DNA of 64,000 nucleotides, from positions 1 through 64,000 of the forward strand of contig PHBP01000003.1 in assembly GCA_002842035.1 (NCBI GenBank), written 5' to 3'. The notes beneath the pieces were generated by a model, which was not told the DNA's origin, did no database searches, and saw only the letters and a list, made by a program, of their open reading frames with translations. This document shows positions 1 through 64,000 of the stretch, piece after piece. The translations under genes and the position numbers were made by a program. Source of the stretch: Candidatus Cloacimonetes bacterium HGW-Cloacimonetes-2 (GTDB lineage: Bacteria > Cloacimonadota > Cloacimonadia > Cloacimonadales > Cloacimonadaceae). Within the stretch, counting starts at the first letter, position 1, and each line of letters opens with the position of its first letter.

Positions 1-84
1 CCCATTCCGAACACAGAAGTTAAGCTCATCTGCGCCGATGGTACTGCGTGGGCAACTGCGTGGGAGAGTAGGTCGCCGCCATCG
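1..84 (+). rRNA. rrf: 5S ribosomal RNA, 3' part
   Basis: The first 84 bases match the conserved body and 3' half of bacterial 5S rRNA: the CCCATTCCGAAC loop, GAAGTTAAGC, GCGCCGATGGTACT and GGGAGAGTAGGTCGCCGCC. The 5' third lies outside the window, so the rest of an rRNA operon is expected upstream. The exact 3' end is uncertain by a few bases. No clear rho-independent terminator follows. Confidence 0.95.
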
Positions 85-242
85 CTAACGCCTTTATCTA
101 TACCCTCTCAACAGTGATTCAGCTTTCTGGCAAACGTAGGTCAATATTCTCTATATTACGTTCTCCTCTTTATCGTAGCTCTCTTATCTGTCTGCCCGTC
201 ACTTATTCCCAAACAACCGCGAATTATATTATCATATTGCTC

Positions 243-271
243 TTGCTACACTCTCTATTCCTAGTTATCTT
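243..271 (+). promoter_or_regulatory. Possible promoter of tpx
   Basis: TTGCTA at 243-248 and TATCTT at 266-271 are 17 bp apart and lie about 35 bp upstream of the tpx start. The fit to a housekeeping sigma promoter is fair (4 of 6 at each box). No other signal supports it. Confidence 0.3.
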
Positions 272-306
272 GTATGTATTAAAGAAATACTAATACAGAG
301 GTAATA

Positions 307-813
307 ATGGCTATCACAAAACTAAAAGGACATCCGATAAATACGAGCGGGGATATGCCCGTCATTTCAGCAAAAGCTCCGCAGTTTCAGCTTACGGGAG
401 CAGATCTGCAGGATAAGAGCCTGGTAGATTATTCCGGTAAGAAGGTTATACTGAATATTTTCCCTAGCATAGACACCGGTGTGTGCGCGATGAGCGTCCG
501 CAGATTCAATGCAGAGGCATCCAAGCTCGATAATACAGTCGTATTGTGCATCTCCAGAGATCTTCCCTTTGCGATGGGAAGGTTCTGCGGTGCTGAGGGC
601 TTGGACAAAGTGATTACTCTTTCCGAGATGAGAGATAGGAACTTTGGTAAGGACTATGGTCTGGAACTGGTAGATGGCCCGATGGCTGGCTTATTGGCTC
701 GCTCAGTGGTCGTAATTGACCAGGCAGGATCAGTCGTATACACGGAACTGGTAGATGATATAGTTCACGAACCAAATTATCAGGCTGCTATTGAGGCGGT
801 TAACGCCATTTAA
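307..813 (+). CDS. tpx: Thiol peroxidase (atypical 2-Cys peroxiredoxin)
   Basis: A cytoplasmic peroxidase that reduces hydrogen peroxide and alkyl hydroperoxides at the expense of thioredoxin. The 168 residues are the usual Tpx length. The active-site segment SIDTGVCAMSVRRFN holds the peroxidatic Cys60, and DLPFAMGRFCGAEG holds the resolving Cys94, as in the E. coli enzyme (Cys61/Cys95). AGAGGT precedes the ATG at a suitable distance. The gene stands alone between an rRNA operon end and a tRNA, with a possible promoter at 243-271. A defence role against oxygen in an otherwise anaerobic lineage is an inference from family knowledge. Confidence 0.96.
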   Translation: MAITKLKGHPINTSGDMPVISAKAPQFQLTGADLQDKSLVDYSGKKVILNIFPSIDTGVCAMSVRRFNAEASKLDNTVVLCISRDLPFAMGRFCGAEGLDKVITLSEMRDRNFGKDYGLELVDGPMAGLLARSVVVIDQAGSVVYTELVDDIVHEPNYQAAIEAVNAI

Positions 814-847
814 TCACTCATCAATACAAGGGAACAGGATTTTGTGC

Positions 848-876
848 TTGACAGAATTCGGCCCGCAAAGAAATTG
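848..876 (+). promoter_or_regulatory. Possible promoter of tRNA-Arg
   Basis: TTGACA at 848-853, then 17 bp, then AAATTG at 871-876, ending 12 bp before the tRNA. The -35 box is perfect. The downstream box is not a TATAAT match but resembles the boxes at the same distance before prfB and tRNA-Gly. Confidence 0.3.
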
Positions 877-888
877 GATAAACAGTGT

Positions 889-965
889 GCGCCCTTAGCT
901 CAACTGGATAGAGTATCTGACTACGGATCAGAAGGTTAGGGGTTCGACTCCCTTAGGGCGTGCCA
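889..965 (+). tRNA. tRNA-Arg (ACG)
   Basis: A 77-nt cloverleaf. The acceptor arms GCGCCCT and AGGGCGT pair with a terminal G-T wobble. The anticodon stem TCTGA/TCAGA encloses an ACG anticodon, which TadA would normally deaminate to ICG. The T arm GGGGTTCGACTCCC is standard and the 3' CCA is encoded at 963-965. Confidence 0.96.
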
Positions 966-975
966 CTTTTTACTT

Positions 976-998
976 GCCAGCTTACGCTGGCTTTTTTT
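976..998 (+). terminator. Rho-independent terminator after tRNA-Arg
   Basis: The stem GCCAGC/GCTGGC (976-981 and 986-991) with a TTAC loop is followed by seven T at 992-998. It sits 10 bp after the tRNA and just before the msbA-like start at 1014. Confidence 0.85.
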
Positions 999-1013
999 AT
1001 TTGTGCGAGGATT

Positions 1014-2933
1014 ATGGATAAACAGATAGAACCTAAACGCAATGCAAACCTGATGCTCATCCTGAAGATGATGCTGAATTACTGGTATTACGGCCTGATG
1101 GGGCTGATTACCATGCTATTCTTTGCCTTCTTTAGCGGAGTGAGCATTACGATCGTTATCCCGCTCTTTGATTACGTCTTCAAGTCTGACAAGCCGGTAA
1201 TCCTCTACCACAGCTACGATGCCTTTTTACAGGCTTTATGGGCTAGAATAGGGGACTTTACCGCCCAATCAGGATCACTGCTAAAACTGAGGAGTCTGGA
1301 CGAACTGGCCCCACTCTGGGAAAGTATCAAAGATTTGATGGTGCAAACAGATTCTCTTGCTCTGCTCTACGTGATTTGTGGATTCGTAGTGCTGACTATT
1401 TTGCTAAAGAACATCTTCTTTTATGCAAACAAGATGTTCTTTGTGGTGCTCAGGGGCAGAACTATCCGGGATGTACGAAGCTATATGTTTCGTCGCTACC
1501 TCAGCCAGGGTATGGAGTTTTACAGCAACAACCAGGTGGGTGATGCCATAGTTCGTATGGTGAATGATGTTGATAGCGTTTCCAATTACTTTATTTACTC
1601 TATATTCAATTCCATCAGGGATTTCTCCACTATCGTAGTGTATATGTATATCGCCTTGATGCTGAATGCCAAGCTCTTCTTACTTAGCGCTCTTGTGCTG
1701 CCGTTATTTACAATAACGGTTGGATTTATGGGCAAGAAGATCAAGAAGTACTCAAAGCGGATACAGGCACAGCTCTCTACGATGTTTTCCACAGTTGAGG
1801 AAGTCTTGAATAGCATCCGGATAGTCAAGGCATTTAGAAGAGAAGAACGTGAATATGAGGCATTCGAGAAGATCAATCGCAAGCACCTTAGCTTGTGGCA
1901 GAGAGCGATGGCTTATTCTTCCTTGAATGTGCCGATCTCGGAGCTCAATTCCACTCTGACCGGAGTCGTTGTGATCATCCTGGGTGGAGCTATGATTCTA
2001 GATCCTAAGAGCGGTTTTAGTCTCGGCAATTTCACCGCTTTCCTCTTTGCCCTGTTTTCTATGCTACATCCACTGAAGACAATCACCCAGATGTATGCTG
2101 AGATCAAGAAAGCGGCGGTCTCTCTCGATCGTATTGCGCTTGTCTTGAATCAGCAATCCAGTATCCAGGATGCTCCTGATGCCATCTCCAAAGAGAGTTT
2201 TAATACCCTGATTACGCTAAAGGGAGTCGGGTTCCAGTATAAAACCGATAAGAAGGTCTTGCAAAATATAGACTTAGTAATAGAGAAAGGAAAGAAGGTG
2301 GCTTTTGTTGGCTCCAGCGGTGGAGGTAAGACAACTTTGGTGAACCTTTTAAACCGCGTTTACGACGTCACAGAGGGCTCGATCGAGTTGGATGGAGTCG
2401 ATATTCGGAAAATCAGATTGAACGACCTCAGGAAGCTTTTTGGGGTTGTTACGCAGGATTCCGTGCTTTTTACCAAAACAATACGTGAGAACATTGCCTA
2501 CGGCAGTCTTGAAGACCTGAGTGACGAGCAAATCAGAGAAGCTGCCAAGATTGCTCACGCTGATGAGTTTATCGAGCAGCTTCCGAATAAGTACGACCAA
2601 ATGTTGGATATCAAGGGGACTAATCTCTCCGGTGGTCAGAGGCAACGCTTGTGCATTGCACGCGCTATTGTTGGTAATCCGCCTATCCTGATCTTTGATG
2701 AAGCTACCAGCGCACTTGATACTGATAGTGAAAAGAAGGTTCAGGATGCAATCGACGATGCCACTCGGAATCGTACTGTGATTATTATCGCTCACAGGCT
2801 ATCCACCATACTCAAGAGCGATCTGATCGTAGTATTGGAAAATGGCGAGATTGTGGGTAGTGGTAGCCACGAAGAACTTATGGGCAGTTGCGAACGGTAT
2901 CAGCATCTGCACAGGCTGCAGTTCCAATCATAG
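1014..2933 (+). CDS. MsbA-like lipid/oligosaccharide ABC exporter
   Basis: A half-transporter with fused membrane and ATPase domains, probably flipping a lipid A or lipid-linked glycan across the inner membrane. The first 350 or so residues hold about six hydrophobic segments. An unusually long loop (residues about 45-115) lies between the first two. The ATPase domain has Walker A GSSGGGKTT (about 433-441), signature LSGGQ (538-542), Walker B LIFDEATSALD and the switch His in IIAHRLST. The start at 1014 (ATG after GCGAGG) is chosen because an in-frame upstream extension would run into the tRNA. At 639 residues it is longer than MsbA (about 580). Its neighbours are LPS-type glycosyltransferases, which supports a surface-glycolipid substrate. 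The exact substrate cannot be read from sequence. Confidence 0.9.
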   Translation: MDKQIEPKRNANLMLILKMMLNYWYYGLMGLITMLFFAFFSGVSITIVIPLFDYVFKSDKPVILYHSYDAFLQALWARIGDFTAQSGSLLKLRSLDELAPLWESIKDLMVQTDSLALLYVICGFVVLTILLKNIFFYANKMFFVVLRGRTIRDVRSYMFRRYLSQGMEFYSNNQVGDAIVRMVNDVDSVSNYFIYSIFNSIRDFSTIVVYMYIALMLNAKLFLLSALVLPLFTITVGFMGKKIKKYSKRIQAQLSTMFSTVEEVLNSIRIVKAFRREEREYEAFEKINRKHLSLWQRAMAYSSLNVPISELNSTLTGVVVIILGGAMILDPKSGFSLGNFTAFLFALFSMLHPLKTITQMYAEIKKAAVSLDRIALVLNQQSSIQDAPDAISKESFNTLITLKGVGFQYKTDKKVLQNIDLVIEKGKKVAFVGSSGGGKTTLVNLLNRVYDVTEGSIELDGVDIRKIRLNDLRKLFGVVTQDSVLFTKTIRENIAYGSLEDLSDEQIREAAKIAHADEFIEQLPNKYDQMLDIKGTNLSGGQRQRLCIARAIVGNPPILIFDEATSALDTDSEKKVQDAIDDATRNRTVIIIAHRLSTILKSDLIVVLENGEIVGSGSHEELMGSCERYQHLHRLQFQS

Positions 2934-2940
2934 AGGTTCA

Positions 2941-3708
2941 GTGAAACACAGTGTAAGCGCTTTTGTATTGACCCAAAACAACGAAGCCACAATCAGAGCT
3001 TGTCTAGACAGCGTTACTTGGTGTGATGAGATAGTCATCATTGACTCATTCAGCACAGACAGGACTCTGGAGATTGCTCGAGAATATCCCCGGCTAAAGA
3101 TCTATCAGAATGAATACACTACTGCTGCAGAGCAAAGAATCTGGGGTAATCCCCATGTTACCAGTGAGTGGGTCTTCATTATCGATTCAGACGAGGAGTG
3201 TCCACCGGATCTAAGGGACAAATTCATCAGTATTCTTGAGCAAGACAAGATCGAGAATGACGGTTTTGTGATCCGTATTCGTACGAGATTCATGGGACGG
3301 CTCTTAGAGCATCACGACTATATCAGTGCCAAAGGTAAGCGTCTGGTCTTGAAAGAAGTAGCTACTCGTTACAAAAAGACAGCCAGCGTTCATGCCACTA
3401 TCAAGCTGGATCATATCGCGTTCATTGAGCCCAAGTACTATCTGATACACAATCCCATACGTAGTCTTGACTTACACTATCAAAAGATGATCCGATATGC
3501 ACGATGGCAGGCTCAGGATATGCACGTTTCCGGTAGAAAGGCTCATTGGTGGCATATACTTCTGCGACCTATCGGCAAGTTTATGCAGTTCTATCTGGTC
3601 TATGGAGGATTTCGGGATGGCTTGCAAGGACTCCTGATCTGCCTACTGGCTGCATATAGTATCTTTTTAAAGTTCTCCCTGCTCTATGACTTACAGAGGC
3701 AAGATTGA
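2941..3708 (+). CDS. Family 2 glycosyltransferase, WaaE/KdtX type
   Basis: A cytoplasmic-face sugar transferase of the type that decorates the inner LPS core. The N-terminal GT2 fold is clear: SAFVLTQNNEATIRACLDSV, then CDEIVIIDSFSTDRT, then the metal-binding WVFIIDSDEE segment equivalent to the DxD motif. The GTG at 2941 follows AGAGG by a short gap, and the GT2 fold begins right there. Starting further upstream would overlap the exporter. 255 residues is normal for the group. A hydrophobic stretch near the C-terminus may bind the membrane. It lies 7 bp after the ABC exporter and overlaps the next gene by one base, so the three are probably cotranscribed. Donor and acceptor sugars are unknown. 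Confidence 0.88.
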   Translation: MKHSVSAFVLTQNNEATIRACLDSVTWCDEIVIIDSFSTDRTLEIAREYPRLKIYQNEYTTAAEQRIWGNPHVTSEWVFIIDSDEECPPDLRDKFISILEQDKIENDGFVIRIRTRFMGRLLEHHDYISAKGKRLVLKEVATRYKKTASVHATIKLDHIAFIEPKYYLIHNPIRSLDLHYQKMIRYARWQAQDMHVSGRKAHWWHILLRPIGKFMQFYLVYGGFRDGLQGLLICLLAAYSIFLKFSLLYDLQRQD

Positions 3709-4748
3709 TGAGAGAACTGGTTCTCCTTACTGCTCCCAAGAGGTTTATTGGCCAGACCAGGCGTCCCTGGGTGCCACTTGATGTAGATAGATTTATCTCT
3801 GAACTCAAGAACAAAAGTATCACTGTACGCGAATACGAGTATCACCAAGCGGCTAATACTGCGGAGCTACAGAACTCCACTATCTTCTATTCCTTTTCCC
3901 AAGTGGAAAATCTGAGGGCTTATCTACGCGATCTTGTCTTCTCATTACAACAGAGAGGCAACAAGGTCTTACCTTCCTACGAACTGCTGCTCTGCCACGA
4001 AAACAAGGGCTACCAAGAGCACTACAAGAAGCTCTTGGGTATCACTTCACCCTGGGCGTATTACCTCAGCCGCAAAGAAGAAATTACTTCATATAATATT
4101 AGCTATCCAGTTGTATTAAAGAGTCTTGAAGGATCCAATGCAAAGGGCGTTGCCTTGGTCAAGAACCAGCAAGAGCTGCTTCATAAAATAAACCTGTGGG
4201 AGGGAAAACTCGGCTGGTATGACCGGTGGGATCTCTTCCGTCGTAACTACCTGCGCAAAGCCAAGCAATTTCCAGGCTATCCCCAATACTCCAATAAACT
4301 GGATCAAGAGCAGTACCGTGAGCATATCGAGCCAAGATTGAGATTTGTCCTGCAAGAGTTTATCCCGGGCTTGGATAGCGATTACCGCGTTATCGTTCTG
4401 GGCGATCGTTTCTATGTAAGCCGAAGAATGACCAAACAAGGAGACTGGCGAGCCAGCGGCACAAAGCTCTTTACCTACGACCCTAAGCCCAATCCTGACC
4501 TCCTGGACTACGCCAGCAGTCTCTATTACAAGGTAAGTAGCCCCAGCCTGGCAATGGACGTAGGGATTAGCGATAATGGTCTGCATCTCTTTGAGTTTCA
4601 AGCTTTGCACTTCGGAGTGACGCCCATCGTTTTGGGACCGGGATACTTCATCAAACATCGGGGTGAATGGAAGTTTCAGGAAGGCTCCGGATCTTACGAA
4701 GCTGAACTGGCGTATGCGATAGATCACTATCTGGTCAACAGGATGTAG
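3708..4748 (+). CDS. ATP-grasp domain protein in a surface-polymer operon
   Basis: A probable ATP-dependent ligase. The ATP-grasp pattern is visible: YPVVLKSLEGSNAKGVALV has the nucleotide-binding Lys and Gly-rich loop, FVLQEFIPGLDSDYRVIVLG the hinge, and SLAMDVGISDNGLHLFEFQ the metal-binding strand. The last metal ligand, usually Asn (E-x-N), appears as Gln in FEFQ. The ATG at 3708 shares one base with the preceding TGA. A TTG one codon earlier is less likely. No signal peptide is seen. ATP-grasp genes beside CDP-glycerol-phosphotransferase-like genes occur in several surface-glycan loci, so a role in modifying a glycan with an amino acid or similar group is plausible. The substrate is unknown. 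Confidence 0.72.
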   Translation: MRELVLLTAPKRFIGQTRRPWVPLDVDRFISELKNKSITVREYEYHQAANTAELQNSTIFYSFSQVENLRAYLRDLVFSLQQRGNKVLPSYELLLCHENKGYQEHYKKLLGITSPWAYYLSRKEEITSYNISYPVVLKSLEGSNAKGVALVKNQQELLHKINLWEGKLGWYDRWDLFRRNYLRKAKQFPGYPQYSNKLDQEQYREHIEPRLRFVLQEFIPGLDSDYRVIVLGDRFYVSRRMTKQGDWRASGTKLFTYDPKPNPDLLDYASSLYYKVSSPSLAMDVGISDNGLHLFEFQALHFGVTPIVLGPGYFIKHRGEWKFQEGSGSYEAELAYAIDHYLVNRM

Positions 4749-4752
4749 AAGC

Positions 4753-5796
4753 GTGGTCTTCTCTTACCACTTGACCAAGTATCCTTTTAGATTAGTATAT
4801 GCAATCCTAAGTCTCTGTGGCAGGACTAAAGGCATCTATTTCTACTGTGCGGAACAGATAGATCTGGAGGTTTTCAGAGAAATACAGAGACACCTTCATA
4901 GTGTTGATATAGTCACAGATAAGAAGAGTATGTTAAAGTACTTTCTTGATCACAAAATACCCTGTAAGCAACTGCCTGTATTCCCTAAAGCAGTGATTAT
5001 GTGCCGTCACGCTTGCCATAAGTTTCCCTCCCAGAGGATAATCAAGATAGGGATGAGACACGGTCCATACCACTTCAAAAAGATGACCTCCGCATCGAAC
5101 TACAACCTCTTTGATATCTATATGTTTAGCAGCCAGGATGATCTCGCTGAAGCCATCAAGACAGGCGTCAAAACCGGCATCTCTATTGGTTACCCCAAGC
5201 TTGATCCTGCGCTAAATGGCGAATTCAGCCAGAAAGAACTGAGTACTATCAAAATCAAAGCCGGAATTACTGCTGACAAACCAATCCTGCTTTTCAGCGC
5301 TACCTGGCCCGGCAGTGGTATGAGTGGTCTGGATCTTTGGAAGCACAGAATTGGAAGCCTCAAAGACAAATACAACCTGATGGTTACCCTTCACCCCTGG
5401 GTTTCTGATGCAGATAGGGAACTGATTAGAAAGCAAGGCATATACCTCGTTGAGCGTGATGTGATCAAGCATATCTACATCTCTGACATTGTGATCGGGG
5501 ACACCAGCTCGCTATTGGCTGAAGCTTGCGCGCTTGACAAACCGATGATCACCTGGAAGGTACCCGCAGCAAAGCGCTCTCAGGAAAAAATAGAAGCCCT
5601 GATAGAGAGTTTTAGCCTCCAGGTGGAGAGTCTAGATGAATTGAGAATTGCCGTAAAGCGCTATCTCGCAACACCAAATTTACTATCGGACGAAAGGCAT
5701 AAAGCCAGCAGGCTGATGTTTGACAATCTGGATGGATCTGCCGGCAAAAACGCCGCAAATGTGATTATTAAGCTACTGCCGGAGTTGAAACTATGA
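4753..5796 (+). CDS. CDP-glycerol glycerophosphotransferase-like protein
   Basis: Resembles the Glyphos_transf family, which adds polyol-phosphate units to teichoic-acid-like or LPS-linked polymers. Family-like traits are the GMRHGPYHFKK segment in the N-terminal half, the phosphate-handling IGDTSSLLAEACALDKPMI near residue 245, and a GT-B-like two-domain layout. 347 residues is the length of the catalytic part alone. The GTG at 4753 lies 4 bp after the previous stop and GGATG is the only ribosome-binding candidate. The 3' end overlaps the TatD gene by ATGA. Placement after the exporter, WaaE-type enzyme and ATP-grasp gene suggests one glycan-assembly unit. The similarity is moderate and the donor substrate is not shown. 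Confidence 0.7.
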   Translation: MVFSYHLTKYPFRLVYAILSLCGRTKGIYFYCAEQIDLEVFREIQRHLHSVDIVTDKKSMLKYFLDHKIPCKQLPVFPKAVIMCRHACHKFPSQRIIKIGMRHGPYHFKKMTSASNYNLFDIYMFSSQDDLAEAIKTGVKTGISIGYPKLDPALNGEFSQKELSTIKIKAGITADKPILLFSATWPGSGMSGLDLWKHRIGSLKDKYNLMVTLHPWVSDADRELIRKQGIYLVERDVIKHIYISDIVIGDTSSLLAEACALDKPMITWKVPAAKRSQEKIEALIESFSLQVESLDELRIAVKRYLATPNLLSDERHKASRLMFDNLDGSAGKNAANVIIKLLPELKL

Positions 5797-6530
5797 ATCT
5801 GATAGACGCACATTGCCACCTGGCAAATCTAGCACAGACTCACGATCTTAGTCCATTAATTTCTGAGGCTAATTCTCACGGCATAAAAGGCTTTATTTCA
5901 TCGATCTTAATGCTCTCCGAGATCGATTGGCACAAGAATAATCCTGATCGGGGCATCCTGATCCAGGCAGGAGTACATCCCAGTTTTGACGAATGCGACT
6001 TAGCGGTGGAAGATATCAGTTCATTAGTTCAAACAAATACACTTGATCTGGTTGGAGAGATAGGCATTGATAGATCAAATCCCGATCTGGAGGGTCAGCA
6101 AATCCTGTTAACAGAACAATGCCGGTTAGCTGCAGATGCTGAGCTTCCAGTGTCTCTGCATATTGTTGGACACCAAGCAAATGCATATTCATTGTTAAAG
6201 CAATTTCCACTTCGCTATATGGTGCATGGATATGCCGGATCAGTGGAAGGATTTGAGCTCCTGGCAAGACTGGATACCTGCTTTACGATATGTAGCCGTA
6301 TCCTCAAAGATGACAAACGTGAGCTACTGGAAGCCATCATTGATGACGGCAGATATCTTTTTGAAACTGACATCACTCAGTATTATGTAAAACCCAACGA
6401 AGCCAACCCTTTACTGCGTTTGATCGAGCTTTTCCAGCGGGTAAAGCAAATCAGCGGAAAGACAGAAAGCGAATTGATCAACACCCAAAATGAAACACTG
6501 CTTCACCTATTGGGACGTTTTCCTTGGTAA
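5793..6530 (+). CDS. TatD-family metal-dependent hydrolase
   Basis: A TIM-barrel amidohydrolase of the TatD type; members are 3'-5' exonucleases or D-aminoacyl-tRNA deacylases. The metal ligands are visible: HCH in NLIDAHCHLAN, Glu in VGEIGIDRS, His in VSLHIVGHQ, His in MVHGYAGS and Asp in LFETDITQYY. 245 residues is slightly shorter than the usual 255-265. It overlaps its upstream neighbour by 4 bp and the TcdA gene downstream by 7 bp, so it is translationally coupled. It is a housekeeping function attached to the end of the envelope operon. The precise nucleic acid substrate is unknown. Confidence 0.88.
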   Translation: MNLIDAHCHLANLAQTHDLSPLISEANSHGIKGFISSILMLSEIDWHKNNPDRGILIQAGVHPSFDECDLAVEDISSLVQTNTLDLVGEIGIDRSNPDLEGQQILLTEQCRLAADAELPVSLHIVGHQANAYSLLKQFPLRYMVHGYAGSVEGFELLARLDTCFTICSRILKDDKRELLEAIIDDGRYLFETDITQYYVKPNEANPLLRLIELFQRVKQISGKTESELINTQNETLLHLLGRFPW

Positions 6531-7228
6531 ATGAACGTGACAGTAGAACAGCCTTGCTGATTGGAAAAGAAGGACTTAGCAAGCTCAGGGAAGCCAGGAT
6601 AGCTGTAATCGGTTTGGGTGGTGTTGGTGGATATGCAGTGGAAGCTCTGGTGCGTGCCGGGATTGCCGAAATCCTCCTGGTGGACTTTGACAGAGTGCAA
6701 GAATCGAACATAAATCGCCAACTCATAGCAGATTACGATAGTATTGGAATGCTAAAGACGGAGCTCTATGCCAGGCGACTGACCAAGCTGGATCCTCAGC
6801 TTATTGTCTGCAGCCAGACTTGCTTCCTGGATAGTAGCAATATGGCAGAACTCCTTGATGGATATCACTATGTGATCGATGCAATAGACAGCTTGAATTC
6901 CAAGATTGACCTACTGGATTATTGCCATAGAAACAATAAGTTTGTCGTAAGCGTCCTCGGTGCTGGTCGCCGGCTGGATCCCTCACTGGTTCGTAGTGGA
7001 GACATTTCCCAAAGCAGTGCTTGTCCTTTGGCCAGGCGAGTACGCAAGAGCTTGCGGGAGAGAGGTATCACCAGCGGGATCAGTGCGGTATGGTCGATTG
7101 AAGAAGCTTCGCCGGCTGTTAAAGAGCAGGGTCCGGATCGTTCGCCGATTGGATCAATCAGCTATATGCCTGCAATAATGGGGCTTACCGCTGCATCAAT
7201 CCTCATTCGTAAGATAAGCCATAGCTAG
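6524..7228 (+). CDS. tcdA: tRNA threonylcarbamoyladenosine dehydratase (TcdA/CsdL)
   Basis: A ThiF/E1-like enzyme that cyclises t6A37 in tRNA to ct6A using ATP. The nucleotide-binding motif VIGLGGVGGYAVEAL, the Asp in LLVDFDRV, the NRQL adenylation segment and CPLARRVRKSLRERGI are typical. The TTG at 6524 is used because the nearby ATG at 6531 is out of frame and the conserved family N-terminus (SRTALLIGKEGL) begins right after it. 234 residues is near the small end of the family. The gene overlaps tatD by 7 bp and closes the operon. No terminator is seen on this strand. Confidence 0.9.
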   Translation: MVNERDSRTALLIGKEGLSKLREARIAVIGLGGVGGYAVEALVRAGIAEILLVDFDRVQESNINRQLIADYDSIGMLKTELYARRLTKLDPQLIVCSQTCFLDSSNMAELLDGYHYVIDAIDSLNSKIDLLDYCHRNNKFVVSVLGAGRRLDPSLVRSGDISQSSACPLARRVRKSLRERGITSGISAVWSIEEASPAVKEQGPDRSPIGSISYMPAIMGLTAASILIRKISHS

Positions 7229-7248
7229 AACCATCATATCCAACCCAC

Positions 7249-7277
7249 AAAAAAAGCCGGAACCAATAGATTCCGGC
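7249..7277 (-). terminator. Terminator for the Sel1 protein gene
   Basis: The inverted repeat GCCGGAA/TTCCGGC (7256-7262 and 7271-7277) with an 8-nt loop is followed, on the minus strand, by seven T (A at 7249-7255). The T run is only on the minus side, so it serves the gene ending at 7297. Confidence 0.85.
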
Positions 7278-7296
7278 ATAACTCTCGTTTAAATTC

Positions 7297-9333
7297 CTAT
7301 TCCAGATTTGCCAGAATCCACTCCTGAGCTTTTTCCTGAGCTCTTTGCAATTGTCTGGGGCTAAGCTCTGTTGCCATCTGATCCCGCTTTGTCACAAACT
7401 GAGCTTGTCCATTTCTAGCAGCTATGAAGTACCAGACATAGGCCTCAAAAGGACTCTTGGAGACTCCATAGCCGTATTGATGGCAAACACCCAGGTTATA
7501 CTGAGCCCCACTGTGTCCCATCTTTGCAGCCAGGGTAAATTGGCGGACAGCACGATCATAACTTTGCCTTACTCCATGACCGTTGTAATAGCATAATCCC
7601 AAGTTATATATAGCACTTTGGTGCCCTTGTTCCGCTGCCAGAGCATACCAGTTTGCTGCAGCTTCGAGATTCTGCCTGGTTCCCCAGCCGTAATTATGAC
7701 ATACCGCCAAGTTGTACTGGGCAGTGACGTTACCCTGATCTGCAGCAAGGCGATAAAGCCGCACAGCTTCCTCAAGGTTTTGCGCTACGCCAAGGCCTTT
7801 CTCATAACAGATGCCCAGATTGGTCTGAGCCTCGGGAAGGGCTTGTTCCGCAGCCAGAGAATACCATCTGACCGCCTGGGCATAGTCCTGAGTGAGTCCT
7901 AGCCCATTGTAGTAGCAATTCCCCAGGAAAAACTGCGCTGAAGTATTGCCTTGCAGAGCTGAAAGCCTAAATAGCTCCGCAGCCCGGGCTGGATCTGCCT
8001 GGACCCCTTGTCCGTAATAATAACACAAGCCGAGATTTAGCTGAGCTCCGGAATGCCCTCTTTCTGCGGCAGGGCTAAAGCTCCTTACTGCTTCCGCATA
8101 ATCCTGATTTGTACCTTCGCCCTTGTAACTTGCCAAGCCGATGTTGTAAAGAGCATTTATATTACCCTGATCCGCTGCAAGCCGGTAATAACGGGTAGCT
8201 TCATTGACGTTTTTGGCAACGCCTTTACCTGTGTAATACAGGACCCCAAGATTAAATTGCGCTGCTGCATTTGACTGTGCCGCAGCGAGAGAAAAATATC
8301 TGAAAGCTTCGGAATCGCTTTGACTGATTCCTCTTCCCTCCAAAGCTGCCAAGCCAAGCTGATACTGAGCCTCCGGATGTCCTTTGGCGGCTGCTTGGGA
8401 AAAATAGTTCACAGCCTGGATTCGATCTTGTGCGACTCCGTCTCCAAGGTCATAACATACTGCCAGGTTGTAAAGTGCGTTGATATGTCCCTGATCGGCA
8501 GCCTTTTTGTACCACTGGGCTGCTTCCGCGGGATTACCTGCAACGCCGCGTCCGTTGTGCAGACAGATTCCCAGATTGTACTGAGCTGCCGGATGTCCCT
8601 GCACGGCAGCAAGGCGATAGTATCTGGCAGCTTCGATCGCATTCTCCCCGATGCCCCAGGCATTATCAAAACATAATCCTAAATAGTACTGGGCATTTGC
8701 GTTGCAGTTATCTGCCGCCAGTCTGAAATAGGGTATCGCCAGAGCGTATTCCTTGGCATTATAGTGTTCCAAACCTTTGAAGTAGTTTACTCCCGAGTGT
8801 CCCTGTTCTTCTGCCATTCTAAACCAGCGATTGGCTTCCTCGAGATTTTGGATTACTCCCTGTCCGTTGAAATAGGCAAGTCCAAGATTATATTGAGCAT
8901 CGGCTATACCGGCATCTGCAGCCAGACGAAACCAGCGAACTGCTTCGCTGTGGTTTACTTGGGTGCCTTTTCCCTGGCACAGACAGATTCCGAGATTGTA
9001 TTGGGCTTCCGGGAGTCCCTGCTCTGCCGCAAGACGGTAGTAGCGCACTGCTTCGGTGAGGTTTATCTCTGTACCCAGGCCTTCTTCATAGATCCTGCCA
9101 ACAGCAGCCTGAGCGGGAGCAAAATTCTGGCCGGCAGCCTCACTAAGCCAGTGCAAAGCTTCCTGATAATCCTGTTGAATACCGCTACCTTCCAGATATG
9201 CCAAACCGATGTTGTACTGCGCGCTAACGTTACCTTCCTGTGCATTACGTAGGAGGGGTTCGTTAAATCGACTTACTGCCTGGAGGCAGAATGTAATCGT
9301 GATCAGTGTCAAAGCCAGTAAAAGCTTTTTCAT
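7297..9333 (-). CDS. Secreted Sel1-repeat protein with 17 units
   Basis: A 678-residue protein consisting of a signal peptide (about residues 1-20, KKLLLALTLITITFCLQA) followed almost entirely by Sel1-like TPR units of about 36 residues. Seventeen units can be counted by the A-x-YNLG-x-x-Y-x-x-G-x-G pattern; the fifth is degenerate (HSGVNYFKGLEHYNAKEY). Such solenoids bind other proteins; no catalytic domain is present. The ATG at 9333 is preceded by GGAG with 7 bp spacing; the TTG one codon upstream is not needed. The gene stands alone, divergent from the barrel gene at 9699, with its own terminator. Export to the periplasm is inferred from the signal peptide. Partners are unknown. Confidence 0.9.
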   Translation of the reverse strand: MKKLLLALTLITITFCLQAVSRFNEPLLRNAQEGNVSAQYNIGLAYLEGSGIQQDYQEALHWLSEAAGQNFAPAQAAVGRIYEEGLGTEINLTEAVRYYRLAAEQGLPEAQYNLGICLCQGKGTQVNHSEAVRWFRLAADAGIADAQYNLGLAYFNGQGVIQNLEEANRWFRMAEEQGHSGVNYFKGLEHYNAKEYALAIPYFRLAADNCNANAQYYLGLCFDNAWGIGENAIEAARYYRLAAVQGHPAAQYNLGICLHNGRGVAGNPAEAAQWYKKAADQGHINALYNLAVCYDLGDGVAQDRIQAVNYFSQAAAKGHPEAQYQLGLAALEGRGISQSDSEAFRYFSLAAAQSNAAAQFNLGVLYYTGKGVAKNVNEATRYYRLAADQGNINALYNIGLASYKGEGTNQDYAEAVRSFSPAAERGHSGAQLNLGLCYYYGQGVQADPARAAELFRLSALQGNTSAQFFLGNCYYNGLGLTQDYAQAVRWYSLAAEQALPEAQTNLGICYEKGLGVAQNLEEAVRLYRLAADQGNVTAQYNLAVCHNYGWGTRQNLEAAANWYALAAEQGHQSAIYNLGLCYYNGHGVRQSYDRAVRQFTLAAKMGHSGAQYNLGVCHQYGYGVSKSPFEAYVWYFIAARNGQAQFVTKRDQMATELSPRQLQRAQEKAQEWILANLE

Positions 9334-9698
9334 CAAATTGCTCCATATTTCGTTTATAATCAGTACCCGGGTTATCGGGCTATCCTGCAGATAATTGATC
9401 CGACAGGACTACCCAAAAGATTAGGGTATTGCTATGGACTTTCAAGGGGCATCTGTTGTCAAGCGAAAAAGGACTGCTTTGGCAAAGTGTATTTACTGGT
9501 TTGCATATACCGGTATATAGTTGATCAGAATCAGTCCGTATTTCCTGAGAATGATCCGGTTGAATCAGGAAGTCAATAAGCATCCACTGATGCCTAAACG
9601 AAAATATTGCTTGACGAATGTCATTATACTCCCATGCTCGGGAAATATCGCAATCAGGCATATACAGGCTTGAAGATAATATGATTAAGGAGATTCTT
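9334..9698. other. Divergent intergenic region, 365 bp
   Basis: This stretch separates the minus-strand Sel1 gene from the plus-strand barrel gene and must hold both promoters. I see no convincing -35/-10 pair for either, no RNA gene and no repeat. AAGGAG at about 9687-9692 is the ribosome-binding site of the barrel gene, and GGAG at about 9341-9344 (minus) that of the Sel1 gene. Confidence 0.5.
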
Positions 9699-10454
9699 AT
9701 GAAAATGCGTATTCTGTTTCTTGCTGTACTGGCTCTGAGCCTTAGCTTGTTGGGGGCTTATCAAAGTCACTCGATTGGACTTTTCACGCCTTCCACGCTG
9801 GAAAATCTGCAAAGCGAAGTAAATATCAGCCACAACTTCTACGGTAGAATCAATCACGACGTAATCGATACTTTCTTTGGCACTGCCGGCGGGGCCAATG
9901 CCGGATTAGGATTTCGCCAGCATCTCTTTGCGGGATTGGAAGCCAGGATCGGTTACAACACACCTTTGATTGAGTATAACTTAGGCGCTGCCTGGCAATA
10001 CGCCCCAGAAGAATGGCCTGCCAAACTGCAGCTTGACGTGGTGTATTCCAGTTTCGAGATAGGTAAGCGCAGGTCGGACCTGGGTATTTATCTTACTGCT
10101 CAAAACCGGCCTATCGTGGACCGGATGATTTTTACCCTTAATGCAGGATATAACACTTATTACGAACGAATAGGCCTGGGACTGGGCACCCAATTCCTGA
10201 TCACAGACAAGATCAGCCTCCTGGGTGAAATTTATCCCCTGCTAAATGACGATAATGATTCGGACAATCCTTATTCCGTTGGCAATTATAGCGCTTATGC
10301 CTTTGGTGCAGCATTCGATGCCGATCCCTACAGCTTTCAGGTTAATATCGGTAACGATCCGGTTCATCATAACACGGCTGGTCATTCACTCGGCGCAGCT
10401 AATAAGGGGAACCTTCATCTTGGCTTTAACGTCAAGCGCCGCTTAGGTTTCTGA
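9699..10454 (+). CDS. Outer-membrane beta-barrel protein (DUF5777-like)
   Basis: A 251-residue exported protein: signal peptide MKMRILFLAVLALSLSLLGA, then alternating polar/apolar strands rich in Tyr and Gly (GLGFRQHLFAGLEARIGYN, LNAGYNTYYERIGLGLG) and a C-terminal Phe (KRRLGF), the usual mark of a BAM-inserted barrel. The opening FTPSTLENLQSEVNISHNF and the layout recall the DUF5777 barrel group of FCB bacteria, by memory only. The ATG at 9699 follows AAGGAG; longer in-frame starts lack a ribosome-binding site. It is monocistronic, with a terminator at 10476. Transport substrate or structural role is unknown. Confidence 0.75.
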   Translation: MKMRILFLAVLALSLSLLGAYQSHSIGLFTPSTLENLQSEVNISHNFYGRINHDVIDTFFGTAGGANAGLGFRQHLFAGLEARIGYNTPLIEYNLGAAWQYAPEEWPAKLQLDVVYSSFEIGKRRSDLGIYLTAQNRPIVDRMIFTLNAGYNTYYERIGLGLGTQFLITDKISLLGEIYPLLNDDNDSDNPYSVGNYSAYAFGAAFDADPYSFQVNIGNDPVHHNTAGHSLGAANKGNLHLGFNVKRRLGF

Positions 10455-10475
10455 GCTTTATACATTACTTTCTCA

Positions 10476-10504
10476 AAGCCCCGGAATCCGGACCGGGGCT
10501 TTTG
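10476..10504 (+). terminator. Rho-independent terminator after the barrel gene
   Basis: AAGCCCCGG (10476-10484) pairs with CCGGGGCTT (10493-10501); the downstream sequence TTTGCTTTCT is T-rich. It begins about 20 bp after the stop codon. Confidence 0.85.
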
Positions 10505-10567
10505 CTTTCTCCTTGATAGGATGCTTGTATCCTGCCTGTATCCTGCTTGAATCCTGGATGAACAAGC
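10504..10567 (-). repeat. Dispersed 11-bp-period repeat, copy 1
   Basis: On the minus strand this reads GTTCATCC followed by three 11-bp units, AGGATTCAAGC, AGGATACAGGC and AGGATACAAGC, then ATCCTATCAAG. The same order recurs on the plus strand at 21329-21392 and, shorter, at 29211-29264. It lies directly behind a terminator. Confidence 0.8.
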
Positions 10568-10667
10568 AGGAAGCAACTGATTTATCAGTGTCTTAGAGAT
10601 GTTCATTGAAAAGGAGCGTAAAAAGCGAAACCCGGGACTTTTGCCGCTCCATAGGCAATTTTTTCTC

Positions 10668-10696
10668 TTGACGTATTTGCTGATTACTGAACATTG
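10668..10696 (+). promoter_or_regulatory. Possible promoter of prfB
   Basis: TTGACG at 10668-10673, 17 bp spacer, ACATTG at 10691-10696, 38 bp before the prfB start. The upstream box is strong; the downstream box matches the NNNTTG seen at two tRNA genes better than TATAAT. Confidence 0.3.
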
Positions 10697-10733
10697 TAAC
10701 AGAACCCACAAGAATGAAATGATAGGATTATAG

Positions 10734-11844
10734 ATGGAATATCCGGTATTTAAAAAAGAAGTCGCAGAGCTCTCAGAGCAGATCTTTGAGATTCGGAGGT
10801 TACTTTGACCTCGAATCAAAGCTAAAAACTGCTGCGGAACTTGAAGAGCAGATGAACGATCCTGCCTTTTGGAATGATCAGGCAAGGGCAAAGAAGATCA
10901 GCAAGCATCTGAGCCAGATGAGAGAAGCAATCTCCCATATCAAAGCTCTGGATCAGCACAAAGACGATCTTGAGACCTACATAATGCTGCTCGATGAAGA
11001 TTTTAGCGATTCCCTCCTTAACGAGGCGGTAGGACACCTCGAGACCAGCAAAGCTTACGTAGAAAAAGCGGAAGTGGAATGCTATCTAAATGACTCCTAC
11101 GATCATAATGATGCTGTTTTCACTATTCACGCCGGTGCCGGCGGTACAGAGGCCCAGGATTGGGCAGAAATGCTCTTGCGGATGTATTCGCGCTGGGCAG
11201 AGGCCAATAAATTCAAGTTTACCATCATCGATTCTCTTTCCGGCGACGAAGCAGGACTGAAGAGTGTAACCGCAGAAGTAAGCGGAAACTATGCTTATGG
11301 ACTGCTCAAGGCAGAGATCGGAATCCACCGGTTGGTGCGTATCTCACCCTTCAATTCACAGGGGAAACGCCAGACTTCTTTTGCCTCTGTTTTCGTTTAT
11401 CCCGAGTTTGACGATGATATCGAGGTCGAGATCGATGCCAAAGATCTGAAAGTAGATACCTATCGTGCCAGCGGAGCGGGCGGTCAGCACGTTAATACCA
11501 CCGATTCCGCGGTGCGCATCACTCACTTGCCCACGAATATCGTGGTGAGCTGTCAAAATGAACGCAGCCAGATTCAAAACCGCGAAAAGGCGATGGCAAT
11601 CCTCAAATCCAGGCTCTATCAGCATTATGAAGAGCAACGCAACAAGGAAAAGAAGGATCTGGAGAGCTCCAAGACAGAGATCGGATGGGGCAATCAGATC
11701 CGCAGCTATGTCTTCCAGCCCTATCAGATGGTCAAGGATCACCGCACAAACTTTGAAAGCGGTAATACAGAGAAGGTGATGAATGGCGAGCTGGATGGCT
11801 TTATCTATGCCTGGCTAAAGAAAAGGGCTCAGGAAAAGATTTGA
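10734..11844 (+). CDS. prfB: Peptide chain release factor 2, made by programmed +1 frameshift
   Basis: Recognises UGA and UAA stops and releases the finished peptide through its GGQ loop. Translation starts at the ATG at 10734 (after AGGATT), reads 24 codons ending R-R-L-L, and meets TGA at 10806-10808. After a +1 slip on CTT the second frame continues with GAC (10807) through DLESKLKTAAELEEQ to 11844, giving about 369 residues, the usual RF2 size. The catalytic GGQ is in ASGAGGQHVNTTDSAV. The recoding signal is canonical (see the separate entry). An annotation that starts downstream in the second frame loses the true N-terminus. It is the first gene of a run with uppS (overlap 4 bp), cdsA and a secreted protein. 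Confidence 0.96.
10795..10809 (+). promoter_or_regulatory. prfB +1 frameshift (autoregulation) site
   Basis: The order is GGAGG (10795-10799, internal Shine-Dalgarno-like), TTA, the slippery CTT (10803-10805), then TGA followed by C (10806-10809). The 3-nt distance and the weak TGA-C context are the same as in E. coli prfB. Low RF2 slows termination at this TGA and favours the slip, so the gene senses its own product. Confidence 0.95.
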
Positions 11845-12587
11845 AGCAGTACAAGATCTTGATGCAAGAGCTGGACAAGGCAAGAATGCCGAGGCACGTT
11901 GGCATCATAATGGATGGCAATGGCAGATGGGCAAAGAAACGTGGGCGTCCCAGGCTTTACGGGCACAATGCCGGAGCAAAATCTATCCGGGAAGTGGTCG
12001 AGCTGGGTGTGGAACTGGGGCTTGAGTACCTTACCTTTTATGCGTTTTCTACCGAAAACTGGAGTCGCCCGGAAGATGAGGTGCGTGGCTTGCTCAAGAT
12101 GCTACGCGAGCGACTGATCAAAGAAATCCCCGAACTCAACAAACAGAATATCTATGTGCAGTTTATTGGTGGCGAAGAAAATCTCGAGCCGGATTATATG
12201 GACGAGATCAAACAGGTTGCCGCTTTGACCCATACGAATACCGGGATGGTGGTTAATATCGCCTTTAACTATGGCGGTCGCTATGAAATCATCGAAGGCA
12301 TCAAGAAGCTTTATGCCCTGGCAAAGGAAAGGCCGGAGCTGGTACAAGACCTAAGTCCCGAAAGCTTTGGCAATTATCTCTATACCGGCGGACAGCCTGA
12401 TCCAGATATGATCATACGCACCAGTGGAGAGATGAGGCTTTCGAATTTTCTTTTGTGGCAATCTGCCTATTCGGAGATCTATATTACTCCTGTATTGTGG
12501 CCGGATTTTGACAAGAGCGAGATGGTCAAAGCCTTGCTGGACTACCAGAAGCGGGGCAGAAGGTTTGGAGGAGTAGTTTCAAAATGA
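11841..12587 (+). CDS. uppS: Undecaprenyl diphosphate synthase
   Basis: A cis-prenyltransferase that elongates farnesyl diphosphate with isopentenyl units to C55-PP, the lipid carrier for peptidoglycan and O-antigen sugars. Signatures are HVGIIMDGNGRWAKKRG (Asp that binds the diphosphate, Gly-Arg), FSTENWSRPEDEV and RTSGEMRLSNFLLWQSAYSE. 248 residues is typical. The TTG at 11841 overlaps the prfB stop and has AGGAAAAG before it; the ATG at 11862 would still retain the whole domain but has no ribosome-binding site. It overlaps cdsA by 4 bp. The product serves MraY/MurG encoded at 47110 and 50705. Confidence 0.95.
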   Translation: MKQYKILMQELDKARMPRHVGIIMDGNGRWAKKRGRPRLYGHNAGAKSIREVVELGVELGLEYLTFYAFSTENWSRPEDEVRGLLKMLRERLIKEIPELNKQNIYVQFIGGEENLEPDYMDEIKQVAALTHTNTGMVVNIAFNYGGRYEIIEGIKKLYALAKERPELVQDLSPESFGNYLYTGGQPDPDMIIRTSGEMRLSNFLLWQSAYSEIYITPVLWPDFDKSEMVKALLDYQKRGRRFGGVVSK

Positions 12588-13384
12588 GCGAGCTCGGTAA
12601 AAGAGTCCTGGTATCTCTGGTCTTTATTCCTATCCTGATCGCTGCTTTGTACTTTGGCGGTCTGCCTTTGGTGCTGATGTTTTTACTGGTCTCTGTGCTG
12701 GGTGGGCTGGAGTATTTTCAGATAATGCAAAAAGCAGGTCAGGGGATCAATTGCGGCTGGCTTTGGCTGGCTCCGGCGCTCTATTTGAGCCTGGTCTATC
12801 TGAGGGGAATTGATCTCAGCTTGGTTTGGATCGCCTTTTTCCTGGTGATTCTGATCAAAATCTTCAATTGGGAAAAGGATTCAAACCTGATTACGAGTTT
12901 TACGGCAATCTGGGGTTTGGTCTATACCGGGATAATCCCGGCGATGATCGTAAGGATAGGGCTGGATTACCACGGGCAATATATACTTTTGGGCTTGGTG
13001 CTGATGATTTGGATCGTGGATAGCGTTGCATATTTCATCGGAATGAGCTTTGGAAGGCACAGGGGCGTGACCGCGATCAGCCCCCGAAAATCTATTGAGG
13101 GCTTTATCGCGGGAGCACTTGCTCCGGCTCTGATAGTGTTTATATTATATGTAACCGGGTTTCGGTTGATTGAGCTTAAGTATCTGGTTTTGATAGCCAT
13201 AGCTGCCGGAATTGTAGGGCAGTTGGGAGATCTGACCGAATCGATGATCAAGCGTTTTGCCCAAGTAAAAGACTCATCCAATCTGATCCCCGGGCATGGT
13301 GGGATCTTGGATCGTACTGATAGTATCCTGCTTGCCGGTTCGTTTTTGTACTGTGCAATACAAGTTTTAGAAAAAGTGAGGTAA
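12584..13384 (+). CDS. cdsA: Phosphatidate cytidylyltransferase
   Basis: An integral membrane enzyme making CDP-diacylglycerol from phosphatidic acid and CTP, the branch point to all phospholipids. The signature near the C-terminus is clear: SPRKSIEGFIAG, then DLTESMIKRFAQVKDSSNLIPGHGGILDRTDS with the catalytic Asp residues. About seven or eight hydrophobic segments are spread over 266 residues. It overlaps uppS by ATGA, the common uppS-cdsA pair. The usual downstream dxr and rseP are not here; a secreted protein follows instead. Confidence 0.95.
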   Translation: MSELGKRVLVSLVFIPILIAALYFGGLPLVLMFLLVSVLGGLEYFQIMQKAGQGINCGWLWLAPALYLSLVYLRGIDLSLVWIAFFLVILIKIFNWEKDSNLITSFTAIWGLVYTGIIPAMIVRIGLDYHGQYILLGLVLMIWIVDSVAYFIGMSFGRHRGVTAISPRKSIEGFIAGALAPALIVFILYVTGFRLIELKYLVLIAIAAGIVGQLGDLTESMIKRFAQVKDSSNLIPGHGGILDRTDSILLAGSFLYCAIQVLEKVR

Positions 13385-13388
13385 GAAT

Positions 13389-15131
13389 ATGCTCAAAAGA
13401 ACACTTAGCACTCTCCTGATGCTGGGAATCGCCATTATGGCTTTTGCCCAGGCGGCAGATCTCTTCTTCTCCGAATATGTGGAAGGAGCTTCAAACAACA
13501 AAGCAATAGAGATTTTTAATGGAACCGGCGCGACTGTAGATCTTAGCAACTATAGCGTTAAGCTCGGTTCAAACGGTGGCGAATGGTCTGCCACAAACTC
13601 AATCAACCTGACCGGTTCACTTGCCAATGGTGAAGTCTATGTAATTGCCAATGCCCAGGCCAATGCCCAGATGCTGGCAGTTGCAGATATCACCCACACA
13701 GTGACCTATTTCAATGGTGACGATGCTCTGGGTCTCTTTAACGGAGCCACAATGATCGATGCCATCGGTATTTATCAGCAGGATCCTGGAACCGCCTGGG
13801 ACGTCGCAGGGACTGTTGGTGCCACCCTCAATCATACCCTTATCCGCAAGCCCAATATTACCTCAGGAAATCCCAACTGGACGGTTTCTGCCGGTACTAA
13901 TATGGACGATTCCGAATGGGTCGTACATCCTCAGGATTATGTAACTGATCTTGGTATGCATACCTTCAATCCAGGTGGCGGCGAACAAGCCGGTACCCCC
14001 AGCTTCAATCCCCCTGCCGGTGTCTATAATGGTCCCATCAACGTAGTGCTTACCAGCTCTACTCCGGGAGCTTCCATATATTACACCACCAATGGCAGCA
14101 ATCCGACCAATCAGTCAACTCTCTATACTGCTCCGATTCCTTTGAGCAGCAATACTACTCTCAAAGCCATTGCTTATGCATCCAGTATGGATCCCAGCTA
14201 TGTGGCAACTGCCGAATACCTTTTCCCGCTTCTGGTGAGTAATATCGCTCAGCTCAGAGCTCAGGAAGCTGATAACAGCACCATCTACAGACTCAGCAAT
14301 CAGGTTGTGATGACCTTTGCCCAGAGCTGGAGACACCAAAAGTATATCCAAGACCATACAGCAGCCATCCTGATCGATGACTACAATGGCGTGATCACTA
14401 CTAACTACCAGCCGATGGACGGAATCGTTGGTATCACAGGTAAGCTCTATCGCTATACCACCAATATGCTGCAGTTTGTGCCGGTTGCTGATCCCGGTCC
14501 TGCCTCACAGCACAATGCACCGCTCAGCATCCCTGTCGTGACAGTCAGCGAAATCAACAACAATCTTGAGCAGCATCAGTCCAAACTGGTGAGAATCAAT
14601 GATGCATCATTTGGCTCTACCGGTGCCTTTGCCAGCGGACAGAACTATAATCTCACAGATTCCAGCGGAACCATCGTCTTCCGTACTGCTTTCTTTGATG
14701 TGGATTATGTGGTCGATGCGATGGCTATTCCTACCGGTCAGATGGATATCAAGGTGATCGTGAACCAATTCAATACCACACCTCAGGTGACTTCACGTTC
14801 GTCTGCCGACTTTAATCCTCCCGTCTCCAATGATGATGATGTGATCGTAGCTGCCGGAACTCAGCTTTTGGCAAACTATCCCAATCCCTTCAATCCTGAG
14901 ACTACTATTCGCTTTAGCCTTGAGAATGATGCTGAGGTGATGGTCAATATCTACAACACACGCGGACAGCTGGTGCGCTCACTGGTCAATGGCCAGAAAG
15001 CAGCCGGTATGCACAGCGTGGTTTGGAACGGAATGGACGACAATGGTCAGTCCGTATCCAGCGGTATCTATTATTACAAGATGTATGCGGGCAAATACAG
15101 CTCAACCCGCAAGATGATCCTGATGAAATAG
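13389..15131 (+). CDS. Secreted lamin-tail protein with C-terminal sorting domain
   Basis: A multidomain exported protein of 580 residues. In order: signal peptide (1-21, KRTLSTLLMLGIAIMAFAQA); lamin-tail domain (about 22-195, opening DLFFSEYVEGASNNKAIEIFNG); a chitobiase C-terminal-like beta domain (about 205-280, IYYTTNGSNPTNQSTLY); an OB-fold-like region (about 285-480); and a FlgD-like domain (about 495-580) opening NYPNPFNPETTIRFSL and closing SSTRKMILMK, as in type IX-like sorting tails. The architecture recalls extracellular nuclease-associated and adhesin-like proteins, but no nuclease domain is present. ATG follows GAGG. Cell-surface or secreted location is inferred from the tail. 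Confidence 0.87.
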   Translation: MLKRTLSTLLMLGIAIMAFAQAADLFFSEYVEGASNNKAIEIFNGTGATVDLSNYSVKLGSNGGEWSATNSINLTGSLANGEVYVIANAQANAQMLAVADITHTVTYFNGDDALGLFNGATMIDAIGIYQQDPGTAWDVAGTVGATLNHTLIRKPNITSGNPNWTVSAGTNMDDSEWVVHPQDYVTDLGMHTFNPGGGEQAGTPSFNPPAGVYNGPINVVLTSSTPGASIYYTTNGSNPTNQSTLYTAPIPLSSNTTLKAIAYASSMDPSYVATAEYLFPLLVSNIAQLRAQEADNSTIYRLSNQVVMTFAQSWRHQKYIQDHTAAILIDDYNGVITTNYQPMDGIVGITGKLYRYTTNMLQFVPVADPGPASQHNAPLSIPVVTVSEINNNLEQHQSKLVRINDASFGSTGAFASGQNYNLTDSSGTIVFRTAFFDVDYVVDAMAIPTGQMDIKVIVNQFNTTPQVTSRSSADFNPPVSNDDDVIVAAGTQLLANYPNPFNPETTIRFSLENDAEVMVNIYNTRGQLVRSLVNGQKAAGMHSVVWNGMDDNGQSVSSGIYYYKMYAGKYSSTRKMILMK

Positions 15132-15140
15132 TGGCTGATC

Positions 15141-16052
15141 TTGAGGAGCCATGTTTATTGCCTGATCACGATCTTCTTGTTCTCCACCATTGAGGTGGTG
15201 AGCAAATGGCTGGGTGGCGGGATTCATCCCAATGCCATTACAGCCTGGAGGTTCCTGATCGGTGGGGCAGTGATCCTGCCCTTGGCAATCAGACAGATCA
15301 AGGCTCACAAGACACAGCTTGGTCTTGGCAGCATACTGAGAATAGGCGCTTTGGGAATACTGAACGTCTGTATCAGTATGCTGCTTTTACAATGGTCTGT
15401 ACTATATGGCAAGGCATCGCTAAGCGCCATTTTGGTGGCTCTGAACCCGCTCTTTGTTTCGCTCTTTGCATTTATCATCCTCAAGGAAAGGCTTGGTTTT
15501 GCTACAAAGATCGGTCTGGCATCGGGGCTCATAGGGCTGCTGCTGATAGTGCTGGGTGAACAGAATATGCTTGTAGGGTACAAGAATCTGCCTCTGGGAA
15601 TAGGCTTGGCTCTGGGAGCTGCACTGACCTTTGGACTCTACACGGTATTAGGCAAGAGTCTGGTGGCTCGTCACGGTAATCTAACAGTAAACAGCCTGTC
15701 TTTCGTCATTGGTTCTCTAGGTTTGTTTGTGATTAGTTTCTTTCTGGGAGTGGATACAGGTATCAGGATGAGCCTCAATAATCTGGCAGTTGTAGCATAC
15801 TTGGGTCTATTCGTAACGGGGCTGGCATATATACTCTTCTTTGAGGCACTCAAGAAGCTGCCTGCCTCCACAGTATCAATGTATTTCTTTTTTAAACCGG
15901 TCATAGCGTCGCTATTGGCGTGGGTCCTTACCTCAGAGCGTCTTAGCATCGTCCAGATTGTGGGCATTGCAGTAGTAATAGGCTCTCAGGTAATGATCCG
16001 TACAAGAGTGTTCAAGAGTCCGGTGCCACCAGTCATGGCAGAGGGAGCCTGA
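15141..16052 (+). CDS. EamA/DMT-family transporter
   Basis: A ten-helix-type permease of the drug/metabolite transporter superfamily. Two related halves of about 140 residues can be followed, each with EamA-like features (the N-terminal TIEVVSKWLGG, the end-of-half ALNPLFVSLFAFIILKERL and FFKPVIASLLAWVLTSERL). The start is uncertain: TTG at 15141 keeps the first helix, but the best Shine-Dalgarno (GAGGAG, 15143-15148) instead serves an out-of-frame ATG at 15151 that stops after four codons. The gene ends on the ATG of a glycosyltransferase, so it may export or import a sugar-nucleotide or lipid-linked intermediate of this cluster. That role is inferred. Confidence 0.83.
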   Translation: MRSHVYCLITIFLFSTIEVVSKWLGGGIHPNAITAWRFLIGGAVILPLAIRQIKAHKTQLGLGSILRIGALGILNVCISMLLLQWSVLYGKASLSAILVALNPLFVSLFAFIILKERLGFATKIGLASGLIGLLLIVLGEQNMLVGYKNLPLGIGLALGAALTFGLYTVLGKSLVARHGNLTVNSLSFVIGSLGLFVISFFLGVDTGIRMSLNNLAVVAYLGLFVTGLAYILFFEALKKLPASTVSMYFFFKPVIASLLAWVLTSERLSIVQIVGIAVVIGSQVMIRTRVFKSPVPPVMAEGA

Positions 16053-17203
16053 TGAATATTCTGGTCTTTGGAGCCAGCTTTCCCAATCCTGCAGAACCGC
16101 TATTAGGGATATTTAACTTCAAACTCCTTGAGAAGTATCCCTCCGAGCACGATATCAAGGTGGTAGCTCCTGTCCCCTTGGGGCTAAACTTCAGGAGAGG
16201 ACACCAAGGCAGGATTGCTTGGGAGGATACGGTTGAGATAGGTCTCCGAATGGTAGAGGTCTATCGTCCCAGATATCTGCTTCTACCCAGAAGGCTACTG
16301 ATGCCTTTGATTGGTTTTATTGAGTTTCTATGCTGTCTCGCTACTGTGGCAAGGATACACAAGAGCTGGCAGATAGACCTGATCCACGTGAACTTTGCTT
16401 ATCCGGATGGTATCGCTGCTATGTGGCTATCCCGGATGCTCAAGATCAGCTACGTACTCACTGAACACAGGGGTCTCCTGGCAGAGACCCTGGATAATAT
16501 CTGGGTAAAGAGTCAGCTTACGCAGGTTTACCGCTCTGCAGCTGCTGTGACCACGGTCTCAGAATACAACGCCAGAGTCTTGTTTAAAAAGACAGGAGTA
16601 AAGGCTATTCACATACCCAATGGACTGGATTTCGAGCGCTTTGAGCAAGGTTATATGCGGGAGAAGCTGTATGAACTGGTCTGTGTATCTCACCTGATCC
16701 CTGCTAAAGGGATACAATACCTGATTGAATCCATCTCCATCCTCAAGCAGCAGGGAACACAGTACAAGCTGGATATTATCGGAGAAGGCTCCCATCGCTC
16801 CCACCTGGAGAAGCTGATCATAGAGCTTGGACTGCAGCAAGAGGTCTCTCTCAAGGGAGCATACCCTCCAAAGAAGCTTGAGCAAGAGCTGCCAAACTAT
16901 GACGCACTTGTCTTACCAAGCTTGAGAGAGAGCTTTGGCATTGTCCTGATAGAAGCTATGGCTGCAGGATTACCCGTAATAGCCACCAGATGTGGAGGTC
17001 CAGAGCAGATTGTAAACGACGATACCGGCATCCTTGTGGCTCCAGGTAGTGCTGAAGCCCTGGTACAAGGCATCCGAGAGCTTTCCAGTAGGTGGTCTTC
17101 CTACGACAGCTCCCTGATCCGTTTCACAGCAGAAAGCAAGTATTCACTTGACAGTGTGGTAAAGCTCTATTTCCAGGTCTATAATGACGCAACAAGGAAA
17201 TAG
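16052..17203 (+). CDS. Family 4 glycosyltransferase
   Basis: A GT-B retaining glycosyltransferase. The donor-binding motif E-x7-E is present in LRESFGIVLIEAMAAGLPVIA, preceded by HLIPAKGIQYLIESI and DIIGEGSHRSHLEKLI, typical of GT4 enzymes of exopolysaccharide or O-antigen assembly. The N-terminal acceptor domain contains IDLIHVNFAYPDGIAAMWLS and VLTEHRGL. 383 residues is normal. The ATG at 16052 shares one base with the EamA stop. It is one of three sugar transferases in a row. Sugar specificity cannot be told. Confidence 0.9.
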   Translation: MNILVFGASFPNPAEPLLGIFNFKLLEKYPSEHDIKVVAPVPLGLNFRRGHQGRIAWEDTVEIGLRMVEVYRPRYLLLPRRLLMPLIGFIEFLCCLATVARIHKSWQIDLIHVNFAYPDGIAAMWLSRMLKISYVLTEHRGLLAETLDNIWVKSQLTQVYRSAAAVTTVSEYNARVLFKKTGVKAIHIPNGLDFERFEQGYMREKLYELVCVSHLIPAKGIQYLIESISILKQQGTQYKLDIIGEGSHRSHLEKLIIELGLQQEVSLKGAYPPKKLEQELPNYDALVLPSLRESFGIVLIEAMAAGLPVIATRCGGPEQIVNDDTGILVAPGSAEALVQGIRELSSRWSSYDSSLIRFTAESKYSLDSVVKLYFQVYNDATRK

Positions 17204-17205
17204 AG

Positions 17206-18318
17206 ATGCCTGCCACAATATGCCACGTTAGCACAGTACACCCCCGCCACGACGTACGTATCTTCCATAAACAGTGCCAAAGCCTATTCAAACTGGGCTA
17301 CAAAGTGCTCTTCTGCGTGGCAGATGGCAAAGGCGACAGCATTGATCAAGGCATCCGCATCCGTGATATAGGAGCTTATTCCGGACGCCTGAAACGTATG
17401 CTCAAAGCACCACTAAAGATGCTGGCCACCATCCTCGCCATCCGCGCAAAGGTCTATATCTTTCATGATCCTGAGCTGCTTCCTCTGGCTCTGGCTACGA
17501 AATTGCTCACGAAAGCCAAAATCGTCTATGATTCACACGAGAGCTACCGCGATTTCTTCCTTCACAAAGAATACATCAAGCCCCAATACTCCAAAGCCAT
17601 CTCCCGCGTATTCGGCATTATTGAAGACTTCGTTGTGCGCAGACTGGATTTTGTAATCTCAGCCACCGAACACATCGCATCTCAGTTTGATCTGGGTGAT
17701 CGTTCAGCTACCATCTTTAACTACCCCAAGCTTAGCGAGTGGGACAATACGCTTCCTCGGGATCCTGAATACAAAGCTCCGGAGATTGCCTATATCGGCA
17801 GTATCATAGCTGAACGCGGCATTCACTACCTCTTGGAAGCCATCCAGCCTCTTGATTGCCAGCTTCATCTTGCCGGAAACTACGAGCCCGCCTCATATAG
17901 AGAGGTACTGCTTGCTCTCCCAGGCTGGTCCAAGGCAATAGAACACGGCTATGTAAACCGAGAGCAAGCCCTGCAGATCATAAACAAGTCTCTTGCAGGA
18001 CTGATCCTCTTGCAAAGGCTTCCCAATAACATTGCCTCTCTCTCCACCAAGATGTTTGAATATATGGCGGGAGGAATTGCCGTGATTGCTCCGGACTTTC
18101 CCATCTACAAAGCCATCATTGAGCAAAACAACTGCGGTATCTGCGTAGATCCTGCCGATACAGAGCAGATAAGAGCCGCCATAGAAAGCATCCTCGCCGA
18201 TCCAGGCAAAGCTCTGGCAATGGGGGAGAACGGCCGCAGGCTAAGCAGAGAAGTCTATAACTGGGAATCCCAGGAAGCTCTCCTACAACAAATCTTTAGC
18301 ACACTCACACGGAACTGA
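17206..18318 (+). CDS. Family 4 glycosyltransferase
   Basis: A second GT-B enzyme of 370 residues, not closely similar to the preceding one. It opens with CHVSTVHPRHDVRIFHKQC and contains VYIFHDPELLPLALATKLL and VYDSHESYRDFF, then a donor domain with IAYIGSIIAERGIHYLLEAI and STKMFEYMAGGIAVIAPDFP in place of the canonical E-x7-E. This HDxELLPLA/YDSHE pattern is known from GT4 members in capsule and O-antigen loci. It starts 3 bp after the previous gene. The substrate is unknown. Confidence 0.88.
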   Translation: MPATICHVSTVHPRHDVRIFHKQCQSLFKLGYKVLFCVADGKGDSIDQGIRIRDIGAYSGRLKRMLKAPLKMLATILAIRAKVYIFHDPELLPLALATKLLTKAKIVYDSHESYRDFFLHKEYIKPQYSKAISRVFGIIEDFVVRRLDFVISATEHIASQFDLGDRSATIFNYPKLSEWDNTLPRDPEYKAPEIAYIGSIIAERGIHYLLEAIQPLDCQLHLAGNYEPASYREVLLALPGWSKAIEHGYVNREQALQIINKSLAGLILLQRLPNNIASLSTKMFEYMAGGIAVIAPDFPIYKAIIEQNNCGICVDPADTEQIRAAIESILADPGKALAMGENGRRLSREVYNWESQEALLQQIFSTLTRN

Positions 18319-18323
18319 TTGAT

Positions 18324-19484
18324 ATGATGAACACAATCCTCGCGACACTCTTTTGGCTCAGCGTCTTTTACCTTGCTTACCACCTCTTTTTATACGGCAT
18401 CCTGATCTGGATACTGAACAAGCTCCTGGGTCGCAAAGATACCTCACCCAAAGCCTTAAAAGACTACCCCAGCATCACCATCCTATGTCCCGCCTTCAAC
18501 GAAGAACGCGATATTGAAGCCAAGATAAAGTCCTTCCTCGCCCTCGATTACCCAGCGGATAAAATCCGTATGCTGGTGATCTCAGATGATTCCACTGATG
18601 GTACAAACGAGATAGTTAATCGCTACGTTGATCAACGCGTCAGCCTCTTGATCCAGAAACCGCGTCGTGGCAAGCAAGCCGCCCACAACCTCGCTTTGCC
18701 CCACATAGACAGCGATCTGGTGCTTTCGACAGATGCCACCGCTATCTTCGAGTCGGGCAGCGTAAAGCATCTCACCGAGATTCTGATGAGCAGTCCACAG
18801 ATCGGAATGGTCTCGGGCAGGCTAAAGCTCACAACCAGTGGCGGCAAACAATCAGGAGAAGGTCTCTACATACGTTACGAAAGCTTCCTGAGAGATCTGG
18901 ATAGCCGTTACCACTCCGTCCTGGTTTCTGTCGGCGCACTCTTTCTGATTCGCAGAGAACTCTTTACCGAGATCGCAGAAGATTCTGCAGACGACTTTGA
19001 ACGCACCCTCTATGTCCTGGACAAGGGCTACAAGGTTAAATTTGTAAAAGACGCAGCAGTGGTAGAGGAAGAGACCGAATGCGCCACCGAGGAGCTCGCC
19101 CGCAAAGTACGGATCATTACTCAGGAATGGTACTGCGTAAGGCGTCACCCTGGCGTGCTGGATCCCTTTAAGCATACGCAAATCTCCTGGATGCTCTTTT
19201 CCCACAAGGTAATGCGCTGGCTCTTTTTTATCCCGGTAATCCTGATCTGGGCAAGCTCTGCCATCCTCTCAATCAACAGCTTTTTTTATATGATAGTGTT
19301 TATCCTCTTGACAACTGGGCTTATTCTGGGGAGCTTGGAACTCAGAGCCCAAAAGGCAAGGAAACATATTCCCCTGATGGGACTTCCGGCATACTTCGTT
19401 GCGATGCTGTTGGCTTCAATACTGGCTTTTGCGAATTTCCTCAAAGGCAAGAACTTTGGGGTCTGGAACACTGCCAGAGACTAG
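18324..19484 (+). CDS. Membrane-bound family 2 glycosyltransferase
   Basis: A processive-type GT2 with membrane anchors. One hydrophobic helix at the N-terminus (about residues 5-35) precedes the catalytic domain: SITILCPAFNEERDIE, ISDDSTDGTNEIV, the metal-binding LSTDATAIF, then GALFLIRRELF and QEWYCVRRHP, equivalent to the QxxRW acceptor motif. Two or three helices follow at about 295-380. This layout is like that of hyaluronan, cellulose or poly-GlcNAc synthases, but without their full length. It starts 6 bp after the GT4 gene. An AT-rich 22-bp gap then leads to the WlbA-like gene. Confidence 0.87.
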   Translation: MMNTILATLFWLSVFYLAYHLFLYGILIWILNKLLGRKDTSPKALKDYPSITILCPAFNEERDIEAKIKSFLALDYPADKIRMLVISDDSTDGTNEIVNRYVDQRVSLLIQKPRRGKQAAHNLALPHIDSDLVLSTDATAIFESGSVKHLTEILMSSPQIGMVSGRLKLTTSGGKQSGEGLYIRYESFLRDLDSRYHSVLVSVGALFLIRRELFTEIAEDSADDFERTLYVLDKGYKVKFVKDAAVVEEETECATEELARKVRIITQEWYCVRRHPGVLDPFKHTQISWMLFSHKVMRWLFFIPVILIWASSAILSINSFFYMIVFILLTTGLILGSLELRAQKARKHIPLMGLPAYFVAMLLASILAFANFLKGKNFGVWNTARD

Positions 19485-19506
19485 TAATTTTTTTTAAGGA
19501 GTAACG

Positions 19507-20535
19507 ATGAAGAAGATCAGGCTTGGAATGATTGGATGTGGCCGCATTTCCAAGAACCACTTTGAAGCTGTAGCACAGATACCCGAAGCAGAATTTGTAG
19601 CCTGTGCGGATATTATCGAAGAAAAGGCACAAAGCGCTGCCGAACAATACAAGATTCCTCTCTATTATACTGATTATCACGAGATGCTCGAAAAAGAAAA
19701 GCTCGATATCGTGACAATTTGTACACCCAGCGGTATGCACCCACAGATGGGTATAGATGTAGCCAATCACAAGATCAACGTGCTCACCGAAAAGCCAATG
19801 GGTATCAATATCGAAGGTGCAGACCAGCTAATCCAGGCTTGCGACCGCAACAAGGTAGAGCTCTTTGTGGTAAAGCAAAATCGCCTCAACAGCACTATGC
19901 AACTGCTCAAGAAAGCTATCGACAAAGGCCGTTTTGGCAGAATCTACATGGCTCAATCCAATGTCTTCTGGCAGCGTCCTCAAGCCTATTATGATCAGGA
20001 AAAGTGGCGCGGCACCTGGGAATTTGACGGCGGAGCTTTTATGAACCAAGCCAGCCATTATGTGGATGCGATCTATTGGCTTTTGGGAAATGTGGATTCT
20101 GTGATGGCATACACCGCTACGATGGCTCGTCGCATCGAAGCCGAAGACACAGGCTGCGCCATCCTGCACTTTCGCAGCGGTATCATCGCCACTCTTAATG
20201 TTACGATGCTTACTTATCCCAAAAACTTTGAAGGCTCGATCACCATCATCGGTGAGAAGGGTACAGTCAAGGTCGGTGGATTTGCCGTCAATAAGATTGA
20301 GAAATGGGAATTTGAAGATTACGATGATGACGACAAGATCGCCACAGACACAGCATATCAGCCGCCCAATGTCTATGGCTTTGGACACAATCCTTATTAC
20401 CGCAATGTGATAGATGTCCTTCTCGGCAAGGCTGTTCCCGCCACCAATGGCAGAGATGGCAGGAAGTCTGTCGAGATTATCCAAGCTATTTACAGATCTG
20501 CCAAGACAGGCAAGAGAGTATCTCTGCCTCTGTAG
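19507..20535 (+). CDS. WlbA/WbpB-like UDP-GlcNAc-uronate 3-dehydrogenase
   Basis: A Gfo/Idh/MocA-family NAD-dependent oxidoreductase. The Rossmann motif GMIGCGRISKNHF is at the N-terminus, the catalytic region EKPM follows near residue 98, and FVVKQNRLNSTMQLLKKAI plus WRGTWEFDGGAFMNQASHY closely recall WlbA/WbpB, which oxidise C3 of UDP-GlcNAc-uronic acid on the way to di-N-acetylated mannuronic acid. 342 residues is typical. Strong AAGGAG before ATG. Its place behind three glycosyltransferases supports sugar-nucleotide synthesis for a surface glycan; the partner aminotransferase (WlbC/WbpE), acetyltransferase and epimerase are not in the window. The exact substrate is inferred by resemblance. 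Confidence 0.82.
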   Translation: MKKIRLGMIGCGRISKNHFEAVAQIPEAEFVACADIIEEKAQSAAEQYKIPLYYTDYHEMLEKEKLDIVTICTPSGMHPQMGIDVANHKINVLTEKPMGINIEGADQLIQACDRNKVELFVVKQNRLNSTMQLLKKAIDKGRFGRIYMAQSNVFWQRPQAYYDQEKWRGTWEFDGGAFMNQASHYVDAIYWLLGNVDSVMAYTATMARRIEAEDTGCAILHFRSGIIATLNVTMLTYPKNFEGSITIIGEKGTVKVGGFAVNKIEKWEFEDYDDDDKIATDTAYQPPNVYGFGHNPYYRNVIDVLLGKAVPATNGRDGRKSVEIIQAIYRSAKTGKRVSLPL

Positions 20536-20543
20536 GAGTAAAA

Positions 20544-21197
20544 ATGAAAAAACAGATCTTGATCTTATGTATCATTCTCCTGACCAGCCTCGCTTTCGCG
20601 GCGCAAATCAGGCTTTCCAACGGCAAAACTTTTAGCGGTAATATCGAAAGTGCCAGAGACGGATTCATCACCTTGATGGATGGCAACGTCAAAATCATCA
20701 TCCCTGTGGGCGAAATAAGCTCAGTGATGGATGGTAACAATGATCTCACCCGGGATACTATCTCCCGCGCTACACCACCCCGCATCGATGCCCATTACAT
20801 TCAGGCGGACGATTATTTCTATGCCGAAGATCCAATTGGCGACAATAGCTGGATCTGGGTAATGATAGGCAAGATGCGCAGAGAAGCAAGCGCCGAAACC
20901 GATAATCACGCAATGTTTTTTGATGTCAAGACCGGCACAGAAAAATGGGCAGGTTGGTGGGGCAAGACCCGCATCGCGACTCGTGATGATCTAGCTCTTG
21001 GAACGCTGGTTATTTGCTTTGATTCAAACAACGACGGCGAGAAGTACAATCCGCCGACCGATACCCAAACAGCACGCGGCGATTCCTGGTTTATGGCAAA
21101 GATCACCGATATGTCAGAAGCATATCGTGGATATATCCAGGTCGCAGGAGCTTACAAAATCAGTCTAAACAACCTGAGAGTATTGATCCGCAACTAA
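20544..21197 (+). CDS. Secreted protein of unknown function
   Basis: I do not recognise this protein. 217 residues with a clear signal peptide (about 1-19, KKQILILCIILLTSLAFA). The segment right after it (QIRLSNGKTFSGNIESARDGFITLMDGNVKIIIPVGEISSV) is a small SH3/LSm-like beta pattern often seen at the N-terminus of FCB exported proteins. The rest is Trp-rich (NSWIWVMIGK, KWAGWWGKTR, GDSWFMAKI) and probably beta-structured. TAGGAGT precedes the ATG 8 bp after the WlbA-like gene, so it is likely the last gene of the glycan cluster; a strong terminator follows at 21224. Confidence 0.75.
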   Translation: MKKQILILCIILLTSLAFAAQIRLSNGKTFSGNIESARDGFITLMDGNVKIIIPVGEISSVMDGNNDLTRDTISRATPPRIDAHYIQADDYFYAEDPIGDNSWIWVMIGKMRREASAETDNHAMFFDVKTGTEKWAGWWGKTRIATRDDLALGTLVICFDSNNDGEKYNPPTDTQTARGDSWFMAKITDMSEAYRGYIQVAGAYKISLNNLRVLIRN

Positions 21198-21223
21198 ATT
21201 GCAACCTTCAGGCCAATATAATC

Positions 21224-21254
21224 GAACCCCGCTTTTTTCGAGCGGGGTTCTTTA
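21224..21254 (+). terminator. Strong rho-independent terminator
   Basis: A perfect 10-bp stem, GAACCCCGCT/AGCGGGGTTC (21224-21233 and 21241-21250), with loop TTTTTCG and a TTTATT tail. It closes the glycosyltransferase cluster. Confidence 0.92.
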
Positions 21255-21527
21255 TTGCTTTTATATCAACCTCTTAGCCCTCCCTTTCGATTCTGCATTG
21301 CTAAGTAATTGTAAAATAGCTCTTTGATGCTTGTTCATACAGGATTCAAGCAGGATACAAGCAGGGAGCAAGCATCCTATCAAGCAGAAAGCAGGTGGGA
21401 ATCAGGTTTTCTCTATGCCCTGTTTTTGTAGATTTGAGGCTATATTACAAGATAGTGGAATGGATATTGCAAAAGATATCAATTAGCGTTTCGGGTGAGA
21501 AGCGCTCAGTTTTGAACAGAGGAATGA
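21255..21527. other. Intergenic region upstream of pgsB
   Basis: About 270 bp between the glycan-cluster terminator and pgsB. It holds the second copy of the 11-bp-period repeat (21329-21392). The remaining part must contain the pgs promoter, but no convincing boxes are seen. GAGG before 21528 is the ribosome-binding site. Confidence 0.5.
21329..21392 (+). repeat. Dispersed 11-bp-period repeat, copy 2
   Basis: Reads GCTTGTTCATAC, then AGGATTCAAGC (21341-21351), AGGATACAAGC (21352-21362), AGGGAGCAAGC (21363-21373), then ATCCTATCAAGC and AGAAAGC. Nearly the same 60 bp occurs inverted at 10504-10567. It follows the terminator by about 80 bp. Confidence 0.82.
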
Positions 21528-22715
21528 ATGACTGTCTTAATTCTTGCGACACTTGCATTGATCCTGAATTGGATACTGGAATATTGGCGCCACAGCCGCA
21601 ATGTGGCGTCCGTACCGATTCGTATCCACGTAAATGGAACCCGCGGAAAATCCAGCGTTACAAGGCTAATCGCAGCCGGGCTCAGGGCCGGTGGGATCAA
21701 GACCATTGCCAAAATTACCGGGACACTGCCCAGAGTAGTGCTCTCGGATGGCAGGGAAGCCGCCATCATCAGGCTGATGGGTGCCAATATCATCGAGCAG
21801 AAGTATATCTTCCGCGAAGCCGTCAAAGACAAACCTCAGGCGGTGGTAATCGAATGTATGGCAGTAAATCCTGTCTTCCAATGGCTTACGGAACGCAAGT
21901 TTATCCGCTCCACCATCTCTGTGATTACCAATAGCCGTCCGGATCACCTTGATCTGATGGGCTCTACGGAGCAGAGCGTGGCGATGTGTCTTTCCAATAC
22001 GATTCCCGCCAATGGAGTCTGCTATACTGCTGAGAACAAGCACTTTACTTTGTTGAAACAGGTTGCGGATAAGCGGAATACCATCATCCACAAGATTCGT
22101 CCGACTGATGTTACAAAGGATGAGCTGGATAAATTCAGCTATATTGAGCATGCCGAGAATGTACAGCTTGCCCTGGCAGTATGCGCGGAAGCGGGAGTGC
22201 CGAGAGAAGTGGCTTTGAGGGGTATGCAAAAGGCTCATCCGGATCCCGGAGCGCTGAAAAAGTATGTGATCCACGATGGTGCCAAGACAATCAATTTTTA
22301 TAATGTGTTTGCTGCAAACGATCCGGATTCCACAGCTCGTATCATCGAGATGGTGACCGGAGATCTCAAAAACGTTACCAAGATCATCATCCTGAATAGC
22401 CGTTCAGATCGGCTCTTTCGTTCAGAACAGCTTTTGGAAGCGATCCAAGGTATAGATTTCAGTTATGTCCTGCTCACTGGAGAGATTCCGGAGAAGGTTG
22501 AAGCTCATGCACACAAGATCAAGATTCCCAAAAACAAAGTGATTGCGATGGGCGAGCCTCTCACAGAAGAGATATATCAGAAGGTTTTACAACTCACTCC
22601 TGGTGAAGCACACGTCCTGGGAATAGGCAATATAGCCGGCAGGATCAAGTATGGCGCACAGATCGTGGCGCATTTTAAACACAAAATGATAGCTTTAAAT
22701 AAAGCCAAGAAATAA
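21528..22715 (+). CDS. pgsB: Poly-gamma-glutamate synthase subunit PgsB/CapB
   Basis: An ATP-dependent amide ligase that polymerises glutamate through gamma bonds at the membrane, with PgsC. A hydrophobic N-terminal helix (about 1-18) is followed by the Mur-ligase-like P-loop in IHVNGTRGKSSVTRLI (GTRGKSS at 37-43) and by VIECMAVNPVFQW and SVITNSRPDHLDLMG, all typical of CapB. 395 residues matches the family. GAGG lies before the ATG at 21528; the ATG at 21524 is out of frame. It is followed directly by pgsC and pgsW. No PgsA/CapA-type metallophosphatase gene is present in the window. Confidence 0.94.
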   Translation: MTVLILATLALILNWILEYWRHSRNVASVPIRIHVNGTRGKSSVTRLIAAGLRAGGIKTIAKITGTLPRVVLSDGREAAIIRLMGANIIEQKYIFREAVKDKPQAVVIECMAVNPVFQWLTERKFIRSTISVITNSRPDHLDLMGSTEQSVAMCLSNTIPANGVCYTAENKHFTLLKQVADKRNTIIHKIRPTDVTKDELDKFSYIEHAENVQLALAVCAEAGVPREVALRGMQKAHPDPGALKKYVIHDGAKTINFYNVFAANDPDSTARIIEMVTGDLKNVTKIIILNSRSDRLFRSEQLLEAIQGIDFSYVLLTGEIPEKVEAHAHKIKIPKNKVIAMGEPLTEEIYQKVLQLTPGEAHVLGIGNIAGRIKYGAQIVAHFKHKMIALNKAKK

Positions 22716-22725
22716 AGGAGCGAAT

Positions 22726-23181
22726 GTGGTTGAATCAGTAATTCAAGCTGCAGTCGGTTTAGGTGTTATAATCAGTTTGGTCTTCACCGAGCTTTTGGGA
22801 GCATCAGCGGGCGGTATTGTTGTGCCTGGATATATTGCTCTGTATTTGGACAAGCCCTTGCAGATATTGGGCACGCTGGTGATCAGCTTGCTTACTTGGG
22901 GCATCATCAGATTGATCGGGCAGTTTACTCTGCTTTTTGGCAAGCGCCGTATGGTGCTTAGTATTTTGATCGGTTTTATCCTGGGCTGGGCATCCCGGCT
23001 TTTGGTCTTCAACGATCTTACCGTGCATGATCTACAGATGCAATCCATCGGGTATATCGTACCGGGTTTGATTGCAAACTGGTTTGAAAGACAGGGATTT
23101 GTCAAGACGGTTACAGTGATGACGATTGCTGCTGTGGTGGTACGTCTGGTCTTGATGGTCGTATTCAGAGGGGAGGTATAA
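22726..23181 (+). CDS. pgsC: Poly-gamma-glutamate biosynthesis protein PgsC/CapC
   Basis: A small integral membrane subunit of poly-gamma-glutamate synthase, which partners PgsB and may form the membrane path. 151 residues with four or five hydrophobic helices. Family-like segments are LVFTELLGASAGGIVVPGYIALYLDKP near the N-terminus and IGYIVPGLIANWFERQG near residue 105. The start is GTG at 22726, set by AAGGAG 5 bp upstream; an ATG two bases earlier is out of frame and closes after five codons. The stop is adjacent to the start of pgsW. Confidence 0.93.
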   Translation: MVESVIQAAVGLGVIISLVFTELLGASAGGIVVPGYIALYLDKPLQILGTLVISLLTWGIIRLIGQFTLLFGKRRMVLSILIGFILGWASRLLVFNDLTVHDLQMQSIGYIVPGLIANWFERQGFVKTVTVMTIAAVVVRLVLMVVFRGEV

Positions 23182-24303
23182 ATGTATAGACCTTCACTAA
23201 AATCAAACTGGTCGCTGATCATCCTGTTTCTCTTGGCACTGGGTCTCTTTGTGGTTGCTCAGACCAGCTATGTAAACGTTAAAACAGAGAATCACGATCT
23301 CAAGGTCGAAGCTGCAAAGCTATCTCAAGCGATGATGGATACTCTGAAAGCTGAGATAGTGGCGCGTGGTATCCAGATAGATCCAATCGATGATCACTTT
23401 AATACAGGACTGATCGGTACCAGGCTCAGCTCGATCACGACTGACCGCGGTCTGCTATCAGATAAGACTGCAGCGCTCAATCCTAATATCGCGGCGATCT
23501 TTATTGAGGAATTTACCAAGCTCAGGCTCAATGAAGGTGATTATGTGGCGGTAGGACTCACAGGGTCAAATCCCGGTGTTGCGATCTCGCTGTATGCTGC
23601 AATGAAGACGATGAAGCTCAATCCCAGGATCATCACAGCGGTATCATCGGCTTCCTATGGAGCAAATCGCGAGGAAATTACCTGGCTGGATATGGAGACT
23701 ATCCTCAAGAGCAAGGGTATGATTGACTTTAGTACATCCTATGCGTCGTTTGGCGGTAAGGATGATCTGGGCATCGGACTTTCTGATAATGGTATTCAGA
23801 GCCTCCAGGAAGCAATCCGCCGGAACAATCTGCCACAGTTGATCGGAGCTAATCTCAATGACAACGTACAGCTCAGGTATTCCGCATATCACGATCTGCT
23901 CCCCGAGGGAGAGCGTTATCGTGCCTTCATCAATATCGGGCGTGGCTTGGCAAATGTCGGTAGTGAACCCAATGCCAATCTGATCCCCGAAGGTATCAAT
24001 CGTAAACTTGCGGAGAAGGAATTTGAGCAGGAAGGCGTGATGATGCTGATGGCGAAGAAGAATGTGCCGGTCTTTCACTTTAGCAGACTGCTACGCTGGA
24101 CCAGGAACTATGATATTCCTTTCGGATTTGAGCAGATACCGACAGCGGGAGAAGGAAAGGTCTTTGGATCCCGCGTGCACAATGTCCTGATCGCGGCAAT
24201 CTGCCTTACACTTTTGGCAATCGCAGTGATCGTGGTGATAGTCTTCGACCGGCACGACCGTCGCTTTATGGCGAATATAGTCGATCCGGACGAGGAACTT
24301 TGA
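23182..24303 (+). CDS. pgsW: Poly-gamma-glutamate system protein PgsW
   Basis: A membrane-anchored protein found in some pgsBC loci that lack pgsA. It has one N-terminal helix (about 11-28, SLIILFLLALGLFVVAQTSY), a long extracytoplasmic domain of about 300 residues with DYVAVGLTGSNPGVAISLYAAM and ITAVSSASYGANREEITWLDME, and a second helix near the C-terminus (about 332-355) with a short charged tail. The topology places the main domain in the periplasm. Ribosome-binding site GGGGAGG. The biochemical role is not established as far as I know; a function in polymer transfer, length control or release is an inference. Confidence 0.85.
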   Translation: MYRPSLKSNWSLIILFLLALGLFVVAQTSYVNVKTENHDLKVEAAKLSQAMMDTLKAEIVARGIQIDPIDDHFNTGLIGTRLSSITTDRGLLSDKTAALNPNIAAIFIEEFTKLRLNEGDYVAVGLTGSNPGVAISLYAAMKTMKLNPRIITAVSSASYGANREEITWLDMETILKSKGMIDFSTSYASFGGKDDLGIGLSDNGIQSLQEAIRRNNLPQLIGANLNDNVQLRYSAYHDLLPEGERYRAFINIGRGLANVGSEPNANLIPEGINRKLAEKEFEQEGVMMLMAKKNVPVFHFSRLLRWTRNYDIPFGFEQIPTAGEGKVFGSRVHNVLIAAICLTLLAIAVIVVIVFDRHDRRFMANIVDPDEEL

Positions 24304-24321
24304 TTCAGGAGTAATTGATTA

Positions 24322-25137
24322 ATGTTAAAGAAGATTATATGTCTGTCCCTGGCTTTGCTGATACTCGCTTCGGCATTTGCGCAAGCCACTCCTCGTAAAC
24401 GTAGCCTTGCCTTTACCAATCCGGGTTCTCGCCGGCTTTTGAAGACAGAGGCTGGAAATCACTATTATTACAGATCGCTACCAGAACGCAGTATGCAGCT
24501 CCGGGTGGCTGGGCTTAGCTCCATTGAACTGCGTAGCTTCGTCAATGGTAATGAAAGACGTCCACAAGTAACGGTGATCGTAGGAAGAACACGTACCAAT
24601 TACGATCTCACTCCTGGCGGTAGGGTAGGTAACTATAGACTCTATGCGCCTCTTACCATCGAGATTCCTCAGGGAACCGAGGACATAGAGATTCTCTGTT
24701 ATAGCCGCAATATATATTTTAGAGCTTTCTATACTCCTGCTCCCAGACCGCGTCCCACCCGCCGGGCAAATCTGCTTATAACAGAGCATGCCGGGCAGGT
24801 TCAGGTGAAACACAATGGTAGCAGCAGCAACTATTTTAGCTTCAACCAGAGACAAACCCTCAGCTTCACTATCAGCAACAACAAGACAGCAAATCTATTC
24901 GTAAGAGCCAGATTGGTGGATCGTGATCCGGCAGTCTTTGAGCTATACAAAGATGGTAACCTAGTCGAAAGATACGAGTTTGACTTGAGAAGGACAAACA
25001 GATACACCGTGCAGGGCGTCAGCAGCCTTAGCATCGGAAAGAAGATTGTGTTGGATCAGGGCAATGGCGACTATATGCTGAAAGCAGTATCGGACAATCT
25101 GTTCTTTGCTCGTCCTGTGATCCTGCTCAATCCCTGA
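24322..25137 (+). CDS. Arg-rich secreted protein in the pgs operon
   Basis: No family recognised. 271 residues: a signal peptide (1-20, LKKIICLSLALLILASAFA) and a very basic mature protein. Two similar beta-rich halves (about 40-137 and 150-271) are joined by the Pro/Arg linker PAPRPRPTRR at 139-148. The halves share the trait of aromatic strands followed by an Arg-rich strand (NHYYYRSLPERSMQLRVAG; NYFSFNQRQTLSFTISNN). AGGAG lies 10 bp before the ATG, and the gene starts 18 bp after pgsW. A basic periplasmic protein between polyanion synthase genes and an outer-membrane barrel could bind poly-gamma-glutamate in transit. This is inference from charge and context. Confidence 0.75.
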   Translation: MLKKIICLSLALLILASAFAQATPRKRSLAFTNPGSRRLLKTEAGNHYYYRSLPERSMQLRVAGLSSIELRSFVNGNERRPQVTVIVGRTRTNYDLTPGGRVGNYRLYAPLTIEIPQGTEDIEILCYSRNIYFRAFYTPAPRPRPTRRANLLITEHAGQVQVKHNGSSSNYFSFNQRQTLSFTISNNKTANLFVRARLVDRDPAVFELYKDGNLVERYEFDLRRTNRYTVQGVSSLSIGKKIVLDQGNGDYMLKAVSDNLFFARPVILLNP

Positions 25138-25150
25138 ACCGGGAGTTATA

Positions 25151-26305
25151 ATGTCAGTATCCGAAAGAGATAAAATTACCAAAGATACTGAGGGACTGAA
25201 TGCCCTCTTGGATGAAGATCTGAAGAAGGATCAGGAACTCAGGGAAGAAGCAGAACCCAAAAACAAACGTAGAATGATCAGGTGTTCGGGAAGACACTTC
25301 CGTCCTATTATCTTGAGTCTATTTGCATTGCTTCTGCTATTGCCGCAGCTTATGCTGGCTCAGATCGAAGGCTCTGTCTCCCTGGGAACAAGGTATTCGG
25401 ACAACGTGTTTCAGCTATCGGACTATGACCTGCAGCGCTTTGACGAGGCTCATCCGGACTTTGCCTTCGTAGAGACCAGTGATGATCTCAGCTTGCTTGC
25501 CAATGTGGATCTGGGATACAAGTTCCGTTACAAGTGGTGGAACTTTACTCCCTCGGTTTCTGCTACCATATCCCAAAACGTAAAGAACCAGGATAAGAGC
25601 CGCAGGGATGCTCTGGTAAGGATGAGAGTAGATCGTTACTATTGGAACTTTACTGCTCTTTATGGCTATTATCCCTATACCTATGTCCGAGAATACCGGG
25701 ATACCGATGGCACCGGCTATATGGAGCAATACACCTATGCACGTGATCTCTACCGCGGAGATCTCAATCTGAGACCCTTTACCAACACTTCAATGCGTCT
25801 TCACGGCAGCTATGAAGTGTACCGCTACAACGAGTTCTTTACCGAGTTTGATAGCGAAGCTACCACCTGGGGCGCTAGTATCAGGCACAACTTCCCTTAC
25901 TTTGGGATAGAAGCCGGCTACTACTATAAAGTACTGGACAATTCCGGCAATATAGTAGATCCGCTCGAAGATGCGTCTTACGAGAGTAACGAATATAACG
26001 GCGTATTGGTAATGAAGAAGATGCTGCTCGATAATGACAAGCCCAAAGGTGCCACTTGGCAGCCTTCTCTTGAGATAGGCTATGAGCAGCGTTATTTCCA
26101 AGGCACAGACGATTGGTACGGTGGACGTGAAGACACTATCTACAATCTTCGTGGTACTTTAAGCTTTGATCTCAGCAAAGCCCTCAATTTAAAACTTGAC
26201 TATACTCATATCTACAGAAACATAGATTCACCTTCTGCATCAGTGCGTCGTTTGAAGGAATATGGAGAGAACAGACTGGGTGCTGCTCTGAGCTACAAGT
26301 TTTAG
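25151..26305 (+). CDS. Outer-membrane beta-barrel protein in the pgs operon
   Basis: 384 residues. After an odd, charged N-terminal extension (1-41) comes a signal-like helix (about 50-70, IILSLFALLLLLPQLMLAQ), then about 300 residues of alternating strands rich in Tyr and Trp (GSVSLGTRYSDNVFQL, YKWWNFTPSVSATIS, GIEAGYYYKVL) closing with GAALSYKF, a C-terminal Phe as expected for BAM substrates. It resembles capsule or exopolysaccharide outer-membrane barrels in style. GGGAG lies 5 bp upstream of the ATG at 25151; an internal ATG at 25274 would remove the extension but has no ribosome-binding site. It lies 13 bp after the Arg-rich gene. It is the best candidate for an outer-membrane exit in this operon, by inference. 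Confidence 0.78.
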   Translation: MSVSERDKITKDTEGLNALLDEDLKKDQELREEAEPKNKRRMIRCSGRHFRPIILSLFALLLLLPQLMLAQIEGSVSLGTRYSDNVFQLSDYDLQRFDEAHPDFAFVETSDDLSLLANVDLGYKFRYKWWNFTPSVSATISQNVKNQDKSRRDALVRMRVDRYYWNFTALYGYYPYTYVREYRDTDGTGYMEQYTYARDLYRGDLNLRPFTNTSMRLHGSYEVYRYNEFFTEFDSEATTWGASIRHNFPYFGIEAGYYYKVLDNSGNIVDPLEDASYESNEYNGVLVMKKMLLDNDKPKGATWQPSLEIGYEQRYFQGTDDWYGGREDTIYNLRGTLSFDLSKALNLKLDYTHIYRNIDSPSASVRRLKEYGENRLGAALSYKF

Positions 26306-26316
26306 AGGTGATAGAT

Positions 26317-26640
26317 ATGATATTTAACAAGGAAAGCAATGCCAGGAAGATCAAGGAGTTTCTCGATCTCGTCGAAAACCACAAGGTAGAGCTGAGACAT
26401 TACAAACATCCCGTCTTAGTTTGGGCTGTCCAGGATGGCACGGTTTATTACTCATTCTGGGAAGAGGAGCTGCTGGAGCGTTTTGGCCTTGAAAACGTCG
26501 ATGGTTGGGATTTTGAAGAAGACCAGCTATTTTGCCCTGATTGGGTTGCCGATGACTTTGAAGAAGATGATGATCTGGACGATGATGACGACAGTCCTGT
26601 CTGCCTTCCCAATATAGATTTCTCCGAGATCAAGAAATAG
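26317..26640 (+). CDS. Small acidic protein of unknown function
   Basis: Not recognised. 107 residues, no signal peptide, so probably cytoplasmic. The first 75 residues look like a small alpha/beta fold (RKIKEFLDLVENHKVELRHY; VLVWAVQDGTVYYSFWEEELLERF). The tail is a run of Asp and Glu (DDFEEDDDLDDDDDSP) ending in NIDFSEIKK. The ATG at 26317 is preferred over the in-frame GTG at 26308 because AGAGG lies 8 bp before it. It sits 11 bp after the barrel gene and 10 bp before gpsA, inside the same run. Function unknown; a cytoplasmic accessory of the locus or an unrelated protein are both possible. Confidence 0.72.
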   Translation: MIFNKESNARKIKEFLDLVENHKVELRHYKHPVLVWAVQDGTVYYSFWEEELLERFGLENVDGWDFEEDQLFCPDWVADDFEEDDDLDDDDDSPVCLPNIDFSEIKK

Positions 26641-26650
26641 CTACAATCTC

Positions 26651-27673
26651 GTGAAAGACCGCAAAGCAGCAGTCATCGGAGGGGGTGCCTGGGGCTTGGC
26701 TCTGGCCAAAGTACTCGTCGAGAATGGCAATCCTGTCTGCGTCTGGGAATACAACCCACAATACGTCAAGATACTCAATGAGACCCACACCAATCCGGAT
26801 CTGTTATCCGGGATTATACTCCCGGAAGCCATTAGGTTCACCAATCAATTCTCCGATCTTTGTGTCTATGCGCCGGAGATTATCATTCTGGCAATCCCAT
26901 CCCAATTCATCAGATCCACGCTCTCGGGGCTATCGCAGGAAACCCACAATGCGCTTTTTTGCCGCAATGATATCTATGCCATCATAAACGTAGCCAAAGG
27001 TGTAGAGCTAAAGAGCGGTAAGCTGATTCACCAGCTTCTGAATGAACTGCTCCCCTGCGAGCTACCCCTTTTCACTCTCTCCGGTCCCAGTCACGCTGAG
27101 GAAGTAGCACGTCAACTGCCTACCACCGTAGTTATTGCGGGTAGTGAACAGGCTAAGCTCGGAGAGCTGCAGAGACTATTCAGCAACGCCTACTTCCGGG
27201 TTTACAGTTCGACAGACATCACTGGTGTCGAGATTGGTGGAGCTGTAAAGAACATCATAGCAATTGCCTCAGGCATCCTGGCCGGACTCGGTCTTGGCGA
27301 TAACACTAACGGAGCTCTTTTAAGCCGCGGGATTGTGGAAATTCAACGCTTGGGTATGGCTCTGGGCGCCAAAGCGGAGACCTTCCTGGGCTTATCCGGG
27401 ATAGGTGATCTGATCACGACTGCTACCAGCCCTCACAGTCGTAACCGCTTCGTCGGCTTTGAGATAGGCAAGGGACGCAAAGCTTCTGATATCCTGGCAT
27501 CGATGAAGATGGTAGCGGAAGGCGTTGCTAGCACCAAAGCTGTATATGAGCTTTCTCACCGGATTGGCATCGAAATGCCCATCGTGGACCAGATCTATGC
27601 TATTCTCTATCAGGACAAAGATCCCAAAGCAGCGCTGAATAGCTTGATGCAGCGCGAGCTCAAGCCTGAGTGA
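26651..27673 (+). CDS. gpsA: Glycerol-3-phosphate dehydrogenase [NAD(P)+]
   Basis: A soluble enzyme that makes sn-glycerol-3-phosphate from dihydroxyacetone phosphate, the backbone for phospholipids. The Rossmann loop VIGGGAWGLALAKVL is at the N-terminus, followed by VNVAKGVE, LSGPSHAEEVA, and the C-terminal signature VEIGGAVKNIIAIASGI with the catalytic Lys and LSGIGDLITTATSPHSRN. 340 residues is typical. The start is GTG at 26651, 10 bp after the acidic gene. It supplies substrate to the CdsA branch of lipid synthesis. It ends the run; no terminator is seen. Confidence 0.95.
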   Translation: MKDRKAAVIGGGAWGLALAKVLVENGNPVCVWEYNPQYVKILNETHTNPDLLSGIILPEAIRFTNQFSDLCVYAPEIIILAIPSQFIRSTLSGLSQETHNALFCRNDIYAIINVAKGVELKSGKLIHQLLNELLPCELPLFTLSGPSHAEEVARQLPTTVVIAGSEQAKLGELQRLFSNAYFRVYSSTDITGVEIGGAVKNIIAIASGILAGLGLGDNTNGALLSRGIVEIQRLGMALGAKAETFLGLSGIGDLITTATSPHSRNRFVGFEIGKGRKASDILASMKMVAEGVASTKAVYELSHRIGIEMPIVDQIYAILYQDKDPKAALNSLMQRELKPE

Positions 27674-27782
27674 TATTGATCAAGCTTCCCAATACTCAAT
27701 AAGCAAGATATATACAAGACGCGGCTGTTTAGCGTCTCTGATAAAGTGATTTCCGTGGCACATTAGCGGATAGGAGTATCAA

Positions 27783-29033
27783 ATGAAACTACTTAACCTT
27801 CTCAAGACTCTGGATTACGAACGTCTTGCCGGTACCGACGGCGAGCAGAGAGCTTATCAGACAATCATTAATCATTTGAAATCCATAAATCTGAAGCCTC
27901 ATCTTGAGACTTTTGAGATCGATGGATTTGAGAGTGGAACGGCTGAGCTAATCTGTGGCTCAAAATCTTGGGAAGCTACTCCTTACGGTCTTTGTGGCGA
28001 TAGCTCGACCACCGGTGAATTGCTCTATCTGGAAAATGCTGATGCCCTCTTCCTCCGTCCGGGTGCTTACGACGGTAAGATAATCCTCTACAATCATAGC
28101 AGCAAACGCCTCCACGAGCTGGTAAGCTGCTCCTCTATCAAAGCTCTGATCGGTGTTTCAGCCCCCCACAAAAAGGCTTATTCATATTCCTATCGCCAGA
28201 ATATGCCAAAGGAAGAGCTGATCCCAAGCCTGATGATCCGATATGACTATGCCCAAGCACTGATGAAGCTCTCCGGCCAGGTTATTACTATTAATATCAG
28301 ACAAAAAGCAGAGAAGAAAGTAGCGCACAACATCGTCCTCGACATCCCCGGCACAGGCATTGACAATAGTCTCACGATGCTGGTGGGTCACTATGACACA
28401 GTGGCTCGTTCGCATGGTGCATCAGACAATGCTGCCGGTACGGTCAGCCTGATCAAAGCTGCGGAGTATTTTTCTAAACACAAGCCTGCAAGGGATTTGC
28501 GTATTGTTTGGTTCTCCGGAGAAGAGCTCGGATTGCTCGGCAGCTTTGCTTATGCCAATGCTCACGAGGATGAAATTCGCCAACGGCTCCGTCTGGTCGT
28601 AAATGTAGATCTGGGCGGTGATCCGATCGGCAGGAATGTGCTCTTTGTTTTAGGCACAAAGGAATTGATGGGCTATGCGACCGGCTTGCTTCGCGGTAAG
28701 GGACTGCTCTTTGCCGAGCAGCTAAATATCTACAGTAGCGATGGTATGCCATTTAGTGTCTTTGAGATTCCATCACTCAATATTGCCAGAGTGGGTGGAA
28801 CTGCTTTGTTTACGGGGCATACAGAGGAAGATACCGCAAAGCTTTGCACAGAGTACGGACTCACAGAGATTTACCTGGCTACTCAGACGCTCCTGGATCA
28901 CGTCCTCAATTCGCAATTCTATCCCATTAATAAAGAAATCGACGATAGCCTGCGTGACAAGATCGAGCGTTATCTGTGGAATTCTACACTTACCAAACCT
29001 GACCTGTTCTGGCGCGAGAAGTACAAGAAATAA
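27783..29033 (+). CDS. M28-family zinc aminopeptidase, cytoplasmic
   Basis: A di-zinc exopeptidase. Metal and catalytic residues can be seen in order: VGHYDTVARSHGASDNAAGT (His203, Asp205, Asp215), FSGEELGLLGS (Glu247, Glu248), VNVDLGG (Asp276) and ALFTGHTEED (last His). An inserted segment between residues 45 and 180 resembles a PA-like or lid domain. 416 residues with no signal peptide, unlike many M28 enzymes, so it probably acts on peptides inside the cell. TAGGAG lies 7 bp before the ATG. It is transcribed alone; a small hairpin GACGC/GCGTC (27718-27736) lies in its leader. Confidence 0.87.
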   Translation: MKLLNLLKTLDYERLAGTDGEQRAYQTIINHLKSINLKPHLETFEIDGFESGTAELICGSKSWEATPYGLCGDSSTTGELLYLENADALFLRPGAYDGKIILYNHSSKRLHELVSCSSIKALIGVSAPHKKAYSYSYRQNMPKEELIPSLMIRYDYAQALMKLSGQVITINIRQKAEKKVAHNIVLDIPGTGIDNSLTMLVGHYDTVARSHGASDNAAGTVSLIKAAEYFSKHKPARDLRIVWFSGEELGLLGSFAYANAHEDEIRQRLRLVVNVDLGGDPIGRNVLFVLGTKELMGYATGLLRGKGLLFAEQLNIYSSDGMPFSVFEIPSLNIARVGGTALFTGHTEEDTAKLCTEYGLTEIYLATQTLLDHVLNSQFYPINKEIDDSLRDKIERYLWNSTLTKPDLFWREKYKK

Positions 29034-29359
29034 TGTAACTGAGGCATATATCTAAACAGATTCTCAGGACTACCAATTACTGATGGGGGAGAGCTGTAAC
29101 CAGTACCAATGCCCTATCTATGTATCTGCGTTCAATGCATATATCTATGCCAATAGCCCCTCTTTAAATGAAACTATCCTAAATCATTGCAGGACAACCG
29201 TATCATTTATGTTCATCCAGGATTCAAGCAGGATAGAAGCAGGGAGCAAGCAGGAATTGAAAGAGCGGGTAATAACTCTTGCCAATGCACCACTATGTAG
29301 TGACAAGAAACCGTGCAGAGTTCTCGAAGGATATTGATAGGAAATGAAATCCAATAGAA
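29034..29359. other. Intergenic region after the M28 gene
   Basis: About 325 bp without a credible gene. It holds repeat copy 3 at 29211-29264. An open frame at 29083-29337 has no ribosome-binding site and runs through the repeat. The bidirectional terminator follows at 29361. Confidence 0.55.
29211..29264 (+). repeat. Dispersed 11-bp-period repeat, copy 3
   Basis: GTTCATCC, then AGGATTCAAGC (29219-29229), AGGATAGAAGC (29230-29240) and AGGGAGCAAGC (29241-29251), then AGGAATTGAAAG. It shares the leader and unit order with copies 1 and 2 but lacks their ATCCTATCAAGC end. Confidence 0.8.
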
Positions 29360-29383
29360 AAGCCCGGGATTCCCGGGCTTTTT
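29355..29383 (-). terminator. Bidirectional terminator between convergent genes
   Basis: AGCCCGGG/CCCGGGCT (29361-29368 and 29372-29379) with a 3-nt loop, a T run on the plus side (29379-29383) and an A-rich stretch on the left. It lies 17 bp from the stop of the minus-strand gene at 29400, its most likely client. Confidence 0.85.
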
Positions 29384-29399
29384 CACGGTAATAATAGTA

Positions 29400-31889
29400 T
29401 TACTTTAAGAGCATAACCTTCTTTATAGCTGTGGAATTAGCGCTATCTATCCTGATGAAGTACAATCCGGAACTGACAGGTCGGTTCCTCTCATCCACTC
29501 CGTCCCATACTATCTTGTGAAATCCTCTGGGGAGATAGCCATTCTGGAGATTGCGAACCAGCTGTCCCCGTATGTTATAGATAGACATTCGAACCTCTCC
29601 ACCATCAGGCAGACCCAACACAATGGTAGTGGATGGATTGAAAGGATTGGGATAGTTCATCAGATCAAGCTTTGTAGGTACGGGTGCGATAGCTGATTCT
29701 GCTACTGCCGTATTATCTATCAATAAATCCCACAGACGATTGATGGTGTTCTTCGCTTCTTTCAATGAACCGATCTGTAATCCATTGCTATTATAATACG
29801 TTGCTGTGTTTGTTCCTTTCGTTTGATCATGGTAATACATATCCTGTAGGGTATAAGCTATATCCAATAGACACAAGATAGAATCAATCTCACAATTGGA
29901 ATCCAGCAGAAGATCCTCATACGATTGAATCGCCTGAGCAAACTGAAAATCAAATCTATCCAGCATCGGTAGCTTTGCTTGAGCAAGATCTATCAACAGA
30001 CTATCAGAACAAGATGACAAATAATCACTATACTTTGCCCTTAAGTCACTGAATAATGAAGGACTGGCAGCATATAGAGAGTTCAGACGACCAAGGCTTT
30101 GTAAAGCATACAAGCTATCAGGTTCAGAGTCGATAATATTATAGTATAATTGCTTTGCCAAACCAATGTCATCGTCCTCTTCTGCTACTATAGCCTGCAT
30201 TAATGGATTATCTAACACAGGACTGAAGGCTGTATTGGGGCTTACGTTATACGGCTCAAAGTCCACAAACCAGTTATCAGGATAAATTGAAGCTTGGATA
30301 TCAAGGGAATTCGTTAAACCCCAGTAGTTGTTTCTTGCCGATAGAGCTTTTATCTTTTCTCCCGGTTCATTGGAGAAATACAGGGATTGTCCTATTCCAT
30401 CAACGTTGATATCGTTGCAGGTATCGTCAATGACAGGATAAGAATCCCTGATCATCTGTATCTCAGGATGAGCCAAACCTCCACATTCGGTATTAGATAT
30501 ATTTGAACCCTTAATCAACGGCTCAGATCCTCTACTTAGGAAAATCCCGCATGACAGATTGTGGTGTATATTGTTGGATTGTAGAGCTATATTGCTGTTA
30601 TATAGCGACAATCCAGTAATATTCTGCCAGACCTCATTGTCTCTGAATATGTTCTGGCTGGTGCCTATAGTATTGATGATCTGGGCTCCATATTCATTAT
30701 CTGTAAACTCGTTATACTCAACTTTAAAGGGCTGTAGGCTTTCAATCTTAAGCCCAATCGAGCAGTCCCTGATAAGGTTGTTTGTTATATCTGCCGTACC
30801 CCGGATATATAGCCCAGTCTCGGCTCCTTTGATAATAGCATTACTACAAGTAGTGGTGCTACCCCAATAGCTCTGAATCCCAGCCCAGGAACTGCCTTCT
30901 TGCCCCAGAGTGATTGAATTGGTATCTCCCCCATCAATTAATAATGTACCGGAATTGATAATCCCTGCGCCATCAGCAAAACTAACAGTACTCCCGGAAC
31001 GGATTTCCAGACTGGAGTGATGCTCAATACTGAGATTGCCTGCTACAATCACCGTCCCCTGAATGTTAAGGTCTGTACTTATAGTTACTTCCGGTATGAT
31101 AGCCTTATAGATTACCAGATCCTCGGTGATCAGTCCGGCTGTGGTCAAATCTTCCCAAGAGTAGTTTACGTAGAAATACTGGTCATCATAAGCAAGACTC
31201 TTAATATTGTCCTGTAGCGTTCCACGGCTACAGGATGTGCTGTCTGCAAAATCTATTGCCTCAGAGCCGTATTCTGTCTTAGAATAGAACTGGGCTGGCA
31301 AGACTTCGCACCTTTTAATCTTGTAGATTGGGTAGAGCGCTTGATTGGTTTTGAATGTCACATTTAATGAGTTGTCTGACCATGTCGCCAGAACTTCCTC
31401 TGTGCTATCAGAAAAATTAACGAATAAATCTTGTTCATTGAAAGAAGAACCTGTCAGAGGCTCAACTCTTATCTGTGATCCATTTGACAAGACCATCTGA
31501 TGAAGATTACAAAAATCATATTCTGAATCCATAACGAAAAAATCTCCGTCTGTCTCGAACCTACAACTTTCTATTGAGAAATCAAGCGATGAATCGGAAC
31601 ATACGGCAATATATATCTTTCTGCTTCCTTCAGAAAGTGACAATCTGTACCCGTAAGCATCCTTAATAGCTTCTGTGATAGGATTTGGGTTCATAGAGTC
31701 AACACTAGGATATAGAAGAGTTATGAAAGTCTCCTTTGATCTAGCACTGAAAGCTGTTTGAGATATTCTTTTCATTGATCCAATGGGATTTGATCCCACA
31801 TTATAGTGATCCCAGGGTGTCCACGCTAGGTGTCCAATATTGGCTAAATCTTTGGTCGGATCAAAAACCTGATTCATAGTAGAGCCCAT
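29400..31889 (-). CDS. 3' part of a split lyase/beta-helix protein with sorting domain
   Basis: 829 residues if started at the ATG at 31889, but this looks like the second half of the protein encoded upstream (31902-34193). The two frames are the same and are separated only by one TGA and four sense codons (L-F-V-A). No signal peptide is present and no ribosome-binding site precedes 31889. Its first 230 residues continue a beta-sandwich (RSKETFITLLYPSVDS). Then come a right-handed beta-helix of short N-x-I/F repeats (about 275-480), a helical TPR-like stretch (about 560-690), and a FlgD-like sorting tail from NYPNPFNPSTTIVLGL to AIKKVMLLK. Without the 5' half it would have no export signal. 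Confidence 0.7.
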   Translation of the reverse strand: MGSTMNQVFDPTKDLANIGHLAWTPWDHYNVGSNPIGSMKRISQTAFSARSKETFITLLYPSVDSMNPNPITEAIKDAYGYRLSLSEGSRKIYIAVCSDSSLDFSIESCRFETDGDFFVMDSEYDFCNLHQMVLSNGSQIRVEPLTGSSFNEQDLFVNFSDSTEEVLATWSDNSLNVTFKTNQALYPIYKIKRCEVLPAQFYSKTEYGSEAIDFADSTSCSRGTLQDNIKSLAYDDQYFYVNYSWEDLTTAGLITEDLVIYKAIIPEVTISTDLNIQGTVIVAGNLSIEHHSSLEIRSGSTVSFADGAGIINSGTLLIDGGDTNSITLGQEGSSWAGIQSYWGSTTTCSNAIIKGAETGLYIRGTADITNNLIRDCSIGLKIESLQPFKVEYNEFTDNEYGAQIINTIGTSQNIFRDNEVWQNITGLSLYNSNIALQSNNIHHNLSCGIFLSRGSEPLIKGSNISNTECGGLAHPEIQMIRDSYPVIDDTCNDINVDGIGQSLYFSNEPGEKIKALSARNNYWGLTNSLDIQASIYPDNWFVDFEPYNVSPNTAFSPVLDNPLMQAIVAEEDDDIGLAKQLYYNIIDSEPDSLYALQSLGRLNSLYAASPSLFSDLRAKYSDYLSSCSDSLLIDLAQAKLPMLDRFDFQFAQAIQSYEDLLLDSNCEIDSILCLLDIAYTLQDMYYHDQTKGTNTATYYNSNGLQIGSLKEAKNTINRLWDLLIDNTAVAESAIAPVPTKLDLMNYPNPFNPSTTIVLGLPDGGEVRMSIYNIRGQLVRNLQNGYLPRGFHKIVWDGVDERNRPVSSGLYFIRIDSANSTAIKKVMLLK

Positions 31890-31901
31890 TGCAACGAATA
31901 A

Positions 31902-34193
31902 TCACTGCCCCAAAGTACTAGAATAGCACTTTGTAACTCCAGGCAACTGATTAGTCGAAAACGAGTAATTATAATGGTCTAAATAATTCTCCATCATAAA
32001 GATTTGATTGCGATATTCCGTTGGATGACTCTGCGGGCTATCAAATGATACATGATCTTTTACTAGGAAGTAGTCGCTGGATAAACTATAAAATTTCCTT
32101 GTAACATTACATGGATTGTCGTCGTTATCAAAGCTTGCAGGGTTAAAGTTGTTTGGTGATTGCTTTAGGCTGTTGTTATAGAGATAGCTTATCTTGAGAA
32201 GCTCAATCAGTTCACCAGTATTGTTCTCACAATTGCTGATCAAGAAGTGTTTTCTTGCTTTAGTATGATACGGTTTTGTTACTTGATTTATATGCAGCCA
32301 AGACGCTGGCCAATGATCAAAATTCATGGGATCTTGGTACCGTATTGATCCTGAGTTTTCTCGCAGATAATCTGCTTCACACTTTGTGTTCTGGTTGAAA
32401 GGTAATTCCGGGTTGATTAATAACAGGTTTTGTGAATATGATGACTTGTACCAGTTTGGATAGATTATATTACCGTTCGAGTCATTCGGAGTATATCCAG
32501 GCTCAATAATCAGAGGCTTTCCCCAGAGATAGAATTGATATGAGGTCGAATCGTTGTTGTTGTGAAAAGGAAGGAATGAATTCTCATGATTGACAACTAG
32601 CATATGGGAATTTTCGTACGGACTTAAGCTAGTAGGTTTTCGAAAAATTGTTGACTCTGAATCGCTCAATGTACCGTCAAGTATGAATCTAGGTAAGGAA
32701 GCGCCAGAAGTTATTGATACTGGCTCATGTTGTGGGCGGTCTTTGTAACTCATAACAACTTCAAAACTTGATTTCAAGGTATCCCATTCGAAAGCTTCAC
32801 GAGGCAATGATCCTGCCTTTGAAGTCAAGGCGGCAACATACCATCGGATGTTATCTTGAGTATCCTGATCTTCTGTTTGGTAGTAAAAGCAAAGTAAACC
32901 GCGTTCTATCTGAATTGAATGGTCCATTTCGGGGACAGGATCGCCGTTTGAGTTGATGCCATTGTATCGCCAGTCGTCGCCATAAGTTATATGGTGCAAC
33001 TCAGGATCTATACGCCTAAGAGTATATCTGACCATTCTGGGTATCATGTCACAATTCCAGTCGTTATCAGTGCTGTAGAGATTGATGTCTCTGGTTCGAT
33101 TTAAGGCAGTTAAAAACAGTGTTGATAGGTAAAACAGTCTATTCTGATAGGTTATGCCTCCTACAAACATACCACTATTAGATGTTAAATAATCATTAAA
33201 ACCATAATATGCTGTTTCTGACGGTAAAGGACTATCAGATTTGAATTCCTGTCTCACAAAGGAATTCAACATATCGTCATCCCCTGTAATAAGGCTGGCA
33301 TACCCCATACCACAAACCAAATGGAATCTTGATACAGAGTTACCAATGCTGGGTAGATCGCCGTTAATATTGTTATCGGAACATAATCCTTTGGGTGCAG
33401 CTACAATAACGTCATTATTATATTTATCTTCATAATTCCATCCAAAAGGATAAGATGGAACTCCCACCATACTCCAACTATCATCAACACCTGGTAAATT
33501 ATACCTAAAAAAAGAGGAGTGTATCCAGTCTACGTGAAGTTGTATTTTTTTTATTATCCCAGAATCTGGATTATGGACTTGGAAATATTCTGTCGTTGAT
33601 GGATCATTATAAGCGTAGTATAACATATCGACAATGAAAGATATTAGTATAAGATTATAACTCATCTCTCTGGCTCGCTGATACGCTGTCAATTCCCACC
33701 AAGCCTCGTCCTCGTAGGGATTATGGCTTTGTGGATTGGCATCCCATTCGGTTGGGACCATACCCGGTAGGCCACTTGGGTAATAATCTTGGTATCTAAG
33801 CGCATTCTGATAGATATCCCACGGGAAAGTAAAGAGGTAAGTGCGGACTTCGTCGAGTTTAACAGAATATACATCGGGGTCAATAACATAACTCAATACT
33901 GCTGTGTAAGCTTTAATCGCTTGGGGTTCGAACCCAAAGCTGTCTGTATATGACCTATCTCTTAATCCTTCACCAATATCTACAATGTCTGATCTGGGTG
34001 ATTGCTCCCAGTACTTGTGTATTAAATTGTCGTATGGCTCGCCACTTATCGTACCCGCTGCTCTACGAATCTGATACAACGTTTCAGTGTCGATTGAGAA
34101 AGTGTGTGTTAATGGATAGACTGCCATAAGTTTTTGAGCCACCATTAACATAATAAACATGATAACTATTGCCAGGATTCTACCTTGTTTCAT
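31902..34193 (-). CDS. 5' part of a split heparinase II/III-like lyase
   Basis: 763 residues up to an in-frame TGA at 31902-31904. A signal peptide (about 1-24, GRILAIVIMFIMLMVAQKLMA) is followed by an alpha-helical toroid-like region (about 30-470) and the start of a beta-sandwich. The segment NHENSFLPFHNNNDSTSYQF followed by GKPLIIEPGY recalls the conserved His-containing opening of the heparinase II/III C-terminal domain, which suggests an uronate-polysaccharide lyase. Reading through the TGA would give a 1597-codon frame ending in a sorting tail. AAGG lies before the ATG. It is the last unit of the minus-strand operon, 17 bp after the gene at 34211. Enzyme class is an inference from weak motifs. 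Confidence 0.7.
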   Translation of the reverse strand: MKQGRILAIVIMFIMLMVAQKLMAVYPLTHTFSIDTETLYQIRRAAGTISGEPYDNLIHKYWEQSPRSDIVDIGEGLRDRSYTDSFGFEPQAIKAYTAVLSYVIDPDVYSVKLDEVRTYLFTFPWDIYQNALRYQDYYPSGLPGMVPTEWDANPQSHNPYEDEAWWELTAYQRAREMSYNLILISFIVDMLYYAYNDPSTTEYFQVHNPDSGIIKKIQLHVDWIHSSFFRYNLPGVDDSWSMVGVPSYPFGWNYEDKYNNDVIVAAPKGLCSDNNINGDLPSIGNSVSRFHLVCGMGYASLITGDDDMLNSFVRQEFKSDSPLPSETAYYGFNDYLTSNSGMFVGGITYQNRLFYLSTLFLTALNRTRDINLYSTDNDWNCDMIPRMVRYTLRRIDPELHHITYGDDWRYNGINSNGDPVPEMDHSIQIERGLLCFYYQTEDQDTQDNIRWYVAALTSKAGSLPREAFEWDTLKSSFEVVMSYKDRPQHEPVSITSGASLPRFILDGTLSDSESTIFRKPTSLSPYENSHMLVVNHENSFLPFHNNNDSTSYQFYLWGKPLIIEPGYTPNDSNGNIIYPNWYKSSYSQNLLLINPELPFNQNTKCEADYLRENSGSIRYQDPMNFDHWPASWLHINQVTKPYHTKARKHFLISNCENNTGELIELLKISYLYNNSLKQSPNNFNPASFDNDDNPCNVTRKFYSLSSDYFLVKDHVSFDSPQSHPTEYRNQIFMMENYLDHYNYSFSTNQLPGVTKCYSSTLGQ

Positions 34194-34210
34194 GATTTGC
34201 CGACCTTTGC

Positions 34211-35572
34211 TTATTTGATTACTACCAGTTTGGTAGTAGCGATTCTTATATTTGCCTGATCCAGACTAATCAAGTAAACACCGTTGGACATGAGTTCTAA
34301 AGCTTCGTGTGGCAACTCAAAACTTTGCTCTCTGCTATGCCCATAGATCTTACCGGAATATATTCTTTGTCCCTTGATATTGAAAATGCTGTAACCTAGT
34401 TCCCCCACCTGTTCACTTTTAACCGAGATCATAAGCTCGCTATTTGCGGGCTGAGGATAGCACACGATGGATGCCACGGGAGCGGGAGTGATAGGATCGT
34501 CATTGGCTACTACATATCCTTCGGAATCTGTTTTTATCAGAACATAGTCATTATGGTACATACAAAAAAGAATACTACCGTCTGGCATCACCAAGAGGTT
34601 CTTTGATCCTGTCCCAAAGTAAATTGCTCCAAATGTGTTATACGATCTACTCCATTGAAGTGTCCCATCGGGGTTGTAGCTATGGAGGATCGGACCTGTG
34701 TCTGGTCTGCCTCCGGTATAGACGATGTTACCGTTTGGAAGCAAGTTTATAGCACCATGTAGGTCAGAATCAAAGCCAGGAGTATTAGCAGCTACCAGAT
34801 CCAGTGTATGCTCAATTATATCTACTTTCCAGATCTTATATAAACCAAGCAGATAAATGCTGTTATCCGCTGCTACAGTACAGTCATAGAACCCGGTATT
34901 GTTTATTGTGTCATAGTAAGTCCATAGGGTATCACCTACTGCATTGATTTCAGTAAAAACTCTACTCGAAAGAGAAACCCATCCATTTCCGAAGGGTTCT
35001 ACTGAACGTGCTTGACCCACTGCCCAAAAAGGATCGCTCTGCCAGATTAAATTAAACTGGAAATCGGTTTTAAGAACCACAGCTTGGCCATTGACTTTAC
35101 CAGCACATATTAATCCGTCATCTACATACTGCATATCAAAGATATGTGGAGAGTATCCATTCACTAAGGGAAAAACATAGTAGCCAAGAGTATTCATCTC
35201 ACTATCAAAGACGAACAACCTAGAACCATTATAAAAGTACTGAACACAGTAATACCTGTCAATTCCATTGGATACTATGCTGTCGAAAGCACCGCTCTGT
35301 CCTCCTGTCCTTCTCCAGATTAGATCACCATTCTCATCCAGCTTCCAGAATACATTAGTATCATAGATTGGAGTACCTATCCATCCATAACTAGCATAGC
35401 CTTGGAGTAGGTAACCACCTCCTATCGCCGGGATAATGTTGCATAATTCCAGACGTGATCCATCATAAGTCCATGGACATATTCCGGTAAAGTCAGCGCT
35501 CCTTATCCAGGTCGAGCCCATCAGCAGATAGGCAGACGAGACTAGCAGAGCTATTAATAAGATCCGTTTCAT
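34211..35572 (-). CDS. Secreted beta-propeller-like protein with sorting tail, paralog A
   Basis: 453 residues: signal peptide (1-18, KRILLIALLVSSAYLLMG), a domain of about 350 residues built of short beta repeats around Trp-Lys-x-Asp motifs (NVFWKLDENGDLIW, WKVDIIEHTLDL), and a C-terminal tail with IVCYPQPANSELMIS and IFNIKGQRIYSGK ending in IATTKLVVIK, a T9SS-like sorting domain. The repeats look like a PQQ/Kelch-type propeller of the delta-60-repeat kind. The ATG at 35572 is set by GGGAGG; the preceding micro-ORF stop overlaps it (ATGA). It is paralogous to the gene at 35688-37079, with 50 bp of identical DNA over the signal peptide. Function unknown, probably surface binding. Confidence 0.8.
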   Translation of the reverse strand: MKRILLIALLVSSAYLLMGSTWIRSADFTGICPWTYDGSRLELCNIIPAIGGGYLLQGYASYGWIGTPIYDTNVFWKLDENGDLIWRRTGGQSGAFDSIVSNGIDRYYCVQYFYNGSRLFVFDSEMNTLGYYVFPLVNGYSPHIFDMQYVDDGLICAGKVNGQAVVLKTDFQFNLIWQSDPFWAVGQARSVEPFGNGWVSLSSRVFTEINAVGDTLWTYYDTINNTGFYDCTVAADNSIYLLGLYKIWKVDIIEHTLDLVAANTPGFDSDLHGAINLLPNGNIVYTGGRPDTGPILHSYNPDGTLQWSRSYNTFGAIYFGTGSKNLLVMPDGSILFCMYHNDYVLIKTDSEGYVVANDDPITPAPVASIVCYPQPANSELMISVKSEQVGELGYSIFNIKGQRIYSGKIYGHSREQSFELPHEALELMSNGVYLISLDQANIRIATTKLVVIK

Positions 35573-35676
35573 CGATCCTCCCAATCAATCGTGAATGTAC
35601 GTTCAATAGCCTGTACGGGACATATTAGTGCGACTAATAGCCCAATTAATCCTAGTACGGCATAATTATGTTTCAT
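35569..35676 (-). CDS. 35-codon secreted micro-ORF between paralogs
   Basis: A short frame of 35 codons: ATG at 35676 with GGAGGAG 4 bp upstream, then a signal-like helix (YAVLGLIGLLVALICPVQA) and the short mature part IERTFTIDWEDR before TGA at 35569-35571. That TGA overlaps the ATG of the next gene. It starts 12 bp after the stop of paralog B. It could encode a tiny exported peptide, act as a coupling leader for paralog A, or be the stub of a lost gene whose mature start was ERTFTID. No homologue is recognised. Confidence 0.5.
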   Translation of the reverse strand: MKHNYAVLGLIGLLVALICPVQAIERTFTIDWEDR

Positions 35677-35687
35677 GATCTCCTCCA

Positions 35688-37079
35688 TTATCTGGTTTTG
35701 ATAAATTTCTTTGATATGCTTGTTCCTGAGTGTTCATCCTTTACGCGGTACATATAGACCCCTGGAGCCCAACGGGAATCCGTGTCCTGGAGCAAGCTAA
35801 GCTGATGAGAGCCTTCGCTTCCGGTGAGTGGACAGGAGTAGAGCATTTGTCCCCGGATATTAAAGACTTCCAGAGTCAATATGCTTTCCCGGCTTTCGGC
35901 TTTGTAGTCTATTGTGATTTGATCGCTGGCAGGATTTGGGTAATGGGAACTGCTTATTGCAGATGGAGTAAGGATGGGATCCTCATTCGAGACTACTATG
36001 CCATTGCTGTCCGTCTTAACAAGGGTTATACCATCATATCCTACTGCACAGAATAGAATCTCATAATCATCTGTGGTGAGAATATTGCTCGCTCCATATC
36101 CTAATGAAGAGCATACAGTTGGACTGAAATATCTGCTCCAAAGTCGCTCACCCGAACGAGAGTAAGCGCGAAGTATTTCACTATTTGGACCCAGATCATA
36201 AAAAACCAACTTGCCGTCTGCTCCTTCTATTAATGCTGGTGGATACAAACCTATATATAGATTGTAATCAATAGGTATTGTTGTTACGCTCTGGTTCGTG
36301 AGATCGAAACCAAATAGGTAGTAATCTCCAGTGACTCCATGAAATCCGATACCGAAAACTTGATTGTCATGAGTTAGAATGCAATCTTGGAAATAGTACG
36401 GCTCGCTATTGCCATCATAAGTCCATATAGTGTCACCTACTGCGTCCATAAATGCTATCAAACCAGTTGACGCTCCTATCCATCCTCCGTTAAATCTGTT
36501 GAGTTTTGTGAATCCACTTACGATATGATTGGTTGTGGAATCGCCCAACCACTCAAGATTGAGCTCAAAATCAGTTTTCAATATAACGGCCTCGCCATAC
36601 AACTGTACGGCAAAAACTATACCATCATCAGTTATAACTGCATCGTTGATGGAGGGATAAATCCCATTAATCAGCTCAAAATCATATGACCCTATATAGT
36701 TCATTTGATTATCATATATCTCCATCCACGAATAACCCGAGATTGACGCAATGCAATAGTACCTATCGACACCATTAGAGATAATTATATTGTACGGCTC
36801 CCACCGTAAACCTGATCTCCTCCAGATGACCTCCCCATTCTCATCGACTTTCCAGAAGACGTTTGCCGCCCACACCCAAAACTCATAATCAAAATACTCA
36901 ACGAACCCTTGAACCAGATAACCGCCTCCGATGGCGGGGATAACGTTGTAAGCTTTGATACTAAGGTAGTTGTACTCATAAGGACAGACTCCTTCAATTG
37001 AGTAGGATCGTATCCAGGTCGAGCCCATCAGCAGATAGGCAGACGAGACTAGCAGAGCTACTAATAACAACCGTTTCAT
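35688..37079 (-). CDS. Secreted beta-propeller-like protein with sorting tail, paralog B
   Basis: 463 residues, same plan as paralog A: signal peptide (1-18, KRLLLVALLVSSAYLLMG), mature start STWIRSYSIEGVCPYEYN, the shared motif NVIPAIGGGYLVQGF, repeat strands such as NVFWKVDENGEVIWRR, and a C-terminal tail opening HYPNPASDQITIDYK with LEVFNIRGQMLYS and ending SISKKFIKTR. The body has diverged clearly from A while the leader DNA has not. GGAGG lies 4 bp before the ATG. It is the first gene of the minus-strand operon that runs to 29400. Likely exported to the cell surface; function unknown. Confidence 0.8.
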   Translation of the reverse strand: MKRLLLVALLVSSAYLLMGSTWIRSYSIEGVCPYEYNYLSIKAYNVIPAIGGGYLVQGFVEYFDYEFWVWAANVFWKVDENGEVIWRRSGLRWEPYNIIISNGVDRYYCIASISGYSWMEIYDNQMNYIGSYDFELINGIYPSINDAVITDDGIVFAVQLYGEAVILKTDFELNLEWLGDSTTNHIVSGFTKLNRFNGGWIGASTGLIAFMDAVGDTIWTYDGNSEPYYFQDCILTHDNQVFGIGFHGVTGDYYLFGFDLTNQSVTTIPIDYNLYIGLYPPALIEGADGKLVFYDLGPNSEILRAYSRSGERLWSRYFSPTVCSSLGYGASNILTTDDYEILFCAVGYDGITLVKTDSNGIVVSNEDPILTPSAISSSHYPNPASDQITIDYKAESRESILTLEVFNIRGQMLYSCPLTGSEGSHQLSLLQDTDSRWAPGVYMYRVKDEHSGTSISKKFIKTR

Positions 37080-37310
37080 CGTTCCTCCAGTTCCTTAAGA
37101 ACTCACTGCCTGCATCGTTTATTACTTTTCCAATGATGTCAACTAATAAATCCATATCCTGCTATACGATTAAAAATAGCGATCGCATATTAACTACAAA
37201 ACCAGGCTTATAGTTACTGATAAGCAGTATCAGAACTAGTAGATAGTTAGAGCAAATCCATATCTTCCCAGAGTAGCAAGAGCAGGTCGGAAAATTATGT
37301 TAATAATGAC

Positions 37311-37339
37311 TTGACATAATATCAGGTCAATAATTACCA
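37311..37339 (+). promoter_or_regulatory. Possible promoter/operator of the VCBS protein gene
   Basis: TTGACA at 37311-37316 with AT-rich TTACCA 17 bp downstream. TTGAC (37311-37315) and GTCAA (37326-37330) also form an inverted repeat with a 10-bp centre, overlapping the promoter spacer, so a repressor site is possible. The flanking 37080-37374 holds nothing else clear. Confidence 0.28.
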
Positions 37340-37374
37340 TTACACTCAGCATTATCAGGCAAGGAGGTGTGCTA

Positions 37375-39504
37375 ATGCGATTGGTGTCTAGACTTATTAT
37401 GGTAGCGGCATTTTGTATGATTTCGGGTTTACTGCGATCTCAGTTTAGTCTTGTTACATCGGCTTTTCCTGCGGTTTATGGTCCGGATATTGAATTCTGT
37501 GATTACGATTCTGATGGAGATCTGGATTTTATTATCACAGGTTCGACTACATCAGCAGGACAGCCCATTGCCAAACTATACAATAACGAAGGAACAAGTG
37601 GATTTACGCTGGTGACTAATACTCCCTTCGCCGGAGTAATGAGAGGGGCTGTTGATTGGGGTGATTACGATAATGACGGACATCCTGATTTGGTTCTTTC
37701 TGGTTGGTTAAATGCGGTAGAATCCATTACTATGCTTTATCGCAACCTGGGAAATGGGAGCTTTGTGCCTGTGAATGCAGGATTTGTCGCTGTGGATTAT
37801 TCCTCAGTGGAATGGGCTGATTACAATCTGGATGGTTGGCTCGACCTCCTGGTTGCCGGAGTCAATAGTCTTGGTGATCATAGTAAGATATACCGCAATA
37901 ATCGCAATGGAACTTTTACTGATATTAATGCAGATTTATGCCCGGTGAGTTACGGAACTGCATCCTGGAGTGATTTTGATAATGATGGAGATCCCGATCT
38001 CCTATTTTGCGGCAGCAATCATATGGAAGTCTATGAAAACCTGGGGGATGATCAGTTTCAAAATATCAATGCCGGAATGACGCCTGTATTCTATGGGGCA
38101 GCAGCCTGGGGCGATTTTGATAATGACAGCTACCCGGATATTGTATGTCAAGGGTGGACAGCTTCTGGTCCGATTACAAGGCTCTATCACAACAATCAGG
38201 AGGGTGGCTTTGTCCTCACTCCGACCCGATTGCAGAATTGTTATGGAGGATCGCTCACTTGGGGTGATTACAATAGCGATGGTAAACTCGATCTGTTTAT
38301 GACAGGCTACTATGATGGTACGAGGATCAGCAAAATCTATCGCAACGAAAGTATGGGAATTTTTAGCCCCACACCCGATATGTTTCCGGCTCTTAGCAGT
38401 TCCTGGGCTACTTGGGCTGATTACAACAATGACGGAAAGCTGGATTTGTTTATCTCGGGTTATGATGGATCAGGATATCATTCCAAATTGTATCGGAATA
38501 ACTATTCTTTTGTAAACACCAATCCGACACCACCAGTAATTAGCTTTGATATGGAGAGCGGATTATTCCAATTCTCCGGGGCAGGCGATCTTACTACTAA
38601 TGAAAGTAGCTTGACTTATGATATCAGGATAGGAACCAGTCCGGGAGCATGCAACATTAGCTCCCCTCTTGCCCAACCGGACGGAAGCCGTAAGACAGAA
38701 AAGCTCGGTAGGAGAGTGATACGCTTTATACCTGAGCCGGGGCAGACCTATTTTGCCTCAGCTCAGACGGTCGATAGAGGCTTCAAGCGCTCAGCTTTCT
38801 CAAATGAGATAGTATTCAGTCTGGATGGCGATGCTCAGATTTCAATTGTGGGGCCTGCGAGTCTAGATTATGGGTCTGTTTATCTCGACCATTCAGTAGT
38901 TCAGACACTGATAATTGCTAATCCGGGCACAAGTAGCCTGGTAATCAATCAGATAAATATGGATTCTGGCATTAATTACCTTTTGGATCAAATCGAACTA
39001 CCACTACAACTTGCAATTGGTGCCACCCATAGCCTACATATCAGGTTTAGACCTCTATCGAGCGGGATACTGGCTGATACCTTGGAGATACACAGCAATG
39101 CCCTGGACAATCCTATTCTCAGGATCCCACTGATCGGCAGGGGTGTGTCAGCACCACCGGCAGCGGTGCAAAATCTGATCGTGCAGCAAGATGGTAATGA
39201 TGCTGTGCTGTCTTGGGATCCGGTAAATACTACCACAGAAGGTGATCCAATTACACCCAGTTTGTATTTGGTGTTGATAAATGAATTGCCAAATGATAAT
39301 GCTCATTTCTGGTTTTTGGCATCCACCCCGGATTTATCATTCAGGCATCCGAATGTGTTCCAGTTTCGTCCCAGTATGTTCTATCAAATAGTAGCATTGG
39401 TGCTTTATGACGATGAACAAAGGGATCTGATCAAAAATCTAAGCAGTAGCAAGGCAAGAATGCCGTATCCGCAAATCCTGGAGATGCTGCAATCGAATCA
39501 GTAA
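37375..39504 (+). CDS. Secreted VCBS/FG-GAP repeat protein with Hydin-like and Fn3-like domains
   Basis: 709 residues. A signal peptide (about 1-20) is followed by seven repeats of about 45-50 residues, each with a Ca-binding loop of D-x-D/N-x-D-G-x-x-D type: DYDSDGDLDF, DYDNDGHPDL, DYNLDGWLDL, DFDNDGDPDL, DFDNDSYPDI, DYNSDGKLDL, DYNNDGKLDL. They probably close into one seven-bladed propeller. A linker domain, a Hydin/ASPM-like Ig domain (about 485-590, ASLDYGSVYL to LRIPLIGRG) and an Fn3-like domain (595-690) follow. The ATG at 37375 is chosen because AGGAGG lies 7 bp before it. Unlike the other large secreted proteins here it has no FlgD-like tail; it ends in PYPQILEMLQSNQ. Confidence 0.86.
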   Translation: MRLVSRLIMVAAFCMISGLLRSQFSLVTSAFPAVYGPDIEFCDYDSDGDLDFIITGSTTSAGQPIAKLYNNEGTSGFTLVTNTPFAGVMRGAVDWGDYDNDGHPDLVLSGWLNAVESITMLYRNLGNGSFVPVNAGFVAVDYSSVEWADYNLDGWLDLLVAGVNSLGDHSKIYRNNRNGTFTDINADLCPVSYGTASWSDFDNDGDPDLLFCGSNHMEVYENLGDDQFQNINAGMTPVFYGAAAWGDFDNDSYPDIVCQGWTASGPITRLYHNNQEGGFVLTPTRLQNCYGGSLTWGDYNSDGKLDLFMTGYYDGTRISKIYRNESMGIFSPTPDMFPALSSSWATWADYNNDGKLDLFISGYDGSGYHSKLYRNNYSFVNTNPTPPVISFDMESGLFQFSGAGDLTTNESSLTYDIRIGTSPGACNISSPLAQPDGSRKTEKLGRRVIRFIPEPGQTYFASAQTVDRGFKRSAFSNEIVFSLDGDAQISIVGPASLDYGSVYLDHSVVQTLIIANPGTSSLVINQINMDSGINYLLDQIELPLQLAIGATHSLHIRFRPLSSGILADTLEIHSNALDNPILRIPLIGRGVSAPPAAVQNLIVQQDGNDAVLSWDPVNTTTEGDPITPSLYLVLINELPNDNAHFWFLASTPDLSFRHPNVFQFRPSMFYQIVALVLYDDEQRDLIKNLSSSKARMPYPQILEMLQSNQ

Positions 39505-39551
39505 TAAGCCTTTGACCAATGAGAATGCTATAGGAGAGGATAGCGGGAGTA

Positions 39552-39998
39552 CTATAACTTGCGGAAACCTCTAAATATCACTTCGACCGGTGCCCAACCA
39601 ATATAGTAGAGCCTGGTCCAGCCGGGTGGAGGAACGAGATTTGGCATATCAGCCAGAGAATCTAGGCGGATCTGATCCCAAGCGTGGATGACGCCACCTT
39701 CTCCTATATACAAGCCTACGTGTCCCCAGTTACAATGAACACCCTCGATGGGACCCTCACAGGCATAAAATACATAAGCTCCTATAGGAGGGAGAGTATT
39801 GGGATTATCCGCTTGATATTGTTCTGCTGATTCCTGGGCTGTATCCCCGCCAAAGATTTCCACATTATTGCTTTGCTCGTAAGCATCTTCTACAAATGCC
39901 AAACACTTACCACGGTAATTTGTATTCCCCAGGCGACTCTTTGCCCAATTGACGGCATTTACGATATAGTCCTGCGGGATAACGGGTTCTGTATTCAT
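39552..39998 (-). CDS. NlpC/P60-like cysteine peptidase domain protein
   Basis: 148 residues, probably a small amidase or endopeptidase of the NlpC/P60 clan. The catalytic Cys is likely the one in NYRGKCLAFVEDAYEQ, and the His is in NWGHVGLYIGEGGVIHAWDQ. The final LYYIGWAPVEVIFRG is usual for the fold. No signal peptide is visible, so it may act in the cytoplasm or be exported another way. GAGGAGAAGG precedes the ATG. It is convergent with the VCBS gene and divergent from mraZ. The peptidoglycan link is from family knowledge; substrate not shown. Confidence 0.72.
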   Translation of the reverse strand: MNTEPVIPQDYIVNAVNWAKSRLGNTNYRGKCLAFVEDAYEQSNNVEIFGGDTAQESAEQYQADNPNTLPPIGAYVFYACEGPIEGVHCNWGHVGLYIGEGGVIHAWDQIRLDSLADMPNLVPPPGWTRLYYIGWAPVEVIFRGFRKL

Positions 39999-40226
39999 CC
40001 TTCTCCTCTTTTAGCTCCAGTCAACCATAGCAATAGCCTGCGCAGAAGCCTGGAACAAAACTGGATACGCTACTTTATTGTAAATCAATGGAGATCAGGC
40101 ATCCTGTCAAGCAGCTTTTTAAGCATTCTAAGCAAATAGTATTAGTCTCAAACCATCTTCAGTAGGTCAGTTTCCACAGGTGTCGAAAAAAAGGGGGGAA
40201 AAACAAGAAAAAAACTCATTTTCTGC

Positions 40227-40255
40227 TTGACAGGATTCATTAAGTATCACATATG
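40227..40255 (+). promoter_or_regulatory. Possible dcw operon promoter
   Basis: TTGACA at 40227-40232, 17 bp, CATATG at 40250-40255, leading to mraZ 122 bp further on. The -35 box is perfect but is also the edge of the dispersed repeat (CTGCTTGACAGG), so its promoter role is uncertain. Confidence 0.3.
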
Positions 40256-40284
40256 AACAACAGGATCTCATAAAAACTCAAACA

Positions 40285-40299
40285 AACTCAAATTGAGTT
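40285..40299. promoter_or_regulatory. 15-bp palindrome upstream of mraZ
   Basis: AACTCAA, one A, TTGAGTT: a perfect inverted repeat, preceded by a direct copy of AAACTCAAA at about 40275-40283. A transcription-factor operator is the simplest reading. Confidence 0.4.
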
Positions 40300-40377
40300 G
40301 ACTGAGATGGGGCTCAAAGCTCCAATTGGCAAGAGAATGAATAGAAATGGAAGAAAGTATGGAAAAAGGAAGTCGTA

Positions 40378-40818
40378 ATGTCAGGTGAGTTTCTTGGTTA
40401 CTTCGAGAATTCGGTAAACAAGCAGCGCGTGATAGTTCCAGCCAGCTTCAAGAAGAAGTTTGGTCCGGAAGCAAATCGCAGCGTGATTGTTACCCTGGGC
40501 CCAAACGACACAATTGCCATATACCCATTGGACTGTTGGCAGGAAACGCTGGAGCGCTTGAAGGCAGGCGATGATAAAGCCAAGCTACTGCGTACCCAGT
40601 TGATAGACTTTGCGATGACGGAGCAGGAACTGGAGGGTCCTGGCAGGGTGCGTATTCACGAGCAGCTTTTATCTGATGCCGGCATTACAGATTCTGTTAT
40701 CATCAAAGGTGAGGGTCACTATATCAGCTTGTGGAATCCCTCTACCTTCAACGCTGTTCGCAAGAGCAAGCTGGAAATGCACAGGCAGAGATTTAGTTCG
40801 GAAGACTATCAGCAATGA
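40378..40818 (+). CDS. mraZ: Transcriptional regulator MraZ
   Basis: The first gene of the division and cell wall cluster. MraZ proteins carry two SpoVT/AbrB-like DNA-binding halves and in other bacteria repress their own operon. Here GEFLGYFENSVNKQRVIVPASFKKKF (first half) and LEGPGRVRIHEQLLSDAGI (second half, with the conserved D-x-x-GR-like turn) are visible. 146 residues is typical. AAGGAAG precedes the ATG. The stop overlaps rsmH by ATGA. Autoregulation is likely but the operator was not identified with certainty. Confidence 0.93.
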   Translation: MSGEFLGYFENSVNKQRVIVPASFKKKFGPEANRSVIVTLGPNDTIAIYPLDCWQETLERLKAGDDKAKLLRTQLIDFAMTEQELEGPGRVRIHEQLLSDAGITDSVIIKGEGHYISLWNPSTFNAVRKSKLEMHRQRFSSEDYQQ

Positions 40819-41741
40819 GTTCTTACCACCTTCCTGTGATGGCAAAAGAGTGTCTGGAAGCATTATCGCTCAAGCCCGGCGGTGTCTATGTGGATGCTAC
40901 TTTGGGCGGTGGCGGGCACACGCTTCAGATGCTAAAGAGCTGCTCCGGTATCAAGCTTTATTGCTTTGACCGGGATGAAGAAGCCATCGGGGAAGCCAGC
41001 CGGATGATCGGCGAAACAGACAATGTAGATTTGATTCATGCAAATTTCTCTACTCTGAGGACAGAGCTGGCTCTGAGGAAAGTGAAGAGCATCAATGGCA
41101 TCCTCTTTGATCTGGGAGTTTCATCTCATCAGATCGACGACCGAGAACGCGGATTTAGTTTTGATCGTGATGCAGCTCTTGATATGAGGATGGACAAAAC
41201 CCAGGATTTTAGTGCCTACGATGTGGTCAATGGCTTGGAATTCAGAGATTTGGCAAAGCTGATCAAGGATAATTCAGATGAACTCAATGCATCCCGGATT
41301 GCCAAGGCTATAGTAGCAGCAAGGGAGACCAAGCCGATCGAAAGTACCGGCGAATTAGCCCGGATCATTGAAGCAGTTGTTGGTTCCGGTAGCAAGGACT
41401 CTCTCAAGACCAAGGTCAGAGTATTCCAGGCGATCAGGATTTACGTGAATGGCGAGCTGGAGATTCTGGGTCCTGCATTGGAAGATGCAATCAATCTGCT
41501 GGTTTCGGGCGGAAGGATTGTCGTGATGAGTTATCACTCACTTGAAGATAGAATTGTAAAGAATGTCTTTAGGGATGCGGCAACCGGATGCAAGTGCCCT
41601 CCCAAAATAATGAAGTGCGTATGTGGCGAGACAAAAAGGCTGAAAGTTCTTACCGGCAGGCCTGTTTCAGCTAATGAAGAAGAATTGGTACAAAACAACC
41701 GGGCACGCAGTGCGAAGCTGCGGGTAGCCCAAAAGATATAG
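40815..41741 (+). CDS. rsmH: 16S rRNA (cytosine1402-N4)-methyltransferase
   Basis: Methylates N4 of C1402 in 16S rRNA using S-adenosylmethionine. It starts YHLPVMAKECLEAL, then the SAM-binding loop YVDATLGGGGHT, LFDLGVSSHQIDDRERGFSF with GFSF typical of MraW, and the C-terminal VVMSYHSLEDRIVKNVFR and NNRARSAKLRVAQKI. 308 residues is the usual size. It overlaps mraZ by 4 bp, the classic second gene of dcw clusters. Confidence 0.96.
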   Translation: MSSYHLPVMAKECLEALSLKPGGVYVDATLGGGGHTLQMLKSCSGIKLYCFDRDEEAIGEASRMIGETDNVDLIHANFSTLRTELALRKVKSINGILFDLGVSSHQIDDRERGFSFDRDAALDMRMDKTQDFSAYDVVNGLEFRDLAKLIKDNSDELNASRIAKAIVAARETKPIESTGELARIIEAVVGSGSKDSLKTKVRVFQAIRIYVNGELEILGPALEDAINLLVSGGRIVVMSYHSLEDRIVKNVFRDAATGCKCPPKIMKCVCGETKRLKVLTGRPVSANEEELVQNNRARSAKLRVAQKI

Positions 41742-41749
41742 GGGGAATA

Positions 41750-42106
41750 ATGAGAGGAAAGATCACTATACTGATAATATTAGTTGTAGTGGCAGTGTTT
41801 TTACGTTTTAACAACGGCAACAAGGTGGTTCGTTATACCAAGCAGTATTCAGCTCTGGAAAAGACATACAACGCCGAGAAGAACATCAATACCGAACAAA
41901 TGGTAGAGCTTGATGATTTGAAGTCTGGCAGACATATCGCGTCGCTGGTGCGAGTCGAGCTGAGTAATTTTATCGCCGATAAACCTGCAGGAAGCGTTAT
42001 CTACGTCCACGAACCATCCAAAGAACAGAATCAAGCTTCGTATTGCATCATTGATCTGATAGCTTCCCGTGCGGAAGCCAAAAACGTGGAAATCATTCTG
42101 GACTAA
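41750..42106 (+). CDS. FtsL-like septal protein
   Basis: A small bitopic protein identified mainly by position between rsmH and ftsI. One N-terminal transmembrane helix (about 5-18, ITILIILVVVAVFL) is followed by a periplasmic coiled-coil-like stretch (KQYSALEKTYNAEKNINTEQ) and a C-terminal region, in all 118 residues, as expected for FtsL, which bridges FtsQ, FtsB and FtsW/FtsI. Sequence similarity in this family is always low, so the name is tentative. GGGGG lies before the ATG, 8 bp after rsmH; ftsI follows 2 bp later. Confidence 0.7.
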   Translation: MRGKITILIILVVVAVFLRFNNGNKVVRYTKQYSALEKTYNAEKNINTEQMVELDDLKSGRHIASLVRVELSNFIADKPAGSVIYVHEPSKEQNQASYCIIDLIASRAEAKNVEIILD

Positions 42107-42108
42107 GA

Positions 42109-44292
42109 ATGAAATCCCGCTACTATCTTCTGCTGATTCTGATAGGTGGCGTCAGCGTCCTGTGGGCTGCTTACCTCTTTGTGATCCAGGTATTGGATCC
42201 CTTTGAGATGGGCGGTTATCGCCGGCTGCGTTACACACCACAAAAGGAGATCCTGATCCCCAAGCGCGGGGCAATTTTGGATGCCAATGGCAATCTCCTG
42301 GTGAGCTCTATCAGCTATTATCAGATAGATATCGATCGTGATGCGGTCAATCGCTGGGCAAAGCGCAAGGATATAGCATTGCAGGATGCCTACAGGCAGA
42401 TTGCCAATGTACTTAGCGAGAATAGTGAGCTTACCTTGGAGCAAGTAATGGGCAGGCTCAATCGCAATGACAAGCTTACCTCAATACAGATTTCCAATAA
42501 GATCAAAGAATCCGAGCTTGATCAGATAATCCGTGTATTTGAAGAGCATAAGCTGCCCGGATTGATCAGCGGCTTCAGCTCGATGCGCCGCATATATTCC
42601 AAAGGCAAGCTGGCTGGCAGATTGCTGGGTGCCGTAAGCGAAAAATCCAATGGTTATGATGAAGAAACAGCTAGTCGCTCCCTTTATCAACTGGCTGGAA
42701 TGACCGGGATTGAAGCTACCTATAATAACATTCTGGGTGGTACCTATGGTTGGCGTGAGATAGTATTGGACGCCAATCACGAACGAGTGCCATATCCCAA
42801 TCTGCATCAGAAGAAGCCTGCTAATGGCAACAATATCAAGCTTACTATAGATTCCAATATTCAAGAGATTGTGGAAAACGCACTGCTGGATGGCGTAGAA
42901 AAATATAGCGCATCCAATGCCGGCTGTATAATAATGGATCCCAATACAGGCAGAATCCTGGCAATGGCGGGTATATCACGAGATGATAGATCAACCGACC
43001 CCAATGTGATACGCAATAGTCCCAATATCGCAGCCAGCTTTATGTTTGAGCCTGGCTCGACTATGAAACCTCTTACGATGCTCCCGGCTCTGGAGAACAG
43101 AACCCTGGGCTTCAATGAGATGGTGGTCTGCGGTCCCAAGCGGATGCCCAACGGGCGAATGATCCAGGATGGCCATATTCCGGCAGGGAAACCCCTGCTT
43201 CCCAGAGATATTATAGCCAAGTCGTCAAATGTCGGCATAGCAGAGATTGCTACCCGATTGGGACCAACGAAACTTTATGAGCAGTTTATTTCCTATGGCT
43301 TTGGCCAAAAAAGTGGATTGAACCTGTTCGGAGAATCCTCTGGTCTGTTTCATAAGCTGGAAAACTGGGATTCCTATACATTACAATCTATCTCCTTTGG
43401 CCAAGGGATGTCTGTATCAGCAATTCAATTAGCCGCTGCTTACAGTGCGGTAGCCAATGGTGGCAGATATATGAAGCCCTATCTATTGGATTCGATCCTG
43501 GACGATCAGGGAAATGTAATCGAGCAATACGAGCCACGAGCACTACGCAAGATCGGCAGCACGGCAGTGACAGATTCCATCAAATCTTATCTTCAAGCCG
43601 TGGTAGATTATGGCACGGGACGCCATATCAAGATGGATTACATCCGATTAGGCGGTAAGACCGGTACAGCGCAAAAGAATATCGAAGGCTCTCGCGGTTA
43701 TGCCAGCGGGAAATATACATCTGTTTTTGCAGGGCTGTTCCCGGTGGAAAATCCACAGATGGTGATCGTAACCTTTTACGATGAACCGGCTCCCGGATTT
43801 CATTATGGTAGCACCAGTGCTGCGCCTACGACCAAGCAAATCATCGAGAATATTCTATTTATGCCAAACTGTGCCATTCTGCCCTTCAATGAAAGGCTCA
43901 GATCGTCATCACTGCCTATGCCTGGTCTAATGGGTAAGCACCTGTTTGAAGCGGAGCGGATTTTGAATAGCCACGGATTTCAGTATCGGATTGAGGGTCC
44001 TGATTCAGCCTCGGTAGTGATCGATCAGTTTCCCAAGGCTGGTATATCAGTGGACAGGAATCATCCCATTACCATAAAAATCGGACGTATTGCGGGGACG
44101 GACCAGCAGGTCGTATCCCAAGGCGCAATGCCCAATCTGGTAGGGCTGACAGTACGAAAAGCCATGCAAATTGCCTCTAGATATAGAATAGCCATTCGCG
44201 TAAATGGTACAGGTATAGTGCGCAGACAGTCAATTCAATCAGGTTCCCGCTTGAGTGGTAATTCGCTATGTGTGCTGGAGGCTTCGATATGA
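42109..44292 (+). CDS. ftsI: Septal penicillin-binding protein FtsI with two PASTA domains
   Basis: The transpeptidase that crosslinks septal peptidoglycan with FtsW. 727 residues: one N-terminal helix (about 4-26), a dimerisation domain opening ILIPKRGAILDANGNLLVSS, and a transpeptidase with the active Ser in PGSTMKPLTML (S-x-x-K), KSSNVGIAEIA (S-x-N) and GGKTGTAQ (K-T-G). Two PASTA-like domains close the protein (about 604-660, MPGLMGKHLFEAERILNSHG; and 674-727, MPNLVGLTVRKAMQIA). PASTA tails are better known from Gram-positive PBP2x and SpoVD than from Gram-negative FtsI. It overlaps murE-murF by 4 bp. Confidence 0.95.
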   Translation: MKSRYYLLLILIGGVSVLWAAYLFVIQVLDPFEMGGYRRLRYTPQKEILIPKRGAILDANGNLLVSSISYYQIDIDRDAVNRWAKRKDIALQDAYRQIANVLSENSELTLEQVMGRLNRNDKLTSIQISNKIKESELDQIIRVFEEHKLPGLISGFSSMRRIYSKGKLAGRLLGAVSEKSNGYDEETASRSLYQLAGMTGIEATYNNILGGTYGWREIVLDANHERVPYPNLHQKKPANGNNIKLTIDSNIQEIVENALLDGVEKYSASNAGCIIMDPNTGRILAMAGISRDDRSTDPNVIRNSPNIAASFMFEPGSTMKPLTMLPALENRTLGFNEMVVCGPKRMPNGRMIQDGHIPAGKPLLPRDIIAKSSNVGIAEIATRLGPTKLYEQFISYGFGQKSGLNLFGESSGLFHKLENWDSYTLQSISFGQGMSVSAIQLAAAYSAVANGGRYMKPYLLDSILDDQGNVIEQYEPRALRKIGSTAVTDSIKSYLQAVVDYGTGRHIKMDYIRLGGKTGTAQKNIEGSRGYASGKYTSVFAGLFPVENPQMVIVTFYDEPAPGFHYGSTSAAPTTKQIIENILFMPNCAILPFNERLRSSSLPMPGLMGKHLFEAERILNSHGFQYRIEGPDSASVVIDQFPKAGISVDRNHPITIKIGRIAGTDQQVVSQGAMPNLVGLTVRKAMQIASRYRIAIRVNGTGIVRRQSIQSGSRLSGNSLCVLEASI

Positions 44293-47108
44293 AACTCATT
44301 GAGATCATACATTGCCTTGCTCCTCTAAATCCAGATGCGAAGAATGATCAAGCTATCGATATCATCCCGGGAGCTCCGAGAGTAGATAACCGGCTGGTCT
44401 CGCGCGGAGATATCTTTATATGTATAGAGGGCTTCAGTTCTGATGGACACAAGTATGCTTTCGATGCTGTATCCAGAGGCGCAGCTTTGGTCATCGGCAG
44501 GCAAGAACTCGATATCAGTATTCCTTATATTAAGGTGAGCGATACCAGAAAGGCTGCAGCTCTGATAGCTAAGCTATATTATGGCAACCCCAGCGGAGAG
44601 CTCACGATGATTGGGATCACCGGAACCAATGGCAAGACCACGACATCTTTGGTGATCTATCAGGCACTCTGCGGTCTGGGAGTGAAAGCCGGCTGGATAG
44701 GAACCCTGGGCTATTATCTGGAAGGGACTCTTCACAAGACGCTGCATACTACTCCGGATATCTTTGAACTGAATGATATATTATCACAGATGAGGGCAGC
44801 CGGGATCACTAATGTAGTGATGGAAGTATCTTCTCATGCCATAGCTTTGGATCGTATCTACGGCTTGGAATTCGATTATTGTCTTTTTAGCAATCTGAGT
44901 AGGGAACATCTGGATTTTCATAAGACGATGGAGGAATATGCCGAGACCAAGTACAGCTTTCTGGAGAAATATGCCCGACTGGGAGCTACTGCTGTGGTCA
45001 ATAGCGACGATGCCTTTGGCAGGATCATCATAGATCGGTTGGCTGGAACCCAGTGCCTTTCCGTTGGTCAAAATGCAGCAGATTATCTATTGCATCAGGT
45101 TTCTCTCAAGCCGGAATCGAGCAGCTTTGTGCTGAGGGTGAATGGCAAGGACAGGGCTTTCCTATCCAAGCTGATCGGTGGCTTCAATGTCGCTAATCTG
45201 GCTCTAGCTTGTGCTACTTTGATTGAGTTGGGCTATAGTATGGAGCAAACTGCCATTGTAATAGCTGAAATCGATCCTGTAAAGGGGCGCTTTGAACGCG
45301 TGCCGAACAATCGTGGAATCGGTGTGTTCGTGGATTATGCTCACAGTCCGGATGCCATTGAGAATATATTAAAATCCTGCAAAGAGATAACCCACAATAG
45401 GCTATTGTGCCTGATCGGTGCTGGCGGTAATCGGGACAAAGGCAAGCGGCCTCTGATGCTTCAATCTGCGTTGCACAATTGCGATGCTGTGATTATCTCG
45501 GATGACAATCCCAGAGATGAAGATCCACGCAGGATCATTTCCGATATGCTGGTAGGGACAGATCTGTGGTTTCCCTGGTGGATTATCAGGGATCGAAAAA
45601 AGGCTATCGAGGCCATACTGAGATTGGCCCAGCCTGGTGATATTGTAGTAATCTGCGGAAAGGGTCACGAGAACTATCAGGAAATCGAAGGGGTAAGACA
45701 CAGTTTTGATGATTATCAGGTTGCATTGCATTATCTGAATAGTGTAAAAAGCAGCGATGACCTAACCCAACTGGTACTACCGGTAGATGAGATGACGCTA
45801 AAGCTTTTGGGCGAAGAAAGAGCCGAATACCCGGATTTTGGATACAATGAACCCAAGTGCTTTGTGAAGATCAGCACGGACTCCCGGGCAATCTCATCCG
45901 GCTCGCTATTCTTTGCTATTAAGGGTGAGCGATTTGATGGTAATAACTATATAGATAGCGTTATAGCGGATCGATCCAATATGGCGATTGGCAGCATAGA
46001 TAAGGCAGAAATTGGATATTATTACCATAGTGACCCCCTGCTATTGATGGCGAAGATCTGCAGAAAATACCTCCAGCTTTTTTCTGCTTACAAAGTAGCT
46101 CTGACGGGAAGTACTGGAAAGTCCAGCACCAAGGAGTATCTGGCAGCAGTCTTGGGAGCGAAAGCCAAGACTTTGAAAACCCTGAGCAACGAAAACAACC
46201 TGATCGGCTTATGCCAAACGATCCTGAGGATCAAGCCGGATGATTTGTATGCTGTATTTGAATTGGGAACAAATCACTTTGGCGAAATCAGACAACTTTG
46301 CGAGATCTGCCAGCCGGATAGCTCTATGATTATCAATATTGGACCCTCTCATTTGGAATTCCTGATCAATGAGGATGGAGTCTTTGAAGAAAAACGGGCT
46401 ATCTTTGATCGTAGCCTCCAATATAGGCTTTATCCTGCAGATGACCCCAGGTTTGCTGTATATGGTAGTTCTGGTCTTTCCATTGGCTTTTCAGAACAAG
46501 CTGATTATCGTATCTCAAGAGCGCAGATTGATGAGGACAGCACAGATTTCTATGTGAATCAATACAAATTTAGAATTGCCGGGACTGTCCCTCACAATGT
46601 TACCAATGCAGCATTTGCAATAGCGACGGCGCTATGCTTGGGCTTTGATCCTATTGTGATACAAAAGGGACTGGATAGTATAGTACAATTGCCCAAGAGG
46701 ATGGAAATCATCAAGCTCGGGAGTGGTGTCTTGATCGCTGATTGCTACAATGCCAATCCGGTGTCGATGCAAAAAGCAATTGAATACTGGCGTGCTCTGA
46801 GCCCGGATAAACCTCATAAAGCAATTCTGGGGGATATGCTGGAATTGGGTGATAACTCCGATTCATATCATCAGATGATAGGGGCAATGCTATCAGAGCA
46901 AAGCTTTGAAGATTTGATTACGGTCGGGACTCTATCCAGGTATTATAGACCCGAGTGTCTTTTAGCCTATCGTCACTATGATGAAGTAAGCTTGCTGCCA
47001 ACAGGATTTGATCTTGTGGATTACTGCAAGGATTCAATAGTCCTTGTAAAATCGTCTCACGGTATTCACCTCGATAAACTACTGATAACACTGGGGGAGA
47101 GAAACTAA
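44289..47108 (+). CDS. MurE-MurF fusion ligase
   Basis: One 939-residue chain carries two consecutive Mur ligases: it adds the third residue to UDP-MurNAc-L-Ala-D-Glu and then D-Ala-D-Ala. The MurE half (about 1-485) has the ATP loop GITGTNGKTTTS (Gly-Lys at about 115-116), HSPDAIENIL and the residue-specific motif DNPRDED (DNPR at 406-409), which predicts meso-diaminopimelate. The MurF half (about 490-939) has its own loop ALTGSTGKSSTKEYL (607-614), LGTNHFGEI and DCYNANPVSM. The ATG at 44289 follows GGAGG and overlaps ftsI; an earlier in-frame start at 44268 is not needed. Fusion is in frame with no linker stop. mraY follows directly. Confidence 0.94.
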   Translation: MKLIEIIHCLAPLNPDAKNDQAIDIIPGAPRVDNRLVSRGDIFICIEGFSSDGHKYAFDAVSRGAALVIGRQELDISIPYIKVSDTRKAAALIAKLYYGNPSGELTMIGITGTNGKTTTSLVIYQALCGLGVKAGWIGTLGYYLEGTLHKTLHTTPDIFELNDILSQMRAAGITNVVMEVSSHAIALDRIYGLEFDYCLFSNLSREHLDFHKTMEEYAETKYSFLEKYARLGATAVVNSDDAFGRIIIDRLAGTQCLSVGQNAADYLLHQVSLKPESSSFVLRVNGKDRAFLSKLIGGFNVANLALACATLIELGYSMEQTAIVIAEIDPVKGRFERVPNNRGIGVFVDYAHSPDAIENILKSCKEITHNRLLCLIGAGGNRDKGKRPLMLQSALHNCDAVIISDDNPRDEDPRRIISDMLVGTDLWFPWWIIRDRKKAIEAILRLAQPGDIVVICGKGHENYQEIEGVRHSFDDYQVALHYLNSVKSSDDLTQLVLPVDEMTLKLLGEERAEYPDFGYNEPKCFVKISTDSRAISSGSLFFAIKGERFDGNNYIDSVIADRSNMAIGSIDKAEIGYYYHSDPLLLMAKICRKYLQLFSAYKVALTGSTGKSSTKEYLAAVLGAKAKTLKTLSNENNLIGLCQTILRIKPDDLYAVFELGTNHFGEIRQLCEICQPDSSMIINIGPSHLEFLINEDGVFEEKRAIFDRSLQYRLYPADDPRFAVYGSSGLSIGFSEQADYRISRAQIDEDSTDFYVNQYKFRIAGTVPHNVTNAAFAIATALCLGFDPIVIQKGLDSIVQLPKRMEIIKLGSGVLIADCYNANPVSMQKAIEYWRALSPDKPHKAILGDMLELGDNSDSYHQMIGAMLSEQSFEDLITVGTLSRYYRPECLLAYRHYDEVSLLPTGFDLVDYCKDSIVLVKSSHGIHLDKLLITLGERN

Positions 47109-47109
47109 T

Positions 47110-48213
47110 ATGCTGTATCATCTTCTTTATCCGCTTGCCAAGTACAGCATAGCGTTCAACGTTTTTCGCTATGTTACATTTCGCTCGATCGGAGCGTTTA
47201 TTACAGCTCTTCTTTTTACTCTTCTGGTGGGCCCCGGATTCATTGCTTTGCTCAAGAAGAAAGCAGCTGTTGAAACGATAGATGAGGACGTCCCGGAAGG
47301 TCATAGGAAGAAACAGGGTACTCCCACAATGGGAGGCTTGATAATCCTGCTCGGGCTTTTGATATCATCTCTTTTGTGGAATGATTTAACCAGTGGTGGG
47401 ATCCAGATTATGTATCTTGCCACGGTATGGCTGGGGATCTTCGGTTTCATAGATGATTATCTGAAGAACTTTGTCAAAGCTAAGAAAGGGCTTCTTCCCA
47501 AGTATAAGCTGTGGGGACAAATCAGTATAGGGCTGCTTCTAACCCTGATCATTTACTATGGTGGGGGAGATCGGGCTGGAGTGGCTAATCTTCAGATACC
47601 CTTCTTCAAGGATCTGATCTTGCCTCTAGGAATAATGTTTATTCCGCTGGTAGTCTTTATGATAGTGGGTGCATCCAATGCCGTGAACCTCACAGACGGT
47701 CTCGACGGTTTGGCCGCTGGCACTTTGGCTATAGCTTCGGTTGGGCTAGGGGTTATGGCGTATATCAAGGGTAATTTTATAGCCGCAGGCTATCTCAACC
47801 TGGAGTTTATTCCCGATGCCGGTGAATTGACAGTGATGATTGCAGGACTGGTTGGCACATTAATAGGCTTCTTGTGGTTCAATAGCCATCCTGCCCAGGT
47901 ATTTATGGGCGATACGGGTTCTTTGGCATTGGGTGGGATTATCGCGGTGATCTCTGTTCTATTGAAGGAGCAGATATTCCTCGTGATAGTAGGATTGGTC
48001 TTTATAGCAGAAACCGGCTCCGTGATATTGCAGAGGAGCTGGTTTAAATATACAAAACGTAAGTTTGGGACGGGAAGAAGAGTGTTTCTCTGTGCTCCGC
48101 TGCACCATCATTTCGAACTTAAGGGGCAACACGAGACCAAGATTGTAATCAGGTTTTGGATCGTGGCGATGCTTCTCGTAGCAGTTGGTTTATCTACGAT
48201 AAAACTCAGATAA
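47110..48213 (+). CDS. mraY: Phospho-MurNAc-pentapeptide transferase
   Basis: A polytopic membrane enzyme that joins UDP-MurNAc-pentapeptide to undecaprenyl phosphate, giving lipid I. Signature segments are KKQGTPTMGGLIIL, GFIDDYLK, ASNAVNLTDGLDGLAAG with the Asp cluster, FLWFNSHPAQVFMGDTGSLALGG and the cytosolic His triad APLHHHFELKG. 367 residues with about ten helices. The ATG lies 1 bp after the fusion ligase stop. Substrate carrier comes from UppS (11841). Confidence 0.97.
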   Translation: MLYHLLYPLAKYSIAFNVFRYVTFRSIGAFITALLFTLLVGPGFIALLKKKAAVETIDEDVPEGHRKKQGTPTMGGLIILLGLLISSLLWNDLTSGGIQIMYLATVWLGIFGFIDDYLKNFVKAKKGLLPKYKLWGQISIGLLLTLIIYYGGGDRAGVANLQIPFFKDLILPLGIMFIPLVVFMIVGASNAVNLTDGLDGLAAGTLAIASVGLGVMAYIKGNFIAAGYLNLEFIPDAGELTVMIAGLVGTLIGFLWFNSHPAQVFMGDTGSLALGGIIAVISVLLKEQIFLVIVGLVFIAETGSVILQRSWFKYTKRKFGTGRRVFLCAPLHHHFELKGQHETKIVIRFWIVAMLLVAVGLSTIKLR

Positions 48214-48226
48214 AGGTATAATAGAT

Positions 48227-49582
48227 ATGTTCAATCCTAACAAAAAGTATGGAATCCTTGGACTGGCACGCAGTGGAATAGCTGCTGCCTACAAGATCAA
48301 AGAAATGGGAGGCAAAGCCTTCCTCAGCGAAGTTCAGTGGAAGGACAAGGTTTCCGGTAGCAACCAGTTGGAACAAGACTTTGAATGCGAATTTGGAGGT
48401 CATACAGCGAAGCTCTTCGATTGCGATGAGTGGATAGTAAGCCCCGGTATCCCGCTTAGCATTCCAATAATCCAACAGGGGAAAGCTCGTGGTATCTCTA
48501 TGATCAGCGAGATTGAGTTTGGATACCAAATCAAAGCGGAAGACAGCAAGATCATAGCAGTGACCGGATCTAATGGCAAGAGCACTACAGCCAGTTTGAT
48601 CTATCATATCCTGTTAGGTGCAGGGAAAAAAGCTATCCTGGCAGGAAACATCGGGGATGCATTTTGTGGATACCCCATCAACCAGCCGGGAATCGAGTAT
48701 ATTGTGCTCGAAATCAGCAGCTTTCAGCTAGACTTAATCCAAAGCTTCAAGCCTAATGTCTCTGTGATTCTCAATATCACCCCGGATCACCTCAATAGAT
48801 ACGAGTCGTTTGATCACTATGCGGCATCCAAATTCAGGATTACCGAGAATCAGGATGGCAGGGACTATGCGATCCTCAATCTGGATTCAGAGATCATAGC
48901 AAATCATATACCAATGATCAAAGCAAACCAAAAGTACTTCTCAATACAAAAACAGTATCCCGAGACAGATGCGTGGATGGATGGGAAGTTCATCTGCTTT
49001 GAGGACTTGGCAAGGATTTCGATGTATGACCTTAGTCTGAGAGGTCCACACAATCATGCCAATGTAATGGCCTCTGTATTGGCAGTGTATTCACTGACAG
49101 GGGATCTGGATGCTGCGATCCAGAATCTGAAGGGTTTCAAGCCGCTTTCTCATAGATTAGAATTGGTCGGAACGGTGAACGGCGTCTTTTTCTACAATGA
49201 CTCCAAGGCAACCAATACTGATTCTGTTCGTAGCGCTTTGATGTCGTTTGAGAGCCCGATCCGGATCATTATGGGCGGCTCCGACAAGGGCGAGGACTTT
49301 GGCAATCTTACAGATATACTGAAAGCCAAAGCCAGCAAAGTTTACATCACTGGTGAGACTGAAGGCAAGATGCGCCAGGCCTGGCTCGGTAAGCTACCTC
49401 TTGTATGCATCAGCGACTTCAGAGCATGTGTCAGAGCAGCTTTTGAAGATTCATTGGCTGGAGATACAGTAGTGCTATCACCCGGTTGCGCCAGTTATGA
49501 CAGATTCCAAAATTTCGAACATCGTGGCGAGACATTCCGTCAGATTGTTCAGGAGATCATCAAAGAGAATGAAAAAAACTAG
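48227..49582 (+). CDS. murD: UDP-MurNAc-L-alanine--D-glutamate ligase
   Basis: Adds D-Glu to UDP-MurNAc-L-Ala in the cytoplasm. The N-terminal UDP-binding loop GILGLARSGIAAAYKIKE, the ATP loop AVTGSNGKSTTASLIYHIL, the HxxxH-like ITPDHLNRYESFDHYAASK and the C-terminal FYNDSKATNTDSVRSAL with its Lys are present. 451 residues is typical. AAAGGT precedes the ATG 13 bp after mraY. The end overlaps the start of ftsW by 14 bp. Confidence 0.96.
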   Translation: MFNPNKKYGILGLARSGIAAAYKIKEMGGKAFLSEVQWKDKVSGSNQLEQDFECEFGGHTAKLFDCDEWIVSPGIPLSIPIIQQGKARGISMISEIEFGYQIKAEDSKIIAVTGSNGKSTTASLIYHILLGAGKKAILAGNIGDAFCGYPINQPGIEYIVLEISSFQLDLIQSFKPNVSVILNITPDHLNRYESFDHYAASKFRITENQDGRDYAILNLDSEIIANHIPMIKANQKYFSIQKQYPETDAWMDGKFICFEDLARISMYDLSLRGPHNHANVMASVLAVYSLTGDLDAAIQNLKGFKPLSHRLELVGTVNGVFFYNDSKATNTDSVRSALMSFESPIRIIMGGSDKGEDFGNLTDILKAKASKVYITGETEGKMRQAWLGKLPLVCISDFRACVRAAFEDSLAGDTVVLSPGCASYDRFQNFEHRGETFRQIVQEIIKENEKN

Positions 49583-50708
49583 GGCTCAGCATTACATAGT
49601 GAGCTTTGACAGGCCTGTCTTGCTGGCTTACTTGGGGCTAGCATTTGCGGGCCTGCTCACAATGCTGGACATAGCTTCGGTACAAGGCACTATGGCTTAT
49701 TTCTACAAGCATCTGGCCTTTCTGGGTTTTTCTATACTGACGGCAATTTTTATCCTTTATTTTCCCAATTTGGAGAGGCTAAAGAGGCTAGGTCCGGTGC
49801 TGGTCTATCTTTCAATCGCCCTATTGGTCTTGGTACTGCTCAAGGGGAACACCGTAAAGGGAGGTACCAGGCAGATATCTCTGGGCTTCCTGAGCTTCCA
49901 GCCGTCGTTCCTGGCGCGCCTGGCATTGGTCTTCTTTTTTGCGGGATATCTGGAGCGTAAAAACGAAGTCTTGAATTCACTTGAAATCAAGACCCTCTTC
50001 AACGAGTTCCTGCCTCTGGGCGTAATTACAATAGGAATATTTGTACTGATTATAGTCGAGAAACATCTTAGCACCCTCATCATCGGTGGTTCAACTCTCT
50101 TGGGTATGCTCACCTATGCCGGCCTGCGCAGGAGATACGTCTTGCTGATAGCATTTCTCGGGCTGATAGTTGGTATCTTCATCCTTACTCATGGCGATGA
50201 GTACCGTATGCGCCGCATAGAGATTTATAAAAAGTACAACCTCTTTATTAGAAGCGAGAATGTTCAGGTCAGCTCAGGTGAGGAGTATCAAGTAAGGGAA
50301 AGTCTGACGGCTTTATCGAGTGGTTCGTTGTTTGGCACTGGAATTGCCAGAGGCAGAGCAAAGCATTACTACCTTCCGGAAGCCAGAACTGATTACATCT
50401 TCACTATCATCGGAGAAGAATTTGGATTCCTGGGGGCAATCTTCGTCTTCGGCTTGCACTGTCTGCTCTTTTTTAGGGCATTCAGAATCGCAAACCATCA
50501 GGAGAGCCTCTATCTCAGGCTCTTGGGGGCGGGAGTGGCGATGAATATCTTCTTCAATGCACTGGTCAATGTCGGGGTCTCAATCTCGATATTGCCGCCT
50601 ACTGGAAATACTCTCCCCTTCGTAAGCTATGGAGGATCTGCCCTTTTGGTAGATTCCATCGGCGTAGGAGTAATCCTTAATATCAGCGCCAGCAGGAGAT
50701 ACGTGTGA
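49569..50708 (+). CDS. ftsW: FtsW/RodA-type septal glycosyltransferase (SEDS)
   Basis: A SEDS-family membrane polymerase that makes glycan strands from lipid II at the septum, partner of FtsI. About ten helices. Conserved parts are SVQGTMAYFYKHL, the loop LTALSSGSLFGTGIARG followed by the KHYYLPEARTDYIFTIIGEEFG block with the catalytic-type Asp, and the C-terminal LPPTGNTLPFVSYGGSALLV. The ATG at 49569 gives 379 residues, the usual size; a longer frame begins inside murD. The stop shares bases with the murG start. Confidence 0.93.
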   Translation: MKKTRAQHYIVSFDRPVLLAYLGLAFAGLLTMLDIASVQGTMAYFYKHLAFLGFSILTAIFILYFPNLERLKRLGPVLVYLSIALLVLVLLKGNTVKGGTRQISLGFLSFQPSFLARLALVFFFAGYLERKNEVLNSLEIKTLFNEFLPLGVITIGIFVLIIVEKHLSTLIIGGSTLLGMLTYAGLRRRYVLLIAFLGLIVGIFILTHGDEYRMRRIEIYKKYNLFIRSENVQVSSGEEYQVRESLTALSSGSLFGTGIARGRAKHYYLPEARTDYIFTIIGEEFGFLGAIFVFGLHCLLFFRAFRIANHQESLYLRLLGAGVAMNIFFNALVNVGVSISILPPTGNTLPFVSYGGSALLVDSIGVGVILNISASRRYV

Positions 50709-51772
50709 ACTATATAGTTGCCGGGGGCGGAACAGGCGGGCACATTGTGCCGGCATTGGCAATTGCTCACAGGCTAAGAATGGCTGAACACAAGGTATCC
50801 TACATCGGAAACAAGGATAGCCTGGAAGAGCGGATTGTGAGGAACGAGCGGATTCCATTTCTTGCGATCAATGTTCAGAAGCTATATAGAAAACTCACAC
50901 TGGCACACTTGAAGTTCCCGGTTCTCCTCATTAGTAGTATATTCAAATGCCTCAGCTACCTAAAACAGACTAATGCCCGTGCGATAATCTGCACCGGAGG
51001 ATACATCTCTGGTCCTATCGCCATAGCTGCGATACTCAAGCGGATCGATCTGTATATCTGGGACGGGAATAGTTTCCCGGGACTGACCACCCGGTTGATA
51101 GCCCGCAGAGCAAGAGCTGTGTTTACAGCTTATGACGCCACAGCACAAAGGCTACCCGGTGCAAATTGCCAGAATCTGGGCATCCCGGTGAAAGACAATA
51201 TCAGCACAACTGAAACAGGTTGGAAGCCGGAATTAGTTGGTTTGAGTGCCACGAAAAAGATTATCCTGATCACAGGGGGCTCTCAAGGCTCCCTGGCTAT
51301 AAACAGAGCCGTTGAATCTTCAATCGACCATTTACTCAAGAATGGCTATACAATACTCTGGCAAACGGGTAAGACCTCATACAAAGAAATCAAAACCCGA
51401 GTCGGGGACAAAGCCGGACTCTATCTCTTTGATTTTACAGACAATATGCCGCAGATGATGGCTTACAGCCACTTGGCAATCACCCGGGCAGGCGCGATGA
51501 CCATTGCCGAGCTCGAGACCAACAATCTACCTGCTATCCTGGTTCCACTACCTACAGCTGCAGAGAATCATCAGCACTACAACGCGGTCGAACAGGAGAA
51601 AAAAGGCGTTGCGATGCTCCTGGATCAGTCAAAATTAAACGCAGAGAACCTGATCAAGTGCATTACAGACCTTGAGAAGCACTATCAAAGCTACAAAACT
51701 GCATTGGAGAGCTTGCCTCCAAACAATGCCACAGATGCAATCGTGAATTACGTCCTCAGTAAGAGCCATTAA
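50705..51772 (+). CDS. murG: Lipid II synthase (GlcNAc transferase)
   Basis: A peripheral membrane GT-B enzyme that adds GlcNAc to lipid I. The N-terminal glycine loop IVAGGGTGGHIVPALAIA, the second loop LITGGSQGSLAINRAV and the donor site THLAITRAGAMTIAELE-like segment with LVPLPTAAENHQHYNA are characteristic. 355 residues. The start is GTG at 50705, overlapping ftsW by 4 bp. Order ftsW-murG-murC is the common dcw arrangement. Confidence 0.96.
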   Translation: MNYIVAGGGTGGHIVPALAIAHRLRMAEHKVSYIGNKDSLEERIVRNERIPFLAINVQKLYRKLTLAHLKFPVLLISSIFKCLSYLKQTNARAIICTGGYISGPIAIAAILKRIDLYIWDGNSFPGLTTRLIARRARAVFTAYDATAQRLPGANCQNLGIPVKDNISTTETGWKPELVGLSATKKIILITGGSQGSLAINRAVESSIDHLLKNGYTILWQTGKTSYKEIKTRVGDKAGLYLFDFTDNMPQMMAYSHLAITRAGAMTIAELETNNLPAILVPLPTAAENHQHYNAVEQEKKGVAMLLDQSKLNAENLIKCITDLEKHYQSYKTALESLPPNNATDAIVNYVLSKSH

Positions 51773-51783
51773 GGAGATCGATT

Positions 51784-53160
51784 ATGCTTGGAAGAATAAA
51801 GAAACTTCATTTCATCGGGATAGGTGGAATTGGAATGTCCGGAATTGCAGAGTTTTTGCACAACCAAGGCCTGCAGATTACCGGGTCAGATATGAAGAAG
51901 ACTGATCTTACCAGGCACTTGGAAGATCTTGGTATCCAGATCCGCGAAGGACACGATCCATCACTGATCAAGGATGCAGATGTGGTGGTCAAGTCTTCTG
52001 CTGTAAAAGATGACAATCCCGAAATTCAAGCTGCCAGATCAATGAAGATTCCGGTGATCCGCAGAGCGGAAATGCTCGCTGAGATCGCCAGAATGAGCTT
52101 TAGTATCGGTATATCGGGAACCCACGGCAAGACCACTACTACTTCTATGACCGGTTTGGTACTGGAAGCTGCTGGCCTAGATCCCACCATAATCGTTGGC
52201 GGTAAGGTAAAGAACTTTGGCTCAAACAACGTAATGGGTTCGGGTAAATACATCGTTCTCGAGGCTGATGAGTACGACCATTCATTTTTGTCGCTTACTC
52301 CTTGTATTGCAGGCATTACCAATATTGATACGGACCACTTGGATTGCTATAGGAATCTCGACGATATCAAAGGTGCTTTCATCGAGTATGCCAACAAAGT
52401 GCCGTTCTTTGGCTCGGTGATTGCCTGCCTCGAAGATCCGGGAGTGCAAAGCATCCTTCCTGATATCAAAAAGAAAGTTTTAACCTATGGCTTCTCCCGC
52501 CAAGCGGATATACAAGCCTCTGCCATTGAAATGGTGGATTTCTGCGCATCTTTTGATGTGAGCTTCAAGGGATACAAACTTGGCAGGATCTCTATGAATG
52601 TTACGGGTAAACATAACATTCTAAACGCTTTGCAGGCCGTCGGTATAGGTCTTGAGCTGGATATCCCATTCCAGGACATCCAAACGGGGCTGGCAAAATA
52701 CAGCGGTGTCTATCGCAGGTTTGAGCTCAAAGGCGAAGCTGCCGAAATTACCGTTTATGATGATTACGCCCATCATCCTACTGAAATCATCGCCACTCTG
52801 GAAGGCTTCAAAGATAGCACGGAAAGACGCATAGTTGCATTATTTCAACCACATCTATATTCCAGGACCAGGGATCTCTACAGTGAGTTTGGAAAAGCTT
52901 TCTTTTCATGCGATTATCTGATTCTTGCACCGATCTATCCGGCCAGAGAAACCGAGATCCCCGGAGTAAGCTCCCAGATGATTGCGGATGCGGCTGTTCA
53001 ATCCGGACATCACAATATTATTTGCTTGGAAAACAACGAAGATATCGTAAACGAGACTCTGACAGTGCTGCAGCCGGGAGATATCCTCCTTACTATGGGT
53101 GCCGGTAACATCTGGCAGTATGGTGAAGAAATATTGGCCAAGCTGAGAGAAAAGAGTTGA
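51784..53160 (+). CDS. murC: UDP-MurNAc--L-alanine ligase
   Basis: Adds L-Ala to UDP-MurNAc. The N-terminal nucleotide loop HFIGIGGIGMSGIAEFLH, the ATP loop SGTHGKTTTTSM, EADEYDHSFLSL and the C-terminal DDYAHHPTEI and FQPHLYSRTRDL segments match the family. 458 residues. AAGGAG lies 7 bp before the ATG. In many genomes murB and ddl follow; here only a 105-bp gap separates it from ftsQ. Confidence 0.97.
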   Translation: MLGRIKKLHFIGIGGIGMSGIAEFLHNQGLQITGSDMKKTDLTRHLEDLGIQIREGHDPSLIKDADVVVKSSAVKDDNPEIQAARSMKIPVIRRAEMLAEIARMSFSIGISGTHGKTTTTSMTGLVLEAAGLDPTIIVGGKVKNFGSNNVMGSGKYIVLEADEYDHSFLSLTPCIAGITNIDTDHLDCYRNLDDIKGAFIEYANKVPFFGSVIACLEDPGVQSILPDIKKKVLTYGFSRQADIQASAIEMVDFCASFDVSFKGYKLGRISMNVTGKHNILNALQAVGIGLELDIPFQDIQTGLAKYSGVYRRFELKGEAAEITVYDDYAHHPTEIIATLEGFKDSTERRIVALFQPHLYSRTRDLYSEFGKAFFSCDYLILAPIYPARETEIPGVSSQMIADAAVQSGHHNIICLENNEDIVNETLTVLQPGDILLTMGAGNIWQYGEEILAKLREKS

Positions 53161-53165
53161 CACGA

Positions 53166-53261
53166 ATGGTAACTATCAAAAAAATAGTACCTTATGAAGA
53201 TCTACCTGATTTCGAGAAATTGGCTTGTATCGATGTAAATCATATAAGTACAATACAATAG
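53166..53261 (+). CDS. 31-codon micro-ORF between murC and ftsQ
   Basis: ATG at 53166, TAG at 53259-53261, filling the gap between murC and ftsQ. The peptide begins MVTIKKIVPYEDLPDF and ends in NHISTIQ; it is not hydrophobic. A weak AAAGAG lies upstream. It stands where murB or ddl would be expected, but it is not recognisably part of either. It may be a leader, a gene remnant or chance. Confidence 0.3.
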   Translation: MVTIKKIVPYEDLPDFEKLACIDVNHISTIQ

Positions 53262-53268
53262 AGGATTG

Positions 53269-54024
53269 ATGAAAGAGCGTAAACGCCGCGGCCATAGCAG
53301 ATATTATCTGTTCTTCTTCTTGGTATTGATTGCCATAGGAGCTTTGGGCACAGGTGTTTACTACCTTCTCAGAAACCTTACTGTTCTCGAACTGCAAAAG
53401 ATCGAAATCAGCGGGAACAAATCAGTCCCGGATAGCTTGCTCAACAAGGTTTTAAAGCCATATCTGGGGCAAAACCTGCTGGCAGTTGAAACCAAGCAAG
53501 TAAGAAAGTCTCTAATGGCCTTTTCTCGCATTGATGAGATCAAGATCCGCAAAAGTTTGCTTCACACTCTCAAGATAGAGATTAAAGAACGCAGTGGAGT
53601 CTTGTATCTCAAAACAGTCGAAGGCGATCTGTTTCCGATTGATTCGGAAGCGAGAGTGCTTACCCGCTACACCAACGTCCTTGGTGAAGATCTGCCTGTT
53701 ATTAGCAGTTTCTTCCACAGTTCTCAGATCAAAAATGGTCTCAAGCTAAACAGCCCGGAGCTCAAGCGAGTGCTTGCTTTGAATGCAAGAATTATGAGGG
53801 ATTACCCCGAGTTTATGCCTCGCATATCGGAGTATTATACTATAGACAATACGATTTACATAGTCGATATGGAAACAGGGACTCGCTTGATCCCGCCCGA
53901 TGAAGGCCTGGCTGATCAGCTTCGTCGGTATTTATTCGTCCAGGAGAATGGCAATATCGGCAATCACAAATTAGTCGATTTACGCTACCTAAACCAGGTG
54001 GTAGTAAAGGCGGATACAAAATGA
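53269..54024 (+). CDS. ftsQ: Cell division protein FtsQ/DivIB
   Basis: A bitopic septal protein linking early and late division proteins. The short basic cytoplasmic start (KERKRRGHSRYY) is followed by one helix (about 14-34, FFFLVLIAIGALGTGVYYLL) and a POTRA domain (LQKIEISGNKSVPDSLLNKVL to LLHTLKIEIKERSGVLYL), then the FtsQ beta domain (DLFPIDSEARVL). 251 residues. The ATG at 53269 is chosen since GAGG lies 5 bp before it. The stop overlaps ftsA by ATGA. Confidence 0.92.
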   Translation: MKERKRRGHSRYYLFFFLVLIAIGALGTGVYYLLRNLTVLELQKIEISGNKSVPDSLLNKVLKPYLGQNLLAVETKQVRKSLMAFSRIDEIKIRKSLLHTLKIEIKERSGVLYLKTVEGDLFPIDSEARVLTRYTNVLGEDLPVISSFFHSSQIKNGLKLNSPELKRVLALNARIMRDYPEFMPRISEYYTIDNTIYIVDMETGTRLIPPDEGLADQLRRYLFVQENGNIGNHKLVDLRYLNQVVVKADTK

Positions 54025-55292
54025 GAACAAATATCACCACTGCCCTTGACATCGGCTCCAGCAGCATAAAGGTCATCATCGCCCAATCTGCCAAAGATGG
54101 CAAGACAGAGATCAAGGGTCTCAGTCATGTGCCGACTGAAGGTATTGAGCGCGGATTGGTAAGAGATATCAGTATGGTAAGCGCCAGTATCAGAAAGGCC
54201 TTGGAAGAGGCTGAAAAGCTGGCAGATACCAAAGCTCAGAACATATATTGCAGCATCAGCGGGGAGCATGTTCGCACCAGTGTTGCCGATGGCAGGATTT
54301 CGATTCCCTCTGTCTCAGCCAATGAGCCGGGGGAGATCACAACTGAGCATCTTGAGCAGGTGATCGAGGAATCGCGCAATCTGGTCAAGATTCAAAAGGC
54401 CAATGATCGCTGCCGAATCCTGCACAGCTTTCCTCAAGGCTTTTCCATTGACGGTCACGAAGATATCTACAATCCTATCAATATGAATGGTTTCCTCTTG
54501 GTTGCCACAGTCTGTTCGGTTTTCGCAGAGCTTACGCCGCTGCGCAATCTCAGCAAGTGCATAGAGCTGGCCGGTTATCATATTGAGCAGGACAACTTCG
54601 TGCTAAGTCATATCGCGACTGCCAATTCAGTCCTCAGCGACGATGAAAGGCGTCTGGGTTGTATCCTGATCGATATGGGTGGTGGAACCAGTGATATAGC
54701 TATCTTCAATCGCGGCATTTTGGAAAAGATCCTGGTCGTTCCCAGAGCAGGCGCAGTGATCACAGAAGACATCGCTATTGGGCTGAAGACTCCAATTTCC
54801 TTTGCCGAGAGTATCAAGCAGGAATATGGCTCTGCCAATGCTGCCAATGTAGATCCATCCATCGAGATTGAGATCGAAGGCATCAGCGGACGCGCTCCCA
54901 GCCGTAAGACAGCCTCTTTGGTAAGCCACGTGATCCAGCACAGGGTGGAGGATATCCTCAATCTCTGTTACAACAAGACCAAGGATTTCTATACTCCCGA
55001 GCTTGTCACGGCAGGCATCGTTTTAACCGGCGGCACAGCTAATCTGCGTGATATAGCCAGTGTCGTAGAAGAATCTTTCAATCTTCCGGTCAAGATCGCC
55101 AGACCAAATCTGGATCAATTCTTTGGCCTGACCACTCAGCTCAATGATCCCGCCTTTGCCACTGCAGTCGGCCTGCTCAATTATGGCGCAGCTCAAGACA
55201 AGGATGGCAAGCCCGGATCGGTGAGTCTCAAAAGCATTCAATCAATACGCATTTTCGATAAACTCAAACAATTTCTAAAAGACTTTACATAA
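54021..55292 (+). CDS. ftsA: Cell division protein FtsA
   Basis: An actin-like ATPase that tethers FtsZ filaments to the membrane. The phosphate loop [16 protein letters not shown], the FtsA-specific 1C domain with [10 protein letters not shown], the second phosphate loop [14 protein letters not shown] and the adenosine motif [11 protein letters not shown] are visible. The C-terminus ([15 protein letters not shown]) is the amphipathic membrane-targeting helix. 423 residues. It overlaps ftsQ by 4 bp; ftsZ follows 15 bp later. Confidence 0.97.
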
Positions 55293-55307
55293 TGATAAGG
55301 GGGAACA

Positions 55308-56525
55308 ATGATCGAATTTGACGAAAGACCAGCACAGATAGGTACCAATATCAAGGTCGTCGGCGTCGGCGGAGCCGGTGGTAATGCCATCAACACGATG
55401 ATCATCAACAAACTGGCAGGAGTAGAATTTATCGCTGCCAATACCGATTCATCCGATATCCACAAATCCAAAGCCAAGATGACCTTGCAACTCGGCAAGA
55501 AGATTACGCGAGGCTTGGGAACAGGAGCAAATCCTGATATCGGTTCACGCGCTGCCGAAGAATCCAAAGACGATATCAAGAGCAATCTTGATGGCGCAGA
55601 TATGATCTTTATCACCGCAGGTATGGGTGGGGGAACCGGTACCGGCGGAGCACCTGTGATTGCCAAGATAGCCCGCGAAATGGGCATTCTGACCGTCGGT
55701 ATTGTCACGACTCCCTTTGCTTTTGAAGGCAAAAAACGTCAGGACAATGCAGCAGAAGGTATCCGCAATCTCAAAGAATATGTTGATACACTGATCTTGA
55801 TCCCAAACCAGAAGCTCTGCGAGATCTACTCTGATCTTGGCGTCCTGGATGGCTTTAAGTATGCCGACAACGTCCTTTTTGAAGCAGTGAAGGCTGTATC
55901 TGATATTATTACAGTCACAGGCTATATCAATGTCGATTTTGCTGATGTGAAAGCCGTGATGCAGAATATGGGCTACGCCTTGATGGGCACCGGTATGGCA
56001 GAAGGCGATAATAGAGCCGTCAATGCTGCCAAAGCTGCAATCAACAATCCTCTGCTGTCTGATATCGATCTTGCCGGATGCCAATCTATGCTGATCAATA
56101 TCTCTGCCGGAAACGATATGAAGATGAGCGAATTTGAAGAGATTTCCAATGTCGTAATCAACGAAACCGGTACTGCTGCCAATATCATCACAGGCCTGAT
56201 CTTCGACGAGAATCTTGCCGGAAAGATCTCTGTGACCTTGATCGCGACCGGTCTCAAAAACGGCGTCACAGAACGTGTAATTGATTTTCCCCAAACTCCG
56301 AGTTGGATGACTCACGAGCAACCCAAAGATAATACCAAACCTCCGATTCAGACTCCTCCCACCAAGGTCGAGCCAGCTGTGGATGATGATATCGATGATA
56401 TCTTCAAACGCCTCAATATCACCTCGACCGATACCAAGAGCAATCTGGAAAAGACCAAGGAGGATAGTCCTCGCTTGCCCAATCTGAGGACTGATATTCC
56501 GGCTTTCTTGAAAGCCCTGGATTAG
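55308..56525 (+). CDS. ftsZ: Cell division protein FtsZ
   Basis: The tubulin-like GTPase that forms the division ring. The N-terminal [15 protein letters not shown], the tubulin signature [15 protein letters not shown] and the T7 loop [11 protein letters not shown] are present. After the globular part a variable linker of about 60 residues leads to the conserved end peptide [11 protein letters not shown], which binds FtsA. 405 residues. GGGGG precedes the ATG. It is the last gene of the dcw operon and is followed by a strong terminator. Confidence 0.98.
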
Positions 56526-56573
56526 CCCCACTTACCATTAAGTATAGAAGCAAGCTCACCCCTTGAGCTTGGT

Positions 56574-56610
56574 AATCGCCGGCTTCCCCCTGCCGGCGAT
56601 TTATTTTTTT
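56574..56610 (+). terminator. Terminator of the dcw operon
   Basis: AATCGCCGGC (56574-56583) pairs with GCCGGCGATT (56592-56601); loop TTCCCCCT; a TTATTTTTTT tail follows. It lies about 50 bp after ftsZ. Confidence 0.92.
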
Positions 56611-56622
56611 ACCGCTTTTTTA

Positions 56623-56651
56623 TTGACAAAAAAGAGCAGTTCGGGAATTTG
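56623..56651 (+). promoter_or_regulatory. Possible promoter of the tRNA array
   Basis: TTGACA at 56623-56628, 17 bp, AATTTG at 56646-56651, then 20 bp to tRNA-Gly. The upstream box is perfect, the downstream one unusual but like that of tRNA-Arg. Confidence 0.35.
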
Positions 56652-56671
56652 ACACTTCAGTACAGTTTGAC

Positions 56672-56747
<76 letters not shown>

Positions 56748-56774
56748 CTTTTTTTAAGATAAGCTATAGTGTGT

Positions 56775-56848
<74 letters not shown>

Positions 56849-56859
56849 TTCATTTGGAT

Positions 56860-56946
56860 GCCGGAGTGGTGGAATTGGTAGACACAAGGGACTTAAAATC
56901 CCTCGGGCATTAGCCCGTGCCGGTTCAAGTCCGGCCTCTGGTACCA
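56860..56946 (+). tRNA. tRNA-Leu (TAA)
   Basis: 87 nt with a long variable arm (CTCGGGCATTAGCCCG), anticodon TAA in GGGACTTAAAATCCC, acceptor GCCGGAG/CTCTGGT with two wobbles, discriminator A and encoded CCA. Confidence 0.97.
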
Positions 56947-56955
56947 TTTATTGAC

Positions 56956-57031
<76 letters not shown>

Positions 57032-57328
57032 TTTTTTTGCCCACGATTTCTGGTCTTCCCAAGATATTACCTGAACATATCACTGATATCCTCTTACTTC
57101 CTCTTTGAATACTTGGGCAATCTTATGATACTTCTCTGGAGATTCCTTGGTAGCCACTAGGGAATCACTAGGGGATCACTAGGGGATCACTAGGGGATTC
57201 AATAGGGGAGAAAGGCATAATCGCAGTAGGTACTACACAGATCAATACACCCTTGTGTGAGAGATAGCGGAGTGCCAATATCCGATCCTTACTTGACAAA
57301 ACAGGCATCCCCTCAGATTGACAATCCT
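57032..57328. other. Intergenic region after the tRNA array
   Basis: About 300 bp with no gene. It contains the 11-bp tandem repeat (57155-57198) and, near its right end, TTGACA at 57293-57298 with AGATTG 16 bp downstream, a possible promoter just before the HAD gene. Confidence 0.5.
57155..57198 (+). repeat. Tandem repeat of four 11-bp units
   Basis: CACTAGGGAAT, then CACTAGGGGAT three times (57155-57165, 57166-57176, 57177-57187, 57188-57198), followed by a degenerate TCAATAGGGGAG. The period equals that of the other arrays, the sequence does not. Confidence 0.9.
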
Positions 57329-58000
57329 ATGAAAGCAATTATCTTTGATCTCGATGGTACTTTAATAGATTCAATGCAGCTTTGGCGCGAAGTCGATGCC
57401 GAATTTCTCGGTAAACGCGGTATAACTGTGCCCGAAAACCTCTTTGAAGATATGCCGCATGGCAATAGCTTCATCCAGACTGCCGATTACTTTCGCAATC
57501 GCTTTAATCTCCCAGATACTACGGAGAGCATAATGCAGGAATGGACCACTATGGTGCGCGAGCATTACAGCAAGAGCGTTCCGCTCAAGCCCGGAGTTAC
57601 CGGGCTAGTTCCCTGGATCAAGGAGCAAGGCATCCTGATCGGCCTGGGCACCAGCAATTCCTATGAGCTTGCCAGGATAGTTCTCACTGCAAATGGCATC
57701 TGGGATTACTTTCTTACAGCAGTAACAGGAGATATGCACCTTAAAGGCAAGCCTTATCCTGATATCTACATAAAAGCTGCAAAAGACCTCAATGTAAGCC
57801 CCGAAGACTGTTTGGTGATCGAGGATACCCTGAGCGGTATAAATGCCGCCAAAGCAGCCAATATGAAGGTTTTTGCCATCTATGATGCGGATGCTGATAA
57901 CGACAGGGCAGCAATCATCGCAGCAGCAGATGGGCATTTCACTAGCTTTGGCGAGATCCAAGGCGCTATCAGCCAGTTAATTGGAGCTAAATATGAATGA
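57329..58000 (+). CDS. HAD-superfamily phosphatase, beta-phosphoglucomutase type
   Basis: A soluble phosphatase or phosphomutase with a helical cap. Motif I FDLDGTLIDSM (Asp nucleophile and general acid), motif II LGTSNSYE (Thr/Ser), Lys in KGKPYPDIY and motif IV VIEDTLSGINAAKAANM are all present. 223 residues fits the group. The ATG at 57329 is chosen because the fold starts there; there is no good ribosome-binding site, so the mRNA could be leaderless or nearly so. The end overlaps the P-loop gene by 8 bp. The substrate is unknown (sugar phosphates are usual). Confidence 0.87.
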   Translation: MKAIIFDLDGTLIDSMQLWREVDAEFLGKRGITVPENLFEDMPHGNSFIQTADYFRNRFNLPDTTESIMQEWTTMVREHYSKSVPLKPGVTGLVPWIKEQGILIGLGTSNSYELARIVLTANGIWDYFLTAVTGDMHLKGKPYPDIYIKAAKDLNVSPEDCLVIEDTLSGINAAKAANMKVFAIYDADADNDRAAIIAAADGHFTSFGEIQGAISQLIGAKYE

Positions 58001-58679
58001 ATTATACATAGTAATCGGAGCTTATGGCAGCGGAAAGAGCGAATACTCCATCCACCTCGCACAAGAACTCAATGAAGCAGGCAAGGACGTAGTCCTGGTC
58101 GATATGGACGTCGTGAATCCCTACTTCCGTTCCCGCGAAGTTCGTGATGAATTTGCTGCGATCGGTATAGAAGTAGTGGCGCCCGATGGCTCATTCAGCC
58201 ATGCTGATCTGCCGATGATCTCTCCCCGCATTATGGGGATGGTGCAAAACCTTTCAAAAACGGTAATTCTCGATGTGGGCGGTGATCCTGCGGGCTGCCG
58301 CACTCTGGGCAGATTTGTCGATGCAATAAATGCCCGTGAGCACAAAATGCAGCTTGTGATCAATACGATGCGTCCTTTTACCTCCAACGTCCAGGAGATC
58401 ACTGCGATGAAGCAAAGCCTGGAATTCAGCTCCAAGCTCAAAGTTACAGAGCTCATCTGCAATACAAACCTGATGGAATATACGGAGCAAGACGTTGTGG
58501 CAGAGGGGATACGCATCACCCAGGAAGCGGCAGAGCTGCTCAAGCTCGAGTTCAAACGTTACCTAGTCTTGGATCAATATGATGCCAAGATCGAGCCCAA
58601 TATTTTGGGCAAAGACAAGATCGTGATGCGCTATATGCTGAAGAAGCCTTGGGAACAGCTACTCGCCCGCGGAATATAG
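57993..58679 (+). CDS. P-loop ATP-binding protein, MinD/CobQ-like
   Basis: 228 residues with Walker A GAYGSGKSEYSIHLA, a deviant switch VLVDMDVVNPYFRSRE and VILDVGGDPAGCRTLGR, as in small SIMIBI-class ATPases found in anaerobes, sometimes near ferredoxin oxidoreductase genes. The ATG at 57993 has GGAG 7 bp upstream. It overlaps the HAD gene and touches crcB (stop and next start adjacent). Its role is unknown; the first residues (MNELYIVIGAYGSGKS) show that nothing precedes the nucleotide loop. No membrane segment. Confidence 0.78.
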   Translation: MNELYIVIGAYGSGKSEYSIHLAQELNEAGKDVVLVDMDVVNPYFRSREVRDEFAAIGIEVVAPDGSFSHADLPMISPRIMGMVQNLSKTVILDVGGDPAGCRTLGRFVDAINAREHKMQLVINTMRPFTSNVQEITAMKQSLEFSSKLKVTELICNTNLMEYTEQDVVAEGIRITQEAAELLKLEFKRYLVLDQYDAKIEPNILGKDKIVMRYMLKKPWEQLLARGI

Positions 58680-59060
58680 ATGCCTTTAATTAAAAACGCG
58701 CTGTTTGTGATGATGGGGGGCTCTCTTGGCAGTCTTGCCAGATACCTGATCTCAGTATTAATCCCCTATGATACACGCAGTCCCTTTCCTTACCGTACCT
58801 TGATTGTAAACTTGGTAGGATCTTTTTTAATCGGCTTTGTAGTTTCCAGATTTCAGCAACACATCTTTTCCCACACGATCAGGCTACTCATTGTAGTCGG
58901 CTTTCTTGGGGCTTTTACGACGTTTTCGACCCTGAGTTACGATACCATCCGTTTACTGAATTCAGGCCACGTCAGGACGGCTCTCCTCAATCTTGCCATC
59001 ACCATCACAGGCGGTCTGATCGCTGTCTTAGCTGGGCTTTGGCTCGGAAAGTCTCACTAG
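58680..59060 (+). CDS. crcB: Fluoride channel CrcB/Fluc
   Basis: A small dual-topology membrane channel that exports fluoride. 126 residues, four helices. Family features are MMGGSLGSLARYLIS, FPYRTLIVNLVGSFLIGF with the conserved Asn, and GFLGAFTTFSTLSYD with the Phe-box and Thr/Ser track. The ATG follows the previous stop directly. No fluoride riboswitch was seen upstream; the gene seems to depend on its upstream neighbours for transcription. Confidence 0.95.
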   Translation: MPLIKNALFVMMGGSLGSLARYLISVLIPYDTRSPFPYRTLIVNLVGSFLIGFVVSRFQQHIFSHTIRLLIVVGFLGAFTTFSTLSYDTIRLLNSGHVRTALLNLAITITGGLIAVLAGLWLGKSH

Positions 59061-59115
59061 ACTTCCACCCGGAGTCCTGACTCCATAATCTATTCTATCG
59101 GATTACAATGCCAGC

Positions 59116-59652
59116 TCAGTCTTCGCTAAAGACAGCCGCTTCAAACCTGTATAGCCTTGCCTCTTCATCCATCCAAGCCGTCCGGGAAAGCCCAGCCTTG
59201 CGGCAGACCTGCTCCATAAATACCGGTGCTGTCCATTGCCACTCAGTCGCCACCTGGGGTAATAGCAAGCCGCTGCCTTGAGGGTGATCGATAAAGAGCC
59301 CATCCCGTCCGATCTCGATTGCATCTGTCCCTTTGATCGGGATCAATTCACCAAGTATGGAGATTTCCAGCTTGATCTGCTCGAGCTCATCCGCTCGTAG
59401 TGCCGGGAAGCGAGGATCACGAAAAGCTGCTGCTTGTGCCATCTCGATGATGCTATCACCGAGTGCTTTATAACCTTTGATATAGCCAATGCAACCACGC
59501 AATTCACCTTTCTTGTGTAAACTCACAAAAACTCCGCGTTTCTCTTTGTAGAGTGGATCACTGGGTACGACCGGGGCTGGTCCATTGAAACGATTGGCAA
59601 TACTCTGCCTTGCTAATGCCAAGATATCCTGCATTTGCTTTGTGTCTGGCAT
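59116..59652 (-). CDS. amrA: AMMECR1-domain protein (AmmeMemoRadiSam system protein A)
   Basis: 178 residues. The AMMECR1 fold is recognised by FVSLHKKGELRGCIGYIKGYKALGDSIIEMA, with the LRGCIG hexapeptide of this family, and by AAFRDPRFPAL. Typical AmmeMemoRadiSam loci encode this protein with Memo and a radical-SAM enzyme; the last is absent here. Its biochemical activity is unknown. The ATG at 59652 follows GGAGG by 5 bp. It is the last gene of a five-gene minus-strand operon, 10 bp after memo. Confidence 0.92.
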   Translation of the reverse strand: MPDTKQMQDILALARQSIANRFNGPAPVVPSDPLYKEKRGVFVSLHKKGELRGCIGYIKGYKALGDSIIEMAQAAAFRDPRFPALRADELEQIKLEISILGELIPIKGTDAIEIGRDGLFIDHPQGSGLLLPQVATEWQWTAPVFMEQVCRKAGLSRTAWMDEEARLYRFEAAVFSED

Positions 59653-59662
59653 CACTGCCTCC

Positions 59663-60481
59663 CTAGATCAGAAATTTTGCTGCGAGATAGCCTACGACTT
59701 GCTGATTGTTATCCGTCATCTGCCCGGAATGAGTGTACTGGATTACCTTTACGCTGGTGGTGCTGTAAAGCTTGGCAAGATACATCAGAGTGAGCACTGC
59801 GCCTATTCCGCAGGCTTCGCACTGGTTGTTTAGAATTGCCTCCCAGAGCCCTTGAGTATCGATATTCTCCAAGTATTGGATCAGGTTGCCATCCAGCTGT
59901 TCTGCTACTCTCGACTGATGGTAATGGGATAGATCAGTTGAGACCAGTACAACGATACGCTTACTGCTTTTAATAATCACATCGTAGAGAATTGCCGCCA
60001 GTTTCTGTGCATTCTCTGGTGTCTGCCTGCCCAGCATAATCGGCACTATCCTGGTATGAGGAAAGAAGTGCTTGATCAAAGGCAGCTGAATCTCCATAGA
60101 GTGTTCGTTTTGGTGGTAACTATAACTTACTGAGCTGTCACAATGTGGACTTATCTGCATAGCCAGCTCGCTATCAAGCTCCAGATTGCCCAAGGGACTC
60201 TCATAGATTGTGTAGGGTGAGAGCGCAAAGTTAAAGTGCACCCCGTGATGACTGGGATGCAGGATGATAAAGCTATCCACCTGCTCGTAACTGAGATTGT
60301 GGTATGCCAATGATGCGCATTTCCCGGAGTACATATATCCGGCATGCGGTACGATCAGTCCCAAGCTGCGCTCAAGTGCCGAAGGAGGACTTGCGTCTTC
60401 CAGCCATTTGTTAATCTGTCTTAGGATTTGTGGTTCAAACCGGGGATAGAATGTCCCCGAATGAACAGCCTTTCTCTGCAT
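59663..60481 (-). CDS. amrB: MEMO1-family protein (AmmeMemoRadiSam system protein B)
   Basis: A 272-residue member of the Memo family, related to extradiol dioxygenases. The family features are AVHSGTFYPRFEPQI, IVPHAGYMYSGKCASLAY with the metal-type His, FIILHPSHHGVH, and STDLSHYHQ further down. Human Memo binds copper or iron; the bacterial activity is not known. GGAGG lies 7 bp before the ATG at 60481, which overlaps the stop of the ChaN-like gene by one base. It forms a pair with AMMECR1. Confidence 0.93.
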   Translation of the reverse strand: MQRKAVHSGTFYPRFEPQILRQINKWLEDASPPSALERSLGLIVPHAGYMYSGKCASLAYHNLSYEQVDSFIILHPSHHGVHFNFALSPYTIYESPLGNLELDSELAMQISPHCDSSVSYSYHQNEHSMEIQLPLIKHFFPHTRIVPIMLGRQTPENAQKLAAILYDVIIKSSKRIVVLVSTDLSHYHQSRVAEQLDGNLIQYLENIDTQGLWEAILNNQCEACGIGAVLTLMYLAKLYSTTSVKVIQYTHSGQMTDNNQQVVGYLAAKFLI

Positions 60482-61362
60482 CAGCCACCTCCAAAGTGCC
60501 TTTTGATGATGAGGAAATCTCCTTCCTGCCTCAAGTCCCGAGTCATTCTAAAGCCTGCTACATCGTCGGTAAATTCAGGTGTGATCACGGCTATCTTCAG
60601 GCGAGGATTACGGGATTTGACTCTCTCAACAGTGCCCAAACCAGCCCGGCTGTGGAAATCACCGTTGAAATGGATCAGTTTATGTCTGCGCCTTTCTCCA
60701 AGTGCTAAAACTATGCTTTCTGCCATCGTATCATCTTTCATACACTGCGCGTAATAGAGACGGTCGAGAGTATTGGCATCGCCCGGCATACCGTGAGCAG
60801 TATTTATCTGCATCGTTTCGAGGAATCTATCCCGGTAAGAACCGGGATGAGCACTGATCTCTTGCGCTATGTAGGCACGCTCCTCAGGACTCAATTCATC
60901 CAGACTATTTGTGCCAAAACGTACCACTCGCGAGGCATACTGTCGCGGTATATTCGCAGTCAGGACAGGAAGTCTATTCGCCTTTGCGTATTCCACCAGA
61001 GGCTTGTAATCGGTCTCATAATTGCCCCAGGGCCGAGCTTGATGCAAGAATTCCTCTTCACCAATCTCGCCTGCCAGATATGAATCCATCCATTGCTGAG
61101 TGTCCCGCTCAAACATCTCAAAGCTTACGATCAGGCGGGGGACGCGACGGTGCAACAAGCCTAATAGCAATCTCTGCATCTCGTGTATCTCTGCGTCGTC
61201 GTGAATCTCGCCAAAGAAGATCACATCATAGCTTTTAAGAGCCCTTGCTAGCTGTGCCAAGCTCATATCGCGACCATTACGGGTAGAAACAATGCGATAA
61301 TCGCCTGCATGCAATAGACAAGCAGCGGATAGGGCCAACAGTATCATCAGTAATTTCCTCAT
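60481..61362 (-). CDS. ChaN-like haem-binding exported protein
   Basis: 293 residues. A signal peptide (about 1-19, KLLMILLALSAACLLHAG) comes before the ChaN/DUF399 domain: DVIFFGEIHDDAEIHEMQRLLL, IVSFEMFERDTQQWMDSYLAG and HQARPWGNYETDYKPLVEYAK, the usual core. Some homologues in Campylobacter are haem-binding lipoproteins; no lipobox Cys is obvious after the A-A-C-L segment, although Cys15 might be one. GAGG lies 5 bp before the ATG. It overlaps yigZ upstream (ATGA) and memo downstream (1 bp). Haem binding here is inferred. Confidence 0.87.
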   Translation of the reverse strand: MRKLLMILLALSAACLLHAGDYRIVSTRNGRDMSLAQLARALKSYDVIFFGEIHDDAEIHEMQRLLLGLLHRRVPRLIVSFEMFERDTQQWMDSYLAGEIGEEEFLHQARPWGNYETDYKPLVEYAKANRLPVLTANIPRQYASRVVRFGTNSLDELSPEERAYIAQEISAHPGSYRDRFLETMQINTAHGMPGDANTLDRLYYAQCMKDDTMAESIVLALGERRRHKLIHFNGDFHSRAGLGTVERVKSRNPRLKIAVITPEFTDDVAGFRMTRDLRQEGDFLIIKRHFGGG

Positions 61363-61979
61363 ATTTCCTCGGGTGTCATTTCTGGACTTGTATAATCTAA
61401 GCGGGAATGCATCTTCAGACCATCTAAAAATGCTCTGAGACCATCAAAATCTGTTTGCGGGTATTTTATTGAAATAGTTACAGAATCAGCATAGACCAGA
61501 TCCTCGATCAGAGCATTGTTATCACGGCAATAGCGCACAACAGTTTCGTTAATATTGTAGTCACAGTTCACAATCACTTTGATATACTCGATGAATTGCT
61601 GCCGCTCTGCCTTCAGGATTGCTTCTGCTACCACCGATCCATAAGCCTCGATCAGTCCCTTTACACCCAGCTTTATTCCGCCGAAGTGTCTTGTAACTAC
61701 TGCCAGGACATTGGTGAGCTCGCCCCTTAGGAGCGCATTGAGCATCGGCTTACCTGCTGTTCCGCTGGGTTCTCCCGCATCGGAATAGTATTGCACTTGC
61801 TGATCTGATCCCAGTATATAGGCATAGCAATTGTGCGTGGCTGTCGCATTGTCTTTTTGATGCTTGGAGAGCGCTGCCCGCATCTCCTCCTGATTGCTGA
61901 TGGGGTAAAGGCTGCAGATAAAATCCGAGCGTTGGATCTTCTCCCGGTAGGTGATGATTTCCCTGATCGTAAAAGCCAT
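61359..61979 (-). CDS. yigZ: YigZ/IMPACT-family protein
   Basis: 206 residues from the ATG at 61979. The IMPACT domain spans most of the first 120 residues: DATATHNCYAYILG-like segment, DAGEPSGTAGKPML, then VVTRHFGGIKLGVKGLIEAYG. The C-terminal half is the RNA-binding-like ferredoxin fold of YigZ. Family members regulate translation factors in eukaryotes; the bacterial role is unclear. The start overlaps the stop of the umuC-like gene by one base. A longer frame upstream would enter that gene. Confidence 0.92.
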   Translation of the reverse strand: MAFTIREIITYREKIQRSDFICSLYPISNQEEMRAALSKHQKDNATATHNCYAYILGSDQQVQYYSDAGEPSGTAGKPMLNALLRGELTNVLAVVTRHFGGIKLGVKGLIEAYGSVVAEAILKAERQQFIEYIKVIVNCDYNINETVVRYCRDNNALIEDLVYADSVTISIKYPQTDFDGLRAFLDGLKMHSRLDYTSPEMTPEEI

Positions 61980-63268
61980 CAGTTTACCTTTGGGATATCC
62001 TTCCACTTGGTGGTGTATTGAGGACTTAGCTTGGCACGGCGCATCTCCCACTCCTTATTTATTCCAGAGCTGGCAAAAAATACCGTATCCCTGCCGAGGC
62101 TTTTGTTTAGCTTGTCCAAAGCCCGCATCAAATCCTTGCGTTTGTCATCAAGGTAGCTCCGTTCCAATATGTTTAGGGGTACATCTTCTTCAGCCACGAT
62201 ATCAGCCAGCATTACTCCCGCTTTCTTGTATTCAAACCCCGGCAAGTAGAGATCATCCAGAAGGCTGAGAGCTGCTTTGATCAGATCCGGGGTATAGGCA
62301 GTGGGAGGCAGGAAGGTCGTCGAGACCGAATTGTTATACTGAGGTCCATCCTTGAATCTGTTTGTATTGAGGAAAACCATCAGATAGCCTGCCAGGGATT
62401 TCTGATGCCTTAGCTTTTCGGTGGCGCGTGTCACATAAGTTGAAACTGCCTCCGCCAGCTCTTGCTGATCTGTAACCTGCTTGCTAAAGGATTTGGAGCA
62501 GAGGATGCTCTTTTTGGCAGGTGGAGCTTCATCCAGCTCGATACAGGCAAATCCGCGCAGTTCCAGGACTGTCTTGTGCCCTACGCTGGTAAGGTAATGA
62601 TCGATGAACTTATCATCAGCATCTCTAAGCTGCAAGGCGTTTTCAATCTTGTTTTGCCTCAAAAACTTGTCATATTGCCTGCCAATACCCCAGATATCTC
62701 CGACCGGAGTACGTTTCAGAGCTTCTGTGATCCGTTCCGGATTGTCCAGATAGAGGCAGCTATGAAAGCCCGGCACCTTCTTGGCAAAGTGATTTGCGAC
62801 CTTTGCCAGGGTCTTTGTGGAGGAAATCCCCACCGAGACCGGAATCCCCGTCCATTTCTTTACAGTATCGCGGATCTTTTCCCCGTATTTCTGCAAGTCT
62901 CTGATCTTAAATCCCTCAAGATTGAGAAAAGCCTCGTCGATCGAATAAATCTCTATATCAGGAGAAAACATCGATAGTACTTCCATCACCCGGGCGGACA
63001 TATCTCCATACAGAGCGTAATTTGAGGATAAGAGAGTTCCGCCTTTGCTACGGATCAGAGCTTCATATTTGAAACCGGGTGAACCCATCGGAATACCCAG
63101 GTCTTTGATCTCCTGGCTCCGCGAGACCAAACAGCCGTCGTTATTGGAGAGCACAGCCACAGGCTTGCCAACTAGCTTGGGATTGAAGACTCGTTCGCAG
63201 GAAACGTAGAAGTTATTACAATCTACCAATGCAATGATTCTGTCCGAGCGAAGTCCGGTAGTATTCAA
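61979..63268 (-). CDS. umuC: Y-family DNA polymerase, UmuC type
   Basis: 429 residues. Error-prone translesion polymerase subunit. The catalytic opening ALVDCNNFYVSCERVFNPKL carries the first Asp, and YSIDEAFLNLEGF holds the Asp-Glu pair of motif III. The thumb GIGRQYDKFL and the little-finger C-terminus follow, with no sign of truncation. The start is TTG at 63268, backed by AAGGAG. No umuD-like gene is beside it. It is the first gene of the operon down to AMMECR1. SOS control is usual for the family but no LexA-type box could be identified. Confidence 0.93.
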   Translation of the reverse strand: MNTTGLRSDRIIALVDCNNFYVSCERVFNPKLVGKPVAVLSNNDGCLVSRSQEIKDLGIPMGSPGFKYEALIRSKGGTLLSSNYALYGDMSARVMEVLSMFSPDIEIYSIDEAFLNLEGFKIRDLQKYGEKIRDTVKKWTGIPVSVGISSTKTLAKVANHFAKKVPGFHSCLYLDNPERITEALKRTPVGDIWGIGRQYDKFLRQNKIENALQLRDADDKFIDHYLTSVGHKTVLELRGFACIELDEAPPAKKSILCSKSFSKQVTDQQELAEAVSTYVTRATEKLRHQKSLAGYLMVFLNTNRFKDGPQYNNSVSTTFLPPTAYTPDLIKAALSLLDDLYLPGFEYKKAGVMLADIVAEEDVPLNILERSYLDDKRKDLMRALDKLNKSLGRDTVFFASSGINKEWEMRRAKLSPQYTTKWKDIPKVN

Positions 63269-63641
63269 TCGTCTCTCCTTATATAATCTTGATTATCCGA
63301 GGCTTTGTTCAGAGGTCATTTTCCATCATCCCCTGTGTTTTTGTCAATGCTAATATCGCTAGCAAACCAAGCCTTCCCTAAAAGAATGTCTGGTGATTCC
63401 CGGGAGATTCCCGGGAGATTCCCGGGTCTTTACCCGGGAATCTCCCGCCCTGTGCCACGGTTTGCCCCGGCATTTTTAAAGGGAAGCTTGTGCTCAGAAA
63501 GGAGAGATAGAGGTCTGTAGTGCCGTGGATGATCTTCAGGCAAGGGATTCAGAGGAAAGTTGAGAAATACTCATTTCCTGCTTGACATCTCTTTGAGCTC
63601 CTGCTACAGCAATTATTATCAAAACGCCAAGGCAGGAAGAA
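63269..63641. other. Divergent region between umuC and the AraC-type gene
   Basis: 373 bp. It contains the 11-bp GC-rich repeat and its inverted copy (63395-63447), a partial end of the dispersed repeat (CTGCTTGACA at 63578-63587) and, near 63633, AGGAAG as the ribosome-binding site of the AraC-type gene. Both promoters must lie here. TTGACA at 63582-63587 is the only -35-like box seen. Confidence 0.5.
63395..63447. repeat. GC-rich 11-bp tandem repeat with inverted copy
   Basis: GATTCCCGGGA at 63395-63405 and 63406-63416 and GATTCCCGGG at 63417-63426, then TCTTTA, then the inverted CCCGGGAATC (63433-63442) and TCCCG. The third unit and the inverted copy can form a 10-bp hairpin. No T run follows, so it is not a usual terminator. 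Confidence 0.9.
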
Positions 63642-64000
63642 ATGAGTAGAAAGAACCAGATTGATAAGGCAATCACTTATATTGAACTGCACCTGAGGGA
63701 GAATCTCGCTCTGGAGGATATCGCGGAAGTAGCCAATTACTCGCCATGGCACTTTCACAGGCTGTTTTACGCATCGACCGGAGTTACGGTCGGAGAGTAT
63801 ATCCGCAAGCGTCGCCTCAGTGAAGCATCCCGCGAATTGGTACATACATCAAAGCCGATTGTACAGATTGCCAAGAGCTTTCAATTTGATTCCCAAGCCG
63901 CCTTCACACGCAGCTTCAAGAGTTTCTGCGGCTGCACACCCGGGAAGCTGAGGGCAAAGATCCGCTCCCTGACCTGCTTTGAGCCAATGATAAAAACTAC
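63642..64000 (+). CDS. AraC-family transcriptional regulator, 5' part
   Basis: The first 119 residues of a gene cut by the window end. The N-terminal AraC-type DNA-binding domain is complete: KAITYIELHLRENLALEDIA, WHFHRLFYASTGVTVGEYIRKRRLSEA (first helix-turn-helix) and IVQIAKSFQFDSQAAFTRSFKSF followed by CTPGKLR (second). With the DNA-binding part first, the missing remainder is probably a GyrI-like effector domain as in Rob or SoxS relatives; that is an inference. AGGAAG lies just before the ATG. It is divergent from umuC. Confidence 0.92.
   Translation, partial: MSRKNQIDKAITYIELHLRENLALEDIAEVANYSPWHFHRLFYASTGVTVGEYIRKRRLSEASRELVHTSKPIVQIAKSFQFDSQAAFTRSFKSFCGCTPGKLRAKIRSLTCFEPMIKT

Follow-up and report, generated by a model that had tools for sequence, protein, structure and literature searches.

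The window (the whole stretch of 64,000 nucleotides that was analysed) carries two members of one gene family, A and B, on the minus strand, with A directly behind B. Three further paralogs, C, D and E, complete the set of five found in this genome. The features needed for what follows are:

31902..34193, minus strand: gene after A, 763 aa; N-terminal relics of it follow E-type genes elsewhere
34211..35572, minus strand: gene A, 453 aa; E-type body and B-type leader; C-terminal Por_Secre_tail; ATG at 35572
35501..35509, minus strand: TGGATAAGG, W-I-R codons of gene A, where the putatively transferred tract ends on its 3' side; conserved family-wide
35504..35553, minus strand: 50-nt tract of gene A, shared without mismatch by B and D; codons 7-23, from the signal peptide to TWI
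35570..35582, minus strand: RBS and start of gene A, GGGAGGATCGATG; the RBS is E-type
35569..35676, minus strand: signal-peptide-like ORF of 35 aa between B and A; its stop overlaps the ATG of A
35688..37079, minus strand: gene B, 463 aa; BCD subfamily, same family as A; Por_Secre_tail
37011..37060, minus strand: 50-nt tract of gene B, identical to the gene A copy
C11:20680-22059: paralog C
C1:84263-85621: paralog D
C2:388727-390040: paralog E

The ORF caller puts the start of gene A at an upstream TTG; the ATG at 35572 was used in our analysis. All five copies are intact open frames, each with its own RBS, and an alignment scan identified Candidatus Cloacimonadota as the hosts of the family; the genomes retrieved in these scans all belong to other species. 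The 35-aa ORF upstream of A (MKHNYAVLGLIGLLVALICPVQAIERTFTIDWEDR) has no relative in its own genome and could be either what remains of the start of some other exported protein or a coupled leader peptide; its presence there indicates that the upstream DNA of A was not copied from that of B. On the other side of A, the 763-aa gene survives behind E in the same genome (G000) and behind the E-type genes of G007 and UBA6081 only as N-terminal relics interrupted by stops (loci L005, L048 and L063), and thus A and the 763-aa gene form an E-type unit. In G001, a genome of the same genus, the 17.5 kb of DNA preceding mraZ and mraW contain neither A nor B, so that the A/B pair may have arrived recently at its site. 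The window also contains a structured, intergenic-looking repeat of ~115 nt (10508-10614, plus strand; 21328-21388 and 29210-29252, minus strand), which is found as well downstream of paralogs D and C (L083, L084) and amounts to at least 40 scored copies (100 candidates), 75-100% alike, in the 2.5-Mb genome. Searching 20 relatives, two congeneric ones among them, yielded no match to this repeat; its copies in the window match no Rfam family, and it looks like a REP or MITE-type element specific to the species.

Profile searches assigned a C-terminal PF18962 (Por_Secre_tail) domain to both A (30.6 bits) and B (37.9 bits) at a cut-off of 27, which identifies a type IX sorting domain in the two proteins. 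Their N-terminus reads as positively charged and then hydrophobic, and residues 2-18 form a helix in the structural model. The AlphaFold model of the gene B product (mean pLDDT 82) consists of a beta-propeller followed by a C-terminal beta-sandwich, and its PDB matches are mostly propellers, the first being PorZ (5m11, E 6e-11), with modest TM-scores of 0.36-0.51; the profile search against solved structures gave a weak match only. The family proteins are predicted on this basis to be exported, type IX-tagged beta-propellers with a C-terminal sorting sandwich.

A previous sequence-only reading of this DNA had pointed to 50 bp of base-for-base identity over the signal peptides of A and B, and both the coordinates and the identity proved right. 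That reading placed it over most of the signal peptide and the mature start, through STWIR; the segment covers codons 7-23 of both genes through TWI, and on the coding (minus) strand it ends in TGGATA, the W-I codons of the conserved T-W-I-R. If a few mismatches are allowed, the likeness extends over 78 nt at 95% identity, beginning at the RBS or a little before the ATG and ending at TGGATA. The remainder of the two genes has indeed diverged strongly, their proteins being ~40% identical overall, and the 50-nt tract is the longest exact match over the whole genes. Searching the genome for further copies retrieved D on contig C1 (50/50) and C on contig C11 (47/50), whereas E, which lacks this leader DNA, matches at 28/50 positions. 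B and D share 88 exact nucleotides at the leader before their identity falls to ~72%. These four family copies are the sole matches in the genome, no unrelated gene carrying the segment, and the leader DNA is absent from 40 relatives.

Comparison of leader and body revealed that A is a chimera of two subfamilies. The body of A (codons 26-453) is 71% identical in DNA to E and 46% to B, whereas for its leader (codons 1-25) the values are 53% with E and 91% with B and D. A therefore combines an E-type body with a B/D-type leader, which argues for transfer of the leader between subfamilies. Accordingly, the body trees place B, C and D in one clade (100/99 for protein, 100/100 for DNA) and A with E and homologs from other genera, the split between BCD and A plus the E-group reaching 100/100 in the DNA tree. 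In the leader DNA tree, which is clear with restricted rows and uninformative when long-branched rows are included, A groups with B, C and D (99/98), and constraining it to join the E-group is disfavoured (AU p=0.038). Since the body DNA tree is still formally compatible with a grouping of A, B, C and D against the rest (78/69), it is less the topology than the distances and silent sites that carry the conflict between leader and body. Among codons that specify the same amino acid in A and B, 18/20 are identical in the leader against 52/136 in the body (Fisher p=1.1e-5), so that synonymous sites are not equally conserved elsewhere in the pair, and the run of 18 consecutive identical codons was reached in 0/20,000 permutations. 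The DNA is thus more conserved than the protein needs, as had been proposed from the sequence. Finally, the RBS of A is E-type, so that on the 5' side the tract begins at this site or immediately behind it, and the upstream DNA of A is unlike that of B. The piece that moved would therefore be an internal patch of ~50-80 nt and not the end of a bigger duplicated block.

These observations make it highly probable that the 50-nt identity is a short and recent tract of gene conversion, i.e. non-reciprocal recombination. The sequence-only reading had also considered a conserved RNA element or localisation signal, and selection on mRNA structure, translation or targeting could in principle hold the leader DNA identical; its presence in four paralogs and a GCCTATC/GATGGGC hairpin inside it are compatible with such constraint. 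Constraint of this kind should be visible between genomes, and the silent sites speak against it. Within genomes, identical silent codons amount to 126/144 in leaders versus 768/1370 in bodies (p=1e-14), whereas between genomes the E-type genes of five genomes show no leader excess (110/176 versus 1813/2875, p=0.87), with groups that were picked after the pattern had been seen and gene pairs that are not independent. Over all 107 between-genome pairs the leader is even lower (423/1077 versus 9085/18223), and the excess of leader over body reaches at most 0.45 within genomes and at most 0.16 between them. Leader silent sites are hence kept only among the paralogs of one genome; an excess within genomes and none between them are the two signs of concerted evolution by gene conversion, and the silent-site pattern is its signature. 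Further points against an RNA element are that E, in the same genome and protein family, does without the leader, that the leader DNA does not occur in the 40 relatives and that its RNA folding is unremarkable (z-scores of -1.6 and -1.0). Moreover, the gene G002b of the same genus resembles the BCD type in its first 56 residues, yet has a different leader that shares 3/11 silent codons with B. Neither silent sites nor structure being conserved between genomes, we consider a conserved cis-acting RNA leader or codon constraint very unlikely.

It could also be envisaged that A originated as a tandem copy of B into which an E-type body and its downstream gene were joined at TGGATA, leaving the B-type leader as the sole remnant. 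The placement of A immediately after B in the same orientation, the cohesion of the E-type unit of body and 763-aa gene, the sharp joint at TGGATA and the lack of both genes upstream of mraZ in G001 would all fit such a body replacement. However, a tandem copy of B should have brought along the upstream DNA and RBS of B, in place of which A has the unrelated 35-aa ORF and the E-type GGAGGATCG, and this makes the scenario improbable. An assembly or binning artefact, in which a metagenomic repeat was collapsed or mis-joined, is brought to mind by the frequency of family members at contig ends in other genomes and by a run of N downstream of D. Against this, the copies in A and B lie 1.5 kb apart with distinct flanks, deep in one 258-kb contig, a third copy resides on another contig, A, B, C and D each have private substitutions near the tract, and the assembly comprises 14 contigs at 99.55% completeness. 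The artefact, which the sequence-only reading had named as a possible refutation, is consequently extremely unlikely.

According to the gene-conversion explanation, leader DNA of the BCD subfamily would have overwritten the original E-type leader of A, with either B, its direct neighbour, or D as the putative donor. The edges of the tract probably correspond to short words shared by the family, GGAGGA-N-CGATGAAA on the start side and GACNTGGATA where the mature part begins, and these words may have served as pairing ends, a plausible role given how little the flanks of A and B resemble each other. Candidate routes include RecA-dependent conversion, short single-strand annealing and template switching; the shortness of the tract and the ~50% identity of the flanking A and B DNA offer poor ground for the RecA-dependent one. 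ComEC is present in this genome, so that DNA uptake is possible. On the other hand, no reverse transcriptase (PF00078) was matched in this genome in a search whose positive controls did match; there is hence no sign of a diversity-generating retroelement, and that candidate was rejected. An exchange of this kind would plausibly mix surface variants while the export signal stays working, and the pattern as such suggests a role of the family in surface variation. It is tempting to speculate that the segment encoding the signal peptide is a favoured module of exchange and that leaders swap onto any body, within and between genera, the RBS/start-codon and W-I-R words acting as pairing ends in microhomology-guided conversion, but we hold this generalisation to be rather doubtful.

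When 21 genes from nine genomes were scanned in pairs, more than 80 high-identity tracts emerged, from 39 to >500 nt in length and mostly between diverged flanks; across the family these tracts are scattered along the whole gene. Absence of recombination was rejected by the PHI test for the five paralogs (0/500 permutations), for the E-group (0/500) and for a set of 13 genes (0/300). The gene G002a of the same genus has an E-type leader up to TGGATACGC and is identical from there on, over 83 nt, to G021 of another genus, and in G058c a diverged leader is joined to an E-type mature start. Together with A, these genes point to at least two and perhaps three joining events at TGGATA, and joints are also found away from it in the family. 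The tracts shared between genera require transfer of DNA. The whole family is thus pieced together from short recombination tracts, both inside genomes and from one genome to another. The option of gene conversion limited to the leader, raised by the sequence-only reading, is supported as to conversion and, for A and B, as to the limitation, which does not extend to the family with its scattered tracts. Reuse of the leader by new cargo genes, raised in the same place, applies in the narrow sense of an E-type body with a B-type leader and fails in the broader one, as no unrelated gene uses the segment. Family genes are often cut by contig ends in G002, G005, G007 and G058, as expected from their shared identical stretches. 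In G005, two family copies (L075 and L076, at the end of contig C2 and the start of contig C1) are cut by contig ends at the same codon; these and several others suggest that Cloacimonadota assemblies tend to break in this family.

Our findings thus provide a clean example of leader exchange from a poorly studied and largely uncultured phylum, in which a family of predicted exported beta-propellers evolves through recombination in dense, short tracts that extends even from genus to genus. Phylogenies and orthology assignments of family genes are accordingly unreliable, and metagenome assemblies break at these genes. The pattern points to diversifying surface proteins, of which none has been studied in such organisms as far as the searched literature shows; the same literature yielded no publication dealing with recombination among surface proteins of Cloacimonadota. 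The process as such is known already, and the new elements are the protein family, its phylum and the fact that the homogenised piece is the signal peptide. Mosaics built by segmental gene conversion underlie the antigenic variation of Anaplasma msp2 and Borrelia vlsE (PMC4534519); mosaicism by the same means is the likeness to our genes, among which, in contrast, neither a single expression site nor a silent archive was observed. In Helicobacter pylori, one segment of the babA/babB and homA/homB genes evolves in concert (Pride and Blaser 2002, as related in PMC3960876): in these exported paralogs one segment is homogenised by intragenomic conversion, others differ, and chimeras arise by intragenomic recombination (PMC3960876). 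Exported surface paralogs, homogenisation of a segment within the genome and chimeric genes are thus common to both cases. However, the homogenised part of the Helicobacter genes is the 3' end and not, as here, the signal-peptide segment together with many scattered tracts, and their products are outer-membrane adhesins of an unrelated family and phylum, not beta-propellers. Surface proteins of Porphyromonas gingivalis, many of them type IX-exported, are mosaics generated by recombination and allelic exchange (PMC5266723) and so resemble the present family as recombination-diversified surface proteins, often with the same route of export; they differ in that whole domains or alleles are swapped between strains, whereas here paralogs, and also genera, have tracts of 50-500 nt in common.
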